Source: Candidatus Omnitrophota bacterium (GTDB lineage: Bacteria > Omnitrophota > Gorgyraeia > Zapsychrales > Fredricksoniimonadaceae). Taken from it: a stretch of DNA of 48,814 bases. The stretch spans positions 1-48,814 of the forward strand of contig JAGWOI010000017.1 of NCBI GenBank assembly GCA_028870995.1, written 5' to 3'. The notes beneath the pieces are model-generated. The model was given only the letters and a program-made list of their open reading frames with translations, was not told where the DNA came from and did no database searches. Of the stretch, positions 1 to 48,814 are shown in pieces (within the stretch, counting starts at the first letter, position 1; each line of letters starts with the position of its first letter). A program made the translations under genes and the position numbers.

Positions 1-327
1 GATTGCGAAAAGCAGCACCAGTCCCATGAACTGTTTGTATTTGCCGATATTGCCCTGTTTCAAATGGGTCCAGGCCCGGATGAAAAAGATGCTGGATGAT
101 AAAAGCACGACGCTGTTGATGGCGCCGATGGGAATGTTCTGGATCTCGGACTGTACCGGCCAGGTGAATGACCCGGCGCGAAGCAGGATATAGGCGGAAA
201 ACAGGGACCCGAAGAGCATCACTTCGGAGGCTAAAAATAGCCAGATGCCGAATTTGGAATTGTAAAGGCCGGTGTCTTCTCTTGGTTCGACGATATATGG
301 GATAAATTCTTCAGCGGTATTACTCAT
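1..327 (-). CDS. ctaE: Cytochrome c oxidase subunit III, 3' end cut by the window
   Basis: Membrane subunit III of a heme-copper oxidase, which supports proton uptake and stability of subunit I. The 109 visible residues begin MSNTAEEFIPYIVEPREDTG. They contain FGIWLFLASEVMLFGSLFSAY, the typical first membrane helix of subunit III (LFLASEVMLFG). A second hydrophobic helix follows (IGAINSVVLLSSSIFF). The ATG lies 3 bases after the stop of the subunit I gene, so the two are almost certainly co-transcribed and translationally coupled. The C-terminal part, and any subunit II or IV genes, would lie beyond base 1. The family assignment is firm; the exact subtype is not. Confidence 0.9.
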   Translation of the reverse strand, partial: MSNTAEEFIPYIVEPREDTGLYNSKFGIWLFLASEVMLFGSLFSAYILLRAGSFTWPVQSEIQNIPIGAINSVVLLSSSIFFIRAWTHLKQGNIGKYKQFMGLVLLFAI

Positions 328-330
328 AAG

Positions 331-2094
331 TTAAATTTCCTTTTGCCATTGAGGGCTGTAATCCTTGGGGGCATCGTCGAGGCTGTAGCCGTACGGATCC
401 CGGTAAACGGTAATAGGCTGTGTAAAGTTTCCATGTCCCGGCGGTGTCGGGGTCGCCCATTCCAGCGTGGTGGCTTCCCAGGGGTTGTCCGAATTGACCT
501 TTTCGCCGTTAAAGATGCTCCAGAAGAAATTGATGATGAAAGGAATTTGGGCCAGGGCCAGGATCCAGGCGGCCCAGGAAATGACGACGTTCCAGTAAAG
601 CACCTTATGGGCGAACAAATAGGTGGCCCCCCCATCGTATAAGCGGCGGTTGACGCCCATGAGGCCCTGGATCAGCATGGGGAAAAAGACAAAGTTCATG
701 GTGATGAGTGTCGGCCAGAAATGCAGATGGCCGAGCACATCGTTCATTTTTCGTCCGGTGGCCTTGGGGAACCAGTGGTAGATCCCGGCAAAAAGGCCCA
801 GAATGACGCCGGGCGCCACGACATAGTGGAAATGGCCGATGACGTAATACGTGTCATGCAAGGGAATGTCCGTGACCGCCAGGCCCAGCGGAAGACCGGT
901 CAAGCCGCCGATGCCGAACATGGGCAAAAAGGCCAGGGCAAAGAGCATGGGCATGGTAAAACGGATAGACCCGCCCCATAAAGTGATAAACAGGGCCGAA
1001 ATGATGATGATGGAGGGGATGGAAATGATGATCGTCGTAGTCTGGAAAAAGGCCGTGATGTCCGTGCCCATGCCGGTCAAATACGTGTGGTGGGACCATA
1101 CAATAAAGGAAAGAAATCCCAAAAAGATGATGGAAAGCCGCATGCTTTGAAAACCGCTGATGTTTTTGCGGGTGTTATTGGCAATGATTTCCGTGATGAT
1201 GCCCATGGCCGGCAGGATGATGACGTAAACTTCGGGATGGCCCAAAAACCAGAACAAATGCTGCCACAAAAGCGCGTTGCCTCCCCCGCTGACATTATAG
1301 ACCTGGCCGTTGACGAACAAACCGCTGGGTAAAAAGAAGCTGGTGTGCAAGAGCCGGTCGCATAACTGCAGGAAGGCGGCGCCTTCCAGCGGCGGGAAAG
1401 CCAGCAAGAGCAAAAAGGCGGTAACCAGCTGGGCCCAGATAAAAAACGGCAGCCGCTCGAAGGTCATGCCGGGCGCGCGTAAATTGAAGATGGTGACGAT
1501 AAAATTCAAGGAAGAAAGCAGCGAGGAGATGATAACGATGAACATGCTCCACAGCCAGATGGTCTGGCCGTCGTGCGCTATGTCGGACAAAGGCGCATAG
1601 GAGGTCCAGCCGTTGCTGGCAGGCCCCCCGGGCAAAAAGAAGCTGGACATCATGAGCATGCCGCCCGCAAAAAAAGCCCAGAAACTGAACATGTTCAATC
1701 TGGGAAAGGCCATGTCCTTGGCACCGATTTGCAAGGGAATAAGGTAATTGCCGAATACGGCGAAACCCAAAGGAACGACCCCCAGAAAGACCATGATGGT
1801 GCCGTGCATGGCGCCAAGCTGGTTATACAATTCGGGGAGCATGACGCCGCCGGGCATGAGATTTTCGCCCAAAAGCTTCCCTAATACGGGGACGGGTTGG
1901 CCCGGATAGGCCAATTGCCAGCGCATCAGCAGCATCAAGAGAAATCCAAAAAGAAGAAAAGACAGGCTTACAAACAGGTATTGAATGGCAATGACTTTAT
2001 GGTCCGTTGATAAAATATATTTGCGGATAAATGATTCCTGATGAGAATCGGCAGTATGAATGTGATGTTGAGAAGGATTGGGGGTACCGCCCAT
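331..2094 (-). CDS. ctaD: Cytochrome c oxidase subunit I (A-type heme-copper oxidase) lacking the K-channel lysine
   Basis: Catalytic subunit of a terminal oxidase reducing O2 to water in the inner membrane, 587 aa. All metal ligands are visible: H97 (low-spin heme) in AMHGTIMVF, H286 and the cross-linked Y290 in GHPEVY, the H335-H336 pair in WSHHTYLTG (CuB), and H421/H423 in GHFHYV. The D-channel entrance aspartate D127 (GAKDMAFPR) and the gating glutamate E288 are present. The helix that normally reads PTGxK here reads PSIIIIS (360-366), so the K-channel lysine is isoleucine (I364). A strong SD, AGGAGAG, precedes the ATG, and a possible promoter lies about 60 bp upstream. No CuA subunit II gene is found upstream; it may lie past the left edge. 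Confidence 0.96.
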   Translation of the reverse strand: MGGTPNPSQHHIHTADSHQESFIRKYILSTDHKVIAIQYLFVSLSFLLFGFLLMLLMRWQLAYPGQPVPVLGKLLGENLMPGGVMLPELYNQLGAMHGTIMVFLGVVPLGFAVFGNYLIPLQIGAKDMAFPRLNMFSFWAFFAGGMLMMSSFFLPGGPASNGWTSYAPLSDIAHDGQTIWLWSMFIVIISSLLSSLNFIVTIFNLRAPGMTFERLPFFIWAQLVTAFLLLLAFPPLEGAAFLQLCDRLLHTSFFLPSGLFVNGQVYNVSGGGNALLWQHLFWFLGHPEVYVIILPAMGIITEIIANNTRKNISGFQSMRLSIIFLGFLSFIVWSHHTYLTGMGTDITAFFQTTTIIISIPSIIIISALFITLWGGSIRFTMPMLFALAFLPMFGIGGLTGLPLGLAVTDIPLHDTYYVIGHFHYVVAPGVILGLFAGIYHWFPKATGRKMNDVLGHLHFWPTLITMNFVFFPMLIQGLMGVNRRLYDGGATYLFAHKVLYWNVVISWAAWILALAQIPFIINFFWSIFNGEKVNSDNPWEATTLEWATPTPPGHGNFTQPITVYRDPYGYSLDDAPKDYSPQWQKEI

Positions 2095-2151
2095 ATCACT
2101 GCTCTCCTATGGAGACATTTTTGGGAATTTTTATCTTGCTTTGAGAATCAA

Positions 2152-2179
2152 ACTATATCACAAATTTCGGAAAGGTAAA
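2152..2179 (-). promoter_or_regulatory. Putative sigma70-type promoter for ctaD
   Basis: On the minus strand a TTTACC box (2174-2179) lies 16 bp from TATAGT (2152-2157), which is preceded by TG as an extended -10. The start would fall near 2145, giving a leader of about 50 nt before the ctaD ATG at 2094. The spacer between the upstream small gene and ctaD is the longest in this part of the region, which supports an internal promoter. This is a pattern match only. Confidence 0.4.
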
Positions 2180-2194
2180 TTCAATTATTAAAAT

Positions 2195-2359
2195 TTATTT
2201 GTTAAGCGAAGATCCGGCCCTTTTGCGAAAGTTAAGGAACAGCATGCCAAAGCCGAACAATACGGCGGCCACTACGGCCAGCATGGTGAACACGGCATAG
2301 TTATATCCATGGGTCAACGGCGAAGAGGGGTCTCCGAAGCAGACAGCGCAGAAAATCAT
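2195..2359 (-). CDS. 54-aa membrane microprotein with CxxCFGDP motif
   Basis: A small open frame (MIFCAVCFGDPSSPLTHGYN start) with an N-terminal C-x2-C-F-G-D-P segment, one hydrophobic helix (about residues 21-43) and a basic tail (FRKRAG). From memory, similar short proteins with CxxCFGxxxSPxxxG and one helix are often found beside oxidase and copper-handling genes in diverse bacteria, but I cannot name a characterised family. The start is 2 bases after the stop of the preceding small gene. Its two cysteines (C4, C7) could bind a metal or form a disulfide. The role is unknown; assembly or accessory function for the oxidase downstream is an inference from position. Confidence 0.7.
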   Translation of the reverse strand: MIFCAVCFGDPSSPLTHGYNYAVFTMLAVVAAVLFGFGMLFLNFRKRAGSSLNK

Positions 2360-2361
2360 TT

Positions 2362-2538
2362 TTACAAAGCCTTCATTTTTTTAACAAACTTCACACAATA
2401 AAGAGTCAAGGCAGCTGCCAGGACGAACGAGGCATATCCCCATAGGATGTAATTATGGCCAAGTGTCCAAAAGCCAAACCCGAGCGACAGGATAATGGAA
2501 ACAATGATCAGCACCACATGGATATTCTTTACACCCAT
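2362..2538 (-). CDS. 58-aa membrane microprotein, two predicted helices
   Basis: Small open frame beginning MGVKNIHVVLIIVSIILSLG. It has two hydrophobic segments (about 7-22 and 30-48) and ends in a basic tail (KFVKKMKAL). An SD-like AGAGG lies a few bases before the ATG. It sits between the blue-copper-like protein gene and the CxxCFGDP microprotein, in the same direction as the oxidase genes, with a 2-base gap to the next start. I do not recognise a family. Compact membrane topology and context suggest an accessory subunit or small structural protein of the oxidase region; this is inference. Confidence 0.6.
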   Translation of the reverse strand: MGVKNIHVVLIIVSIILSLGFGFWTLGHNYILWGYASFVLAAALTLYCVKFVKKMKAL

Positions 2539-2586
2539 AAAACCTCTTTCTGCCCGGTAAAATAAGCCTTTTATTCAATCTTAACA

Positions 2587-3288
2587 CTATTTTGGCCGGG
2601 TAAAAGTGAAATCTATATTTTGACGGGAATTATACGTCACGGTCACTGTGGCGGTCCTGGTGCCAAGCCTTTCGTGCCAGGCTTCGATGGTGTAGGTGCC
2701 GTTGGGGATATTGTCGATCTCAAAGCGGCCGGTGGCATTTGTTACGGCAAAGAACGGGTGCGGCATCACCGCGACCCAGGCCTGCATCCAGGGATGGACA
2801 TCGCAGCGCAAAGGAAACATGAACTCCGGCTTATAGAAGACCTTTTCCATTTCCTTACGGAAATCGGGCATCGCATCATTGAATTCGGGGTTGATCTTGC
2901 ACAGGCCGTGCACATTGTGCAGCGTGCCGTCGGGGTTAAGGAATTTCACCTTCTGCCCCACCATGACGCCCACCACGTGCGGATTATAGTTGCACCCCGC
3001 CTGATTGATGACCACCGGCCGGCTGGGCGGCGGGTAATTGGTCTTGCTCAACCCGCTTTTGATAAAGACAAAGACATTGCCTAAAGTATTGTTATCCCCC
3101 ACCACGATGGGCGAGGAATGCAAATTACCTTTGTTGACGGCGTAACAGACAGGATCGGCATCCATATGGATAAGGCGCTCATGCGGCAAAGGCCCGTTGT
3201 AGGTGACGGTCCCGGTAATTGAGCCGTTGGCAAAAGCACGGCTGCCAAGGGCAAGGCCGAAAATGATCGCGATCAATATTTTTTTCAT
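2587..3288 (-). CDS. Periplasmic blue-copper-like protein with C-terminal carboxypeptidase-regulatory-like domain
   Basis: Exported 233-aa protein. The signal peptide is MKKILIAIIFGLALGSRAFA, cleaved after AFA at about residue 20. A cupredoxin-like core follows: H124/H127 in GTLHNVHG and the type-1 copper pattern C162-x2-H165-x2-M168 in RCDVHPWM. Residues from about 183 to the end (ATGRFEIDNIPNGTYTIEAW) match the carboxypeptidase regulatory-like beta-sandwich often fused to such domains. The frame is open further upstream, but that extension overlaps the Nudix gene and lacks a signal, so I chose the ATG at 3288. It could carry electrons to the oxidase or bind copper. The ligand set is one mononuclear site, not the two-cysteine CuA motif of subunit II. 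Confidence 0.8.
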   Translation of the reverse strand: MKKILIAIIFGLALGSRAFANGSITGTVTYNGPLPHERLIHMDADPVCYAVNKGNLHSSPIVVGDNNTLGNVFVFIKSGLSKTNYPPPSRPVVINQAGCNYNPHVVGVMVGQKVKFLNPDGTLHNVHGLCKINPEFNDAMPDFRKEMEKVFYKPEFMFPLRCDVHPWMQAWVAVMPHPFFAVTNATGRFEIDNIPNGTYTIEAWHERLGTRTATVTVTYNSRQNIDFTFTRPK

Positions 3289-3298
3289 AAACGAAACC

Positions 3299-3847
3299 TC
3301 AGAAACATGGAATGCCTCCAAAAACATACCACAAATTGGCCGAAATGTGAACACCTTGGCCGATCTGGTCCAGCAGGAATTGCCGGGCATCCTCCTTGGC
3401 CACCAGGCAGACTTCGATGTCTTCGGCATCTTCAAGCTTTTGCACCGGGTTGCGGTTGACCGCCGCCTCTTCGTCGACTTCGACGTAGACGATCCTGGCA
3501 TTATCATTGATCATTGAGGAGCCGGTCTTGACCACCGGGCTTACGTCCTTGATGACGCCGGTGTAACCTGTTTCCTCTTTTAATTCAACCAGGGCATGGT
3601 TGGGATCGTTAAAGCCCAGGCCGGCAGGAAAAGAAATGATGTAGCCGTCGATGGCGGGACGGTATTGCTTGATCAGGATAAAACGTTTGGAAGGCATGAG
3701 CCGGGGCACGATAACAACACCGACGGTTGAACGCCTGCGGTGTACGGTCTCCCAGGTCAATTGCAGGCCGTTTTTGGTCAGATAAATGGTCTCATGCACG
3801 GCCAGCCACTGGCCTTCGTAAAGGACTTTTTCCGTGATCTTTTTCAT
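3299..3847 (-). CDS. Nudix-family protein, ADP-ribose pyrophosphatase-like, with degenerate Nudix box
   Basis: 182 aa with the overall layout of ADP-sugar pyrophosphatases: an N-terminal beta region (VLYEGQWLAVHETIYL), the conserved IKQYRPAI segment and SFPAGL before the catalytic helix. The canonical box Gx5Ex7REUxEExGU is altered. From the PAG glycine the helix is about three residues short, the first glutamate is missing, and the box arginine is V87 (VELKEETGY). The metal-binding pair E91-E92 remains. Activity may therefore be changed or lost. The gene lies 6 bp after atpC and is followed by the cupredoxin gene, all in one direction. Family assignment is sound; substrate is unknown. Confidence 0.8.
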   Translation of the reverse strand: MKKITEKVLYEGQWLAVHETIYLTKNGLQLTWETVHRRRSTVGVVIVPRLMPSKRFILIKQYRPAIDGYIISFPAGLGFNDPNHALVELKEETGYTGVIKDVSPVVKTGSSMINDNARIVYVEVDEEAAVNRNPVQKLEDAEDIEVCLVAKEDARQFLLDQIGQGVHISANLWYVFGGIPCF

Positions 3848-3853
3848 TTGATT

Positions 3854-5544
<1,691 letters not shown>

Positions 5545-5558
5545 TTAATAAATTTTAT

Positions 5559-6452
5559 TTATTTGAGCGCTTCAGCGCCTGAAATGATTTCGATCAATTC
5601 CGTCGTAATGGCCGCCTGACGGGCCCGGTTGCGCAAGAGCGTGTAACGGTCGATCAGGTCAGCGGTATTCTGGGAAGCCTTGTCCATGGCCGCCATGCGG
5701 GCCCCGTGCTCACCGGCGGCGTTTTCCAGCAGCGTATAAAAAATTTTAAAGTTTAAGAATTTTGGGATCAAGGCATACAAAATTTCTTTTTCTTCCGGTT
5801 CATAGGTGTAATCCTGGGACGTAAAGCCGGAACGTGAAGGAGCTTGTTCCTGATTTCCGGCGGGGGTCAATGACGAAGCATCCAGGGGCAGGATCTTTTC
5901 AATGACCGGCATCTGGCTCATGGGACCGTTGAACTTGTTATAGGCCAGATAAATTTCCTCGTACTCTCCTTTAATAAAGGCGTCGGTGATGTCCTTGGTA
6001 ACTTCAGAGGCTTTCTCGAATTCCGGCTTGACCGTGATGCCTTCATAATTTTTGACGACCTTGGCGTTACGGCGAAAAGCCATGTAGCCCCTGCGTCCGC
6101 AAAAACTCATGCCGATCGTCGTGTATTTGTAGGGATTATCAATGATCCAGTGGCGCGTCTTTCGGATCAGGTTATTGTTGAATCCCCCGCACAGCCCTTT
6201 GTCCGAGGTGAACAGGACGACCAAACTCCTGGTCACGGCCCTTCTGGTTTTCAGCAAGGGATGATTGGTCGGTCCGGCGCCGGACAGACGCCCCATAAGT
6301 TCAGTCAGTTTTTGGGCATAATCCTGGGCGCTGATCTGGGCCTTGTGCGCCCGCTTGAATTTGCTGGCCGAGACCATCTTCATGGTCTTGGTCATCTTGC
6401 GGGTGTTCTTGAGCGAAGCGATCTTTTTGTTGAATTCTTTGATCCCGATCAT
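5559..6452 (-). CDS. atpG: F1F0 ATP synthase gamma subunit
   Basis: Central rotor shaft of F1, 297 aa. The N-terminal helix MIGIKEFNKKIASLKNTRKM and the KMVSASKFKRA segment are typical, as is the C-terminal helix RYTLLRNRARQAAITTELIE followed by ISGAEAL. The conserved SDKGLCGGFN motif is present in the middle domain. Length is in the usual range. A short insertion around residues 195-215 (SSLTPAGNQEQAPSRSGF) is polar and unlike the compact E. coli protein; similar variable loops occur in the family. The gene is 5 bp downstream of atpA. No sign of damage. Confidence 0.97.
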   Translation of the reverse strand: MIGIKEFNKKIASLKNTRKMTKTMKMVSASKFKRAHKAQISAQDYAQKLTELMGRLSGAGPTNHPLLKTRRAVTRSLVVLFTSDKGLCGGFNNNLIRKTRHWIIDNPYKYTTIGMSFCGRRGYMAFRRNAKVVKNYEGITVKPEFEKASEVTKDITDAFIKGEYEEIYLAYNKFNGPMSQMPVIEKILPLDASSLTPAGNQEQAPSRSGFTSQDYTYEPEEKEILYALIPKFLNFKIFYTLLENAAGEHGARMAAMDKASQNTADLIDRYTLLRNRARQAAITTELIEIISGAEALK

Positions 6453-6457
6453 GGATT

Positions 6458-7972
6458 TTAAACCTTGAATGAGCGTTTGACTTCGTCCAGCAGTTTTTTG
6501 AGTGCCGCCTTGACATCATCGGTCATGGCCAGGGTTTTATTGAATAATTGGACAAAATCACCGTATTGTGAATCAAGCTGCGCGGACAAATACTCCTCGA
6601 ATTCTCGCACCTTGTTGGCCGGGACATCATCCAGATACCCGTTGGTCCCGGCAAAAATAACAGCCACCTGTTTGACGACTGGCATCGGCACGTGAATGCC
6701 CTGCTTGATGACCTCCATGAGCCTGCGGCCGCGGTCGAGCTGTTTGCGGGTGGCTGCATCCAAATCCGAGGCAAATTGGGCGAAGGCCGCCAGCTCGCGG
6801 TACTGGGCCAGTTCCAGGCGCAGGGAACCGGCGGTTTGTTTCATGGCCTTGACCTGGGCATCACCGCCTACGCGGGACACCGAAAGGCCGGCGTTAACGG
6901 CCGGGCGCTGGCCGGCATTGAAAAGATCGCTCTCCAGGAAGATCTGGCCGTCGGTAATGGAAATGACGTTGGTGGGGATATAAGCCGAGACGTCACCCGC
7001 CTGTGTTTCAATAATGGGCAGGGCGGTCAGGCTGCCGGCCCCCTTCTGGTCGGATAATTTGGCGGCGCGTTCCAGCAGGCGGCTGTGGAGATAGAAGATG
7101 TCACCGGGATAAGCTTCGCGGCCCGGCGGACGGCGCAACAGCAACGACAATTGGCGGTATGATTGGGCATGTTTGGTCAAGTCATCATAGATGATCAAGG
7201 CATGCTTGCCGTTGTCGCGGTAGTATTCCGCCATGGCGCATCCGGCGTAAGGTGCCAAAAACTGCATGGGCGCCGGGTCGGAAGCTGTGGCGGCTACGAT
7301 GGTCGTGTATTCCATGGCGCCGAATTTGCGCAAGGTCTCGAAGACTTGAACTACGGTCGATCTTTTTTGCCCAATGGCCACATAAAAGCAGTAAACACCC
7401 TTGCCCTTTTGGTTAATGATGGTGTCGATGGCCAGGGTGGTTTTGCCGGTCTTGCGGTCGCCGATGATCAATTCGCGCTGGCCCCTACCGACGGGGGTCA
7501 GGGCGTCGATAACCTTGATCCCTGTTTGCAGGGGTTCATGAACGTTTTTGCGGTCGATGATGCCGGGTGCCTTGACCTCAATGGGCTGCAAGGCCGCGGC
7601 GTTAAAGGCAGGTTTGCCGTCCACCGCTGCACCCAGGGCATCGACGATACGTCCCAAAAGCCCGTCACCCGCCGGTACGGAAGCGATTTTACCGGTGCGC
7701 CGGACTTCATCACCTTCCTTAATATCGGCGTCGGAACCGAAAATGGCCACCCCCACATTGCTTTCTTCCAGGTTGAGCGCCAGGCCTTTGATCCCATTGG
7801 CAAATTGCACGATCTCGCCGGCCATGACATTGGAAAGGCCGAAAACACGGGCAATGCCGTCGCCGACATTGAGCACGGTGCCCACCTCAAAGGTCTCCAC
7901 CTTGCTGGTGAAGTGGCCTAACTGTTGTTTGAGGATGGATGATATTTCATCGGGATTCAATTGTTGGGGCAT
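6458..7972 (-). CDS. atpA: F1F0 ATP synthase alpha subunit
   Basis: Non-catalytic nucleotide-binding F1 subunit, 504 aa, full length. The Walker A motif GDRKTGKT, the segment [46 protein letters not shown] (quoted here only to place it; split by its landmarks YDDLTKHA and [12 protein letters not shown]) and the arginine-finger region [10 protein letters not shown] are all present. The C-terminal helical domain ends [13 protein letters not shown]. The start [18 protein letters not shown] matches the usual delta-contacting N-terminal helix. It is 14 bp downstream of atpH and 5 bp upstream of atpG. Confidence 0.98.
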
Positions 7973-7986
7973 AAAGCAATTCCTTT

Positions 7987-8508
7987 TTAGGTTTGCGCGA
8001 AGTGATTTAACTGGTTTTTAAAACTGTAGTCATAAATCCGGCCTTGGATAAAGATACGAAAGCCGCCGATGAGTGACGAGTCAACGGTCCATTGAGGTAT
8101 GACCTGTTGATGGAGTTTATCGTGCAAACGTTGACCGATCGAGGCCTTGTCCTGGTCAGTGATAGGCAAGGCTGTTTTAATGTAAGCCCTGACCTGCCCG
8201 GTCGAGGCCAGGCATAGATTGTCAAAGGATTCGCTGATCTCCTTGAGCAGGTTTAAGCGGTTCTTAAAGGTGATAAACAATAGAAAATCAAGGGTCAGTC
8301 CAGGGACCTTGCCTTCAAAAAGACTTTTTAAGACACTGCGGCGCTCTTCATAGGAGAGTAACGGATTGCCCAGGAAGTTGCGGAAATCTCCAAGATCGAT
8401 GATGAGCTTGCGGATGCCGGCCACGGACCCCTGGACCGGCTCAAGAATTTGTTGTTCCTGGGCCAGGTCAAAAAGCGCTTTGGCGTAACGGTTGGCGGCT
8501 TGGCTCAT
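7987..8508 (-). CDS. atpH: F1F0 ATP synthase delta subunit (OSCP)
   Basis: Peripheral stalk protein that ties the b dimer to the top of F1, 173 aa. It opens with [18 protein letters not shown], the standard delta/OSCP N-terminus. It ends with [20 protein letters not shown], the family's C-terminal signature (here [13 protein letters not shown] in place of the more usual GxxxxxGdxxxDxS). The order atpF-atpH-atpA is conventional. The gap to atpF is 4 bp and the gap to atpA is 14 bp, so co-translation is likely. Sequence outside the two ends is poorly conserved in this family, and position in the operon supports the call. Confidence 0.94.
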
Positions 8509-8512
8509 TGGC

Positions 8513-9043
8513 CTATACGTCCTTCATGGCGTCGTTGATCAATTTACGGTTCTTTTCATTGTCTAAATTTTCTTTAAGGATTTTTTCGGCCAAGGCCACG
8601 GCCGTCGCGACACTTTCCTTCTTTAATGCACCGATCACCCTCTGACGTTCACCGGCCAACTCCTGCCGGGCGCTGTTGACGATCTCTTCGGCATTCTTTT
8701 TGGCCGCCGTCTCGATCTTGGATGAGATCTCAATGCTCATTTTGCGGGACTGTTCGATGATGGCATTGCCCTGCTCCTTGGCGTCATTCAATATCCTGGT
8801 CTTGTCCTTTTCGATATCCGCCAATTGCTGGTTGATCTTATCGGCATCCTCAAGCGACTTGCGGACGTAGTCTTCGCGTTTTTTGAGGCCGGCCAGGATC
8901 GGTTTCCAGGCGAATTTATGCAGGATGAACAGCAGGGCAAAAAAAGTTGCCCAGGTGAGGACCAGCAGGGTATTATCCGGTGTCAGGATCCCTCCCTGTT
9001 CTTGGGCACTCGATGGAACTTGTGTTTGTGCACTGGTAGGCAT
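8513..9043 (-). CDS. atpF: F1F0 ATP synthase b subunit
   Basis: Peripheral stalk subunit, 176 aa. It has a short Q/S/P-rich N-terminus, one membrane helix (about residues 25-43, LLVLTWATFFALLFILHKFA) ending in the familiar W-K-P-I, and then a long charged coiled coil rich in K, E and A. The open frame extends three codons upstream to a GTG, but the SD AAGGGAGG lies 8 bases before the ATG at 9043, so that ATG (MPTSAQTQVPSS) is the better start. Only one b gene is present, so the stalk should be a homodimer. Confidence 0.95.
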   Translation of the reverse strand: MPTSAQTQVPSSAQEQGGILTPDNTLLVLTWATFFALLFILHKFAWKPILAGLKKREDYVRKSLEDADKINQQLADIEKDKTRILNDAKEQGNAIIEQSRKMSIEISSKIETAAKKNAEEIVNSARQELAGERQRVIGALKKESVATAVALAEKILKENLDNEKNRKLINDAMKDV

Positions 9044-9058
9044 GGCGGACACCTCCCT

Positions 9059-9310
<252 letters not shown>

Positions 9311-9321
9311 TTAATTAGATG

Positions 9322-10086
9322 TTAATGTTCCGGATGATACATTTGTCCTATAAATACGGCTGAAAGCAGCACAAAGATATACGCCTGTAAAAACGCCACA
9401 AAAAGTTCCAGGCAGTAGATGAAGACCGCCATCAGGATCGCCGGGCAAGCCACCCATCCGAACAAGACAAAAAGACCCAGGAAGGAAAGGATCACCATAT
9501 GGCCGGCCATCATGTTGGCAAAAAGTCGTATCATCAGGGCCCCGCTGCGCACCATCAAGCTGAAAATTTCGGTGATCAGGAAAAAAGGTATAAGGATTTT
9601 AGGCAAGGTCGATGGGATCAGGGCATGCCACAGGCCCTTGAGGCCGTTTCGGGCCAGGGTGCCCAGTGTCAATAAAATGAAAATAAGAAAAGCCATGGGG
9701 CCGGTCACGTTGACATCGCCCGTGGCCGTTGCAAAAAGCGGGATCAGTCCCAAGAGGTTCATCATCAGGATAAAGAAAAAGGTGGTGCAGAGCATGGGAG
9801 TAAACGAAAGGCCGTCCTTCTCCCCCATGTTGGGAACGGCGATCTCATCGCGGATGAAGACCACGAACATCTCCAGGCAGTTGGTCATCCCCGTCGGTAC
9901 CCGATCCTCCTTGCGGTAAATTACCAAAAATAACAGCAGGACAATGGTGGCGGCAATGAACATCATCAAGGCATGGAGCGTCAAAATGCCAGGCAGCGGA
10001 AGCGGCCCCCAGAACGGCAGATGCCACTCGTGCGAATTACTCACATGCTGCATGATGTATTCATTTAAATTAAAATGGGGGAACAT
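9322..10086 (-). CDS. atpB: F1F0 ATP synthase a subunit
   Basis: Membrane stator subunit that forms the proton half-channels, 254 aa. The essential arginine lies in LMIRLFANMMAGHM, and the C-terminal helix ends with AYIFVLLSAVFIGQMYH, both diagnostic. Five to six hydrophobic helices are visible. The N-terminus (MFPHFNLNEYIMQHVSNSHEW) has a possible internal ATG at residue 12, and no convincing SD marks either start; I kept the longer one. It is first of the structural F0 genes, after atpZ, in the usual order a-c-b-delta-alpha-gamma-beta-epsilon. Confidence 0.96.
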   Translation of the reverse strand: MFPHFNLNEYIMQHVSNSHEWHLPFWGPLPLPGILTLHALMMFIAATIVLLLFLVIYRKEDRVPTGMTNCLEMFVVFIRDEIAVPNMGEKDGLSFTPMLCTTFFFILMMNLLGLIPLFATATGDVNVTGPMAFLIFILLTLGTLARNGLKGLWHALIPSTLPKILIPFFLITEIFSLMVRSGALMIRLFANMMAGHMVILSFLGLFVLFGWVACPAILMAVFIYCLELFVAFLQAYIFVLLSAVFIGQMYHPEH

Positions 10087-10134
10087 GGCTGATATAATAA
10101 ACGATTAGTCAAGACGACGCAAGTACTTCGGCGT

Positions 10135-10344
10135 CTAATTTTCTTTGAAGGCCCGCCAGGCTTCAAAAAAACAGTACAGCACTCCCACTCCGGAGCCGAT
10201 CAAGGTCCACGTGTAGGACGTGTGGCATTTCTTGTCGATCAGCCAGCCCAGGAAGGCCAGGGCCAGCATGCCGCTGCCCAGATTCAGGACCTTCACCAAT
10301 AAAGAATAATCCGGGCGTTTGCCGGGCATCTTGTCGGTTGGCAT
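10135..10344 (-). CDS. atpZ: AtpZ/AtpI-family small membrane protein
   Basis: 69 aa with two hydrophobic helices (about 20-36 and 46-61). The text LNLGSGMLALAFLGWLIDKK followed by a second helix that starts WTLIGSGVGVLYCFFEAW is the usual signature of the AtpZ/AtpI-like gene placed before atpB. Members help c-ring assembly or magnesium/calcium supply to the ATP synthase; which of these applies here cannot be told. It follows the TMEM14-family gene by 10 bp and precedes atpB by 48 bp. Short length and the pair of G-rich helices make the family call fairly safe. Confidence 0.85.
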   Translation of the reverse strand: MPTDKMPGKRPDYSLLVKVLNLGSGMLALAFLGWLIDKKCHTSYTWTLIGSGVGVLYCFFEAWRAFKEN

Positions 10345-10354
10345 CTTCTTTGGC

Positions 10355-10657
10355 TTAAACCAGTTTGGTTATACAAAAGATCAAAACCGCCAGGGTGATA
10401 ATTAAAAGCATGCCGGAAGGCATGAATTTGCGGGTTTTGAGGAGTCGTGAAGTGAAGCTTAACGTCAACAAGGCATTGACACAGGTCAGGAATATCCAGC
10501 CGGGTTTGGGAGACACGCTTGTGATCCAAACGCCGGCAAAAATAAGGATGCCGCTGATCAGCCCCGCAATGAGCGAGACCTTGCTGCCCTTTTTAAAGCC
10601 CATCAGGCCGCCTGCGATGAGAAAAATCCCGTAAATGACTAAAACAACGCTGCTCAT
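10355..10657 (-). CDS. TMEM14-family (UPF0136) membrane protein
   Basis: 100 aa with four short hydrophobic helices. The first half, YGIFLIAGGLMGFKKGSKVS followed by LIAGLISGILIF, matches the TMEM14 pattern (GGxxGxxKxGSxxSLxAGxxxG). In animals TMEM14C is a mitochondrial inner-membrane protein needed for heme synthesis and proposed to move protoporphyrinogen IX. Here the gene overlaps the end of hemA by 4 bp (its ATG is in the ATGA of the hemA stop side) and precedes atpZ by 10 bp. A role in porphyrin handling is an attractive inference; bacterial members are largely uncharacterised. Confidence 0.82.
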   Translation of the reverse strand: MSSVVLVIYGIFLIAGGLMGFKKGSKVSLIAGLISGILIFAGVWITSVSPKPGWIFLTCVNALLTLSFTSRLLKTRKFMPSGMLLIITLAVLIFCITKLV

Positions 10658-11724
10658 ATGGTTTGATCCATGTCCTGGATTGAAAAGAAATCCGAATCTG
10701 GGTTTTGCTGCAATTTGGCGATCTTATTATTGAATTCGACGATTTTCCGGGCGATGATGGCTTCCACCTGACTGACGGCACCGGCCCGTTTCCTCATATT
10801 ATGGTCTACAACCTCGTGCAGGTCATCGATCGCGCTTAAATGGACATGCTCCAAGCTTTTGACTTCAGGGTCGATGTTGCGGGGCATGGAAATGTCGATC
10901 AGGACAAGCCTGCGTCCTTGACGCAGCTCCATGATGCCGGAAATTTTCTCCTTATCGAGGATGTAGTGCGGAGCGCCGACCGCGCAAAAACAAATGTCCA
11001 CCTCGCTTAGGATCTCCTTGATGTTCCAGAAAGAAGCCGGGATGCCGTTATATTTGGCGGCCAGGCTTTCCGCTTTTTCGCCGGTACGGTTCATCAGGTA
11101 AACCTTCTTAACGCCGAGGTCATACAGATGATTAAGGGCGATTTCTCCCATTTTACCGGCACCGATGACCAGCACCGAGCGTTCCTGAAGGCTGCCTAAG
11201 TATTTTTCGGCCATTTTAATGGCGGCCCATGAAATGGAAGAGCCGCCATGGCTGATATCGGTCTCCTGCTGAGCTTTTTTCCCGGTGCGCACAGCCATAT
11301 TGGTCAGGATATTGAAATACCGCGACAGGCTTGAGGCCTGCTGCGCCCGTTCCATGGAGAGCTTGACCTGTCCCAGGATCTGCTTTTCGCCCAGCATCAG
11401 GGACTCCAAACCGCAGCTTACCCTTAAAAGATGTTCAAGGGCAGCGGTCCCCTCGTGGGTATAAATATAGGAAGCCGGGTCAAAATCGAAATTCATCTTT
11501 TTGACCCGGGCGATCATGGACGCGATAAAAGCGGCATCAATGGTTTTATCAAGACGTTTCAGGTAGACTTCGGTGCGGTTGCAAGTTGAGAGCACAAAAC
11601 ATTCGGTGACCAAGGGATGATTTTTAAGTTCGCTTAACAACAGGTCCTGTTGGGAAGGACTCAAATAGAACTTTTCCCGGATCTCAATGGGCGCTGTTTT
11701 ATGGCTTAAACCGGCGATCAACAT
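10654..11724 (-). CDS. hemA: Glutamyl-tRNA reductase
   Basis: First committed enzyme of C5-pathway heme synthesis; it reduces glutamyl-tRNA(Glu) to glutamate-1-semialdehyde with NADPH. The true start is the ATG at 11724 (MLIAGLSHKTAPIEIREKF), since family members begin at this strand; the longer open frame adds 19 unrelated residues. The catalytic cysteine is C48 in LSTCNRTE, GLESLMLGEKQILGQVK is intact, and the NADPH fold has VLVIGAGKMG. At 356 aa it is shorter than the usual 410-450 because the C-terminal dimerisation helices are cut down. It overlaps the TMEM14-family gene and follows the response-regulator gene by 68 bp. Confidence 0.95.
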   Translation of the reverse strand: MLIAGLSHKTAPIEIREKFYLSPSQQDLLLSELKNHPLVTECFVLSTCNRTEVYLKRLDKTIDAAFIASMIARVKKMNFDFDPASYIYTHEGTAALEHLLRVSCGLESLMLGEKQILGQVKLSMERAQQASSLSRYFNILTNMAVRTGKKAQQETDISHGGSSISWAAIKMAEKYLGSLQERSVLVIGAGKMGEIALNHLYDLGVKKVYLMNRTGEKAESLAAKYNGIPASFWNIKEILSEVDICFCAVGAPHYILDKEKISGIMELRQGRRLVLIDISMPRNIDPEVKSLEHVHLSAIDDLHEVVDHNMRKRAGAVSQVEAIIARKIVEFNNKIAKLQQNPDSDFFSIQDMDQTI

Positions 11725-11792
11725 AAAATAAATCCAATGATGGCCAAAAGGTATAACGCATATTACCAAAATATCGGCCACCAGGCAAATTT

Positions 11793-12590
11793 TTAAATGA
11801 TAAAGTTGAATTCGCGTCGGTAGATATTGATGAGATTCAGGAAATTGGCAGGATTAAAGGCCCCTATGTGCTCCTTGGACCCGGCTTCCATGGCCAGGGC
11901 CTTCATATATTGGATTTCCATCATCTGGACTTGCACGGCGATGTATTCTTTGTTCCTGAAGGCGGCGTAATAAGTCAGGATAACTGAATTCTTCAGCTCC
12001 GGTACCGCCTTTATCCTTTTGATGAGCTCATCGGCGGTCATCCCAGGCGCCAGCAGGTCGATGGCGATCACGTCCGGAGCATATTTAACGGCATCAACCA
12101 GGCAGGCATCGTTGTTGTCGGCATAACAGCCCATCCAGTACCGGTCATATTTAAGCAGTTGCCGGCATTCAGTCAAGATTTCAGGATTGCCGCTGATAAG
12201 CACCTTGGACCTTTGTAGCTGCATCAGCTGTGAAAAATTGAGCTTGTTCCTGACCATCCTTTCCAGCTCGTTCATGTTCACCGGCTTGTCAAGAAAGTCC
12301 TTAATTCCAAGGAACATGAAGGACTCCTCCATGCGGTGTTTTTCGGTCATGACAACGATGGGGATGGACTGGGTCTCTTCGTCATGCCTGATGGCCTTGC
12401 ACAGTTCGTAGCCGCTGATGACGGGAGTCATGGCATCGGTGATGATCAAATCGGGGGTTTTGTCCTTGGCCATGCGGAAACCCAGCATGCCGTCACGGGC
12501 GTGAAGTGTTTCAAACCCTATGGATGAAAGCCTATCCTGGGCTTGGGTAGCGGTGCTCTCTTCTTTGTCGACAACAAGTATTTTATTCAT
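11793..12590 (-). CDS. Response-regulator-like protein with two receiver-type domains, no output domain
   Basis: 265 aa if started at the ATG at 12590 (MNKILVVDKEESTATQAQDR). Residues 1-120 form a receiver with phosphoacceptor D52 (LIITDAMTPVISGYELC) and the conserved lysine in GIKDFLDKPV. Residues about 135-235 look like a second, degenerate receiver (KVLISGNPEILTECRQLL, then VIAIDLLAPGMTADELIKRI). The tail (HIGAFNPANFLNLINIYRRE) has no DNA-binding motif. The frame is open upstream to a TTG at 12674; neither start has a good SD. It heads the hemA-atp gene run just below a strong promoter, so it may sense or tune respiration by protein contact. No partner kinase lies beside it. Confidence 0.7.
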   Translation of the reverse strand: MNKILVVDKEESTATQAQDRLSSIGFETLHARDGMLGFRMAKDKTPDLIITDAMTPVISGYELCKAIRHDEETQSIPIVVMTEKHRMEESFMFLGIKDFLDKPVNMNELERMVRNKLNFSQLMQLQRSKVLISGNPEILTECRQLLKYDRYWMGCYADNNDACLVDAVKYAPDVIAIDLLAPGMTADELIKRIKAVPELKNSVILTYYAAFRNKEYIAVQVQMMEIQYMKALAMEAGSKEHIGAFNPANFLNLINIYRREFNFII

Positions 12591-12692
12591 CGTTTCGGCA
12601 GCCAGGCTGTCCTTGGGGTTGGACCCTATAGCTTTGCGTCCTTGCCTTCCGGCAAGTTTGCTATTATCGATCAATGAACTACTCTTACTGCA

Positions 12693-12721
12693 AGTATACC
12701 CGATAAAACCCGAAAAAACAA
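12693..12721 (-). promoter_or_regulatory. Strong sigma70-type promoter for the response regulator-hemA-atp gene run
   Basis: On the minus strand TTGTTT (12716-12721) is separated by exactly 17 bp from TATACT (12693-12698). Transcription would begin near 12686, about 95 nt before the ATG at 12590. Directly upstream of the -35 box lie two tandem copies of an 11-bp sequence, CTGATCCCAGG (12728-12749), which overlap the mobA stop. The two hexamers with ideal spacing are among the best matches in the window. Confidence 0.6.
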
Positions 12722-12727
12722 ATCCAG

Positions 12728-12749
12728 CCTGGGATCAGCCTGGGATCAG
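12728..12749 (-). repeat. Two tandem 11-bp direct repeats upstream of the -35 box
   Basis: CTGATCCCAGG occurs twice head to tail on the minus strand, followed by a partial third CTG-GAT. The period of 11 bp places both copies on one face of the helix, 6 bp upstream of the TTGTTT hexamer. This fits a binding site for an activator dimer, but a chance tandem duplication, or part of a weak terminator for mobA, cannot be excluded. Confidence 0.5.
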
Positions 12750-13333
12750 CTTGGTTTTTTAAACCCCTCGTATTCCTGGGGGGTATTGATATTGTCCAGC
12801 CAGTGAGGGTCGTTTTGCTTGAGCAGGCAGATATCGCTTTGGATCAGGACTTTGCGCGGACAACGAAGACCTTCCTTAAATAACCTGAGGATGGCCCCGT
12901 ACGCTTGTCCCTCCCAGATGGCGCAAAGCGGTTCCGGAAGGCCATCATAGGTGCTGATGAAGGCGGTTGCCGTTTTGGCGGATACCCTCCCATCGATCAG
13001 TACCTGAAGAGCCTCGTTGTTGATCAAGGGCAGGTCGCAGGCCACAACCAGCCAGCCGCAGCCTGGGTATTCCTTCATGGTCGACAGGATGCCTCCCAAA
13101 GGACCCTGGCCTGCGAATGCGGGGTCGTCATTGATAAAGGGCAGGCCTTTATAAGGCTTTTGGTCGGCCCTTTTCGACAGGAAAACCCCGGCACAGTATT
13201 GTTGAAGGAGTTCATGGATGAATTCGACCTGGGGCTTGCCGTGGAATTCAAGCAGAGCCTTGTCGTGCCCCATGCGCTTGCTATACCCGCCAGCTAAAAT
13301 AAGGCCAAAGAGTTTGGGATTTGTAGCTTTCAT
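12746..13333 (-). CDS. mobA: Molybdenum cofactor guanylyltransferase
   Basis: Adds GMP to molybdopterin to form the guanine dinucleotide cofactor used by DMSO-reductase-family enzymes. 195 aa from the ATG at 13333 (MKATNPKLFGLILAGGYSKR). The nucleotide-binding loop LILAGGYSKRMGHDKALL, the segment GPLGGILSTM and the metal-binding aspartate in VVACDLPL are all present. The start lies inside the 3' end of moeA with a 53-bp overlap in another frame, which is long for coupled genes; a later start would cut into the P-loop, so the overlap appears real. Last gene of the heme/molybdenum cofactor operon. Confidence 0.93.
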   Translation of the reverse strand: MKATNPKLFGLILAGGYSKRMGHDKALLEFHGKPQVEFIHELLQQYCAGVFLSKRADQKPYKGLPFINDDPAFAGQGPLGGILSTMKEYPGCGWLVVACDLPLINNEALQVLIDGRVSAKTATAFISTYDGLPEPLCAIWEGQAYGAILRLFKEGLRCPRKVLIQSDICLLKQNDPHWLDNINTPQEYEGFKKPS

Positions 13334-14444
13334 ACTCGATAAACCCTTCAGCATCGGCCAAGGAGGCAAAGTCGCCGGAACCGCCGGTGGTAACCAGCCG
13401 CCCTTGGTACACGAGTAAGAATTGGGTCAAGTCGGATTGATGATTGATCTTCTCCGATACCGAAATAAATTCTTGTTTGATCTGCAGGCCGACGGCTTTC
13501 TTAAAAAAAGGAATGACATAACGGTAGGCGCAGATTTGGGTCGAAACAGGATTGCCCGGCAGGCCGAAAACAGCCTTACCGTTCTTGGCCAGCCCAAACC
13601 AAAAAGGTTTGCCCGGTTTTTGAGAAACCTTATGGAAGGATTGTTTGACGCCCAATTGTTGAAGCACGCCGGGAACATAATCAAATTCTCCCATGGAAAC
13701 TCCCCCGCTCAGGATGAGGGAATCAAATTTCCTAAGCATGACTGTAAGTCCTTGCCGCATCAATTTTGGATCGTCGCGCAGGTGAAAGATTTCAGTTTCC
13801 GCCAGCTGGGATTGTTCAAGCAACGCCTGCAGCGCATAGGAATTGGACAGGCGGGTTTGGAATTGTTTAACCGGCTTATGAATATCCACTAATTCGTCTC
13901 CGGTCGATATGATCGCAACCTTAGGCAACCGGCTGACCTTGATCCTGGCTTTTCCGACACCAGCGGCGATGCCGATATGGGGCGCCCAAAGCTGCCTGCC
14001 GGATTTGAGCAATATATCCCCTTTTTTACCGTCGGCGCCCTGGGAACGGATAAACTGGTGTTTTTTGATCATGGTCCAGTCCTTGCATCGGGCGCTGTCA
14101 GCTTCTACAACGATCTGTTCCACCGGGATAATGCAATCACAGCCTTTGGGTAAAACGGCGCCGGTCATGATCCGCACGCAGCCGGAAGATTTTTTAAGCG
14201 GTTTGGGTGCCACACCGGCGGGGACAACGGCTTCGATGGGGAAGATACGTTGGCCTTTGGACCAGGATTCGTAGGTAATGGCAATGCCGTCCATAAGACT
14301 TTTATTGAACGGCGGCTGGTCCCGGTCGCTGCTGACGTTTTCCCGCAGCACCCGGCCGACAGCCTTGGACAATTCGATAGTTTCTATAGGAAAAAGCCTG
14401 GCACTCTGCAGGATGATCCTGTGCGCTTCTGAAGGAGAAACCAT
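13281..14444 (-). CDS. moeA: Molybdopterin molybdenumtransferase
   Basis: Inserts molybdate into adenylated molybdopterin. 387 aa, full length. Domain landmarks in order: SDRDQPPFNKSLMDGIAI (substrate region of domain III), CVRIMTGAVLPKGCDCIIPVE (split at MTGA), KVAIISTGDELV and LSGGVSMGEFDYV of the MoCF-binding fold, then FGLPGNPVS near the C-terminal domain. It is 15 bp downstream of hemY and overlaps mobA. Pairing with mobA points to a need for bis-MGD enzymes, none of which is encoded in this window. Confidence 0.95.
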   Translation of the reverse strand: MVSPSEAHRIILQSARLFPIETIELSKAVGRVLRENVSSDRDQPPFNKSLMDGIAITYESWSKGQRIFPIEAVVPAGVAPKPLKKSSGCVRIMTGAVLPKGCDCIIPVEQIVVEADSARCKDWTMIKKHQFIRSQGADGKKGDILLKSGRQLWAPHIGIAAGVGKARIKVSRLPKVAIISTGDELVDIHKPVKQFQTRLSNSYALQALLEQSQLAETEIFHLRDDPKLMRQGLTVMLRKFDSLILSGGVSMGEFDYVPGVLQQLGVKQSFHKVSQKPGKPFWFGLAKNGKAVFGLPGNPVSTQICAYRYVIPFFKKAVGLQIKQEFISVSEKINHQSDLTQFLLVYQGRLVTTGGSGDFASLADAEGFIEYESYKSQTLWPYFSWRV

Positions 14445-14459
14445 AAAAATATTATCTCA

Positions 14460-15698
14460 CTACTTGGCCTGGATGGCAAGGGCCAGGGACCGGGCGTTCT
14501 TGATGCAGTCATTGAAGGAGACGCCGTCCAGATAATTGGCGCACAAATAAAGCCCCGGGATTTGTGCGGTCTCCTGCGCAATGGCATACTTGAGGCTTGG
14601 ATAATTCATTTCGTATTGCGGAATGGCTTGCGGCCAGAATTTGACAAAACCTTCGATCGGGTTGGAAATAAGACCGTAGGTGGTGTCGATTTCCTTGACC
14701 GCCTTGGCCAGGATACGCTCCAGGGTGTCGCTGATAATGCCGGGATTATGCATCCCTCCCAGTAATATGCGCAGCATGACCTGTGTCTTGTCCGCCCTGC
14801 CGTCATAAACATTGCTTTCAATCAAAACACCCAAGATCTCTTTATGTTCCCTGGACGGGATCAAATATCCAAAACCGTCAGGTTTCCTTTTGAAAGAATC
14901 CTGCTTAAAAAGCAGGCCGGCCACAGCCACCGGCGCATAGACGATCTGGGCCAGGGTCTCGCTCAAGGTCGGATTAAGTGCGGCCGTGATTTTGGCCGCG
15001 GCGTATGCCGGCACGGCCAGGATGGTGATGCCTGCCTCAGGGCGGATCGAGGTGACGATGGAGTTTGTTTTGATGTGGTTTTTATAGCGCTCTTCCATGG
15101 CTTGGATGATCTGGCCCATGCCCTCTTTAAAGGAATGCAGACGGCTTTTTTTAAAGCCCTTGCCTTTCAGTTTGGGAAAGGCGCAGCAATGCAGGCGCTC
15201 GATGTCCCCGGCATAAACACCGCTGATAAAAGGGTCCACCAGATTTTCGGCGATAGCTGGTGAAAATCGTCGGCTGACATATTCATAAATGGAACAATCG
15301 GTGGAGACGTTTCTTTTAAACAGGCCTTTGATGAGAGCGCGTTTATCACGCCAGGACAGCAGATCGGATCGGATGAGCCCCGCCGGTGTCATGGGCACAG
15401 GGTACAGCCTCCCGTCAATCTGAACATAGCGCTGGCTGGCTGTAGGAGAGGCGGCGATGAGCTGGCCGGTAAGGCCGAGTTCATCAATGAGCTGCAAGGT
15501 GGCCGGTTGATTGTCAAGAAAACCGTTGGGGCCCCATTCGAAGAGGCAGCCGTCTTTTTTGAAGCTTCGGATGGTGCCGCCGGCGGTGTCTTCCCGTTCG
15601 AACAGCGTAATGTCAGCGGCCTCGCCCAACTGCTGTTTTAAATAGTGCAAAACCGACAAGCCGGATATTCCGCCGCCGATGATAGAAATGCGTTTCAT
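14460..15698 (-). CDS. hemY: FAD-dependent protoporphyrinogen (or coproporphyrinogen) oxidase
   Basis: Six-electron oxidation of a porphyrinogen to the porphyrin, using O2 and FAD. 412 aa. The dinucleotide-binding start MKRISIIGGGISGLSVLHYL and the FEREDTAGGTIRSF segment are typical, as is GPNGFLDNQPATLQLIDELGL (split at GPNGFLDNQP). The C-terminal ALAIQAK region with LYLCANYLDGVSFNDCIKNA is the second FAD contact. The ATG at 15698 overlaps the hemE stop (ATGA); the GTG two codons earlier is less likely. Because hemN is in the same operon, the protoporphyrin route is likelier than the coproporphyrin route. Confidence 0.93.
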   Translation of the reverse strand: MKRISIIGGGISGLSVLHYLKQQLGEAADITLFEREDTAGGTIRSFKKDGCLFEWGPNGFLDNQPATLQLIDELGLTGQLIAASPTASQRYVQIDGRLYPVPMTPAGLIRSDLLSWRDKRALIKGLFKRNVSTDCSIYEYVSRRFSPAIAENLVDPFISGVYAGDIERLHCCAFPKLKGKGFKKSRLHSFKEGMGQIIQAMEERYKNHIKTNSIVTSIRPEAGITILAVPAYAAAKITAALNPTLSETLAQIVYAPVAVAGLLFKQDSFKRKPDGFGYLIPSREHKEILGVLIESNVYDGRADKTQVMLRILLGGMHNPGIISDTLERILAKAVKEIDTTYGLISNPIEGFVKFWPQAIPQYEMNYPSLKYAIAQETAQIPGLYLCANYLDGVSFNDCIKNARSLALAIQAK

Positions 15699-16690
15699 TT
15701 CCACTTGAATTTATGCACCTCATCGACCACCAGCTTGACCTTCATGGGGTTGACGTCCGGCATGATGCCGTGGCTCAGATTAAAGATGTATTTGCGGTGG
15801 CGTGCTTTGGCGGCTTTCAACAGGGCCCGGGTCTCTTCGATCAGGGTCTTGTCGTCCGCGTAAAGGAGCGTATTCAATAAGTTCCCCTGAATGCCCTTCT
15901 TGGTCTTGACCTTCCTGATATCCACGGTTTCGCATACGGAAAGGATTTCCGCCCCGCTTTTTTCCATCAAATCCATCAGGTGCGCGCAATTCTTTAAGTA
16001 ATAAACGGACGGCAGATTGACCGATTTGAAAATTTTTTGAACATAAGGCAGGACAAAGGTTTCGTAATCCTTATGCCGCAGGCTGCCGGCCCAGGTATCG
16101 AAAAGTTGAAAGAGTTTGATGCCGGCTTCTTTTTGCTGCTTTAAGTAGGCAATGCTATTTTCGGTCAGCAAAGCCATTAACTGATGGAAGGCCGCGGGGT
16201 TCTCATACATCATATGGGCATAGCGCGGGCATAGGTAGGTGGCCACGGTAAAAGGAGCACCTGCAAAACCGATCAAGGGAATGGCGGGCGGCAATACCAA
16301 ATTAATGAGTTGAATGGTCCGGGTGAGGTAGTCAAGGCCGCTGTATTTGCCGAGATTTTTCAGATCCCGGTAATGGTGGATGGGATTGCCGATCACAGGG
16401 CCCTTGCCATTGATAAAGTCGATCCTGAAGCCCATGGCCGAAGGCATGGTCAGGATGTCGGCAAAAAGGATGGCCGCATCCACCCCTATGATTTCCAAAG
16501 GCTGCAAGGTGATGGCGCCGGCCGCTTCCGGGTCGCGGAAGAGTTCGGCCAAAGGGCGGTTGCCTTTCAGGGACTGGTATTGGGGCAGATAACGGCCGGC
16601 CTGGCGCATGAACCATACAGGCACGCGTTTGTTTTTGCCCTGGAAGGCCAGTAAAATGTCAGACTGTTCTCGAGAAGCGGCGGTGGGCAT
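15695..16690 (-). CDS. hemE: Uroporphyrinogen decarboxylase
   Basis: Removes four acetate carboxyls from uroporphyrinogen III to give coproporphyrinogen III. 331 aa. The N-terminal active-site segment VPVWFMRQAGRYLPQY is canonical, and the catalytic aspartate lies in ILFADILTMPSAMG. PLIGFAGAPFTVATYL and the C-terminal FNLSHGIMPDV complete the family pattern. The start overlaps the hemN 3' end by 32 bp and its stop overlaps hemY by 4 bp, so translation of the three genes is closely coupled. No unusual residues noted. Confidence 0.97.
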   Translation of the reverse strand: MPTAASREQSDILLAFQGKNKRVPVWFMRQAGRYLPQYQSLKGNRPLAELFRDPEAAGAITLQPLEIIGVDAAILFADILTMPSAMGFRIDFINGKGPVIGNPIHHYRDLKNLGKYSGLDYLTRTIQLINLVLPPAIPLIGFAGAPFTVATYLCPRYAHMMYENPAAFHQLMALLTENSIAYLKQQKEAGIKLFQLFDTWAGSLRHKDYETFVLPYVQKIFKSVNLPSVYYLKNCAHLMDLMEKSGAEILSVCETVDIRKVKTKKGIQGNLLNTLLYADDKTLIEETRALLKAAKARHRKYIFNLSHGIMPDVNPMKVKLVVDEVHKFKWK

Positions 16691-18035
16691 CCTTTTGCCT
16701 TAAATAGTAATCAAACCCCATGCATACGTTGCGAATAAAGATTTTCCCTAAATCGGTAACCACGATCCTCTGCCCGTCTTCCAGAATCAAGCCGTCCTCC
16801 ACGCAATCGCGGATATGCTGCTGTTCCTGGACAAAATAATCTTCAAATTTAGAGGCAAATTTATCAGAAAATAATTTTTTGTCCGCCTGGAATTGGCACA
16901 TCAGGCTGTTGATCACCCACTGGCGCGCCTGATCGTCCCGGCTTAACTGCTTTCCCCTTTCCACGGGAAGGCGGTCTTGGGAAAGACACTTATAGTATTC
17001 TGGCAGGATTTTGATGTTTTGAACATAGGTTTTTTCCAAAAAACCGATGGCGGAGGGGCCTAAACCCAGATACTCGTCCGCCGGTCTTAAGGTGTAACCC
17101 ATGAAATTGCGGTACAGTAAACCTTGGTTAAAGGCCTTGGTCATCTCATCGGTGGTCAGGGCGAAATGGTCCATGGCAATGGCCTGGTAACCGTGTTCCA
17201 ATAAATTCTGGCGTGATTGAAGAAAGATGTCCAGCTTTTCGTCATGGAGGGCAATGGCCTCCAGATTGAATTTGTTCTGGGGTTTGGAGAGCCAAGGCAC
17301 ATAAGCAAAGCTGTACAGGGCGATGCGGTCAGGTTTCAATCCGATGACTGAATCAACGGTTTTCTTGAACGTCACCCTCGTCTGATAAGGCAGCCCATAG
17401 ATGAGGTCATAATTCACTGATTTAAAATTCAGGTTGCGGCACCACTGGTGAACGCGGGCGACCTGTTCGTAAGGCTGAATGCGGTTGATGTCATCCTGTA
17501 CCTTTTCATCGAAATCCTGGACGCCCATGGAAATGCGGTTAAAGCCAAGCTGGCGCAGCACCTCTAGTTTGCTGCGGGTCACGGTCCGGGGGTCCACTTC
17601 AATGGCGATCTCTTCGTTGAAATCGATATCAAAGAGTGATTTGATCCTGGCGAAAAGCCTTTCGCTTTGCTTTTCCGACAAATAGGTGGGCGTTCCCCCG
17701 CCCCAATGCAACTGGCGGATCAATTTCCGGCGGCCGATGGCCCTGGCCACCATATCCATTTCTTTAAACAGGTACTCCAGGAACTCATCCCCCACCTTCT
17801 CTTCTTTGGCGCGGATAACCTTGTTACAGGCGCAAAAATAGCACAGCTGTTCGCAAAAAGGGATATGGATGTAAAGAGAGACGGTTTTGTCGTTTTGGCC
17901 AAAGGCTTTCAGCGCCGCCGTGTACGTGTCGGCGGTGACTTCGGGGGACCACTGCGGTGCCGTGGGATAGCTGGTATACCGCGGGCCTGCGACATCGTAC
18001 TTTTGAAGCATATTTTTATCGATCATCAAGGACAT
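16659..18035 (-). CDS. hemN: Oxygen-independent coproporphyrinogen III oxidase (radical SAM)
   Basis: Converts coproporphyrinogen III to protoporphyrinogen IX without O2. 458 aa from the ATG at 18035. The cluster motif is C61-x3-C65-x2-C68 in PFCEQLCYFCACN, and the upstream RYTSYPTAPQW motif is found in true HemN and not in the heme chaperone HemW. LHWGGGTPTYL and the C-terminal HemN domain (DYYLRQ near the end) agree. The frame is open two codons further to a TTG. First gene of hemN-hemE-hemY-moeA-mobA; a weak hairpin separates it from sdhB. Having HemN beside O2-using HemY implies heme synthesis under changing oxygen. Confidence 0.95.
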   Translation of the reverse strand: MSLMIDKNMLQKYDVAGPRYTSYPTAPQWSPEVTADTYTAALKAFGQNDKTVSLYIHIPFCEQLCYFCACNKVIRAKEEKVGDEFLEYLFKEMDMVARAIGRRKLIRQLHWGGGTPTYLSEKQSERLFARIKSLFDIDFNEEIAIEVDPRTVTRSKLEVLRQLGFNRISMGVQDFDEKVQDDINRIQPYEQVARVHQWCRNLNFKSVNYDLIYGLPYQTRVTFKKTVDSVIGLKPDRIALYSFAYVPWLSKPQNKFNLEAIALHDEKLDIFLQSRQNLLEHGYQAIAMDHFALTTDEMTKAFNQGLLYRNFMGYTLRPADEYLGLGPSAIGFLEKTYVQNIKILPEYYKCLSQDRLPVERGKQLSRDDQARQWVINSLMCQFQADKKLFSDKFASKFEDYFVQEQQHIRDCVEDGLILEDGQRIVVTDLGKIFIRNVCMGFDYYLRQKDAHRRFSRTV

Positions 18036-18081
18036 TTGCAATTAGGATATCAAATCCGGAAGAGTTTTCCAAGGATGATTA

Positions 18082-18102
18082 GAAAACAAGCAGGTCCTGC
18101 TT
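18082..18102 (-). terminator. Weak hairpin after the succinate dehydrogenase operon
   Basis: At 18088-18102 AAGCAGG and CCTGCTT form a short palindrome directly after the sdhB stop. On the minus strand it is followed by GTTTTC. The stem is only 5-6 bp once a loop is allowed, so termination would be leaky, but its placement between sdhB and hemN fits a boundary or attenuation point. Confidence 0.35.
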
Positions 18103-18854
18103 TAAGAGGATTTTTTCTTGCCAAAAATCTTATGGAGAAGGATCGCTATCGGATCAAAGAAACGGTCCACCACGCGTTCTTTGAGGGGAATGATGCCGTT
18201 GTCGGTAATATGGATGTGCTCGGGACAGACATCGGTGCAGCATTTGGTGATATTGCAATATCCCGAACCATATTCATTTTTTATTTTTTCAATGCGGTCT
18301 TCCGTGTCCAGGGGATGCATTTCCAAAGAGGCCAGGCGGATCATAAATCGCGGCCCCACGAATTTGTCTTTTTTATGCTGGTCGCGCAAAACATGGCAGA
18401 CGTTCTGGCACAAATAGCACTCGATGCATTTTCGGAATTCCTGCACCCGGTCGGCGTCGCGCTGGTACATCCGGTATTTCCCGTCCTTGGGCCTTGGCGG
18501 CAGTTTTAGCGGCGCGATGCGCTTATTCTGTTCATAATTCCAAGAGACATCCGTCACCAAATCTTTAATGATGGGAAAGGTCTTGAGCGGCTTGATGGTA
18601 ATGACCTCGTCTTCCTTGAAAGAATTCATGCGGGTCATGCAGCCGAGTTTCGGCTTGCCGTTGATCTCCATGCTGCAGGAGCCGCATTTGCCGGCTTTGC
18701 AGTTCCAGCGGCAGGCTAAATCGCTGGCTTTTTGCTCCTGGATACGGTGAATGGCATCCAGGACAACCATGCCCTTGTCGATTTCAATCTTATACTCGAC
18801 GAATTGACCGCCTGTTTTGTCCCCGCGCCAGACGCGGAAAGTCCGTTCAGCCAT
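18102..18854 (-). CDS. sdhB: Succinate dehydrogenase/fumarate reductase iron-sulfur subunit
   Basis: Electron-transfer subunit, 250 aa. The [2Fe-2S] domain has C52, C57, C60 and C72 (CKAGKCGSC and LGC). The C-terminal ferredoxin domain has CIECYLCQNVC and CCTDVCPEH for the other two clusters. The N-terminus MAERTFRVWRGDKTGGQF starts within the sdhA 3' end (8-bp overlap). The first strand reads FRVWRGD, as in the actinobacterial Sdh1-like proteins. It passes electrons between the flavoprotein and the membrane anchor encoded two genes upstream. Confidence 0.95.
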   Translation of the reverse strand: MAERTFRVWRGDKTGGQFVEYKIEIDKGMVVLDAIHRIQEQKASDLACRWNCKAGKCGSCSMEINGKPKLGCMTRMNSFKEDEVITIKPLKTFPIIKDLVTDVSWNYEQNKRIAPLKLPPRPKDGKYRMYQRDADRVQEFRKCIECYLCQNVCHVLRDQHKKDKFVGPRFMIRLASLEMHPLDTEDRIEKIKNEYGSGYCNITKCCTDVCPEHIHITDNGIIPLKERVVDRFFDPIAILLHKIFGKKKSS

Positions 18855-20673
18855 TCTGCCTTTCCAAATCCTCTATTTTTGCGTAAGCAATATCCGCCAG
18901 ATGCTTCGGGGGCGTTTGTCTCGGTTCTTTGCGCAGCTGCATTTTACCGTTGGGGTCTTTATTGAGAATAACGTTATAGGTAAGGCCTTCTTCGCGCTCC
19001 CCTTCAAAATCAATACGGGTATGACCGCCGCGCGATTCTTCCCGTGCCAGGGCTGCCATAGCAACGGCTTGGGCGGTCACGATCAAATTGTTAAGATCGA
19101 TCGCCGCATTCCAGCCCGGATTATATTGAGGAGCGGCGTGCGCCTTGACCTTTTCAATATCTTTTTTGATCCGCTCGATTTCGGAAAGGGCTTTTTGCAA
19201 TTCGGCAGCCGAACGGATGAGCCCGACCAATTGCTGCATGGTTTTTTGCAGGTCTTCCTGGACGGTATAAGGATTGGGGCCTTCTTCCCTATTCAGAGGG
19301 GCTGTGGCATTGCGGATAACAGCCGTTGCCTGTCCCTCGTCAATCTTGCCTTGAGAAACATTTTTGACATAATCGCGTGCGCCTATGCCCGCTAATTTGC
19401 CGAAGACCAGCAGGTCTGAGAGGGAGTTGCCTCCCAAACGGTTGGCGCCATGCATCCCTGCGCTGCATTCGCCGCAGGCAAAAAGGCCTGGAACCGTTGT
19501 TGCCTGTGTATCGGCATCGACGCGGATACCGCCCATAAAATAATGAAGGGTCGGGCCAACTTCCATCGGCTCTTTGGTGATATCGACTTCCGCCAGTTCC
19601 TTGAACTGATGGTACATGGACGGCAGCTTCTTTTTAATAAAATCAGCGGGACGCCGGGAAGCGATATCCAAAAAAGCGCCTCCATGCGGGGAGCCTCGGC
19701 CTTCTTCCACTTCCTTTTTGATGGCGCGCGCCACGACATCACGCGTTAAAAGTTCGGGTGGGCGCCTGGCATTTTTATCGCCTTTGACCCATCGTTCCGC
19801 CTCCTCAATGGTGTCGGCCGTCTCGGCAGCAAACCGTTGAGGGATATATTTGAACATAAAGCGTTCACCTTTATTGTTTAAAAGAACGCCCCCCTCGCCG
19901 CGCACGCCTTCGGTCACCAGGGTCCCCTTGACCGACGGCGGCCACATCATGCCGGTGGGGTGGAACTGCGTAAATTCCAAATCCATAAGTTCAGCGCCGG
20001 CCCGGTAGGCCATGCCCAATCCGTCGCCGGTATATTCCCAGGAATTGGACGTCACCTGCCAGGCCCGTCCGCCGCCGCCCGTCGCAAAAATGACCGCTTT
20101 GGTCCTAAAAATGACAAACCGCCCTGTCTCCCGCCAATATCCGACCAATCCGGCAACACGGCCGGAATCCAGCAGCAGATCAAGACCCGTGCATTCCATG
20201 TGCGTGGCAATGCCCTTATGGATACAAAAATCCTGGAGGGTTCGGATGATCTCAAGGCCGGTGCGGTCGCCCACATGCGCTAAACGCGGGTAACGATGGC
20301 CGCCGAAATTCCGTTGATTGATAAGCCCGTCAGGCGTCCGGTCAAAGACAGCTCCCCACTCTTCCAGTTCCCGCACCCGGTCCGGGGCTTGCTGGGCATG
20401 GAGTTCGGCCATCCGCCATTGATTTAAGAATTTTCCGCCCCGCATGGTATCGCGGAAATGGATCTTCCAGTTGTCACGTTTGTCGACATTGCCCATTGCG
20501 GCCGCTGCTCCGCCTTCAGCCATGACCGTATGCGCCTTGCCCAACAGGGATTTTGAGATCATTCCGGTATTTAAGCCCAGCTGGGCGCATTCAATGGCCG
20601 CCCGGATCCCGGCGCCGCCGGCGCCGACAACCAGCACATCATGATCAATGGTTTGAATTTCCTTGATATCCAT
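18847..20673 (-). CDS. sdhA: Succinate dehydrogenase/fumarate reductase flavoprotein subunit
   Basis: Catalytic subunit oxidising succinate (or reducing fumarate), 608 aa from the ATG at 20673, which overlaps the anchor stop as TAATG and has GGGG as SD. The FAD-binding GAGGAGIRAAIECAQLGL, the covalent-flavin histidine in KAHTVMAEGGAAAA, and the active-site arginine-bearing HYFMGGIRVDADT with GLFACGECSAGMHGANRLGG are all there. The C-terminal half continues with the usual helical domain and ends LEDLERQNG-like. The long insert-free layout resembles Sdh1-type enzymes of actinobacteria. Direction of catalysis cannot be read from sequence. Confidence 0.95.
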   Translation of the reverse strand: MDIKEIQTIDHDVLVVGAGGAGIRAAIECAQLGLNTGMISKSLLGKAHTVMAEGGAAAAMGNVDKRDNWKIHFRDTMRGGKFLNQWRMAELHAQQAPDRVRELEEWGAVFDRTPDGLINQRNFGGHRYPRLAHVGDRTGLEIIRTLQDFCIHKGIATHMECTGLDLLLDSGRVAGLVGYWRETGRFVIFRTKAVIFATGGGGRAWQVTSNSWEYTGDGLGMAYRAGAELMDLEFTQFHPTGMMWPPSVKGTLVTEGVRGEGGVLLNNKGERFMFKYIPQRFAAETADTIEEAERWVKGDKNARRPPELLTRDVVARAIKKEVEEGRGSPHGGAFLDIASRRPADFIKKKLPSMYHQFKELAEVDITKEPMEVGPTLHYFMGGIRVDADTQATTVPGLFACGECSAGMHGANRLGGNSLSDLLVFGKLAGIGARDYVKNVSQGKIDEGQATAVIRNATAPLNREEGPNPYTVQEDLQKTMQQLVGLIRSAAELQKALSEIERIKKDIEKVKAHAAPQYNPGWNAAIDLNNLIVTAQAVAMAALAREESRGGHTRIDFEGEREEGLTYNVILNKDPNGKMQLRKEPRQTPPKHLADIAYAKIEDLERQNG

Positions 20674-21500
20674 TAATGACCCCATGTATTAAAATCATGC
20701 CAAACACCCATCGACACCATACGGACATAAAGGTCGGTAAATCCCACCCAGATCATGCTGACCCATGCCCAAAACATGTGATTTTCGTTTAAAGTCGTGA
20801 TTTTCTTCCACAGGTTGTGCCCCAAATGTTCCTTCCCGTTGGGACAGGAAAAGCAGTCCAAGCGTCCGCCCATTAAATGACGGTAGGCATGACAGCCGAA
20901 GGTATAATGAGCCAGCAATAGAACATTAATGACCAAGATAACTGTACCGACACCTATGCCGAATTGGCCGTGGTTGAAAAAGGCCCTGAAGGCATCATAG
21001 GCCAGGATAAAAATGTAGCAGATGGCGATATATAGGGTATAACGGTGGATGTTTTGAAAAAGTAAAAAACCTGTTTCGCCCTTATAGTTGTTTTGGGGCA
21101 AGGCGGTCACTGCACATGCAGGAGGCGTGGCAAAATAAGACCGGTAGTAAAATTTGCGGTAATAATAGCAGGTTAACCTGAAGGCCAGGGGTCCAAAAAG
21201 GACAAGCATGGCCGGCGATGGGGGCAGGAATTTCGGCCACCAGGGGGGCCAAGTCCCGAACCAGGCATGGGCAACAGGGGCAGCGCCGGGCGCTGACGGG
21301 TCGACCATAAGCACCGGCGAATAAAGAGGCGATAAATAAGGTGCGGCATAGTAATAGCCGGCTTGAAACATGGCCCAGGTGGTGTAAACGACAAAACATA
21401 AGAAACCAAAACCCGTGGCCGCTGGTTCAAGCCACCAAAGATCGGTACGGTTAGTGGAAGCAAATTTGGTTGAATGGGCTTCGGTCTTTGTTTGATTCAT
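20673..21500 (-). CDS. sdhC: Large single membrane anchor of succinate dehydrogenase (actinobacterial Sdh1-like)
   Basis: 275 aa, first gene of the sdh set. Five hydrophobic helices are visible at about 26-46, 97-112, 153-172, 182-201 and 242-263. The middle carries FRLTCYYYRKFYYRSYF and the PPACAV block, and the segment NIHRYTLYIAICYIF, which from memory are hallmarks of the one-subunit anchors of the mycobacterial Sdh1 type. Between helices 4 and 5 lies a metal-site-like run: C203-H204, H208, C216, C219, H225 and H228. In mycobacterial Sdh1 a membrane-embedded Rieske-type cluster has been reported in this subunit. There is no second anchor gene. Confidence 0.82.
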   Translation of the reverse strand: MNQTKTEAHSTKFASTNRTDLWWLEPAATGFGFLCFVVYTTWAMFQAGYYYAAPYLSPLYSPVLMVDPSAPGAAPVAHAWFGTWPPWWPKFLPPSPAMLVLFGPLAFRLTCYYYRKFYYRSYFATPPACAVTALPQNNYKGETGFLLFQNIHRYTLYIAICYIFILAYDAFRAFFNHGQFGIGVGTVILVINVLLLAHYTFGCHAYRHLMGGRLDCFSCPNGKEHLGHNLWKKITTLNENHMFWAWVSMIWVGFTDLYVRMVSMGVWHDFNTWGH

Positions 21501-21513
21501 GAGGATAAGTTCG

Positions 21514-21522
21514 ATTATAACA
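21514..21522 (-). promoter_or_regulatory. Extended -10 element before sdhC
   Basis: The minus strand reads TGTTATAAT at 21514-21522: a perfect -10 hexamer with the TG extension, in an A/T-rich spacer of 58 bp after the PEBP-like gene. No good -35 box is present. The predicted start would be only about 7 nt before the sdhC ATG at 21500, so the transcript would be nearly leaderless, which weakens the call. Confidence 0.35.
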
Positions 21523-21558
21523 TTTTAAGAAATCAAATCTATTAATTTACAAATTTTT

Positions 21559-22068
21559 TTAGAAGAGTTTCTTTTGATAGGTACCGGTCAATTGGGCTTT
21601 GGCAATGACATGGCCTTTTAGGCTTTTGTCAACCTTTGAAAGCGTCTCCCCTTCCCTGATGTTTAACACGGAATCCAGGGCATAAAGACGAAAAATATAA
21701 TGATGAAGCTCACCCGGAGGCGGACAGGGCCCTCCGTAGGCGGTTTTGCCGAAATCATTCAAGCCTTGCTTCCCTGGATGGCTGCCTATTGGAATTTCCT
21801 TGGTATCAGGAGGAATGTTATACAGGATCCAGTGGGTCCATGTGCGGCCAGGAGCATCAGGGTCGGTAACGGTCAGGGCCAGGCTCTGAGCTTTGGCGGG
21901 GATATTGTGGAAGGCCAAAGGCGGATTAATATTGGCCCCATCACAGGTGTATTGGGACGGTATGGGCGCATTATTATCGAAAGCCGTGGAGCTGATGTTC
22001 GGTGAACCGGCCCAAACCAGTGCCGGAGAAATCAATAACCCTATGTAAACAGCTGCAAAGCTTTTCAT
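21559..22068 (-). CDS. Exported PEBP/YbhB-family (Raf kinase inhibitor-like) protein
   Basis: 169 aa with a signal peptide (MKSFAAVYIGLLISPALVWA, cleavage near residue 20). The body has the PEBP landmarks IPSQYTCDGANINPPLAFHN, TVTDPDAPGRTWTHWILYNI, and the YGGPCPPPGELHHYIFRLYA block that forms the anion-binding pocket. Function in bacteria is not well defined; members bind phosphorylated or phospholipid-like ligands. The start overlaps the sirtuin gene stop by 4 bp, so it belongs to the isochorismatase-acs-cobB run even though it is exported. Length is normal for the YbhB branch plus a leader. Confidence 0.9.
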   Translation of the reverse strand: MKSFAAVYIGLLISPALVWAGSPNISSTAFDNNAPIPSQYTCDGANINPPLAFHNIPAKAQSLALTVTDPDAPGRTWTHWILYNIPPDTKEIPIGSHPGKQGLNDFGKTAYGGPCPPPGELHHYIFRLYALDSVLNIREGETLSKVDKSLKGHVIAKAQLTGTYQKKLF

Positions 22069-22820
22069 ATGTTCAATTTAATCTTAACGGCCTCCATCAA
22101 GGCCTTAAAAAACGTATCAATATCACTTTCAACTTCCACCGCTATATTATACACATTCAAGCCAACCTTAGTATTGTTGATTATGGCTACCTTACCTGGA
22201 ACAAATTGCGGCAAGGAAGCCGCCGGATACACGGCACAGGAAGTGCCGATGACCAGGAAAAGATCTGCATTTTGGGCCAGCTCAAGGGATTCATGGTAAT
22301 ACTTGACATCTTCACCGAAAAAAACGATGTCAGGTTTGATGACTCCCCGGCAGGAACAATGCGGGATTATCCCCTGGCGTAAAATCATGGCTTTGAGGCT
22401 GGTATAATCATACACCTTGCGGCATTTAAGGCAATGGCTGCTCAAAAAAGACCCGTGCATGTCCAGGACTTTTGTTGAGCCGGATTTTTCGTGTAAGCCG
22501 TCGATATTTTGGGTGATGACCGCCTGGAGTTTGCCTGCCCGTTCAAGGGCGGCCAAGGCATAATGGGTGAAGGTGGGCTTGATGGAAGTTTCAAGGCTGA
22601 TAAAGTCCCTTGCAAATTCGTAAAAGGGTTTGGGGTCTTTGAGGAAATAATCAATGTCAAAAACTTTTTCAGGGTCGTATAACCGGCTGACATAAAGGCC
22701 TTGAGGGCCGCGGAAATCCGGTATCCCGGCGCTGGTCGAAACACCTGCCCCGGTCAGACAAACAGTACGGTTGGATTGCAGGATCAATTCGGCGCATCGG
22801 GTGATTGGATCGGGGGGCAT
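22065..22820 (-). CDS. cobB: NAD-dependent protein deacylase (sirtuin)
   Basis: 251 aa Sir2-family enzyme that removes acyl groups from lysine using NAD+. Seen: the NAD-binding CLTGAGVSTSAGIPDFRG, the QNIDGLHEKSG motif, the catalytic histidine in DMHGSF, and two zinc-binding cysteine pairs (HCLKC and HCSCRG). VIGTSCAVYPAASLPQF completes the fold. It lies 14 bp after acs. In Salmonella and others, CobB reactivates acetyl-CoA synthetase by deacetylating its C-terminal lysine, and that target lysine is conserved in the neighbouring acs product, so the pair is likely functional. Confidence 0.94.
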   Translation of the reverse strand: MPPDPITRCAELILQSNRTVCLTGAGVSTSAGIPDFRGPQGLYVSRLYDPEKVFDIDYFLKDPKPFYEFARDFISLETSIKPTFTHYALAALERAGKLQAVITQNIDGLHEKSGSTKVLDMHGSFLSSHCLKCRKVYDYTSLKAMILRQGIIPHCSCRGVIKPDIVFFGEDVKYYHESLELAQNADLFLVIGTSCAVYPAASLPQFVPGKVAIINNTKVGLNVYNIAVEVESDIDTFFKALMEAVKIKLNI

Positions 22821-22834
22821 GGTTATTCCCCTTT

Positions 22835-24781
22835 TTAGGCTTCTTGATATTTTTCTTTTAGTGCGGCAACGACGTTGGGGTCGGCGAGGGTTGTGATATC
22901 GCCCAATACCCTGCCCTCGGCGATGTCGCGCAGCAGGCGGCGCATGATCTTGCCGGACCTGGTCTTGGGCACATCGGCGGTAAAAATGATGCGGGAAGGC
23001 CGGGCGATGGCGCCTATTTTTTGGGACACATGCTCTTTAAGGATTTCTTCCGATTGGGCGTTAATGGGATTGCCTTCCTTAAGGATGACAAAGGCAACGA
23101 TGGCCTGGCCCTTGACTTCATCCTTAACGCCGACCACCGCCGCCTCGGCCACCATTTGGTTGTCGACCAGGGCGCTTTCCACTTCAGCGGTGGAGATGTT
23201 GTGCCCTGCCACCAGCATGATATCATCCACGCGGCCCAGGAACCAGAAATAACCGTCTTTATCGCGTTTGGTGCCGTCACCGGCGAAATAGTATTTTCCC
23301 GACCAGCGCCCCCAGTAGGTTTGTTCGTAACGTTTAGGGTCTCCCCAAATGCCGCGCAGCATTGAAGGCCAGGGGCTGGTGAGGCTCAAAAAACCGCCGC
23401 CGACGGGTATGGCCTGCCCTTCTTCGTTGAGGATTTCGGCGTCGATGCCGGGCAAAGGCTTGCCGGCCGAACCCGGCTTCATGGGAGTGAGGCCGGGCAG
23501 GGTCGTGATCATGATGGCGCCGGTCTCCGTTTGCCACCAGGTATCCACGACCGGGCAGCGGTAATTGCCGATATTTTCGTGGTACCAGACCCAGGCCTCG
23601 GGATTGATGGGTTCACCGACACTTCCCAATAGCCGCAAAGATCCCAAATTGCATTTTTTAGGCCATTGTTCGCCCCATTTCATAAAGGCCCGGATGGCTG
23701 TCGGGGCCGTATAAAAAATGCTCACCTTGTACTTTTCGATGATCCGCCAGAAGCGGTCGCGTTCAGGAAAATCCGGGGCGCCTTCATAGATCACCTGGGT
23801 GGCGGCATTGCTCATGGGACCGTAAACCGTGTAACTGTGGCCGGTCACCCAGCCCACATCCGCGGTGCACCAGAAGACATCATTGGCTTTTAGATCAAAG
23901 ACCCAATGGGTGGTGACATTGACACCGGTCAAATAACCTCCGGTGCTATGGACAATGCCTTTGGGTTTTCCTGTGGTGCCGGATGTATAAAGGATGTACA
24001 GGATGTCCTCGCTGTCCATTTCTTCGGGGGCGCAATAAGGTTTGGCGTGGCGCAGGCAGTCATGGTACCAATGGTCCCGGCCTGATTTCATGGCCACACG
24101 GCCGTCGGCACGTTGCACCACGATCACGTCATGGATGCTGGGCGTATTGGCCAAGGCGGCGTCCGCGATGGTTTTGAGCGGCACCAGTTTGCCCCGCCGC
24201 CATCCGCCGTCGGCAGTGATCAAGAGCTTGGCCTGGGCGTCGTTGATGCGTTCCTGCAGGGCTTCGGCGCTGAATCCGCCGAACACGACAGTGTGGATCG
24301 CCCCGATGCGCGCGCAGGCCAGCATGGCGAAAACCGCTTCCGGGATCATGGGCATGTAGATGGCCACACGGTCGCCTTTGGCAACACCTAAGCTTTTTAA
24401 GCAATTGGCTAGTTTATTGACTTCCAGGTAACAATCCGCATAAGTAAAGGATTTTTCATCGCCGTTCTCCCCTTCCCAAAAGAGTGCCGTTTTATTGCCC
24501 AAATTGGCCTTGATGTGGCGGTCCAGGCAGTTATAGGACGCATTAAGTTTGCCGCCGGCGAACCATTGGGCGTAAGGTTTTTGCCATACCAGGGCCTTGT
24601 CCCAGGGCTTGAACCAGTCGAGTTTTCCGGCACATTCTTCCCAGAAAGCGACGCGGTCGGCCTTGGCCTTTTGGTAGAGAGAATCGTCCTTTATGTTGGA
24701 AAGGTTTTGGAATAATGCGGAAGGATGAATGATGCGGGTTTCGTGGTAAAGATCGTCAACTTCAAATTTGAATTCGTCCAT
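22835..24781 (-). CDS. acs: Acetyl-CoA synthetase, AMP-forming
   Basis: Activates acetate to acetyl-CoA at the cost of ATP to AMP; cytoplasmic. 648 aa, full length. Landmarks: [19 protein letters not shown], the P-loop [30 protein letters not shown], and the C-terminal catalytic lysine K611 in [17 protein letters not shown], the known acetylation site. The gene starts 5 bp after the isochorismatase-like gene and ends 14 bp before cobB. Together with the ADP-forming synthetase further along, the cell has both high-affinity uptake and ATP-yielding routes between acyl-CoA and acid. Confidence 0.97.
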
Positions 24782-24786
24782 AGCTC

Positions 24787-25335
24787 CTAGCGCCGTTTAA
24801 GATGGCTCACGACCGACTTAAATTCAGGATGGTCCGCTGTTTTGATCAATTCGCACATGGCCATTTCCGTTGTGGTGATCACCATGCCCTCAGCGCGCAT
24901 GCGTTCGATGGCCGTATCCCGGTCCAGGGCCTTGCGCGAGGAAGTGGCATCCGCCACCAGGTGCACCTCATAACCATGCCGGGAGAGGTCGTGGGCGGTT
25001 TGATAAACACAGACATGCGCTTCGATGCCGGTTATTAAAATTTGCCGCCGGTTGATTTTTTGAAGATGTTTCACGTAAGCAGGTTCGCCCCAGCAGCTGA
25101 AACTGCGTTTAGCGATAGGCTTGGCCACCGGATCCAGCAGTTCTTTGATGGGTTTGATGGTCCCCCCGATTTTATCCGGCGCCTGCTCGCTCCAAAGAAT
25201 GGGAAGATTAAACGATTTGGCGGCAAGGATGAAATAGCCGATATGGGTCTGCACCTTCTCATGGTCATGGATCAAGCCGGAAAGCTTGCCCTGAACGTCG
25301 ATGACGGCAAGGCTGGTGTTTTCAATATCCAACAT
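24787..25335 (-). CDS. Isochorismatase-family cysteine hydrolase
   Basis: 182 aa of the isochorismatase/nicotinamidase superfamily. The triad is visible: D13 in [10 protein letters not shown]76 in [10 protein letters not shown], and C109 in [12 protein letters not shown] with the cis-peptide before it. The rest ([13 protein letters not shown]) resembles the YcaC-like subgroup, whose substrates are mostly unknown. It lacks the metal-binding residues typical of nicotinamidases as far as I can see. It is first in the run with acs, cobB and the PEBP-like gene, divergent from the two-component genes. The exact reaction cannot be assigned. Confidence 0.88.
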
Positions 25336-25414
25336 GTTTTTTATTGTACATAAGCGTTAAAGAAAAGCCATAAAAAAAGCCATAAACACGATGATCTCAT
25401 CGGCATGGCCAATT

Positions 25415-25420
25415 TATAAT
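25415..25420 (+). promoter_or_regulatory. -10 element before the OmpR-type regulator gene
   Basis: A perfect TATAAT sits 48 bp before the ATG at 25468, with a transcription start expected near 25427. The -35 position (25392-25397, TGATCT) matches poorly, which is common at promoters needing an activator. The overlapping text TTTATAATCTTG contains TAATCTT, the same half-site text found in the TTTAAT boxes of this window. Confidence 0.45.
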
Positions 25421-25467
25421 CTTGCAAAAGATGCCGGAGAATGGTAAAACAAAAAAAAGGAACAGTC

Positions 25468-26142
25468 ATGCGCATTCTTGTTGTTGAAGACGAAAAGAGC
25501 ATTGCATCATTCCTGGCCCGCGGCTTGAAAGAAGAGAAATTCGCCGTGGATGTGGCGTATGACGGCGAGGAAGGCATGTATTTGGCGGAGATCAATGCCT
25601 ACGATGTCATGATTTTCGATATCATGCTTCCTAAAAAAGACGGCATCGCGATGTGCCAAGAACTGCGCGCCCGTAAGATCAACACCCCCATCTTGATGCT
25701 GACCGCCCGCAATGCCGTTGAGGATAAGATCGATGGTCTCAACAGCGGGGCCGACGATTATTTGACAAAACCGTTTTCATTCGGCGAACTGCTGGCCCGC
25801 CTCAGGGTCCTGTTGAAGCGCACGACCGGCAATAAGACCTCCGTCTTAAAGGTCGATGACCTTCAGTTAAACCAGTTGACTTACGAAGTCCAACGGGACG
25901 GCCGCCCCATCAAACTCAACACGAAGGAATTCATGCTGCTCCAATACTTGATGCTGAATGCCGGGCACGTCATCTCCCGCACCATGATCTCCGAACACGT
26001 CTGGAATGAGGAATTCGACAGCATGACCAATATTATCGATGTTTATATCGCCTATCTCCGCCGGAAGATCGACAAGGGGTTCAGGAAAAAACTTATACGC
26101 ACCGTCCGGGGTGCCGGCTATATGCTGGGAACGCCGCAATGA
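25468..26142 (+). CDS. OmpR-family response regulator
   Basis: 224 aa. The receiver (1-118) has the acidic pair E8-D9, phosphoacceptor D51 in MIFDIMLPKKDG and the lysine in DDYLTKPFSF. The C-terminal winged helix (about 128-222) contains LNTKEFMLLQYLMLNAGHVI and IDVYIAYLRRKIDKGF, the OmpR/PhoB DNA-binding layout, which recognises tandem half-sites about 11 bp apart. An SD (AAAAGGAA) lies before this ATG, so I prefer it to the ATG at 25441. The stop overlaps the histidine kinase start by 4 bp. The CusR/QseB-like branch is the best fit by eye. Confidence 0.95.
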   Translation: MRILVVEDEKSIASFLARGLKEEKFAVDVAYDGEEGMYLAEINAYDVMIFDIMLPKKDGIAMCQELRARKINTPILMLTARNAVEDKIDGLNSGADDYLTKPFSFGELLARLRVLLKRTTGNKTSVLKVDDLQLNQLTYEVQRDGRPIKLNTKEFMLLQYLMLNAGHVISRTMISEHVWNEEFDSMTNIIDVYIAYLRRKIDKGFRKKLIRTVRGAGYMLGTPQ

Positions 26143-27602
26143 AATTCAATTCGATCAAATTCAAGATCAGTGTCCTTTATACGGTCATCCTCGCGCTGAT
26201 TTTATTTGTCTTCAGCGGTTTATTGTATTTTATTTCCAATAAGCTCACTTATGAGGTTGATACGGAGCTTAATTTGAAAGCCAGGGCCGTTGCCAGCACC
26301 ATTGATGATTATATGGCCTTGTTGAAAGACAAGCCCGGGGCCCTTAAAACGGCAGCCGTGACGACCATCGCCATGAATAGGCAGCTTCTGTTTGGCCGTA
26401 ATCTCAATTCGGGCTTTCAGCGTTGGTGGGAACAGGTCAAGCGCTCAAGCGTCATTCAATATTATATTACCTTTATCGGCAGAAATGACAGCGTCGATGT
26501 CCACTCGGACAATATGAGTAATAATCTCCTTAAAATCTTTCTGGAGGACCTTCATTTCCCTAAGAACAGGATCCTGTTTCAGACAATAACCTACCATAAG
26601 ACCAAAATAAGGGTTATTAATTATCCCTATTCGGGCTCCTTGGGGGGCCGATATATCATCCAAGTGGGTATCGCTGAGAATTCAGTCTTACGTCTTTTGT
26701 CCAAATGGTTTTATTCCATTGCCCTGGCTATCCCGTTAGTCCTTATTTTGACCGGTTTTATGGGGCGCCTGCTGGCTTCGAGGATTTTAAATCCCATGAA
26801 TAAGATCACCAAATTGGCCAAAAATATCACCCATCATGACCTGACGCTCAGGATCGATCCTAAAGATTTTGACGCAGAAATGGAAGAATTTGCGGGGGCT
26901 TTCAACGATATGATAAGCCGGCTGGAGAAATCTTTCAAACATATTGAGGCTTTTAGTTATCATGTGGCCCATGAATTAAAGACGCCTTTGACGATCATCC
27001 GCGGAGAAGCGGAGCTGGTCCTCATGAAGGAGCGCTCCCCTGAAGAATATAAGAGGGGATATAAAGTGACGCTGATTGAGGTCGAGAGGATCTTAAAGAC
27101 CGTTGAGGATCTGTTGCTGCTCACCAAACTGGACTATAAGCCGGAAACGCTGGTCTTTGAAAGGTTCGACGTCATTGAGTTCCTGCGTGAGGTCTGTGAT
27201 CGTGCCAAACTTTTGGCTTCCAAGAAAAACATCCATTTCAAGTGCGACCTCCCTTCGGCCAAGGTCGACATCAAGGGCACGCCCCTTCACCTGCGCCGGC
27301 TTTTTTTTAATATTATCGATAATGCCGTCAAATTCACTCCTGAAGGAGGGCGGATCGACTTGACCGTGACCGTACATGAGCGCGAAATTACCGTGGCCAT
27401 CGCCGACACGGGGCCTGGCATTGCCCCGCAACATCTTCCCATGATCTTTGATCGGTTTTTCAGGGTGGATAATAATGTGGCGGGCCAGGGGCTGGGTCTT
27501 AACATTGCCCAGACAGTCGCCCGTCTCCATCAGGGGCGCATCCTTGTGGAAAGCCGACCCGGGCAAGGTGCCGTCTTTAAGGTGGTCCTGCCTCATTTAT
27601 AA
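26139..27602 (+). CDS. Membrane sensor histidine kinase (CusS/heavy-metal-sensor-like layout)
   Basis: 487 aa partner of the preceding regulator. TM1 is about 8-32, the periplasmic sensor 33-190, TM2 about 191-211, then a HAMP linker (LNPMNKITKLAKNITHHDLT), the dimerisation helix with H278 in YHVAHELKTPLT, and the ATP-binding domain with NIIDNAVKFTPEG, the DTGPGIAPQHLPMIFDRFF block and GLGLNIAQTVARLH. Overall layout resembles the metal and stress sensors of the CusS/QseC type; no metal-binding cluster of H/C/M is obvious in the sensor, so the signal is unknown. It follows a 4-bp overlap. Confidence 0.93.
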   Translation: MKFNSIKFKISVLYTVILALILFVFSGLLYFISNKLTYEVDTELNLKARAVASTIDDYMALLKDKPGALKTAAVTTIAMNRQLLFGRNLNSGFQRWWEQVKRSSVIQYYITFIGRNDSVDVHSDNMSNNLLKIFLEDLHFPKNRILFQTITYHKTKIRVINYPYSGSLGGRYIIQVGIAENSVLRLLSKWFYSIALAIPLVLILTGFMGRLLASRILNPMNKITKLAKNITHHDLTLRIDPKDFDAEMEEFAGAFNDMISRLEKSFKHIEAFSYHVAHELKTPLTIIRGEAELVLMKERSPEEYKRGYKVTLIEVERILKTVEDLLLLTKLDYKPETLVFERFDVIEFLREVCDRAKLLASKKNIHFKCDLPSAKVDIKGTPLHLRRLFFNIIDNAVKFTPEGGRIDLTVTVHEREITVAIADTGPGIAPQHLPMIFDRFFRVDNNVAGQGLGLNIAQTVARLHQGRILVESRPGQGAVFKVVLPHL

Positions 27603-27613
27603 AATCATCTGCT

Positions 27614-27649
27614 TTTAATCTTCCTTTAATCTTCTTTTGCTACACTGCT
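27614..27649 (+). promoter_or_regulatory. TTTAAT-N5-TTTAAT direct repeat with -10 element before the stand-alone receiver gene
   Basis: TTTAAT occurs at 27614-27619 and 27625-27630, exactly 11 bp apart, each followed by CTTC. Eight bases later comes GCTACACTGCT (27639-27649), whose TACACT is a fair -10. A third TTTAATCTT lies at 27675. OmpR-type regulators bind such 11-bp tandem half-sites upstream of or over the -35 region. The same arrangement is found on the other strand at 48108-48144. Confidence 0.6.
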
Positions 27650-27756
27650 TTAGTCAGAAAAATTTATCACGGGATTTAATCTTTTATTGTTGGCGGAGAG
27701 GCCCGCTGCCTTATCCTTTGGCCAGGGCCGCCATCGGAAAGCATAAGGAGGTTTCA

Positions 27757-28185
27757 ATGTCTTTTGATCGGAAAAAAGTCTTAATCATCGACGATGAACC
27801 AAGCATTCTACGTATTTATACCAAAATGCTGGTGGAGCTCGGTTTTGTGGCGCGCTGGGCTGCTAATGCCGAGAATGCCCTGAATATTATAATCAGGGAG
27901 AAGATCGACTTGGTTTTGCTGGATATCAAAATGCCCGGCGTCGACGGGAAGATGATGTTCGAGGTGATCCGCGAATATGACCCTTCACTCAGGGTGGTGA
28001 TTTCGAGCGTTTATTCGCTTGAACGGCAAAGAGAACTGGTCCCTTCCGCCCGGGGTTATTTCGATAAGTCTCAGGGGCTGCCGGTCCTTATTGACAGGAT
28101 GATTGGGATTTTATTCGAGGGCGCCAGTCAAGCAGAGATTAAAGGTCACTTGGGTGTTTTTAAATGGGTCAACAATCTGAATTAG
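27757..28185 (+). CDS. Stand-alone receiver-domain protein
   Basis: 142 aa with the start set by a strong SD (AAGGAGG) before ATG 27757. It is a single receiver: D12-D13 in LIIDDEPSI, D56 in LVLLDIKMPG, and a lysine in GYFDKSQGLPV. There is no output domain, only about 15 extra residues (HLGVFKWVNNLN). Such CheY-like proteins act by binding partners. It is downstream of the OmpR-type pair with its own TTTAAT promoter, so it may be a target of that pair. Its TAG stop overlaps the otsB stop on the other strand by two bases. Confidence 0.85.
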   Translation: MSFDRKKVLIIDDEPSILRIYTKMLVELGFVARWAANAENALNIIIREKIDLVLLDIKMPGVDGKMMFEVIREYDPSLRVVISSVYSLERQRELVPSARGYFDKSQGLPVLIDRMIGILFEGASQAEIKGHLGVFKWVNNLN

Positions 28186-28982
28186 CCTTTTTTGGCCGTT
28201 GACTTCAAAAGCAGGCTAAGCAGGGTATTAGTTTCATTCTGGTCCTTGATATAATATTGGGAGAGGGACTTATCGGACCTGCCTACCCTGACGGTGATGC
28301 CTCTGCTGGTTAAAGCCTTAAAGGCGTATTCGTCCGTCATGCTGTCACCGATGTAAACCGGAAGGATATCGCCTTTGACATGCTTTTTGTACGCATTCAG
28401 CAACCAAAGTACAGCCTTACCCTTGTCCCATTCGAAAGAAGGTTTTATTTCAAAGACCTTTTTGTCTATCTCTATGTATATTTCATTTTTTAAATAGAAG
28501 GGTACTACTATTTCATGCAATAGGGCCTTAAAAGGTTCCGTCTGCCCTTCCTGCAGCTGGCGGTAATGGATGCATAGGCAGATTCCCTTATCTTCTATAA
28601 ATGCTCCTTTGAAGAAAACCAATTCCTTGTTGATCTGCCATTTCAAGTATTCGAGGATTTCCCGGGTATGGGTGAGATCGAAACCTTTAAAACTGACCTT
28701 GGGATCATCGATCTCAAAGCCGTGATTGCCGATATAGGTGATATGCTGCATTCCTATCACGCGACGGATATCCGACAATGCTCTTCCGGTCACGATGGAA
28801 ACCTTGCAGTGCGGTTGTTTGATAAACTCTTTTAATAATTTCTTGGTGGGCGCAGGCAGCGCGGCGTGCTGAGGATGGTCTACTATGGGGGTCAGGGTTC
28901 CGTCATAATCGAGGAAGAGGTATAACTCTTTGCCTGACATCTCTTTTTTTATGGCATCCAGCGCATTGAAAATGTATTTCAT
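28182..28982 (-). CDS. otsB: Trehalose-6-phosphate phosphatase
   Basis: HAD-family enzyme that dephosphorylates trehalose-6-phosphate. 266 aa from ATG 28982 (MKYIFNALDAIKKEMSGKEL). Motif I is LDYDGTLTP, the second motif is SIVTGRAL, and the metal-binding end motif is IGDSMTDEYAF. GNHGFEI is the typical cap entry. The frame is open to 29054, but that part crosses the hydrogenase terminator, so it is not used; the ATG at 29000 is possible. No otsA lies in the window. The gene is convergent with the receiver gene. It could be read from leak-through of the hyp operon or its own promoter, which I cannot see. Confidence 0.9.
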   Translation of the reverse strand: MKYIFNALDAIKKEMSGKELYLFLDYDGTLTPIVDHPQHAALPAPTKKLLKEFIKQPHCKVSIVTGRALSDIRRVIGMQHITYIGNHGFEIDDPKVSFKGFDLTHTREILEYLKWQINKELVFFKGAFIEDKGICLCIHYRQLQEGQTEPFKALLHEIVVPFYLKNEIYIEIDKKVFEIKPSFEWDKGKAVLWLLNAYKKHVKGDILPVYIGDSMTDEYAFKALTSRGITVRVGRSDKSLSQYYIKDQNETNTLLSLLLKSTAKKG

Positions 28983-29010
28983 CCCACAAATCTTTCTCAT
29001 GAACGTAAAA

Positions 29011-29045
29011 TAAAAAGACCGCCATCTGATTAAATCAGATGGCGG
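29011..29045 (-). terminator. Strong intrinsic terminator of the hydrogenase operon
   Basis: A perfect 12-bp stem, CCGCCATCTGAT (29019-29030) and ATCAGATGGCGG (29034-29045), encloses a 3-nt loop. On the minus strand it is followed by TCTTTTTATTTT. It lies about 100 bp after the hypE stop and just before otsB, so it closes the long hox-hyp transcript. Confidence 0.9.
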
Positions 29046-29148
29046 CCCGACCATCAGAGCTTACCTCTGGCAAATTCCCAGACCCTTAAAGAATTTCAGT
29101 ATGCAATTGCTTGCTTTATACAAGAACTTGGCCGGTTTGTCAACCCTT

Positions 29149-30189
29149 TTAACAGATCCTCGGCAGTTGCTCGCCGCTGATCATGTCCAGAACGCGGGTG
29201 GCGCCGAGGATGCTTTTAAGCATGACCAGCCCCCCTCTTTCCCGGGTGACCTCGCCGATGCGGCAGGCGCCCTGGCCCAAGGGATGGGCCCGCAGGACTT
29301 CCAGGGCTTCGCAAGCCGCTGCCGCGGGGACGAAGGCAATGAAGCGGCCTTCATTGGCCACATATAACGGATCGAATCCCAAGATGGCGCAGGCAGAGGC
29401 CACCTGTTCTTCCACGGGCACCGAGGCCTCTTCGATCCGAATGATTTTGGAAGAATCCCGGGCGATTTCATTAAGGGCGCTGGCCAGGCCGCCGCGGGTC
29501 AAATCGCGCAGGCAGTGAATTTCAATTCTAGCTTCAAGAAGGGCTTTAACCACCCCGTTTAAGGCCGCGCAATCGCTTTCAATGGTGGTTTCAAAGTCGA
29601 GGCCTTCACGGCCGGCCATAATGGCGATGCCATGGCGGCCGATGGGGCCGTTGGCCAGGATGACGTCCCCTTCTTTGATATTGCCCGGTGCGATCGATAG
29701 ATCATGTTCGATGATCCCGATCCCGGAAGTGTTGATAAAAATGCCGTCGCCATGGCCGTGCTCAACGACCTTGGTGTCACCGGTGACGATTTTGATGCCG
29801 GCCAGGTCCGCCGCCTTTTTAATCGACCTGACGATCATCCAGAGATCTTCCATGCTCAGCCCCTCTTCAATGATGAAGCCCAAGGACAGATACAGGGGCC
29901 TGGCGCCGGACATGGCCAGGTCATTGACCGTCCCATTGACGGCCAGGGTGCCGATGTCCCCTCCAGGGAAAAATAAGGGATTGACGACAAAGGAATCGGT
30001 CGTAAAAGCGATTTTTCCCGCAGGCAGTTCCAGGACCGTTGAATCATGCAAGCCCGATGCGGGTTTGGGACCGAAGGCATGGATGAACATTTTGCTGATC
30101 AGGTCGTTCATCAATCTTCCGCCGCCCCCATGGCTTAAGAGCACATGGGGATATTGGCGGATGGGAAAAGGACACCTCAGTGCGTACAT
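29149..30189 (-). CDS. hypE: [NiFe] hydrogenase maturation protein HypE
   Basis: Dehydrates the carbamoyl group on its own C-terminal cysteine to make the thiocyanate that becomes the CN ligand of the active-site iron. 346 aa. The PurM-like N-terminus has [15 protein letters not shown] and [31 protein letters not shown] and [15 protein letters not shown] follow, and the protein ends with PRIC, the required C-terminal cysteine (C346). The start overlaps hypD by 13 bp with an AGAGAG SD. Last gene before the terminator. Confidence 0.97.
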
Positions 30190-31277
30190 AGGTACTCTCT
30201 TTTATATTTGAAATATGCTGAACAAGCGCCTTCAGAAGAAACCATGGTGGCGCCCAGCGGCTGTTCCGGCCTGCACTTGAGGCCGAACGCCGAACATTCA
30301 AACGGTTTCTTGACACCCTGTAAAACAAGTCCGCTGATGCACTGGTCGCTTTCCCTGGTCTGTACTTCGTCGACATTAAACTTAAGTTCAGCGTCGTATT
30401 CCTTGAATTCAGTGGTCAATCCGAGGCCGCTTTGAGGTATTTCACCGATGCCGCGCCATTTACGGGGGATGACGCAAAATACTTTTGAAATCAGGTCCTG
30501 GGCATGGCGGTTGCCTTCCTGATTCACGCAGCGGGCATATTGATTTTCAACTTCAAAACGACCCTCTTCCAGTTGTGCCACGCACATGGCTATCCCCTGC
30601 AATATGTCCAGGGGTTCAAAGCCGGTGACGATAATGGGTACTTTGTATTTGGCTGCGATCGGCGGATATTCCGTGTAACCCATGACCGTGCACACATGGC
30701 CGGCCGCCAGGAATCCCTGCACGCGATTGCTCTTCGAAGACAGGATCGATTCGATGGCCGGAGGAACAAGCACATGGGATACCAGCAAAGAGAAATTTTT
30801 AAGACCTGACTGTTTGGCTTGGTATGCGGCCATGGCATTGGCCGGTGCCGTTGTTTCGAATCCAACGGCAAAGAAAACGACTTCCTTGTCCGGATTTTCT
30901 GCGGCTGTCTTGACGGCATCCAGGGGTGAATACAGGATGCGCACGTCGGAGCCGTGCGCTTTAAGCGAAAGCAGGTCCAGTTTGGAGCCCGGAACGCGCA
31001 GCATGTCACCGAAAGAACAAAAGATGACGTTCTTTTGGGAGGCAATGGCCAGGGCGCGGTCGATCATTTCCAGGGGGGTGACGCAGACCGGGCAGCCGGG
31101 ACCGTGGACGAGCTCAATGGATCTGGGTAAAACCGTGTCGATGCCGTATTTGACAATGGCATGGGTCTGGCCGCCGCAGACTTCCATGATGACCCATGGC
31201 CTGGTTGTGATTTTATGGATTTGCCGGGACAGCTGTTGGGCCAATTTAGGGTCCCGGTATTCGTCTAAGTATTTCAT
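30177..31277 (-). CDS. hypD: [NiFe] hydrogenase maturation protein HypD
   Basis: Iron-sulfur protein on which, with HypC, the Fe(CN)2CO group is built. 366 aa. Key motifs: [15 protein letters not shown], the [10 protein letters not shown] cysteine pair, [27 protein letters not shown], and the C-terminal cysteine set ([23 protein letters not shown] region, then CSAYFKY). It lies within the hypCDE block, its start overlapping hypC by 4 bp. All expected cysteines appear to be present. Confidence 0.97.
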
Positions 31278-31531
31278 GCCTCCTTAAGCTCCTCTTCTAG
31301 TTCTTCCATGGTGTTGAGATATTCAAAAACTTTCAAGGCCTCGCTTTGGTCCACGATGCTTAGGGCAAAGCCCACATGCACGATGACATAATCACCTATT
31401 TGGGCCTCGGGCACGTAGGCCAGAGAAACTTCCTTTAAGATGCCTCCGAAGTTGACCCTGCCCTTCCTGTTGAGGGCGTTGTCCCCGGAATCCTGGATGT
31501 TTTCAATTTTCCCCGGTATCGCTAAACACAT
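31274..31531 (-). CDS. hypC: Hydrogenase maturation chaperone HypC
   Basis: 85 aa from the ATG at 31531 ([18 protein letters not shown]). HypC must begin Met-Cys because the second-position cysteine binds the iron group, and this start, with AGGGG a few bases upstream, gives that. A longer open frame exists but lies inside hypF and adds nothing homologous. The second half, [18 protein letters not shown], is the classic HypC/HupF pattern. It carries the Fe group from HypD to the large-subunit precursor. Confidence 0.97.
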
Positions 31532-31541
31532 TGTTATTCCC

Positions 31542-33842
31542 CTATTTTTTGCCCCTGGTGTTCCTGCCGGCTGCAATAAAAATTTGCCCCAATGAAATAC
31601 CGCCGTCATTGACTGGTGCCTGGATCGGCCAGTGAGGCTGAAATCCTTCCTGCCGCAGGCGCCGGACGGCGTGTTCAAGCAGCCATCTGTTTTGAAAACA
31701 CCCTCCGGAAAGTACTGTATCCGGCAGTCCCGCCGCGCGGGCGATATCAACAATGATTTCAACTAATGTTTGATGAAAGCGTGTCGATATCAAGGCCGGG
31801 CTTTTATCTTCACGGATATCTGCGATGACGCCTTTGATGATGCCGGACCAATCGACCAGCCAGCCAGGGCTCGATTTTAATAACTGAAAAGCATAGGTGT
31901 TGACCTCCTCTTGCGTGGCTTGAAATTCCAAGGCCATGGCGGCCTGGCCCTCAAAACTGGCCTGCTGGCATAAACCCGCTAATGAAGCCACACCATCGAA
32001 TAAACGGCCCATGCTGGATGTCTTAGGCGTATTGATGCCTTTCTTGATCATCTGTTGGATAATGGCCAATTCCTTTTCCTTGAATGCCAGGACACTGGGC
32101 AGGTCCTTATATTCTTCCCAGTGACCCCCGCAAAGTTGAAACAAGAGTCCCAAGGCCGAACGTCTTGGTTCCCTGACCGCCGATTCTCCTCCCGGAAGGG
32201 CAAAGGTGCATAAGTGGCCGAAGCGCTGATAATCGACGCCCTCTGTCAATAGGAATTCCCCGCCCCAAATGGTCGAGTCATCACCGTATCCGCTGCCGTC
32301 CCAACAGATGCCCAGCACCTGGCCCGGGATACCCTGTTCCGCCATGACGGAAGCCACATGGGCATGGTGGTGCTGAATCTCAAGCAGGGATGCTTCTGAA
32401 AAGGAGGCTGTCCCCTTTTTGAAATCATGGGCCCATTGGCTGGAGGTATAGTCAGGATGCTTATCACAAACAACCATTTTGATGGGGGCATCGTAAATCG
32501 ATTTTAAACCGGCAATGGTACGTTCAAAGGCTTGGGACGAGACACTGTTGTCAAGATCACCGATATGCTGGCTGATGACGGCATTATCCCCGACGCCTAA
32601 GGCGATGCTGTTTTTCTGGTGGCCGCCTACGGCCAGGATGCCATCGCAATCTTTGCGGATAGCCACCGGTAAAGGCGCCCAGCCTCTGGCGCGGCGCAGC
32701 AGCATGGGTTTGTTATCGACGATTTGGGCAATGGAATCGTCCACGTGGCGTACGATGGGCCGGTCATGGATGAGGAAGAAATCGGCAATGCCGCTTAAAC
32801 GGACAAGGGCTTCGCTATTATCAATGCAGATCGGTTCCTCGCTTAAATTACCGCTGGTGGCCACCACCGGCCTGTTTGTCATTCTGGAAAGTATATGCAT
32901 TAAGGGCATGGCAGGCAGCATGCATCCCAGATAAGGATTTTCAGGAGCGACCAGTCCGGAAACCTTGAGGCCTTTATTTTTCGTCCGCAAAAGAACTATG
33001 GGTGCCTGAGGAGATTTTAATTGCAGGGCTTCCTCATGACTGACAAGGCAATATTGGGATATCATGGAAAGATCAGGCATCATCACCGCCAGCGGTTTGG
33101 AAGGTCTGGCCTTTCTACGGCGCAATTCAGCGAGAACATCATCATTCGCGGCATCAGCCATTAAATAAAAGCCGCCCAAGGCCTTGACAGCCATGATCAA
33201 GCCCCGTTTGATCAGGTCCGATGCCACCGGCAGGCTTTCCGCCGCCGTGGCCACCGCCCGTCCCCTGTCATCCCATAAAGACAGCCTGGGACCGCAAACC
33301 GGACAGGCATTCGGTTGGGCGTGAAAACGGCGGTCGGAAGGATCACCGTACTCTTGACGGCATTCCGGACACATGCCAAATTTTTTCATGGACGTATTCT
33401 TGCGGTCATAAGGCAGGGCTTCAATGATGGAATAGCGCGGTCCGCAATGGGTGCAATTGGTAAAGGGGTATAAAAACCGCCGGTCATTAGGATCAAATAT
33501 TTCTCTCAAACATTCAGGACAGGCGGCTATGTCCGGAAGGACCAGGGCCTCGTTGGCCTCGGTCCTCTGGCTGGCCAGGATCTGGAATTGCTGGAATCCT
33601 TGAGGTAAACAATCATTTTGCTGGCATTGGGTGATGACGCAATTCTTGGGCGGTTCAGTGCGGATTTTGTGAACGAATTTATCCACCTCTTCTTTCGAGC
33701 CTTCTACTTGAATGGCGGCGCCTTGAGAGGTGTTGCGTACAAAGCCTTTTAAATGCAGCTGATTGGCCAGACGATAAATCCAGGGCCTGAATCCAACCCC
33801 TTGCACGGTGCCGCGTATTCTGAGTGACAGCGATTTTTTCAT
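31542..33842 (-). CDS. hypF: Carbamoyltransferase HypF
   Basis: Makes thiocarbamoyl on HypE from carbamoyl phosphate and ATP. 766 aa from ATG 33842, which overlaps the hypA stop by 4 bp. Order: an acylphosphatase domain (RIRGTVQGVGFRPW, residues about 8-90), two zinc-finger repeats (CPECLREIFDPNDRRF to CTHCGP and CPECRQEYGDPSDRRF to CPVCGP), a YrdC-like domain (about 175-360), and a Kae1-like domain with HHAHVASVMAEQ and LSGGCFQNRWLLE. Full length and intact. Confidence 0.97.
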   Translation of the reverse strand: MKKSLSLRIRGTVQGVGFRPWIYRLANQLHLKGFVRNTSQGAAIQVEGSKEEVDKFVHKIRTEPPKNCVITQCQQNDCLPQGFQQFQILASQRTEANEALVLPDIAACPECLREIFDPNDRRFLYPFTNCTHCGPRYSIIEALPYDRKNTSMKKFGMCPECRQEYGDPSDRRFHAQPNACPVCGPRLSLWDDRGRAVATAAESLPVASDLIKRGLIMAVKALGGFYLMADAANDDVLAELRRRKARPSKPLAVMMPDLSMISQYCLVSHEEALQLKSPQAPIVLLRTKNKGLKVSGLVAPENPYLGCMLPAMPLMHILSRMTNRPVVATSGNLSEEPICIDNSEALVRLSGIADFFLIHDRPIVRHVDDSIAQIVDNKPMLLRRARGWAPLPVAIRKDCDGILAVGGHQKNSIALGVGDNAVISQHIGDLDNSVSSQAFERTIAGLKSIYDAPIKMVVCDKHPDYTSSQWAHDFKKGTASFSEASLLEIQHHHAHVASVMAEQGIPGQVLGICWDGSGYGDDSTIWGGEFLLTEGVDYQRFGHLCTFALPGGESAVREPRRSALGLLFQLCGGHWEEYKDLPSVLAFKEKELAIIQQMIKKGINTPKTSSMGRLFDGVASLAGLCQQASFEGQAAMALEFQATQEEVNTYAFQLLKSSPGWLVDWSGIIKGVIADIREDKSPALISTRFHQTLVEIIVDIARAAGLPDTVLSGGCFQNRWLLEHAVRRLRQEGFQPHWPIQAPVNDGGISLGQIFIAAGRNTRGKK

Positions 33843-34186
33843 GGTCTGAATTTGATCTGATCGATGGTGACGCTCTCTCCGGACACCGGTTTGACCTGGT
33901 GGGAAGAGCAAAAAGTACAAAGCAGAAGATGATGATCCTCAACCGGTCCTTGTTGGCCGCACTGCCCGCAAAGGACTTTTAAAGGTTCTTCCACCAAGTT
34001 GAGCCGGACGCCTTCCAACGGCGTCCCCTTGCTTATGAGATCATAATGCATCAATACGGAATCGGGTGCCAAATGGTAGGTTTCCCCTATTTTTACAGTG
34101 ACGGATTCAACTTTCTTATCCGGATATTTTTTGAGTTCACCGATGATGGCTGTGACGATGTTTTCCGTAAAGTGACCTTCGTGCAT
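33839..34186 (-). CDS. hypA: Hydrogenase nickel incorporation protein HypA
   Basis: Nickel metallochaperone, 115 aa. The start MHEGHFTENIV keeps the nickel-binding M-H-E sequence, and the zinc site is C73-x2-C76 with C90-x2-C93 in the CGQC and CTFC hooks. It lies 2 bp after the maturation protease gene and overlaps hypF by 4 bp. In most hyp clusters hypB, the GTPase partner, is beside hypA; here hypF follows directly. HypA may therefore work with a HypB encoded elsewhere. Confidence 0.95.
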   Translation of the reverse strand: MHEGHFTENIVTAIIGELKKYPDKKVESVTVKIGETYHLAPDSVLMHYDLISKGTPLEGVRLNLVEEPLKVLCGQCGQQGPVEDHHLLLCTFCSSHQVKPVSGESVTIDQIKFRP

Positions 34187-34188
34187 GT

Positions 34189-34653
34189 TCAGGCTTGTCC
34201 CTTCTTAATAAATCCGTTTATCAAATCAACAGCCTGTCCGGCGCGCCTTTGAACGGCTGCGGACAACCGGTCGCCAACCTCAAAGGAAATACCTTTGATG
34301 GAGCACAGATGCAATCTCAATTCTTTATGATAGATCTCACTGGCCAAATTGACAAATAATTCCGCTGACAGGTGGTGCGATGAAGGAAGTGTCTGCCGTG
34401 ACGACTTCTCCAGCGGCCGGAAGTCCAGGGGCGGCCCGGATACCGAGGCATCCACCAGGATGACTTGATCATAGGCAAGCATGCGGTCCAAGTCTTCCAA
34501 TTGCAACTGCTGAACGATCCAGGTGTCGATGCCAGGCCAGTGTTTGGCCTCGATTTGTTCAACCACGCAGGGTCCTGCCCCGTCATCGGAACGTAAAGGG
34601 TTCCCGACCCCAATGACCAGAACGCCCTTGCGTTTATCCCCGCTTGACGACAT
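34189..34653 (-). CDS. hoxW: Hydrogenase maturation endopeptidase (HoxW/HyaD family)
   Basis: 154 aa nickel-dependent protease that trims the large-subunit C-terminus. Metal-binding residues: the aspartate of GVGNPLRSDDGAG, a second acidic position in ILVDASVSG and the histidine in SSHHLSAE. The start overlaps hoxH by 20 bp. Its expected target is the 25-residue extension after H456 of the neighbouring HoxH. Ends FIKKGQA. The family is clear; the symbol is given by context with the Hox subunits. Confidence 0.92.
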   Translation of the reverse strand: MSSSGDKRKGVLVIGVGNPLRSDDGAGPCVVEQIEAKHWPGIDTWIVQQLQLEDLDRMLAYDQVILVDASVSGPPLDFRPLEKSSRQTLPSSHHLSAELFVNLASEIYHKELRLHLCSIKGISFEVGDRLSAAVQRRAGQAVDLINGFIKKGQA

Positions 34654-36079
34654 GAAGCGTTTCGCCCAAGTGGTCTTTGATCTCGATCAAGATGGGCATG
34701 GCGCCGATGGCATGCGTTGAGCATGACAGGCAGGGATCGTAACAACGGATGGCAGCTTCGACCCTATTGAGCGCTCCTTCCTTGACGTTTTTGCCATGAA
34801 CGTACTGCCTGGCCACTTCCAGGACCGAACGGTTCATGGCCGGATTATTTTGCCCCGTGGCGATCAGCAGATTGACTTCTGTCAATTTACCGGTAGCATC
34901 GGTCTTATAATGATGGAACAAGGTGCCGCGGGGGGCTTCGGAAGAACCAATGCCTTCAGTGTAATTATGCCTGCCCTGCGTTTGGGTCTCCTGTCCCGTG
35001 ATTTTGGGGTCCTTTAGGATGATCTCAGCTTCTTCAATGGCACCCAGCATTTCAATGAGACGGGTGTAATGGAAATAAAAGGTGCCGTGGACCGGCTTCC
35101 CGCCGTTTAGCGATCTGAAATTCAGGAATTCTTTTTGGGCCTTGGGTGTCTTCATCTTGGCAGCTACGTTCAGGCGGGCCAGCGGCCCCACCCTGTAAAA
35201 GCCTTTTTCAAATCCATACGGTTTATAATAGGGATATTTTAAGTAGGACCACTCGATGGGCCGTTCAGCGATATAATTCAGGTAATTTTTAGGATCGATC
35301 TGGTCGTTTAAAATTTTCCCGTTAATATCCATGAATCTTAGCTTGCCGTCATATAATTCCCACTCGCCTTCGGGGCCGACAGTACCCAAATAGAGGGTCG
35401 GGAAATTGGCGAAGCTCTCCACCATGTCCCTGTTCTGCTCATGGTATTTTTTGATGATATCAATGCCCATTAATGTCGTCTGGGCGGCTTCTGCGATCCA
35501 GCCCAGCAGGGCTTTGCGATTTTCCTCGCTTAACGGCGCGCCCACTCCACCCGGGACAATGCCCATAATATGGATTTTCTTGCCCGTTATGCGTTCGCTG
35601 ATCTCCTGCCCGAATTTACGCAATCGTATTCCCCGCAGGGCCAGGTCCGGAGAGTGCTGTGCCAATCCTATAATGTTGCGTGTTGCCGGGTCGCTGTCCC
35701 ATCCTAAGATGAAATCCGGTGAAGACAGATGGAAGAACGACAAGGCGTGGGAAGAGATTGTCTGTCCCAAATGGATGAGCCGGCGCAGCAATCTTCCAGT
35801 ATAGGTCGGTTCGATCCCCATGATCATTTCGCAGGCCTTGGCGCTGGCAACCGAATGGCTGACCGGGCAGATACCGCAGATACGCGGCGTGATGGCCGGC
35901 ATCTCGGTAAAATACCGGCCCTGGCAGAATTTTTCAAAGCCGCGGAATTCATTGACATGAAAGCGGGCGTCCCTGACCGCCCCGTCCTGGTTCAAATCGA
36001 TGGTGATCTTGGCATGGCCTTCAATGCGGGTGACCGGCGAAATCAAAAGGGTATTGTCCTTGTTGATCTGATTATCCAT
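34634..36079 (-). CDS. hoxH: Bidirectional [NiFe] hydrogenase large subunit
   Basis: 481 aa catalytic subunit of an NAD(P)-linked group 3 hydrogenase. The nickel ligands are C68/C71 in RICGICP and C450/C453 in [12 protein letters not shown]. The latter motif also marks the cleavage point after H456, leaving a 25-residue extension that ends [14 protein letters not shown] and the ordinary group 3 layout are present. Start overlaps hoxY by 8 bp. Both L2 positions are cysteine, so it is not a selenoprotein. Group 3d (HoxEFUYH) is the best fit because the diaphorase genes are in the operon. Confidence 0.97.
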
Positions 36080-36614
36080 ATTTCAATTTCCTTTCCTGCT
36101 CCAGATTGGGAACGCGGTCATTGAGAAGCTCCGCCAACACGTAAAAGATCGTGTCCGCAGACGGCGGGCAGCCGGGAATGACATAATCGACGTGCACCAC
36201 TTCCTGCAAAGGCACGACCTTCTCATGCAATTTTAGGAGGGCCGGGTGTTGGGGCATCTTGCCTTCTTTGTCGTTACTGGCAGCTTCCACGTACGCGTAA
36301 TTCAAAACCTCTTCTTTTTTTAAATAATTGCGCATCCCGGTGACATTGGCTGTTACGGCACAATCGCCCAGGGCGACCAGGCACGTTGCCTGCTTACGCA
36401 CATGCAGGAGTTCATGCAGATGTTCATCACTTGTTACCGAACCCTCCACCAGGGCCACATCCACTTGTGGAAATTCTTTTTGGTCGACAATCGGGCATTT
36501 GACAATATCAGCCAGTTTGACCACTTCAAGGATGCGCTCGTCAATATCCAAGAGCGACATATGGCATCCGGAGCAGCCGCCCAGCCACACTGTTCCTATC
36601 TTCTTTTTTTTCAT
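36072..36614 (-). CDS. hoxY: Bidirectional [NiFe] hydrogenase small subunit
   Basis: 180 aa electron-transfer subunit holding the cluster next to the NiFe site. Cysteines: GGCSGCHMSLLD, LVALGDCAVTANV and VIPGCPPSADTI give the four ligands of the proximal [4Fe-4S] cluster. It lacks the longer C-terminal region with medial and distal clusters found in uptake hydrogenases, as expected for soluble HoxY. The start overlaps hoxU by 4 bp, and its 3' end overlaps hoxH by 8 bp. Confidence 0.96.
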   Translation of the reverse strand: MKKKKIGTVWLGGCSGCHMSLLDIDERILEVVKLADIVKCPIVDQKEFPQVDVALVEGSVTSDEHLHELLHVRKQATCLVALGDCAVTANVTGMRNYLKKEEVLNYAYVEAASNDKEGKMPQHPALLKLHEKVVPLQEVVHVDYVIPGCPPSADTIFYVLAELLNDRVPNLEQERKLKYG

Positions 36615-37318
36615 AGGTTCATCTTCCTTTTGGCGACCAATTCGCTCACCATTTTAGGTTGTTTGACCAATTGCCCCTGCACCACGGTCTTGGGCCAAAG
36701 AGCGCCGGTGGGACAGACATTGACGCATTTGCTGCACGAGGTGCAGGTGGTGGAATCTCCCCAAGGCGTATCAAAGTCGGAAATGACCCTGACTTCAATC
36801 CCGCGGTTCTTGATGCCCCAGTTGTGCGCCCCTTCCACCTCGGAACAGACACGCACGCAGCGGGTGCACATGATGCAGCGGTTATGGTCCATGACATACA
36901 TGGGATGCGAGGTATCGACGTTGGCCTGTGGAAAAAGATACGGGAAACGCACATGGTCCATGCCGACCTTGTATCCCAAATCCTGCAGTTCACAGTTGCC
37001 GTCAGCCACGCATACCGCGCAAATATGGTTACGTTCGGCGAAGAACAATTCGGTGGTGATGCGCTGGTATTTTTTCAATCTTTCGGTTTTGGTCTTAATG
37101 ACCTGATTGGCCGCTACCTTGGTGGTGCAGGCCGGAAGGAGCTTGTTGATCCCTTCAATCTCAACCAAGCAAAGGCGGCAGGCACCCACATCGCCGATCC
37201 CCTCCAAATGGCACATGGTCAGGATCTCGATGCCGTTTTCCTTGCAGGCTTCGAGGATGGTTCTACCCGTTTCGACTTCCAAAGGTTTGTCGTCAATGGT
37301 CACCGGTATTTTAGCCAT
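36611..37318 (-). CDS. hoxU: Hydrogenase diaphorase subunit HoxU (NuoG-like N-terminal part)
   Basis: 235 aa iron-sulfur relay between HoxF and HoxY. Start at ATG 37318 ([18 protein letters not shown]); the longer frame adds residues from within hoxF. Cluster motifs in order: a ferredoxin-like [2Fe-2S] set ([16 protein letters not shown], then PAC), the His-ligated cluster [12 protein letters not shown], and two [4Fe-4S] sets, [11 protein letters not shown] and [11 protein letters not shown]. The C-terminus (KRKMNL) is short, as in HoxU and unlike full NuoG. It overlaps the hoxF 3' end by 8 bp. Confidence 0.96.
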
Positions 37319-38975
37319 GGGAAACTCCTTCCAGGGTCGTATTCCTTTCAATGTGCGCCAGATATTCGTTTTTATAATATCTTAAGGTGCTCAACAGCGG
37401 ATTCGGCGCCGACATCCCCAAGCCGCAGAGGCTGGCTTCTTTGACGTAAACAGCCAGTTCTTCCAGCCGGTCGAGGTCATGCCGGGTCCCCTGCCTGTTG
37501 CAAATTTTGGTCAGGAGGTCATACATCATTTTTGTCCCCACCCGGCACGGGACACACTTGCCGCAGGATTCATCCATGCAGAATTCCATGAAGAAGCGGG
37601 CCACATCCACCATGTCCGAGGAGTCATCCATGATAATGAGCCCTCCGGAACCCATGATGGAGCCCAGGCTAACCAGGTTTTCATAATCCATTTTGACATC
37701 CAAATGTTCCTTGGGGATACAGCCGCCGGAGGGGCCGCCAGTCTGGGCAGACTTAAACTCCTTGCCGCCGGGAACGCCTCCCCCGATATCATAGACGATC
37801 TCGCGCAGGCTCATGCCCATGGGCACCTCGATCAGGCCGGAATAGTTGATCTTGCCTGCCAGGGCAAAGACCTTGGTGCCGGCGCTTTTGGGGGTGCCGA
37901 TCTCGCTGTACCATTCCCCGCCCTTGTTGATTATGGGCGCTATGCTCGCCAGGGTCTCCACATTATTAATAAGGGTCGGCTTGCCCCATAATCCCGATTC
38001 CGCCGGAAACGGAGGCCTGGGGCGCGGCGTGCCGCGTTTGCCTTCAATGGAGGCAATGAGGGCCGTTTCTTCACCGCAGACAAAGGCACCCGCACCGATA
38101 CGGATCTCGATGTCAAAAGAAAAAGTGCTGCCTAAAATGTTGGCGCCGAGCAGGCCCAATTTTTTGGCGGATTTGATGGCGGCTTCAAAGCGTTTGATGG
38201 CCAGCGGGTATTCCCCCCGGATGTAGGCGTAACCTTTGTTGGCGCCCACTGCATAGCCGGCAATGGCCATGCCTTCCAGGACACGGTGCGGATTGCCCTC
38301 CAGCACGCTGCGGTCCATAAAGGCGCCGGGGTCTCCTTCATCGCCGTTGCAGATGACATATTTCTGGTCTGCCACATATTTGTACACCGTTTCCCATTTG
38401 ATGCCGGTGGGGAAACCGGCACCGCCGCGGCCGCGCAGGCGGCTGTGTTTGATCTCGGCAATGACCTCTTCAGGGGACATCTGGAATAAGACTTTGTCCA
38501 GGGCCTTGTAACCGTCGCGAACGATGTAATCTTCGATGATTTCAGGATTAATGCTGCCGCAGTCTTTCAAAACCACTTTAAGTTGTTTCTTAAAAAACGG
38601 GTCTTCCTGGGCATTGACATATGGCTTGGGACGGGAATCCGCAAATAACAATAAATCTTCTATCGGTCTTTTTTCGACCAATTGGCTCTGCACCACGGCG
38701 GCAATATTTTCGCAATTGACCTTCTGGTAAATCGCATATTCCGGCATCACCTTGACCAGCGGGCCCTGGTTGCAGGGTCCCATGCATCCGGAAGGGACGA
38801 CCCTGATCTCTTTGTCCAAACCGCGCGCCTTGACTTCATCCTGTAATTTCTTAAGCACCGCTTCCGAACCGGAAGAAAGGCATCCTGCCCCGCAGCAGAC
38901 GCACACCTTATGTTTAAATTGATTATGCTCGGCCTTGGCCGACTCAGCGATCGTTTTCAAATCCTGACGGTTCAT
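37311..38975 (-). CDS. hoxF: Hydrogenase diaphorase subunit HoxF (NADH-binding)
   Basis: 554 aa flavoprotein that exchanges electrons with NAD(P)H. An N-terminal thioredoxin-like [2Fe-2S] domain is seen ([28 protein letters not shown]), then the FMN/NADH core [14 protein letters not shown] with [14 protein letters not shown] and [21 protein letters not shown] (split). The C-terminal cluster is [12 protein letters not shown] with ASLCGLG. Start overlaps hoxE by 4 bp. Full length for HoxF/NuoF-like proteins with the extra N-terminal domain. Confidence 0.97.
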
Positions 38976-39484
38976 ACACGGGCTCCAATTTTGGAAAGGA
39001 TCATGTTTTTGACGTCTTCGGGTTTGGTCTTGGCATGGACTTCATCGTCCACAACCATGGCCGGGGCCAGGCCGCAGGCGCCGATGCAGCGGGCGGTGGA
39101 CAGGCCCAGCTTGTTATCGGCTGAGACCTGGCCTGGTTTCAATTGGAATTCTCTCTCTATTTCATTCAAAATGTGCTCAGCCCCTTTGACATAACAGGCG
39201 GTGCCTGTACAGACAAGGCAGGTGTGTTCGCCTTTGGATTTAAGGGAGAAAAAATGGTAAAACGTGACCGTCGAATACACGCGGCTGGGCGGCACCTTCA
39301 ATTCCTTGGTGATGAAAGCCAGCACGTTCATAGGCAGGTAGCCGAAGGAGTTCTGGGCCGTATGCAGAATTTCGATGAGCGCATCCGGGCGGTAACTCTC
39401 CTTTTTTAATTTGGCAAGTATCTGCTTGATGCGCGGATCGTTCCTCGAAAGGTTTTCGTCGAGAATGGATTTTTTGGCTTTCAT
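38972..39484 (-). CDS. hoxE: Hydrogenase subunit HoxE (NuoE-like)
   Basis: 170 aa [2Fe-2S] thioredoxin-like subunit. The four cluster cysteines are in [11 protein letters not shown] and [12 protein letters not shown]. The N-terminal helical bundle includes [20 protein letters not shown] and [16 protein letters not shown], both conserved between HoxE and NuoE. The SD AAGGAC precedes the ATG. It is the first hydrogenase gene and lies 27 bp after the DUF2721 gene, with no obvious terminator between. Confidence 0.96.
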
Positions 39485-39511
39485 AGGCTTTGTCCTTTTT
39501 TATGATGAGCC

Positions 39512-39964
39512 TTAAACGGAGTGCGTATTCTGGGAATGACGGATTTCGATCTGCAAAGAGTCCAAGGCCCAATAGATATCCATTAAGAAAAGGCCCATGG
39601 ATATCAGCAGGAAAATAAGGCTCAGGACAAATAAAATATCGATGGCTGGGGTGACGGTCAAAGCGTAAAGGCTTCCCAGGAACAAAAGCAGGACAATCCC
39701 CGATACCAGGGCAATGCTGCAGATGAGACAGGCAATGGCGCTGCGCAAAAGCTTGCTGCGGGTATAAAGGATACGGATCTGCTCAACGGTAGACTCGTGG
39801 TTATGATGGGGGTGGTTTTTGATCACATCGCACAGGTGACGGATCCTTTCGATCGGCCTGGAGAGCCGGTTGGACATCGACAACAATAAAAGCCCTCCCC
39901 CTGAAATCAATACGCATGGGGCGATAGAGGCCTGAAGCGCTTGTACCAATTGGGCATTGTTCAT
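39512..39964 (-). CDS. DUF2721-family membrane protein
   Basis: 150 aa. A first helix (about 13-30, SIAPCVLISGGGLLLLSMSN) is followed by RLSRPIERIRHL, the family's charged segment, then two helices (about 75-97 and 107-128). This is the DUF2721 pattern; function is not known. It is joined to the ADP-forming synthetase by a 4-bp overlap and to hoxE by a short 27-bp gap. The role in the hydrogenase unit is unknown, and co-transcription is inferred from spacing. Confidence 0.8.
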   Translation of the reverse strand: MNNAQLVQALQASIAPCVLISGGGLLLLSMSNRLSRPIERIRHLCDVIKNHPHHNHESTVEQIRILYTRSKLLRSAIACLICSIALVSGIVLLLFLGSLYALTVTPAIDILFVLSLIFLLISMGLFLMDIYWALDSLQIEIRHSQNTHSV

Positions 39965-42024
39965 TTTAATACGATCCTTGCATCCACGGCGTAGGAGCCG
40001 TTTTCATTGGTCAACAAAGGATTAATGTCGATTTCTTTGACCAGGGGTGCAAGTTTTTGCACCGCTGTCAGGGTCTTGATAATGGAGGCTTTATCCGCTT
40101 TCATGCCGCGGAAACCATCCAAAATTTTCTTGGCTTTGATCTCGCCGATCATCCGACCGGCCTCGGCTTCGTCAAAAGGGACCACCCGGAAGGTGACATC
40201 CTTAAGAGCCTCTACAAATACTCCGCCCAGACCAAACATCACGGCTGAACCGAATTGAGCGTCGGTGGTGATGCCCACGATGCATTCGATACCGTTGACC
40301 ATCTGGATCAGGTTGACGCCAAGCAGCTTGGCCTTGGGGCATTCCTTTTGCAGCCGGGTCATCATGGCCTCATACCTGTCCTTTAATTCTTTTCCGTCCC
40401 TGATGTTCAAGACTACACCTCCAACATCCGATTTGTGGACGATATCAGGGGAAGCGATCTTCATGGCCAAAGGATACATGTTTTTATAGTCCGCGATCTT
40501 GATGGCTTCAGCGCTGCTTTGGGCAAAACCCCATTGGGGAGTGGGTACGCCGCAGAGCTCCATCACCTGCCTGGCCTCGTGCTCCATGAGGATCTCCCTC
40601 CCCTGTCCTTTGACGGCAGCAATGATTTTATGGACTTCGGCCGGAGCCTGTTCCAAAACAGGCTTGGTCTGCGGACGGTTTTTGATCTCCGCCCAGGTGT
40701 AAATGATCTTTAAGGCCGAAATGGAAACATCAACCAGGCTTGAGGCCGGGATGAATTTTTCGTTCAAGTAGACCAGGGCATCACGGGTGCGTTCCCCGCC
40801 GACCATGGCCACGACCACCGGCTTGTTGCGTCCCGCTTCCTGAAAAGCCGCATTTACAGCTGCGGCAATGTCCATGGGATCGGTGACGGCTGTTTCGCAG
40901 TAAAGGACGATCACGGATTTGATCCGCTCCTCCGCAAAGGCGATCTTTAGGGCGCGGCGATATCCGTCAACGCCTGCGCCTCCGGTCACATCGATCGGGT
41001 TTTTGGTGCTTCCGAAATCCGGCATGGTGGGGCGGAATTTGGCCTCAAGCCATTGGGGATCGTCCAGGATTTTAATCCCCTGGACTTCACATTCATCGGT
41101 TGTCGCCACTCCAATGCCGCCGCCATTGGTGATAATGACCGTGTCTTCCCCCTTGGGCAGGGGCTGTGACAAGGCGCGTGCCCAGCTGAAGGCTTCAATG
41201 AAGGTGGAAGCCCGCAGCATGCCGATCTGCTTAAAGGCTCCGTCGTAGATCTTATCCGATCCTGACAAAGAGCCGGTGTGGGAAGCTGCCGCTTGTGCGC
41301 CCCGGGTGGAACGGCCGACTTTCAACACCACCGTGGGCTTTTCGATCCTGGTTTGCATGAACTTGGTGCCGTTCTTGATGCCTTCCATGTATAACAACTG
41401 CACATTGACATTATTGTCTTTATTGAAGTATTCGATCAGGTCCGTTTCATCGATATCCGCTTTATTGCCGATGCTGACCAGGGCTGATAAACCGATTTTT
41501 TTCATGGCTGTCCAGCCCATGAGGCCGATGCCTAAGGCCCCGCTTTGGGTAATAAAGGCGATTTTGCCGGGATAAATGTCCTTAGGACCAAAGCTGGCGT
41601 TCAACCTTTCAGGGCTATACGCCAGGCCGAAAATATTTGGCCCCAAAAGAGCGATCCCGTTCTCATCGGCGATCTTTTTTAATTTTAATTCCTCCGCGGC
41701 CTTTCCCACTTCGGCAAACCCGGAAGTGATGATGGCCACAGCCCCCACCTTACGCCGCGCGCATTCTTCCATGGCCGCTTGGACAAGAGGCGCCGGAATG
41801 GCAATGACAGCCAGATCGACGCCTTCCGGGACATCGTTTAAAGACTTATGGACCTTAACGCCCAGTATGTTATCGGCCTTGGGATTAATGGGAATGATCT
41901 CTCCCTTGTATCCGCCTTCGATAATATTCTTAATGACCTGGTGTCCGATCTTGGCGGGATCGGGAGAGGCGCCGATAATAGCAACGCGTTTGGGTTTAAA
42001 AGCACGGTTCAGGTTTTTCACCAT
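39961..42024 (-). CDS. NDP-forming acyl-CoA synthetase (acetate-CoA ligase, ADP-forming), fused alpha-beta
   Basis: 687 aa with both halves in one chain. The alpha part (about 1-460) has VAIIGASPDPAKIGHQVIKN, the catalytic histidine in ASHTGSLSG, and FITQSGALGIGLMGW. The beta part (about 470-687) has the ATP-grasp layout with EHEARQVMELCGVPTP and VHKSDVGGVVLN, ending in EIDINPLLTN. It interconverts acyl-CoA plus ADP and phosphate with acid, CoA and ATP; acetate is likely but not proven, as pimeloyl- and propionyl-like branches look similar. SD AAGGAG precedes the start. It heads the hydrogenase gene run. Confidence 0.93.
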   Translation of the reverse strand: MVKNLNRAFKPKRVAIIGASPDPAKIGHQVIKNIIEGGYKGEIIPINPKADNILGVKVHKSLNDVPEGVDLAVIAIPAPLVQAAMEECARRKVGAVAIITSGFAEVGKAAEELKLKKIADENGIALLGPNIFGLAYSPERLNASFGPKDIYPGKIAFITQSGALGIGLMGWTAMKKIGLSALVSIGNKADIDETDLIEYFNKDNNVNVQLLYMEGIKNGTKFMQTRIEKPTVVLKVGRSTRGAQAAASHTGSLSGSDKIYDGAFKQIGMLRASTFIEAFSWARALSQPLPKGEDTVIITNGGGIGVATTDECEVQGIKILDDPQWLEAKFRPTMPDFGSTKNPIDVTGGAGVDGYRRALKIAFAEERIKSVIVLYCETAVTDPMDIAAAVNAAFQEAGRNKPVVVAMVGGERTRDALVYLNEKFIPASSLVDVSISALKIIYTWAEIKNRPQTKPVLEQAPAEVHKIIAAVKGQGREILMEHEARQVMELCGVPTPQWGFAQSSAEAIKIADYKNMYPLAMKIASPDIVHKSDVGGVVLNIRDGKELKDRYEAMMTRLQKECPKAKLLGVNLIQMVNGIECIVGITTDAQFGSAVMFGLGGVFVEALKDVTFRVVPFDEAEAGRMIGEIKAKKILDGFRGMKADKASIIKTLTAVQKLAPLVKEIDINPLLTNENGSYAVDARIVLK

Positions 42025-42099
42025 ACATCTCCTTACACTAACTCCGGTTTATTTTAAAAAGGAATGCCATATAAAAGTATTCGCAAACGTACTCTAATA

Positions 42100-43137
42100 T
42101 TAGGTAGAAGTACGTATAAAATTGTGTTGTGGTTTGACCTCGTCGCACCGCATGAAATGATAGATCAAAAATGACAGCGCCCAGGCGCTTATAAAAATAC
42201 CTACCGTAATAAGGCCAATGGTATTGAAATCGCCGTTTAGGGCACCGATCAAATTCCAGAAAGAGCCTTTAAGCGAAAGTTTTCCCCCCAGCAGACCGAG
42301 AGCCTCAATGGCTGCGACCGCAAGCGCAACGGCAACCGATACGCCCGTAATGGCGAGATTGTAATAAAGTTTACGGACCGGTGTCAGAAAAGCCCACCGG
42401 TAAACTCCCTGCATAATAACGCCGTCCGTGGTGTCGGCCAAGCTCATTCCTGCCGCGAACAAAACCGGGAAAATCATGATGGACCACAGGTTCATTCCTT
42501 TAAGCGCGCCGGCCGCGGCAATGCCGATCATGGCCACTTCCGTTGAAGTGTCAAACCCAAGACCGAAGAGGAAACCGATGAAAAACATCTGCCTGCTGCG
42601 GCGGATCAAGCCGAACAAACGGCGGAACAGGCGTGAAAGAAACCCTCTTTGAGATAGCAGGTGGTTGAGGTCCTCTTGAGAGTAGATCCCGGTTTCCCTG
42701 ACTTGTTTAAAGGTCTTATATATTTGCGCGAACAGGACGGCATTAATAAGCCCGAAAACTAATAGAAAAACCGTGGAAATGCCGGTTCCCAAGACACTGC
42801 CGAATGAGGAAATAGCGTTGAATTTGCCGCTGAAAGCACCCGCGGTCATCACCACGGCGGCTGAGACCAGGAGGACTACGGAAGAATGCCCCAGGGAAAA
42901 AAAGAAGCCGGCATTGACGGTCTGGCGGCCCTCCTGCATCAACTTGCGGGTCACATTGTCGATGGCAGCGATGTGGTCGGCATCAACGGCATGGCGTAAC
43001 CCTAAGGCGTAGGCCAGAAAGGCGGATCCAAGAAGAACGGGATGGCCGGAGAATTCTTCGATGGCCCAGATCCAGGCTGCCGCAGTTACCGCCAGGATAA
43101 GGCCGTAAGTAATAATAATGCGATGGTAAAGCTGCAT
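42100..43137 (-). CDS. NiCoT-family nickel/cobalt permease
   Basis: 345 aa inner-membrane transporter of the HoxN/NixA family. The signature RHAVDADHIAAIDNVTRKLM (helix II) is perfect, followed by GFFFSLGHSSVVLL and FGLGFDTSTEVAMIGI, the other family blocks. Seven to eight hydrophobic helices are visible. It is separated from the synthetase gene by 75 bp. Given the [NiFe] hydrogenase downstream, nickel is the likely main substrate, though family members differ in Ni/Co choice and sequence alone does not decide. SD AAGGGAC precedes the ATG. Confidence 0.94.
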   Translation of the reverse strand: MQLYHRIIITYGLILAVTAAAWIWAIEEFSGHPVLLGSAFLAYALGLRHAVDADHIAAIDNVTRKLMQEGRQTVNAGFFFSLGHSSVVLLVSAAVVMTAGAFSGKFNAISSFGSVLGTGISTVFLLVFGLINAVLFAQIYKTFKQVRETGIYSQEDLNHLLSQRGFLSRLFRRLFGLIRRSRQMFFIGFLFGLGFDTSTEVAMIGIAAAGALKGMNLWSIMIFPVLFAAGMSLADTTDGVIMQGVYRWAFLTPVRKLYYNLAITGVSVAVALAVAAIEALGLLGGKLSLKGSFWNLIGALNGDFNTIGLITVGIFISAWALSFLIYHFMRCDEVKPQHNFIRTST

Positions 43138-43242
43138 ATAAGTCCCTTATCATTATTGCCTTAATTTTAAAGGACAAAACCTTCCACCGGTATTAGTGGA
43201 TATACGTAGGAAGAGGTCGAAATACCCAGGTTCTTTTAGGAA

Positions 43243-44016
43243 TTAAGTAATGTGCTGCTTTAATTCGATGCCAATGGGGCAGTGGTCTGATCCCATGACA
43301 TCTTTTAAAATAAAGGCCTTCTTAAGGTTCGGCAAAAGGTTTTCAGTGACAAAGAAATAATCGATACGCCAGCCGACATCGCGGGCCCGGGCGCCGGTGT
43401 AATAATCCCACCAGGTGTAATGCCCGCCATCCTTGGTGAAGTGCCGAAAGGTGTCTACATAACCAAGGTTGACGAACTTACTCACCCACTCTCTTTCTTC
43501 CGGAAGAAAACCTGTATTTTTTTGGTTTTCCTTGGGCCGGGCCAGATCTATTTCGGTATGGGCGGTGTTGACATCGCCGGTCACGATTATTTTTTTACCT
43601 TTTTTGCGGTAGGTTTCAGCTTTGTTGAGGAAGGTATCATAGAACTTCATTTTGAAGGGCACGCGTTTGTTGCCCTGCCCGCCGTTGGGGTAATAAATAT
43701 TAAATAAGATGAAATCCTCATAATCGGCGATGAGGGTGCGGCCTTCGGTGTCGCATTCGACCAGTCCCAAGGCTTCGGTGACGGTTTTAGGCGCTGTCTT
43801 GGTGTAAATGGCCACTCCGCTGTACCCTTTTTTTTCAGCCGCAGACCAGTAGGTGTAATACCCTTTGGGTTTGAGGAGGCTTTCGGAAAGTTGTTCCGGG
43901 TGGGCCTTGGTTTCCTGCAGGCAAAGGATGTCCGGGGATTCCTTATGGAGCCATTCTAAAAACCCCTTTTTTTCGATGGCGCGGATGCCGTTGACGTTCC
44001 AGGAAAGGATCTTCAT
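43243..44016 (-). CDS. xth: Exodeoxyribonuclease III
   Basis: AP endonuclease and 3'-5' exonuclease of base-excision repair, 257 aa from ATG 44016 (MKILSWNVNGIRAIEKKG). Active-site blocks: ILCLQETKAHPEQL (metal-binding glutamate), GDVNTAHTEIDLARPK, TWWDYYTGARARDVGWRIDY (split from what follows) and GSDHCPIGIEL with the catalytic histidine. The ATG overlaps the amrS stop by 4 bp. The upstream open frame has no homology. Full length and intact. Confidence 0.96.
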   Translation of the reverse strand: MKILSWNVNGIRAIEKKGFLEWLHKESPDILCLQETKAHPEQLSESLLKPKGYYTYWSAAEKKGYSGVAIYTKTAPKTVTEALGLVECDTEGRTLIADYEDFILFNIYYPNGGQGNKRVPFKMKFYDTFLNKAETYRKKGKKIIVTGDVNTAHTEIDLARPKENQKNTGFLPEEREWVSKFVNLGYVDTFRHFTKDGGHYTWWDYYTGARARDVGWRIDYFFVTENLLPNLKKAFILKDVMGSDHCPIGIELKQHIT

Positions 44017-45074
44017 AGCTGGACCGGGACCCTTTTGGCCCCCCAATTTCCCGGGATCTCCTCAAAAATACCCGGGAGAATATACCCGCAAAAACGGCAC
44101 CTATTGCCATCGCACAAATTATACTGCCCCATCATGTACCAATCGCGTTCGATCAATAAATTTTTGCACGAGGGGCACCAGGTGCTTGAGCCTTGGGCAT
44201 CGTGCACATTGCCGGTATAAACATAATGGAGTCCTTTAGACAGGGCGATCTCGCGGGCGGCCCGGAGGGTTTCGTGAGGCGTTGGGGGTATATCCATCAT
44301 TTTATAATCCGGATGAAAGGCCGTGAAATGCAGGGGCACGTCAGGCCCCAGGTGGTCGGCGATCCATTGACATAGGTCAGCGGTTTCCTGCCTGCTGTCG
44401 TTGGCGCCCGGAATCATCAAATGGGTGATCTCAAACCAGACCCGGGTTTTCTTTTTCAAATAAACAAGGGTATCAAGAACTGGCTGAAGGTGACCGGAGG
44501 CGATTTTATGATAAAAATCTTCGGTAAAGCCTTTTAAGTCTACATTGGCAGCATCCATATATTCATAAAATTCTTCCCTGGCTTCCGGCGTTATGTAGCC
44601 GGCGGTCACGGCCACAGTCTTTATCCCCAAGCGGCGGCATTCAATAGCCGTATCGATGGCGTATTCAGCGAAGATCACGGGATCGTTATAAGTAAAGGCG
44701 ATACTTTTGGCCTCCAGACGGCGGGCGGCCACAGCAATACTTTTGGGGTCAGCCTCATCGGTCAGGCGGTCGAATTCCTTGGATTTGCTGATGTCCCAGT
44801 TTTGGCAGAATTTGCAACCCAAATTGCATCCGGCCGTCCCGAAGGATAGGCATGATGTCCCGGGCAGAAAATGGTTCAAGGGCTTTTTCTCGATGGGGTC
44901 AAGGCAGAACCCGCTGGAACGGCCGTAGGTGGTCAGGACCAGCATATTGTTGATATTCTGGCGGACAAAACAAAACCCGCGCTGTCCCTCACTTAAAGTG
45001 CACAGGCGCGGGCATAAATGGCACTGGAGACGGCCATCATCGGTTTTTTTCCAATAACGGGCTAAACAAGGCAT
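44013..45074 (-). CDS. amrS: AmmeMemoRadiSam-type radical SAM enzyme (AmrS, PflA-like)
   Basis: 353 aa. The radical SAM motif is C-x3-C-x2-C in FGTAGCNLGCKFCQNWDIS. An N-terminal cysteine knot (CHLCPRLCTLSEGQRGFC) and a C-terminal zinc-ribbon-like set (CPSCKNLL, CRFCGYILPG) match the AmrS group, as do IEKKPLNHFLPG and FTYNDPVIFAEY. In many genomes amrS is beside memo and AMMECR1 genes; neither is present here, so the system is incomplete or scattered. Its substrate is unknown. It lies between the DUF502 gene (5 bp) and xth (4-bp overlap). Confidence 0.9.
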   Translation of the reverse strand: MPCLARYWKKTDDGRLQCHLCPRLCTLSEGQRGFCFVRQNINNMLVLTTYGRSSGFCLDPIEKKPLNHFLPGTSCLSFGTAGCNLGCKFCQNWDISKSKEFDRLTDEADPKSIAVAARRLEAKSIAFTYNDPVIFAEYAIDTAIECRRLGIKTVAVTAGYITPEAREEFYEYMDAANVDLKGFTEDFYHKIASGHLQPVLDTLVYLKKKTRVWFEITHLMIPGANDSRQETADLCQWIADHLGPDVPLHFTAFHPDYKMMDIPPTPHETLRAAREIALSKGLHYVYTGNVHDAQGSSTWCPSCKNLLIERDWYMMGQYNLCDGNRCRFCGYILPGIFEEIPGNWGAKRVPVQL

Positions 45075-45079
45075 ATCAT

Positions 45080-45688
45080 CTAGCTAATTTTTTTAACTTC
45101 TTCAGGCGATATGATACCGATGGAGACCACCATTTTGAGGGCTTCTTCCACCGTCCAGCCGCAGTCCATGACCTGGGAAGGTTTGACCATAAAAACGATC
45201 CCTGTCAACGGGTGGGGCGAGGAAGGCACGTAGACATTAAAAAGGTCTTCCCCTGCCGGGCCTTTAAGGCTGCCTGTAATAAAACCAAGCATCCAACCTT
45301 GTCCGTTGAAGGCCTCAACAAAAACAGCTTTTTTGAAAGCCTGTTTTTGCGGGTCGGCGACGGATAAGGTATCGGAAAACTGCTTACCCACACCGTAAAT
45401 GATTTTAATGATGGGGATGCGGCTGGCCACACCATCGATGATTTTAAGGACCTGGATGCCCAAAACATTGCTGAAGATGAGTCCGATGATATACAGGCAG
45501 GCCAACAGCAAAACAATCCCTAAGCCGGGGATCTGGCGGATATCGATGTAGTGGGACAGGAACTTCAGCACCTGCTCATCGATGAATTTTTCCAGCAGCC
45601 AGATCGATATCCAGCAAAGAAAAATGGGGATAACGGCCAGGATGCCGCGCAGGATATAGGTGCCGATATGGACGAAAAATTTTTTCAT
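45080..45688 (-). CDS. DUF502-family membrane protein
   Basis: 202 aa with two membrane helices (about 12-31 and 56-78) and a C-terminal soluble domain. The conserved RGILAVIPIFLCWISIWLLE (split), PGLGIVLLL, IPIIKIIYGVGKQFSDTL and YVPSSPHPLTGIVFMV blocks define DUF502. Related plant proteins (COV-like) are linked to vesicle or membrane processes, but bacterial function is not known. It begins the DUF502-amrS-xth run. A GC-rich hairpin (45702-45723) lies just upstream of its start. Confidence 0.88.
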   Translation of the reverse strand: MKKFFVHIGTYILRGILAVIPIFLCWISIWLLEKFIDEQVLKFLSHYIDIRQIPGLGIVLLLACLYIIGLIFSNVLGIQVLKIIDGVASRIPIIKIIYGVGKQFSDTLSVADPQKQAFKKAVFVEAFNGQGWMLGFITGSLKGPAGEDLFNVYVPSSPHPLTGIVFMVKPSQVMDCGWTVEEALKMVVSIGIISPEEVKKIS

Positions 45689-45854
45689 TGGTTCTTATTG
45701 CCGGCCGTTCCTGCGGCCGCAAGAAAAACATGATAACATAAAAGTCCCGTCTTAACAAATCTTCCCCGTCAAAAAAACTAAAAAAATCAGCAGCGCATAG
45801 ATTGCAAAAGCAAAGGTTGACTTTCGACGGTGATGCGTTAGAATAGGGATTCTT
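45689..45854. other. Divergent intergenic region between the DUF502 and nirA-like genes
   Basis: 166 bp without a gene. Next to the DUF502 start lies an imperfect inverted repeat with two CGGCCG cores (45702-45723), which could fold in the DUF502 leader. The middle is A/T-rich, with runs of A (about 45774-45786). The right end has the nirA promoter. I saw no tRNA or small ORF. Confidence 0.5.
45817..45844 (+). promoter_or_regulatory. Promoter before the sulfite/nitrite reductase gene
   Basis: TTGACT (45817-45822), 16 bp, TAGAAT (45839-45844) is a near-consensus promoter. A start about 7 bp on would be only about 4 nt before the ATG at 45855, so the AGGG that resembles an SD (45845-45848) would lie outside the message. 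Either translation is nearly leaderless or the true promoter is farther upstream. Confidence 0.45.
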
Positions 45855-47681
45855 ATGAACCGGAAACCATGCACTCCCAACCTTCATACTTCCGCGGAAA
45901 AGTTTTCCAAGGAAGAACACAACAAGATCGCGGCCTGGCCCATCACCGGCAACTTGACGGCGGATATCAGGGACCTGAGCCGGGACGATATTGCCTGGGA
46001 AAGCGAGCAGGTGGCCAAATCGCACGGCATTTACCTGGAGTTCAACCGCGACAAGGAAGCGGCAGGCACCTCCAAGGAATGGATCTTCATGCTGCGCATC
46101 AGCATTCCCGGCGGCGGGCCGCTTACCCGTGAACAATACAATATCGTCGATGACCTGACGGAAAAATACACCAAAAATCCCGAAGGCCGGGCTTCCATCC
46201 GCCTGACCAACCGTCAGAATATCCAGTTTCACTGGGTCCGAAAGTCCAGCGTCCCGGTGATGATCAAGGCCCTCGCTGAATCGGGCTTGAACACGCTCAA
46301 CGGCTGCGGGGACAACACGCGTAACGTCATGGGTTGCCCCATCGACCATTTTTCCGATTGTTTAAACACCAATGCCCTGGCCCGCCGGTGCGGTTCCTTT
46401 TTCCAGCTGCCGGTTGAGCCCTTTATTTCGGTATGGCAGATCGATCCCAACAAGATACGCAAGCCCGGAGAGTCTTTTGCTTACGGTCCGAACATGCTCA
46501 ACCGTAAATTTAAGATCGGCTTTGCCACCGTCCATAAGGATGAACACGGCCATCTGGTGCCTGACAATTGCGCGGAAGTCTTGAGCGATGATATGGGTGT
46601 GGTGCCGGTGGTCAAGAACAACCAAGTGGTCAAATTTCAGATTTATGTCGGCGGCAGCCAGGGCGAACGTAATGGCAAGCCCTCCATGGCTTGCTTCGGC
46701 CAACCCCTGGCACAGGTGGATGAAGCCGACCTCCTGGAGACCATTAGCGCGGTGGTCAAGGTGCACCAGCAATGGGGCGACCGTGAAAACCGCCATTGGG
46801 CCAGGGTTAAATTTGTTGTTAAAATGAAGGGCATTGCCTGGTACCGCGAACAAGTTGAGCAGGTCCTTGGTAAAAAACTTGAATTGCCCGACCCTGATTT
46901 GGATCCTGGTCCCCGCCATATGCATCATGGCTGGATCAAGCAGCCCAGTAACGGCCTGTGGGCTTATGGCATGTATATTGAGAACGGGCGCATCATCGAC
47001 GGATCTCCAAACGGAGATTTAAAATCGTTATGCCGGCACCTAATGAACACCTATCCGGTCAAGTTCATGATCACGCCCAATCAGGACGCCTTATTCATCG
47101 ATTTGCCGGAAAATATGAAATCGGCGTTCGAGGCCGATCTTAAAAAATTTGAATACGGCCAGCGTAACGGCAAGCCTTTCTCCACCCTGCGCCTGCTTTC
47201 CGGGGCCTGTGTGGGCCGCAATACCTGCCGGTTGACCTATACTGATTCCGAGAAATTTGAACCGGAATTGATCGACCAGTTGGAAGCCATGGGCTGGGGT
47301 GATTTGAAGGAATCCATCGGTATTACCGGTTGCGAACGCCAGTGCTTCAGGCCGGCGACCAAAACATTCGGCCTGGTGGGTTCAGGATTCAACCGTTATC
47401 AGTTGAAATTGATGGGTTCTGAGGATGCCCGCCACCAGGGGCTGCCCATGCTTTCTTCGGATGGCAACGGAATTTATCTTAGGTCCATCCCCCGCGAACG
47501 GGTGGCGCAGGTCCTTGATGTCCTTTTGAAGAACTGGAAGGCCAATGCCCGTTCCGGTGAAGATGTCGGTTATTTCCACCGCCGTATCGGCATGGAAGCC
47601 ATTATTTCCCATCTTAAGGAAAACCCTGTCACGTCTGATTTGATGGTCAAGACTTTCCCTGCGGATTGCGTGGTCGATTAA
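45855..47681 (+). CDS. nirA: Siroheme ferredoxin-type sulfite/nitrite reductase
   Basis: 608 aa six-electron reductase with siroheme and a [4Fe-4S] cluster. The duplicated half-domain layout is clear: RASIRLTNRQNIQFHWVRK with GCGDNTRNVMGC in the first half, and C452-x5-C458 (GACVGRNTC) with C493-x3-C497 (GCERQC) for the cluster. KFKIGF supplies the substrate-binding lysines. GCERQCFRPAT replaces the usual GCPNxC-like text. Sulfite and nitrite cannot be separated by eye; the gene ending at the right edge may be from sulfate activation, favouring sulfite. Stand-alone + strand gene, ended by a bidirectional terminator. Confidence 0.88.
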   Translation: MNRKPCTPNLHTSAEKFSKEEHNKIAAWPITGNLTADIRDLSRDDIAWESEQVAKSHGIYLEFNRDKEAAGTSKEWIFMLRISIPGGGPLTREQYNIVDDLTEKYTKNPEGRASIRLTNRQNIQFHWVRKSSVPVMIKALAESGLNTLNGCGDNTRNVMGCPIDHFSDCLNTNALARRCGSFFQLPVEPFISVWQIDPNKIRKPGESFAYGPNMLNRKFKIGFATVHKDEHGHLVPDNCAEVLSDDMGVVPVVKNNQVVKFQIYVGGSQGERNGKPSMACFGQPLAQVDEADLLETISAVVKVHQQWGDRENRHWARVKFVVKMKGIAWYREQVEQVLGKKLELPDPDLDPGPRHMHHGWIKQPSNGLWAYGMYIENGRIIDGSPNGDLKSLCRHLMNTYPVKFMITPNQDALFIDLPENMKSAFEADLKKFEYGQRNGKPFSTLRLLSGACVGRNTCRLTYTDSEKFEPELIDQLEAMGWGDLKESIGITGCERQCFRPATKTFGLVGSGFNRYQLKLMGSEDARHQGLPMLSSDGNGIYLRSIPRERVAQVLDVLLKNWKANARSGEDVGYFHRRIGMEAIISHLKENPVTSDLMVKTFPADCVVD

Positions 47682-47703
47682 CTCGGAGGCTTTTTTTAAA
47701 ATA

Positions 47704-47733
47704 AAAAGCGCCTGACATAAATCAGGCGCTTTT
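47704..47733. terminator. Bidirectional intrinsic terminator
   Basis: AAAAGCGCCTGA (47704-47715) and TCAGGCGCTTTT (47722-47733) form a perfect 12-bp stem with a 6-nt loop. Both strands give a T-run after the stem (TTTTGTATT on plus, TTTTTATTTT on minus). It serves the sulfite/nitrite reductase gene from the left and the histidine-rich protein gene from the right. Confidence 0.92.
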
Positions 47734-47753
47734 GTATTAAGATCAATGAAACG

Positions 47754-48050
47754 TTATTTTTTATCGGCTGCGAGTACGGCAAGGTGCAATTGCTTTAAAG
47801 CCTCATCAATGGCGGCGATGGCCTTGACCCTATGTCCGCCAAAATCGTGGGCAGCCAGCTGCAGGTCATGACGGGCGCCTTTTAATTTACGCACGGCCCT
47901 CATGATTTCAGGATGGCGCACATGGCGCCTGTCCATCTTCTTGTGCATAACCGCGCTAGGGGCCGGGGCGTCAGGCGGCAGGGTTTGGGCAAAACCTGTC
48001 CCTGTTAAGACAAATGCAGCAAACAACGTTCCCATGAGGACCTTTTTCAT
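47754..48050 (-). CDS. Small exported histidine-rich helical protein
   Basis: 98 aa. The signal peptide is MKKVLMGTLFAAFVLTGTGF with cleavage after FAQ-like residues near 21. The mature part is about 77 residues with 10 histidines (VMHKKMDRRHVRHPEIM, KGARHDLQLAAHDFGGHR and a late QLHLA). The text HDFGGHRVKAIAAIDEALKQ fits a conserved motif (HDxGGHRxxAxxxIxxAI) that I recall from small exported proteins in several phyla, with no known function. SD AAAGGAGA precedes the start. The promoter carries a TTTAAT direct repeat like that before the stand-alone receiver gene. Metal binding is possible from the histidines but unproven. Confidence 0.82.
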   Translation of the reverse strand: MKKVLMGTLFAAFVLTGTGFAQTLPPDAPAPSAVMHKKMDRRHVRHPEIMRAVRKLKGARHDLQLAAHDFGGHRVKAIAAIDEALKQLHLAVLAADKK

Positions 48051-48107
48051 ACGAATTTCTCCTTTTTAAAGGTTATACAATAGGAATGATGCCGGTTACC
48101 AAATTGT

Positions 48108-48144
48108 AGCAGTATAGCTTACACCTTATTAGAAGAAGATTAAA
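48108..48144 (-). promoter_or_regulatory. TTTAAT/TCTAAT direct repeat with -10 element before the histidine-rich protein gene
   Basis: On the minus strand TTTAAT (48139-48144) and TCTAAT (48128-48133) are 11 bp apart with CTTCT between. Nine bases on is GCTATACTGCT (48108-48118) with TATACT as -10. This matches the arrangement at 27614-27649 in half-sites, spacing and the 11-base -10 text (one mismatch). The start would be near 48105 and the leader about 55 nt. Confidence 0.6.
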
Positions 48145-48183
48145 GAATAATTAAAAATCCCTTATCAAAATTGATTATCCGGA

Positions 48184-48644
48184 TCATTGCGCTGATTGAT
48201 CAACAGGATTTTTATCCAGCCTTATCACCACAAAATTCCCATAATCGTATAATTTTTATCCGTTTTGGACAGTTTTGCCAAAATTTGCTGCAGTCTTAAA
48301 GTAAATAGGCATTGTTACCTGCTCCAGGGATTATTTCTCCAGCGGTTGGGGCGATTTAATATAAATGAGATGTTGGGCTTGCTGCTGTTTTTTAAGGAGT
48401 ATCCATATAAAATGTACTTTATGCCCCTTGAAACGAGATAATTTCTTGCTTCCCTGGATCCTTTAAATACGGACAAGCCCGGATACGGGCCCGGAATTAA
48501 AAAGTCGGCATAAAAAATTTCATTGCGTTTAAAGCCCAATTCATACGGGTATTTAACCTGGGCAAAGATTGTTTCTCCTGCTGGTATGGCTTGCTGGGCC
48601 TTTTTGGGTAGCCTTGCTTCTCCTTTGGCAAGGTGTAAAAGTAT
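48184..48644 (-). pseudogene. Decayed 3' end of a membrane glycosyltransferase-like gene
   Basis: The coding-like text is split between frames. From 48644 one frame reads ARLPKKAQQAIPAGETIFAQ, then YPYELGFKRNEIFYADF and YLVSRGIKYILYGYSL, up to a stop at 48315. The same frame resumes with LQQILAKLSKTDK, and a second frame then gives KLYDYGNFVVIRLDKNPVDQ until a stop at 48184. This order (KxYDxGNxxVxxLxK at the end) resembles the C-terminal soluble part of some large membrane proteins of the GT39/GT83-like type, but that match is from memory. One internal stop and at least one frame change indicate a dead gene, or sequence errors in a live one. No upstream membrane part is visible before 48,733. 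Confidence 0.55.
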
Positions 48645-48732
48645 TTACCGCGCCCCCCATGCGCTCATAGGGGCCGCATATATACAAACGTGGAAATGAG
48701 ATGGTTGAAGCCATGGCTATGGCATTTTGACC

Positions 48733-48814
48733 TTAGATCTGGTATTCCGGGTCAAGGACGACCGCCTTGACCAGCAGATCAACGATCTTTTTGACAGCCG
48801 CTTCGGATTCTTCA
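48733..48814 (-). CDS. C-terminal end of a protein cut by the right edge
   Basis: The last 26 codons read EESEAAVKKIVDLLVKAVVL then DPEYQI and TAA. The amphipathic helix (ESEAAVKKIVDLLV) resembles the tail of adenylylsulfate kinases (pEaaVekIldyL), which would fit the siroheme reductase nearby, but 26 residues are too few to decide. Same direction as the pseudogene and the histidine-rich protein gene. Confidence 0.45.
   Translation of the reverse strand, partial: EESEAAVKKIVDLLVKAVVLDPEYQI

Follow-up and report, generated by a model that had tools for sequence, protein, structure and literature searches.

The cargo of TMEM14-family membrane proteins is disputed: porphyrinogen has been put forward in animals, fatty acids in plants and possibly heme in Toxoplasma. 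In mammals, erythroid heme synthesis depends on TMEM14C (PMC4673221), which has been detected in a ferrochelatase-containing complex (PMC7140478), while the plant protein FAX1, a Tmemb_14 member whose relatives include proteins of some bacteria and of cyanobacteria, mediates fatty-acid export from plastids (PMC4344464). Toxoplasma Tmem14c, a further family member, has been proposed as a porphyrin or heme transporter acting in the direction of heme export from mitochondria, and its deletion leaves porphyrin levels unchanged (PMC7511413). The open-access literature that we searched held no prior report of TMEM14 with a heme operon, nor any on bacterial UPF0136. Here we describe a TMEM14 gene located among heme genes in a 48,814-nucleotide contig of a Candidatus Omnitrophota bacterium (JAGWOI010000017.1, assembly GCA_028870995.1; this whole stretch is referred to hereafter as the window). 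A bacterial TMEM14 is a simple protein for testing the substrate of the family and, if a heme role is true, would provide a bacterial setting for a direct test.

The bacterial protein resembles animal, mitochondrial TMEM14C (PDB 2los) in family, in its similar size and in its link to heme synthesis. The setting is different, however: heme synthesis in bacteria is wholly cytoplasmic and faces no inner-mitochondrial-membrane barrier, so a TMEM14C-like import across a membrane would not be needed. With plant FAX1-FAX7 the protein shares Tmemb_14 membership and four hydrophobic helices, but FAX1-4 are predicted to reside in plastids and the substrates of FAX1 are fatty acids (PMC4344464), whereas no lipid genes were seen near the bacterial gene. 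Tmemb_14 genes of cyanobacteria and Obscuribacterales belong to the same family but have neighbours that are mostly unrelated (DUF815 ATPase) or sdhCAB.

Gene order in the window

TMEM14 forms part of a same-strand run that reads sdhC-sdhA-sdhB-hemN-hemE-hemY-moeA-mobA-response regulator-hemA-TMEM14-atpZ-atpB-atpE-atpF-atpH-atpA, with the following features:

18102..21500, (-) strand: sdhB, sdhA and sdhC, succinate dehydrogenase, at the start of the run (ORFs named from sequence alone)
16659..18041, (-) strand: hemN-type coproporphyrinogen dehydrogenase (PF04055, PF06969)
15695..16690, (-) strand: hemE, uroporphyrinogen decarboxylase (PF01208, 311 bits)
14460..15704, (-) strand: hemY-type protoporphyrinogen oxidase (PF01593; TIGR00562 cut-off passed as joined pieces, 226.8 bits)
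13281..14444, (-) strand: moeA (PF03453, PF00994)
12746..13369, (-) strand: mobA-like nucleotidyltransferase (PF12804)
11793..12674, (-) strand: protein with a response-regulator receiver domain, located between mobA and hemA (PF00072, 81 bits)
10654..11724, (-) strand: hemA, glutamyl-tRNA reductase (PF05201 GlutR_N and PF01488 Shikimate_DH)
10355..10657, (-) strand: TMEM14/Tmemb_14 membrane protein, 100 aa (PF03647)
10135..10344, (-) strand: atpZ (PF09527, 33.8 bits)
6458..10086, (-) strand: atpB, atpE, atpF, atpH and atpA, ATP synthase (sequence and BLAST of relatives' genes; atpB also PF00119, C2:9349-9969)

The original prediction had TMEM14 overlapping the hemA stop by 4 bp and preceding atpZ, and the gene order agrees on both points. 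The junction reads ...CAA ACC ATA TGA / ATG AGC AGC, the hemA stop and the TMEM14 start sharing ATGA, and the gene that follows is atpZ by its Pfam match. This overlap suggests that hemA and TMEM14 are translationally coupled; exactly the same overlap is found in one congener (L006).

Identity and structure of the TMEM14 protein

The product of the gene had been called a 100-aa TMEM14/UPF0136 protein, an identity that the PF03647 Tmemb_14 profile confirms with 68.4 bits (8.6e-19) against a curated cut-off of 24.8, the match spanning profile positions 3-91 of 92. No other PF03647 gene is present in the source genome. Besides passing the cut-off, the protein has the family's length of about 100 aa with four helices, predicted at residues 2-22, 26-48, 50-75 and 81-99 (AlphaFold2 model, mean pLDDT 90.6), and is similar to solved members: a sequence search of the PDB returned TMEM14C (2los, E=2.7e-7) and TMEM14A (2loo, E=0.0033), with 2los as the best match (34 bits with the single protein, 45 bits with a profile). 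When the model was compared with PDB structures by Foldseek, no match was significant (top, a chain of the chloroplast import motor, E=2.2), and the TMEM14A and TMEM14C NMR entries were absent among the matches listed.

Similarity to TMEM14C was considered as a mark of the heme-linked group and rejected, as a profile of the cyanobacterial control group scored 46.7 bits against 2los and the heme-linked profile 44.7 bits. Of the features that would make a protein TMEM14C-like, the linkage to heme synthesis is present, but not a greater closeness to TMEM14C than that of other bacterial members. Residues G16, G20, S25, S28, F68, M79 and P80 are invariant in alignment A3 of TMEM14 proteins. R71 and K74 show no variation within the heme-linked group and are frequent in other members. 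Members without heme linkage also share most of the invariant G, S, R, K and MP positions. Neither a conserved histidine nor a group-specific binding motif was seen in the alignments, and no residue set indicative of porphyrin binding.

Heme genes adjoin TMEM14 across one order

We surveyed 81 genomes of the order to which the window belongs and inspected the neighbours of TMEM14 in all 24 genomes carrying it. In 22 of the 24, a heme gene lies directly upstream on the same strand, this being hemH in 15 (L002, L003, L004, L007, L009, L010, L011, L012, L016, L020, L022, L087, L090, L091 and L093) and hemA in seven (L001, L005, L006, L008, L013, L014 and L092), with gaps of -16 to about +146 nt, mostly <40. 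As for the other carriers, the ferrochelatase of L089 lies upstream at a distance of ~530 bp, separated from TMEM14 by an ORF on the opposite strand, and in L088 (= L068) TMEM14 is unlinked to heme genes. The adjacency is kept across six families. Chance would give it in ~1% of cases per gene (heme genes numbering about 10 out of a total of about 2,100), the 22/24 loci being of common ancestry and not independent.

Within the order, then, the link of TMEM14 to heme genes goes beyond accidental operon packing, as is also evident from the near-absence of the gene where ferrochelatase is missing (see below). The predicted pairing with hemA stands for the window, and hemA is the neighbour in seven of the 22 adjacent cases, but this is not the usual arrangement, hemH being the partner in the other 15. 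In the congener G006, TMEM14 follows a cluster of hemC-methylase-hemD, hemB, hemL, hemY and hemA, and the clusters of several relatives include the cytochrome c assembly genes ResB and Cytochrom_C_asm.

TMEM14 tracks ferrochelatase and not ATP synthase

Across the 81 genomes, ferrochelatase (PF00762) was found in 38, HemY (TIGR00562, above cut-off) in 34 and atpB in 59. TMEM14 and hemH occur together in 22 genomes, TMEM14 only in two, hemH only in 16 and neither in 41 (Fisher p=9e-8; co-occurrence p-values here and below take no account of common ancestry). The two genomes with TMEM14 and no hemH are 51% and 70% complete, and at genus level the corresponding table is 19/0/6/22, all 19 TMEM14 genera having hemH. 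hemY is present in 20 of the 24 carriers.

Since atpZ or atpB lies immediately downstream in most carriers of the order, TMEM14 might instead serve respiratory complexes generally (ATP synthase, succinate dehydrogenase and cytochromes), for example in their assembly, with the heme link as one part of this. The ResB and Cytochrom_C_asm genes of several relatives fit such a role, as does the position of TMEM14 before sdhCAB in four Obscuribacterales loci. However, among genomes with atpB, TMEM14 was found in 22/34 of those with hemH vs 2/25 of those lacking it (p=8e-6). Its absence from 23 of these 25 atpB-positive, hemH-negative genomes indicates that the gene tracks heme and not the downstream ATP synthase, and an ATP-synthase gene as its main tie was rejected. 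Carriers also retain the heme neighbour more often than the atp neighbour: six have something other than an atp gene downstream and still keep heme genes near TMEM14. The downstream gene is Na+/H+ exchanger-like in L002, L011, L087 and L089 (of these, L002 was scanned with Pfam) and encodes an amino-acid permease in L014; in L003 the downstream stretch leads to a Rieske gene. We consider the general respiratory role improbable.

The one scanned exchanger-like gene (L166) includes a PTS EIIA domain.

At the same time, hemH is joined to atpB with no TMEM14 between them in the ferrochelatase-positive genomes L033, L036, L038, L039, L105, L106 and L110. TMEM14 is thus accessory and dispensable, being absent from 16 ferrochelatase-positive genomes of the order, in several of which hemA-hemH is joined directly to atpB.

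TMEM14 outside the order

No heme neighbours of TMEM14 were found in other Omnitrophota (L015, L017, L018, L019 and L021), on a BLAST library of hemA, E, H, N and Y only, with other neighbours named by eye except for genes run against Pfam, so that hemB, C, D or L may have been missed in this and the following groups; ferrochelatase is absent from four of these five genomes. In Verrucomicrobia TMEM14 adjoins a helicase, and three such genomes are without ferrochelatase; further Verrucomicrobiota loci, including obg-linked genes of chlamydial look, likewise yielded no heme neighbours. Carriers in this phylum appear to include Chlamydia-like genomes. In each of the four Obscuribacterales loci (L069, L070, L071 and L072) TMEM14 immediately precedes sdhCAB, and these sdh genes are homologous to those of the window. 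Among Cyanobacteriota, Tmemb_14 scored above cut-off in 34 of 194 genomes, the commonest neighbour was a DUF815 ATPase (17/30 loci), and for 28 of the 30 loci a heme neighbour was not found. The two exceptions are a divergent ferrochelatase (L132; L181:6484-8254) and a downstream heme oxygenase (L135; L182:7330-8583), which by a rough post hoc count (p=0.015 to 0.05) amount to a hint only.

Adjacency of TMEM14 to hem genes, which was predicted to recur in other bacteria, therefore does so in 22/24 carriers within the order and is absent or rare outside it, and heme adjacency as a general bacterial rule was rejected on the loci of other Omnitrophota, Verrucomicrobiota and Cyanobacteriota. The wider proposal that this family has long been tied to porphyrins did not hold up either, given the same loci, the carriers without ferrochelatase and a similarity to human TMEM14C that is no greater in the heme-linked group. 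The order's tie between TMEM14 and the heme operon is independent genomic evidence for a heme role, with the caution that it is a property of one lineage and that related bacterial TMEM14 genes have no such link.

The positions of the gene away from heme genes, in Verrucomicrobia and in the majority of cyanobacteria, are in keeping with a fatty-acid or lipid carrier like plant FAX, which would have entered the heme-respiration cluster through co-expression of membrane energy genes; FAX1, after all, is a Tmemb_14 protein that exports fatty acids (PMC4344464). Such a carrier does not, however, predict the loss of TMEM14 where ferrochelatase is missing and ATP synthase remains, and no lipid gene was seen adjoining TMEM14 in the order. 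We regard this as unlikely, though worth keeping in view.

Two ferrochelatase types and the history of the cluster

Two types of ferrochelatase, about 25% identical, alternate in the order (that of G000:C37:19637-20638 = L029 vs the L035 type). The hemH directly upstream of TMEM14 was of type 2 wherever that slot was tested, and the hemA-TMEM14 genomes in which a ferrochelatase was found (G000, G006, G015, G311 and G218) all have type 1, which in G218 lies upstream of hemA and in the others at a separate place in the genome. Ferrochelatase type thus tracks whether TMEM14 comes after hemH or hemA. The simplest account would be that ferrochelatase was replaced and TMEM14 was left with the remaining cluster, which would explain its hemA neighbour in the window.

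A tree of 56 bacterial TMEM14 proteins, weakly resolved, places the heme-linked genes of the order with Obscuribacterales and some Verrucomicrobia genes. We read it as suggesting one gain of heme linkage followed by several losses of TMEM14, and the heme association has the appearance of a single ancestral arrangement within one order. A single origin would also be consistent with neutral hitch-hiking, in which TMEM14, functionally unrelated to heme, was inserted once into an ancestral hem-atp supercluster and was then inherited and lost with it; the heme-linked genes do group in a single part of the tree, their counts are not independent, and many genomes have hemA-hemH-atpB without TMEM14. 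Against this stands the protein's conservation, with 12 columns of alignment A1 invariant at identities as low as about 37%; TMEM14 also remains with other heme genes while the type of ferrochelatase varies by lineage. Hitch-hiking is, in our judgement, very unlikely.

Type 2 ferrochelatases commonly have a conserved N-terminal extension of ~90-110 aa, rich in hydrophobic stretches (alignment A5; loci include L020:113-1450, L002:1778-3130, L036, L038 and L090), for which a Pfam search gave no match. The extension also occurs in genomes without TMEM14.

Possible role of TMEM14

A heme role of TMEM14 in the order is likely, judging from gene neighbourhood and co-occurrence. We suggest, at about even confidence, that it may act as an accessory inner-membrane factor of late heme synthesis or delivery in this order of Omnitrophota. 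In this capacity it would help protoporphyrin(ogen) or heme, the presumed substrate, to partition into the cytoplasmic membrane, move within it or cross it, at a site near HemY, HemH and the users of heme (cytochrome c assembly and succinate dehydrogenase). Plausible jobs would be intramembrane hand-over from HemY to HemH, supply of cytochrome assembly, or the export of surplus porphyrin; if its action is TMEM14C-like, the hand-over or the export would be the likely one.

The N-terminal stretch of many type 2 ferrochelatases looks membrane-embedded, which would place the last step of heme synthesis in the membrane beside TMEM14. A more specific possibility, which we put forward tentatively, is that bacterial TMEM14 may be dedicated to porphyrin or heme handling beside a membrane-anchored ferrochelatase.

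A response regulator lies directly upstream of hemA in the source genus, and G004 and G006 share this upstream position with the window; the one in the window possibly has a regulatory role in heme synthesis. The source genome (G000) has a second hemA (C39:36052-36501; L165:7965-9080), near multiheme-cytochrome-like and cytochrome c assembly-like genes.
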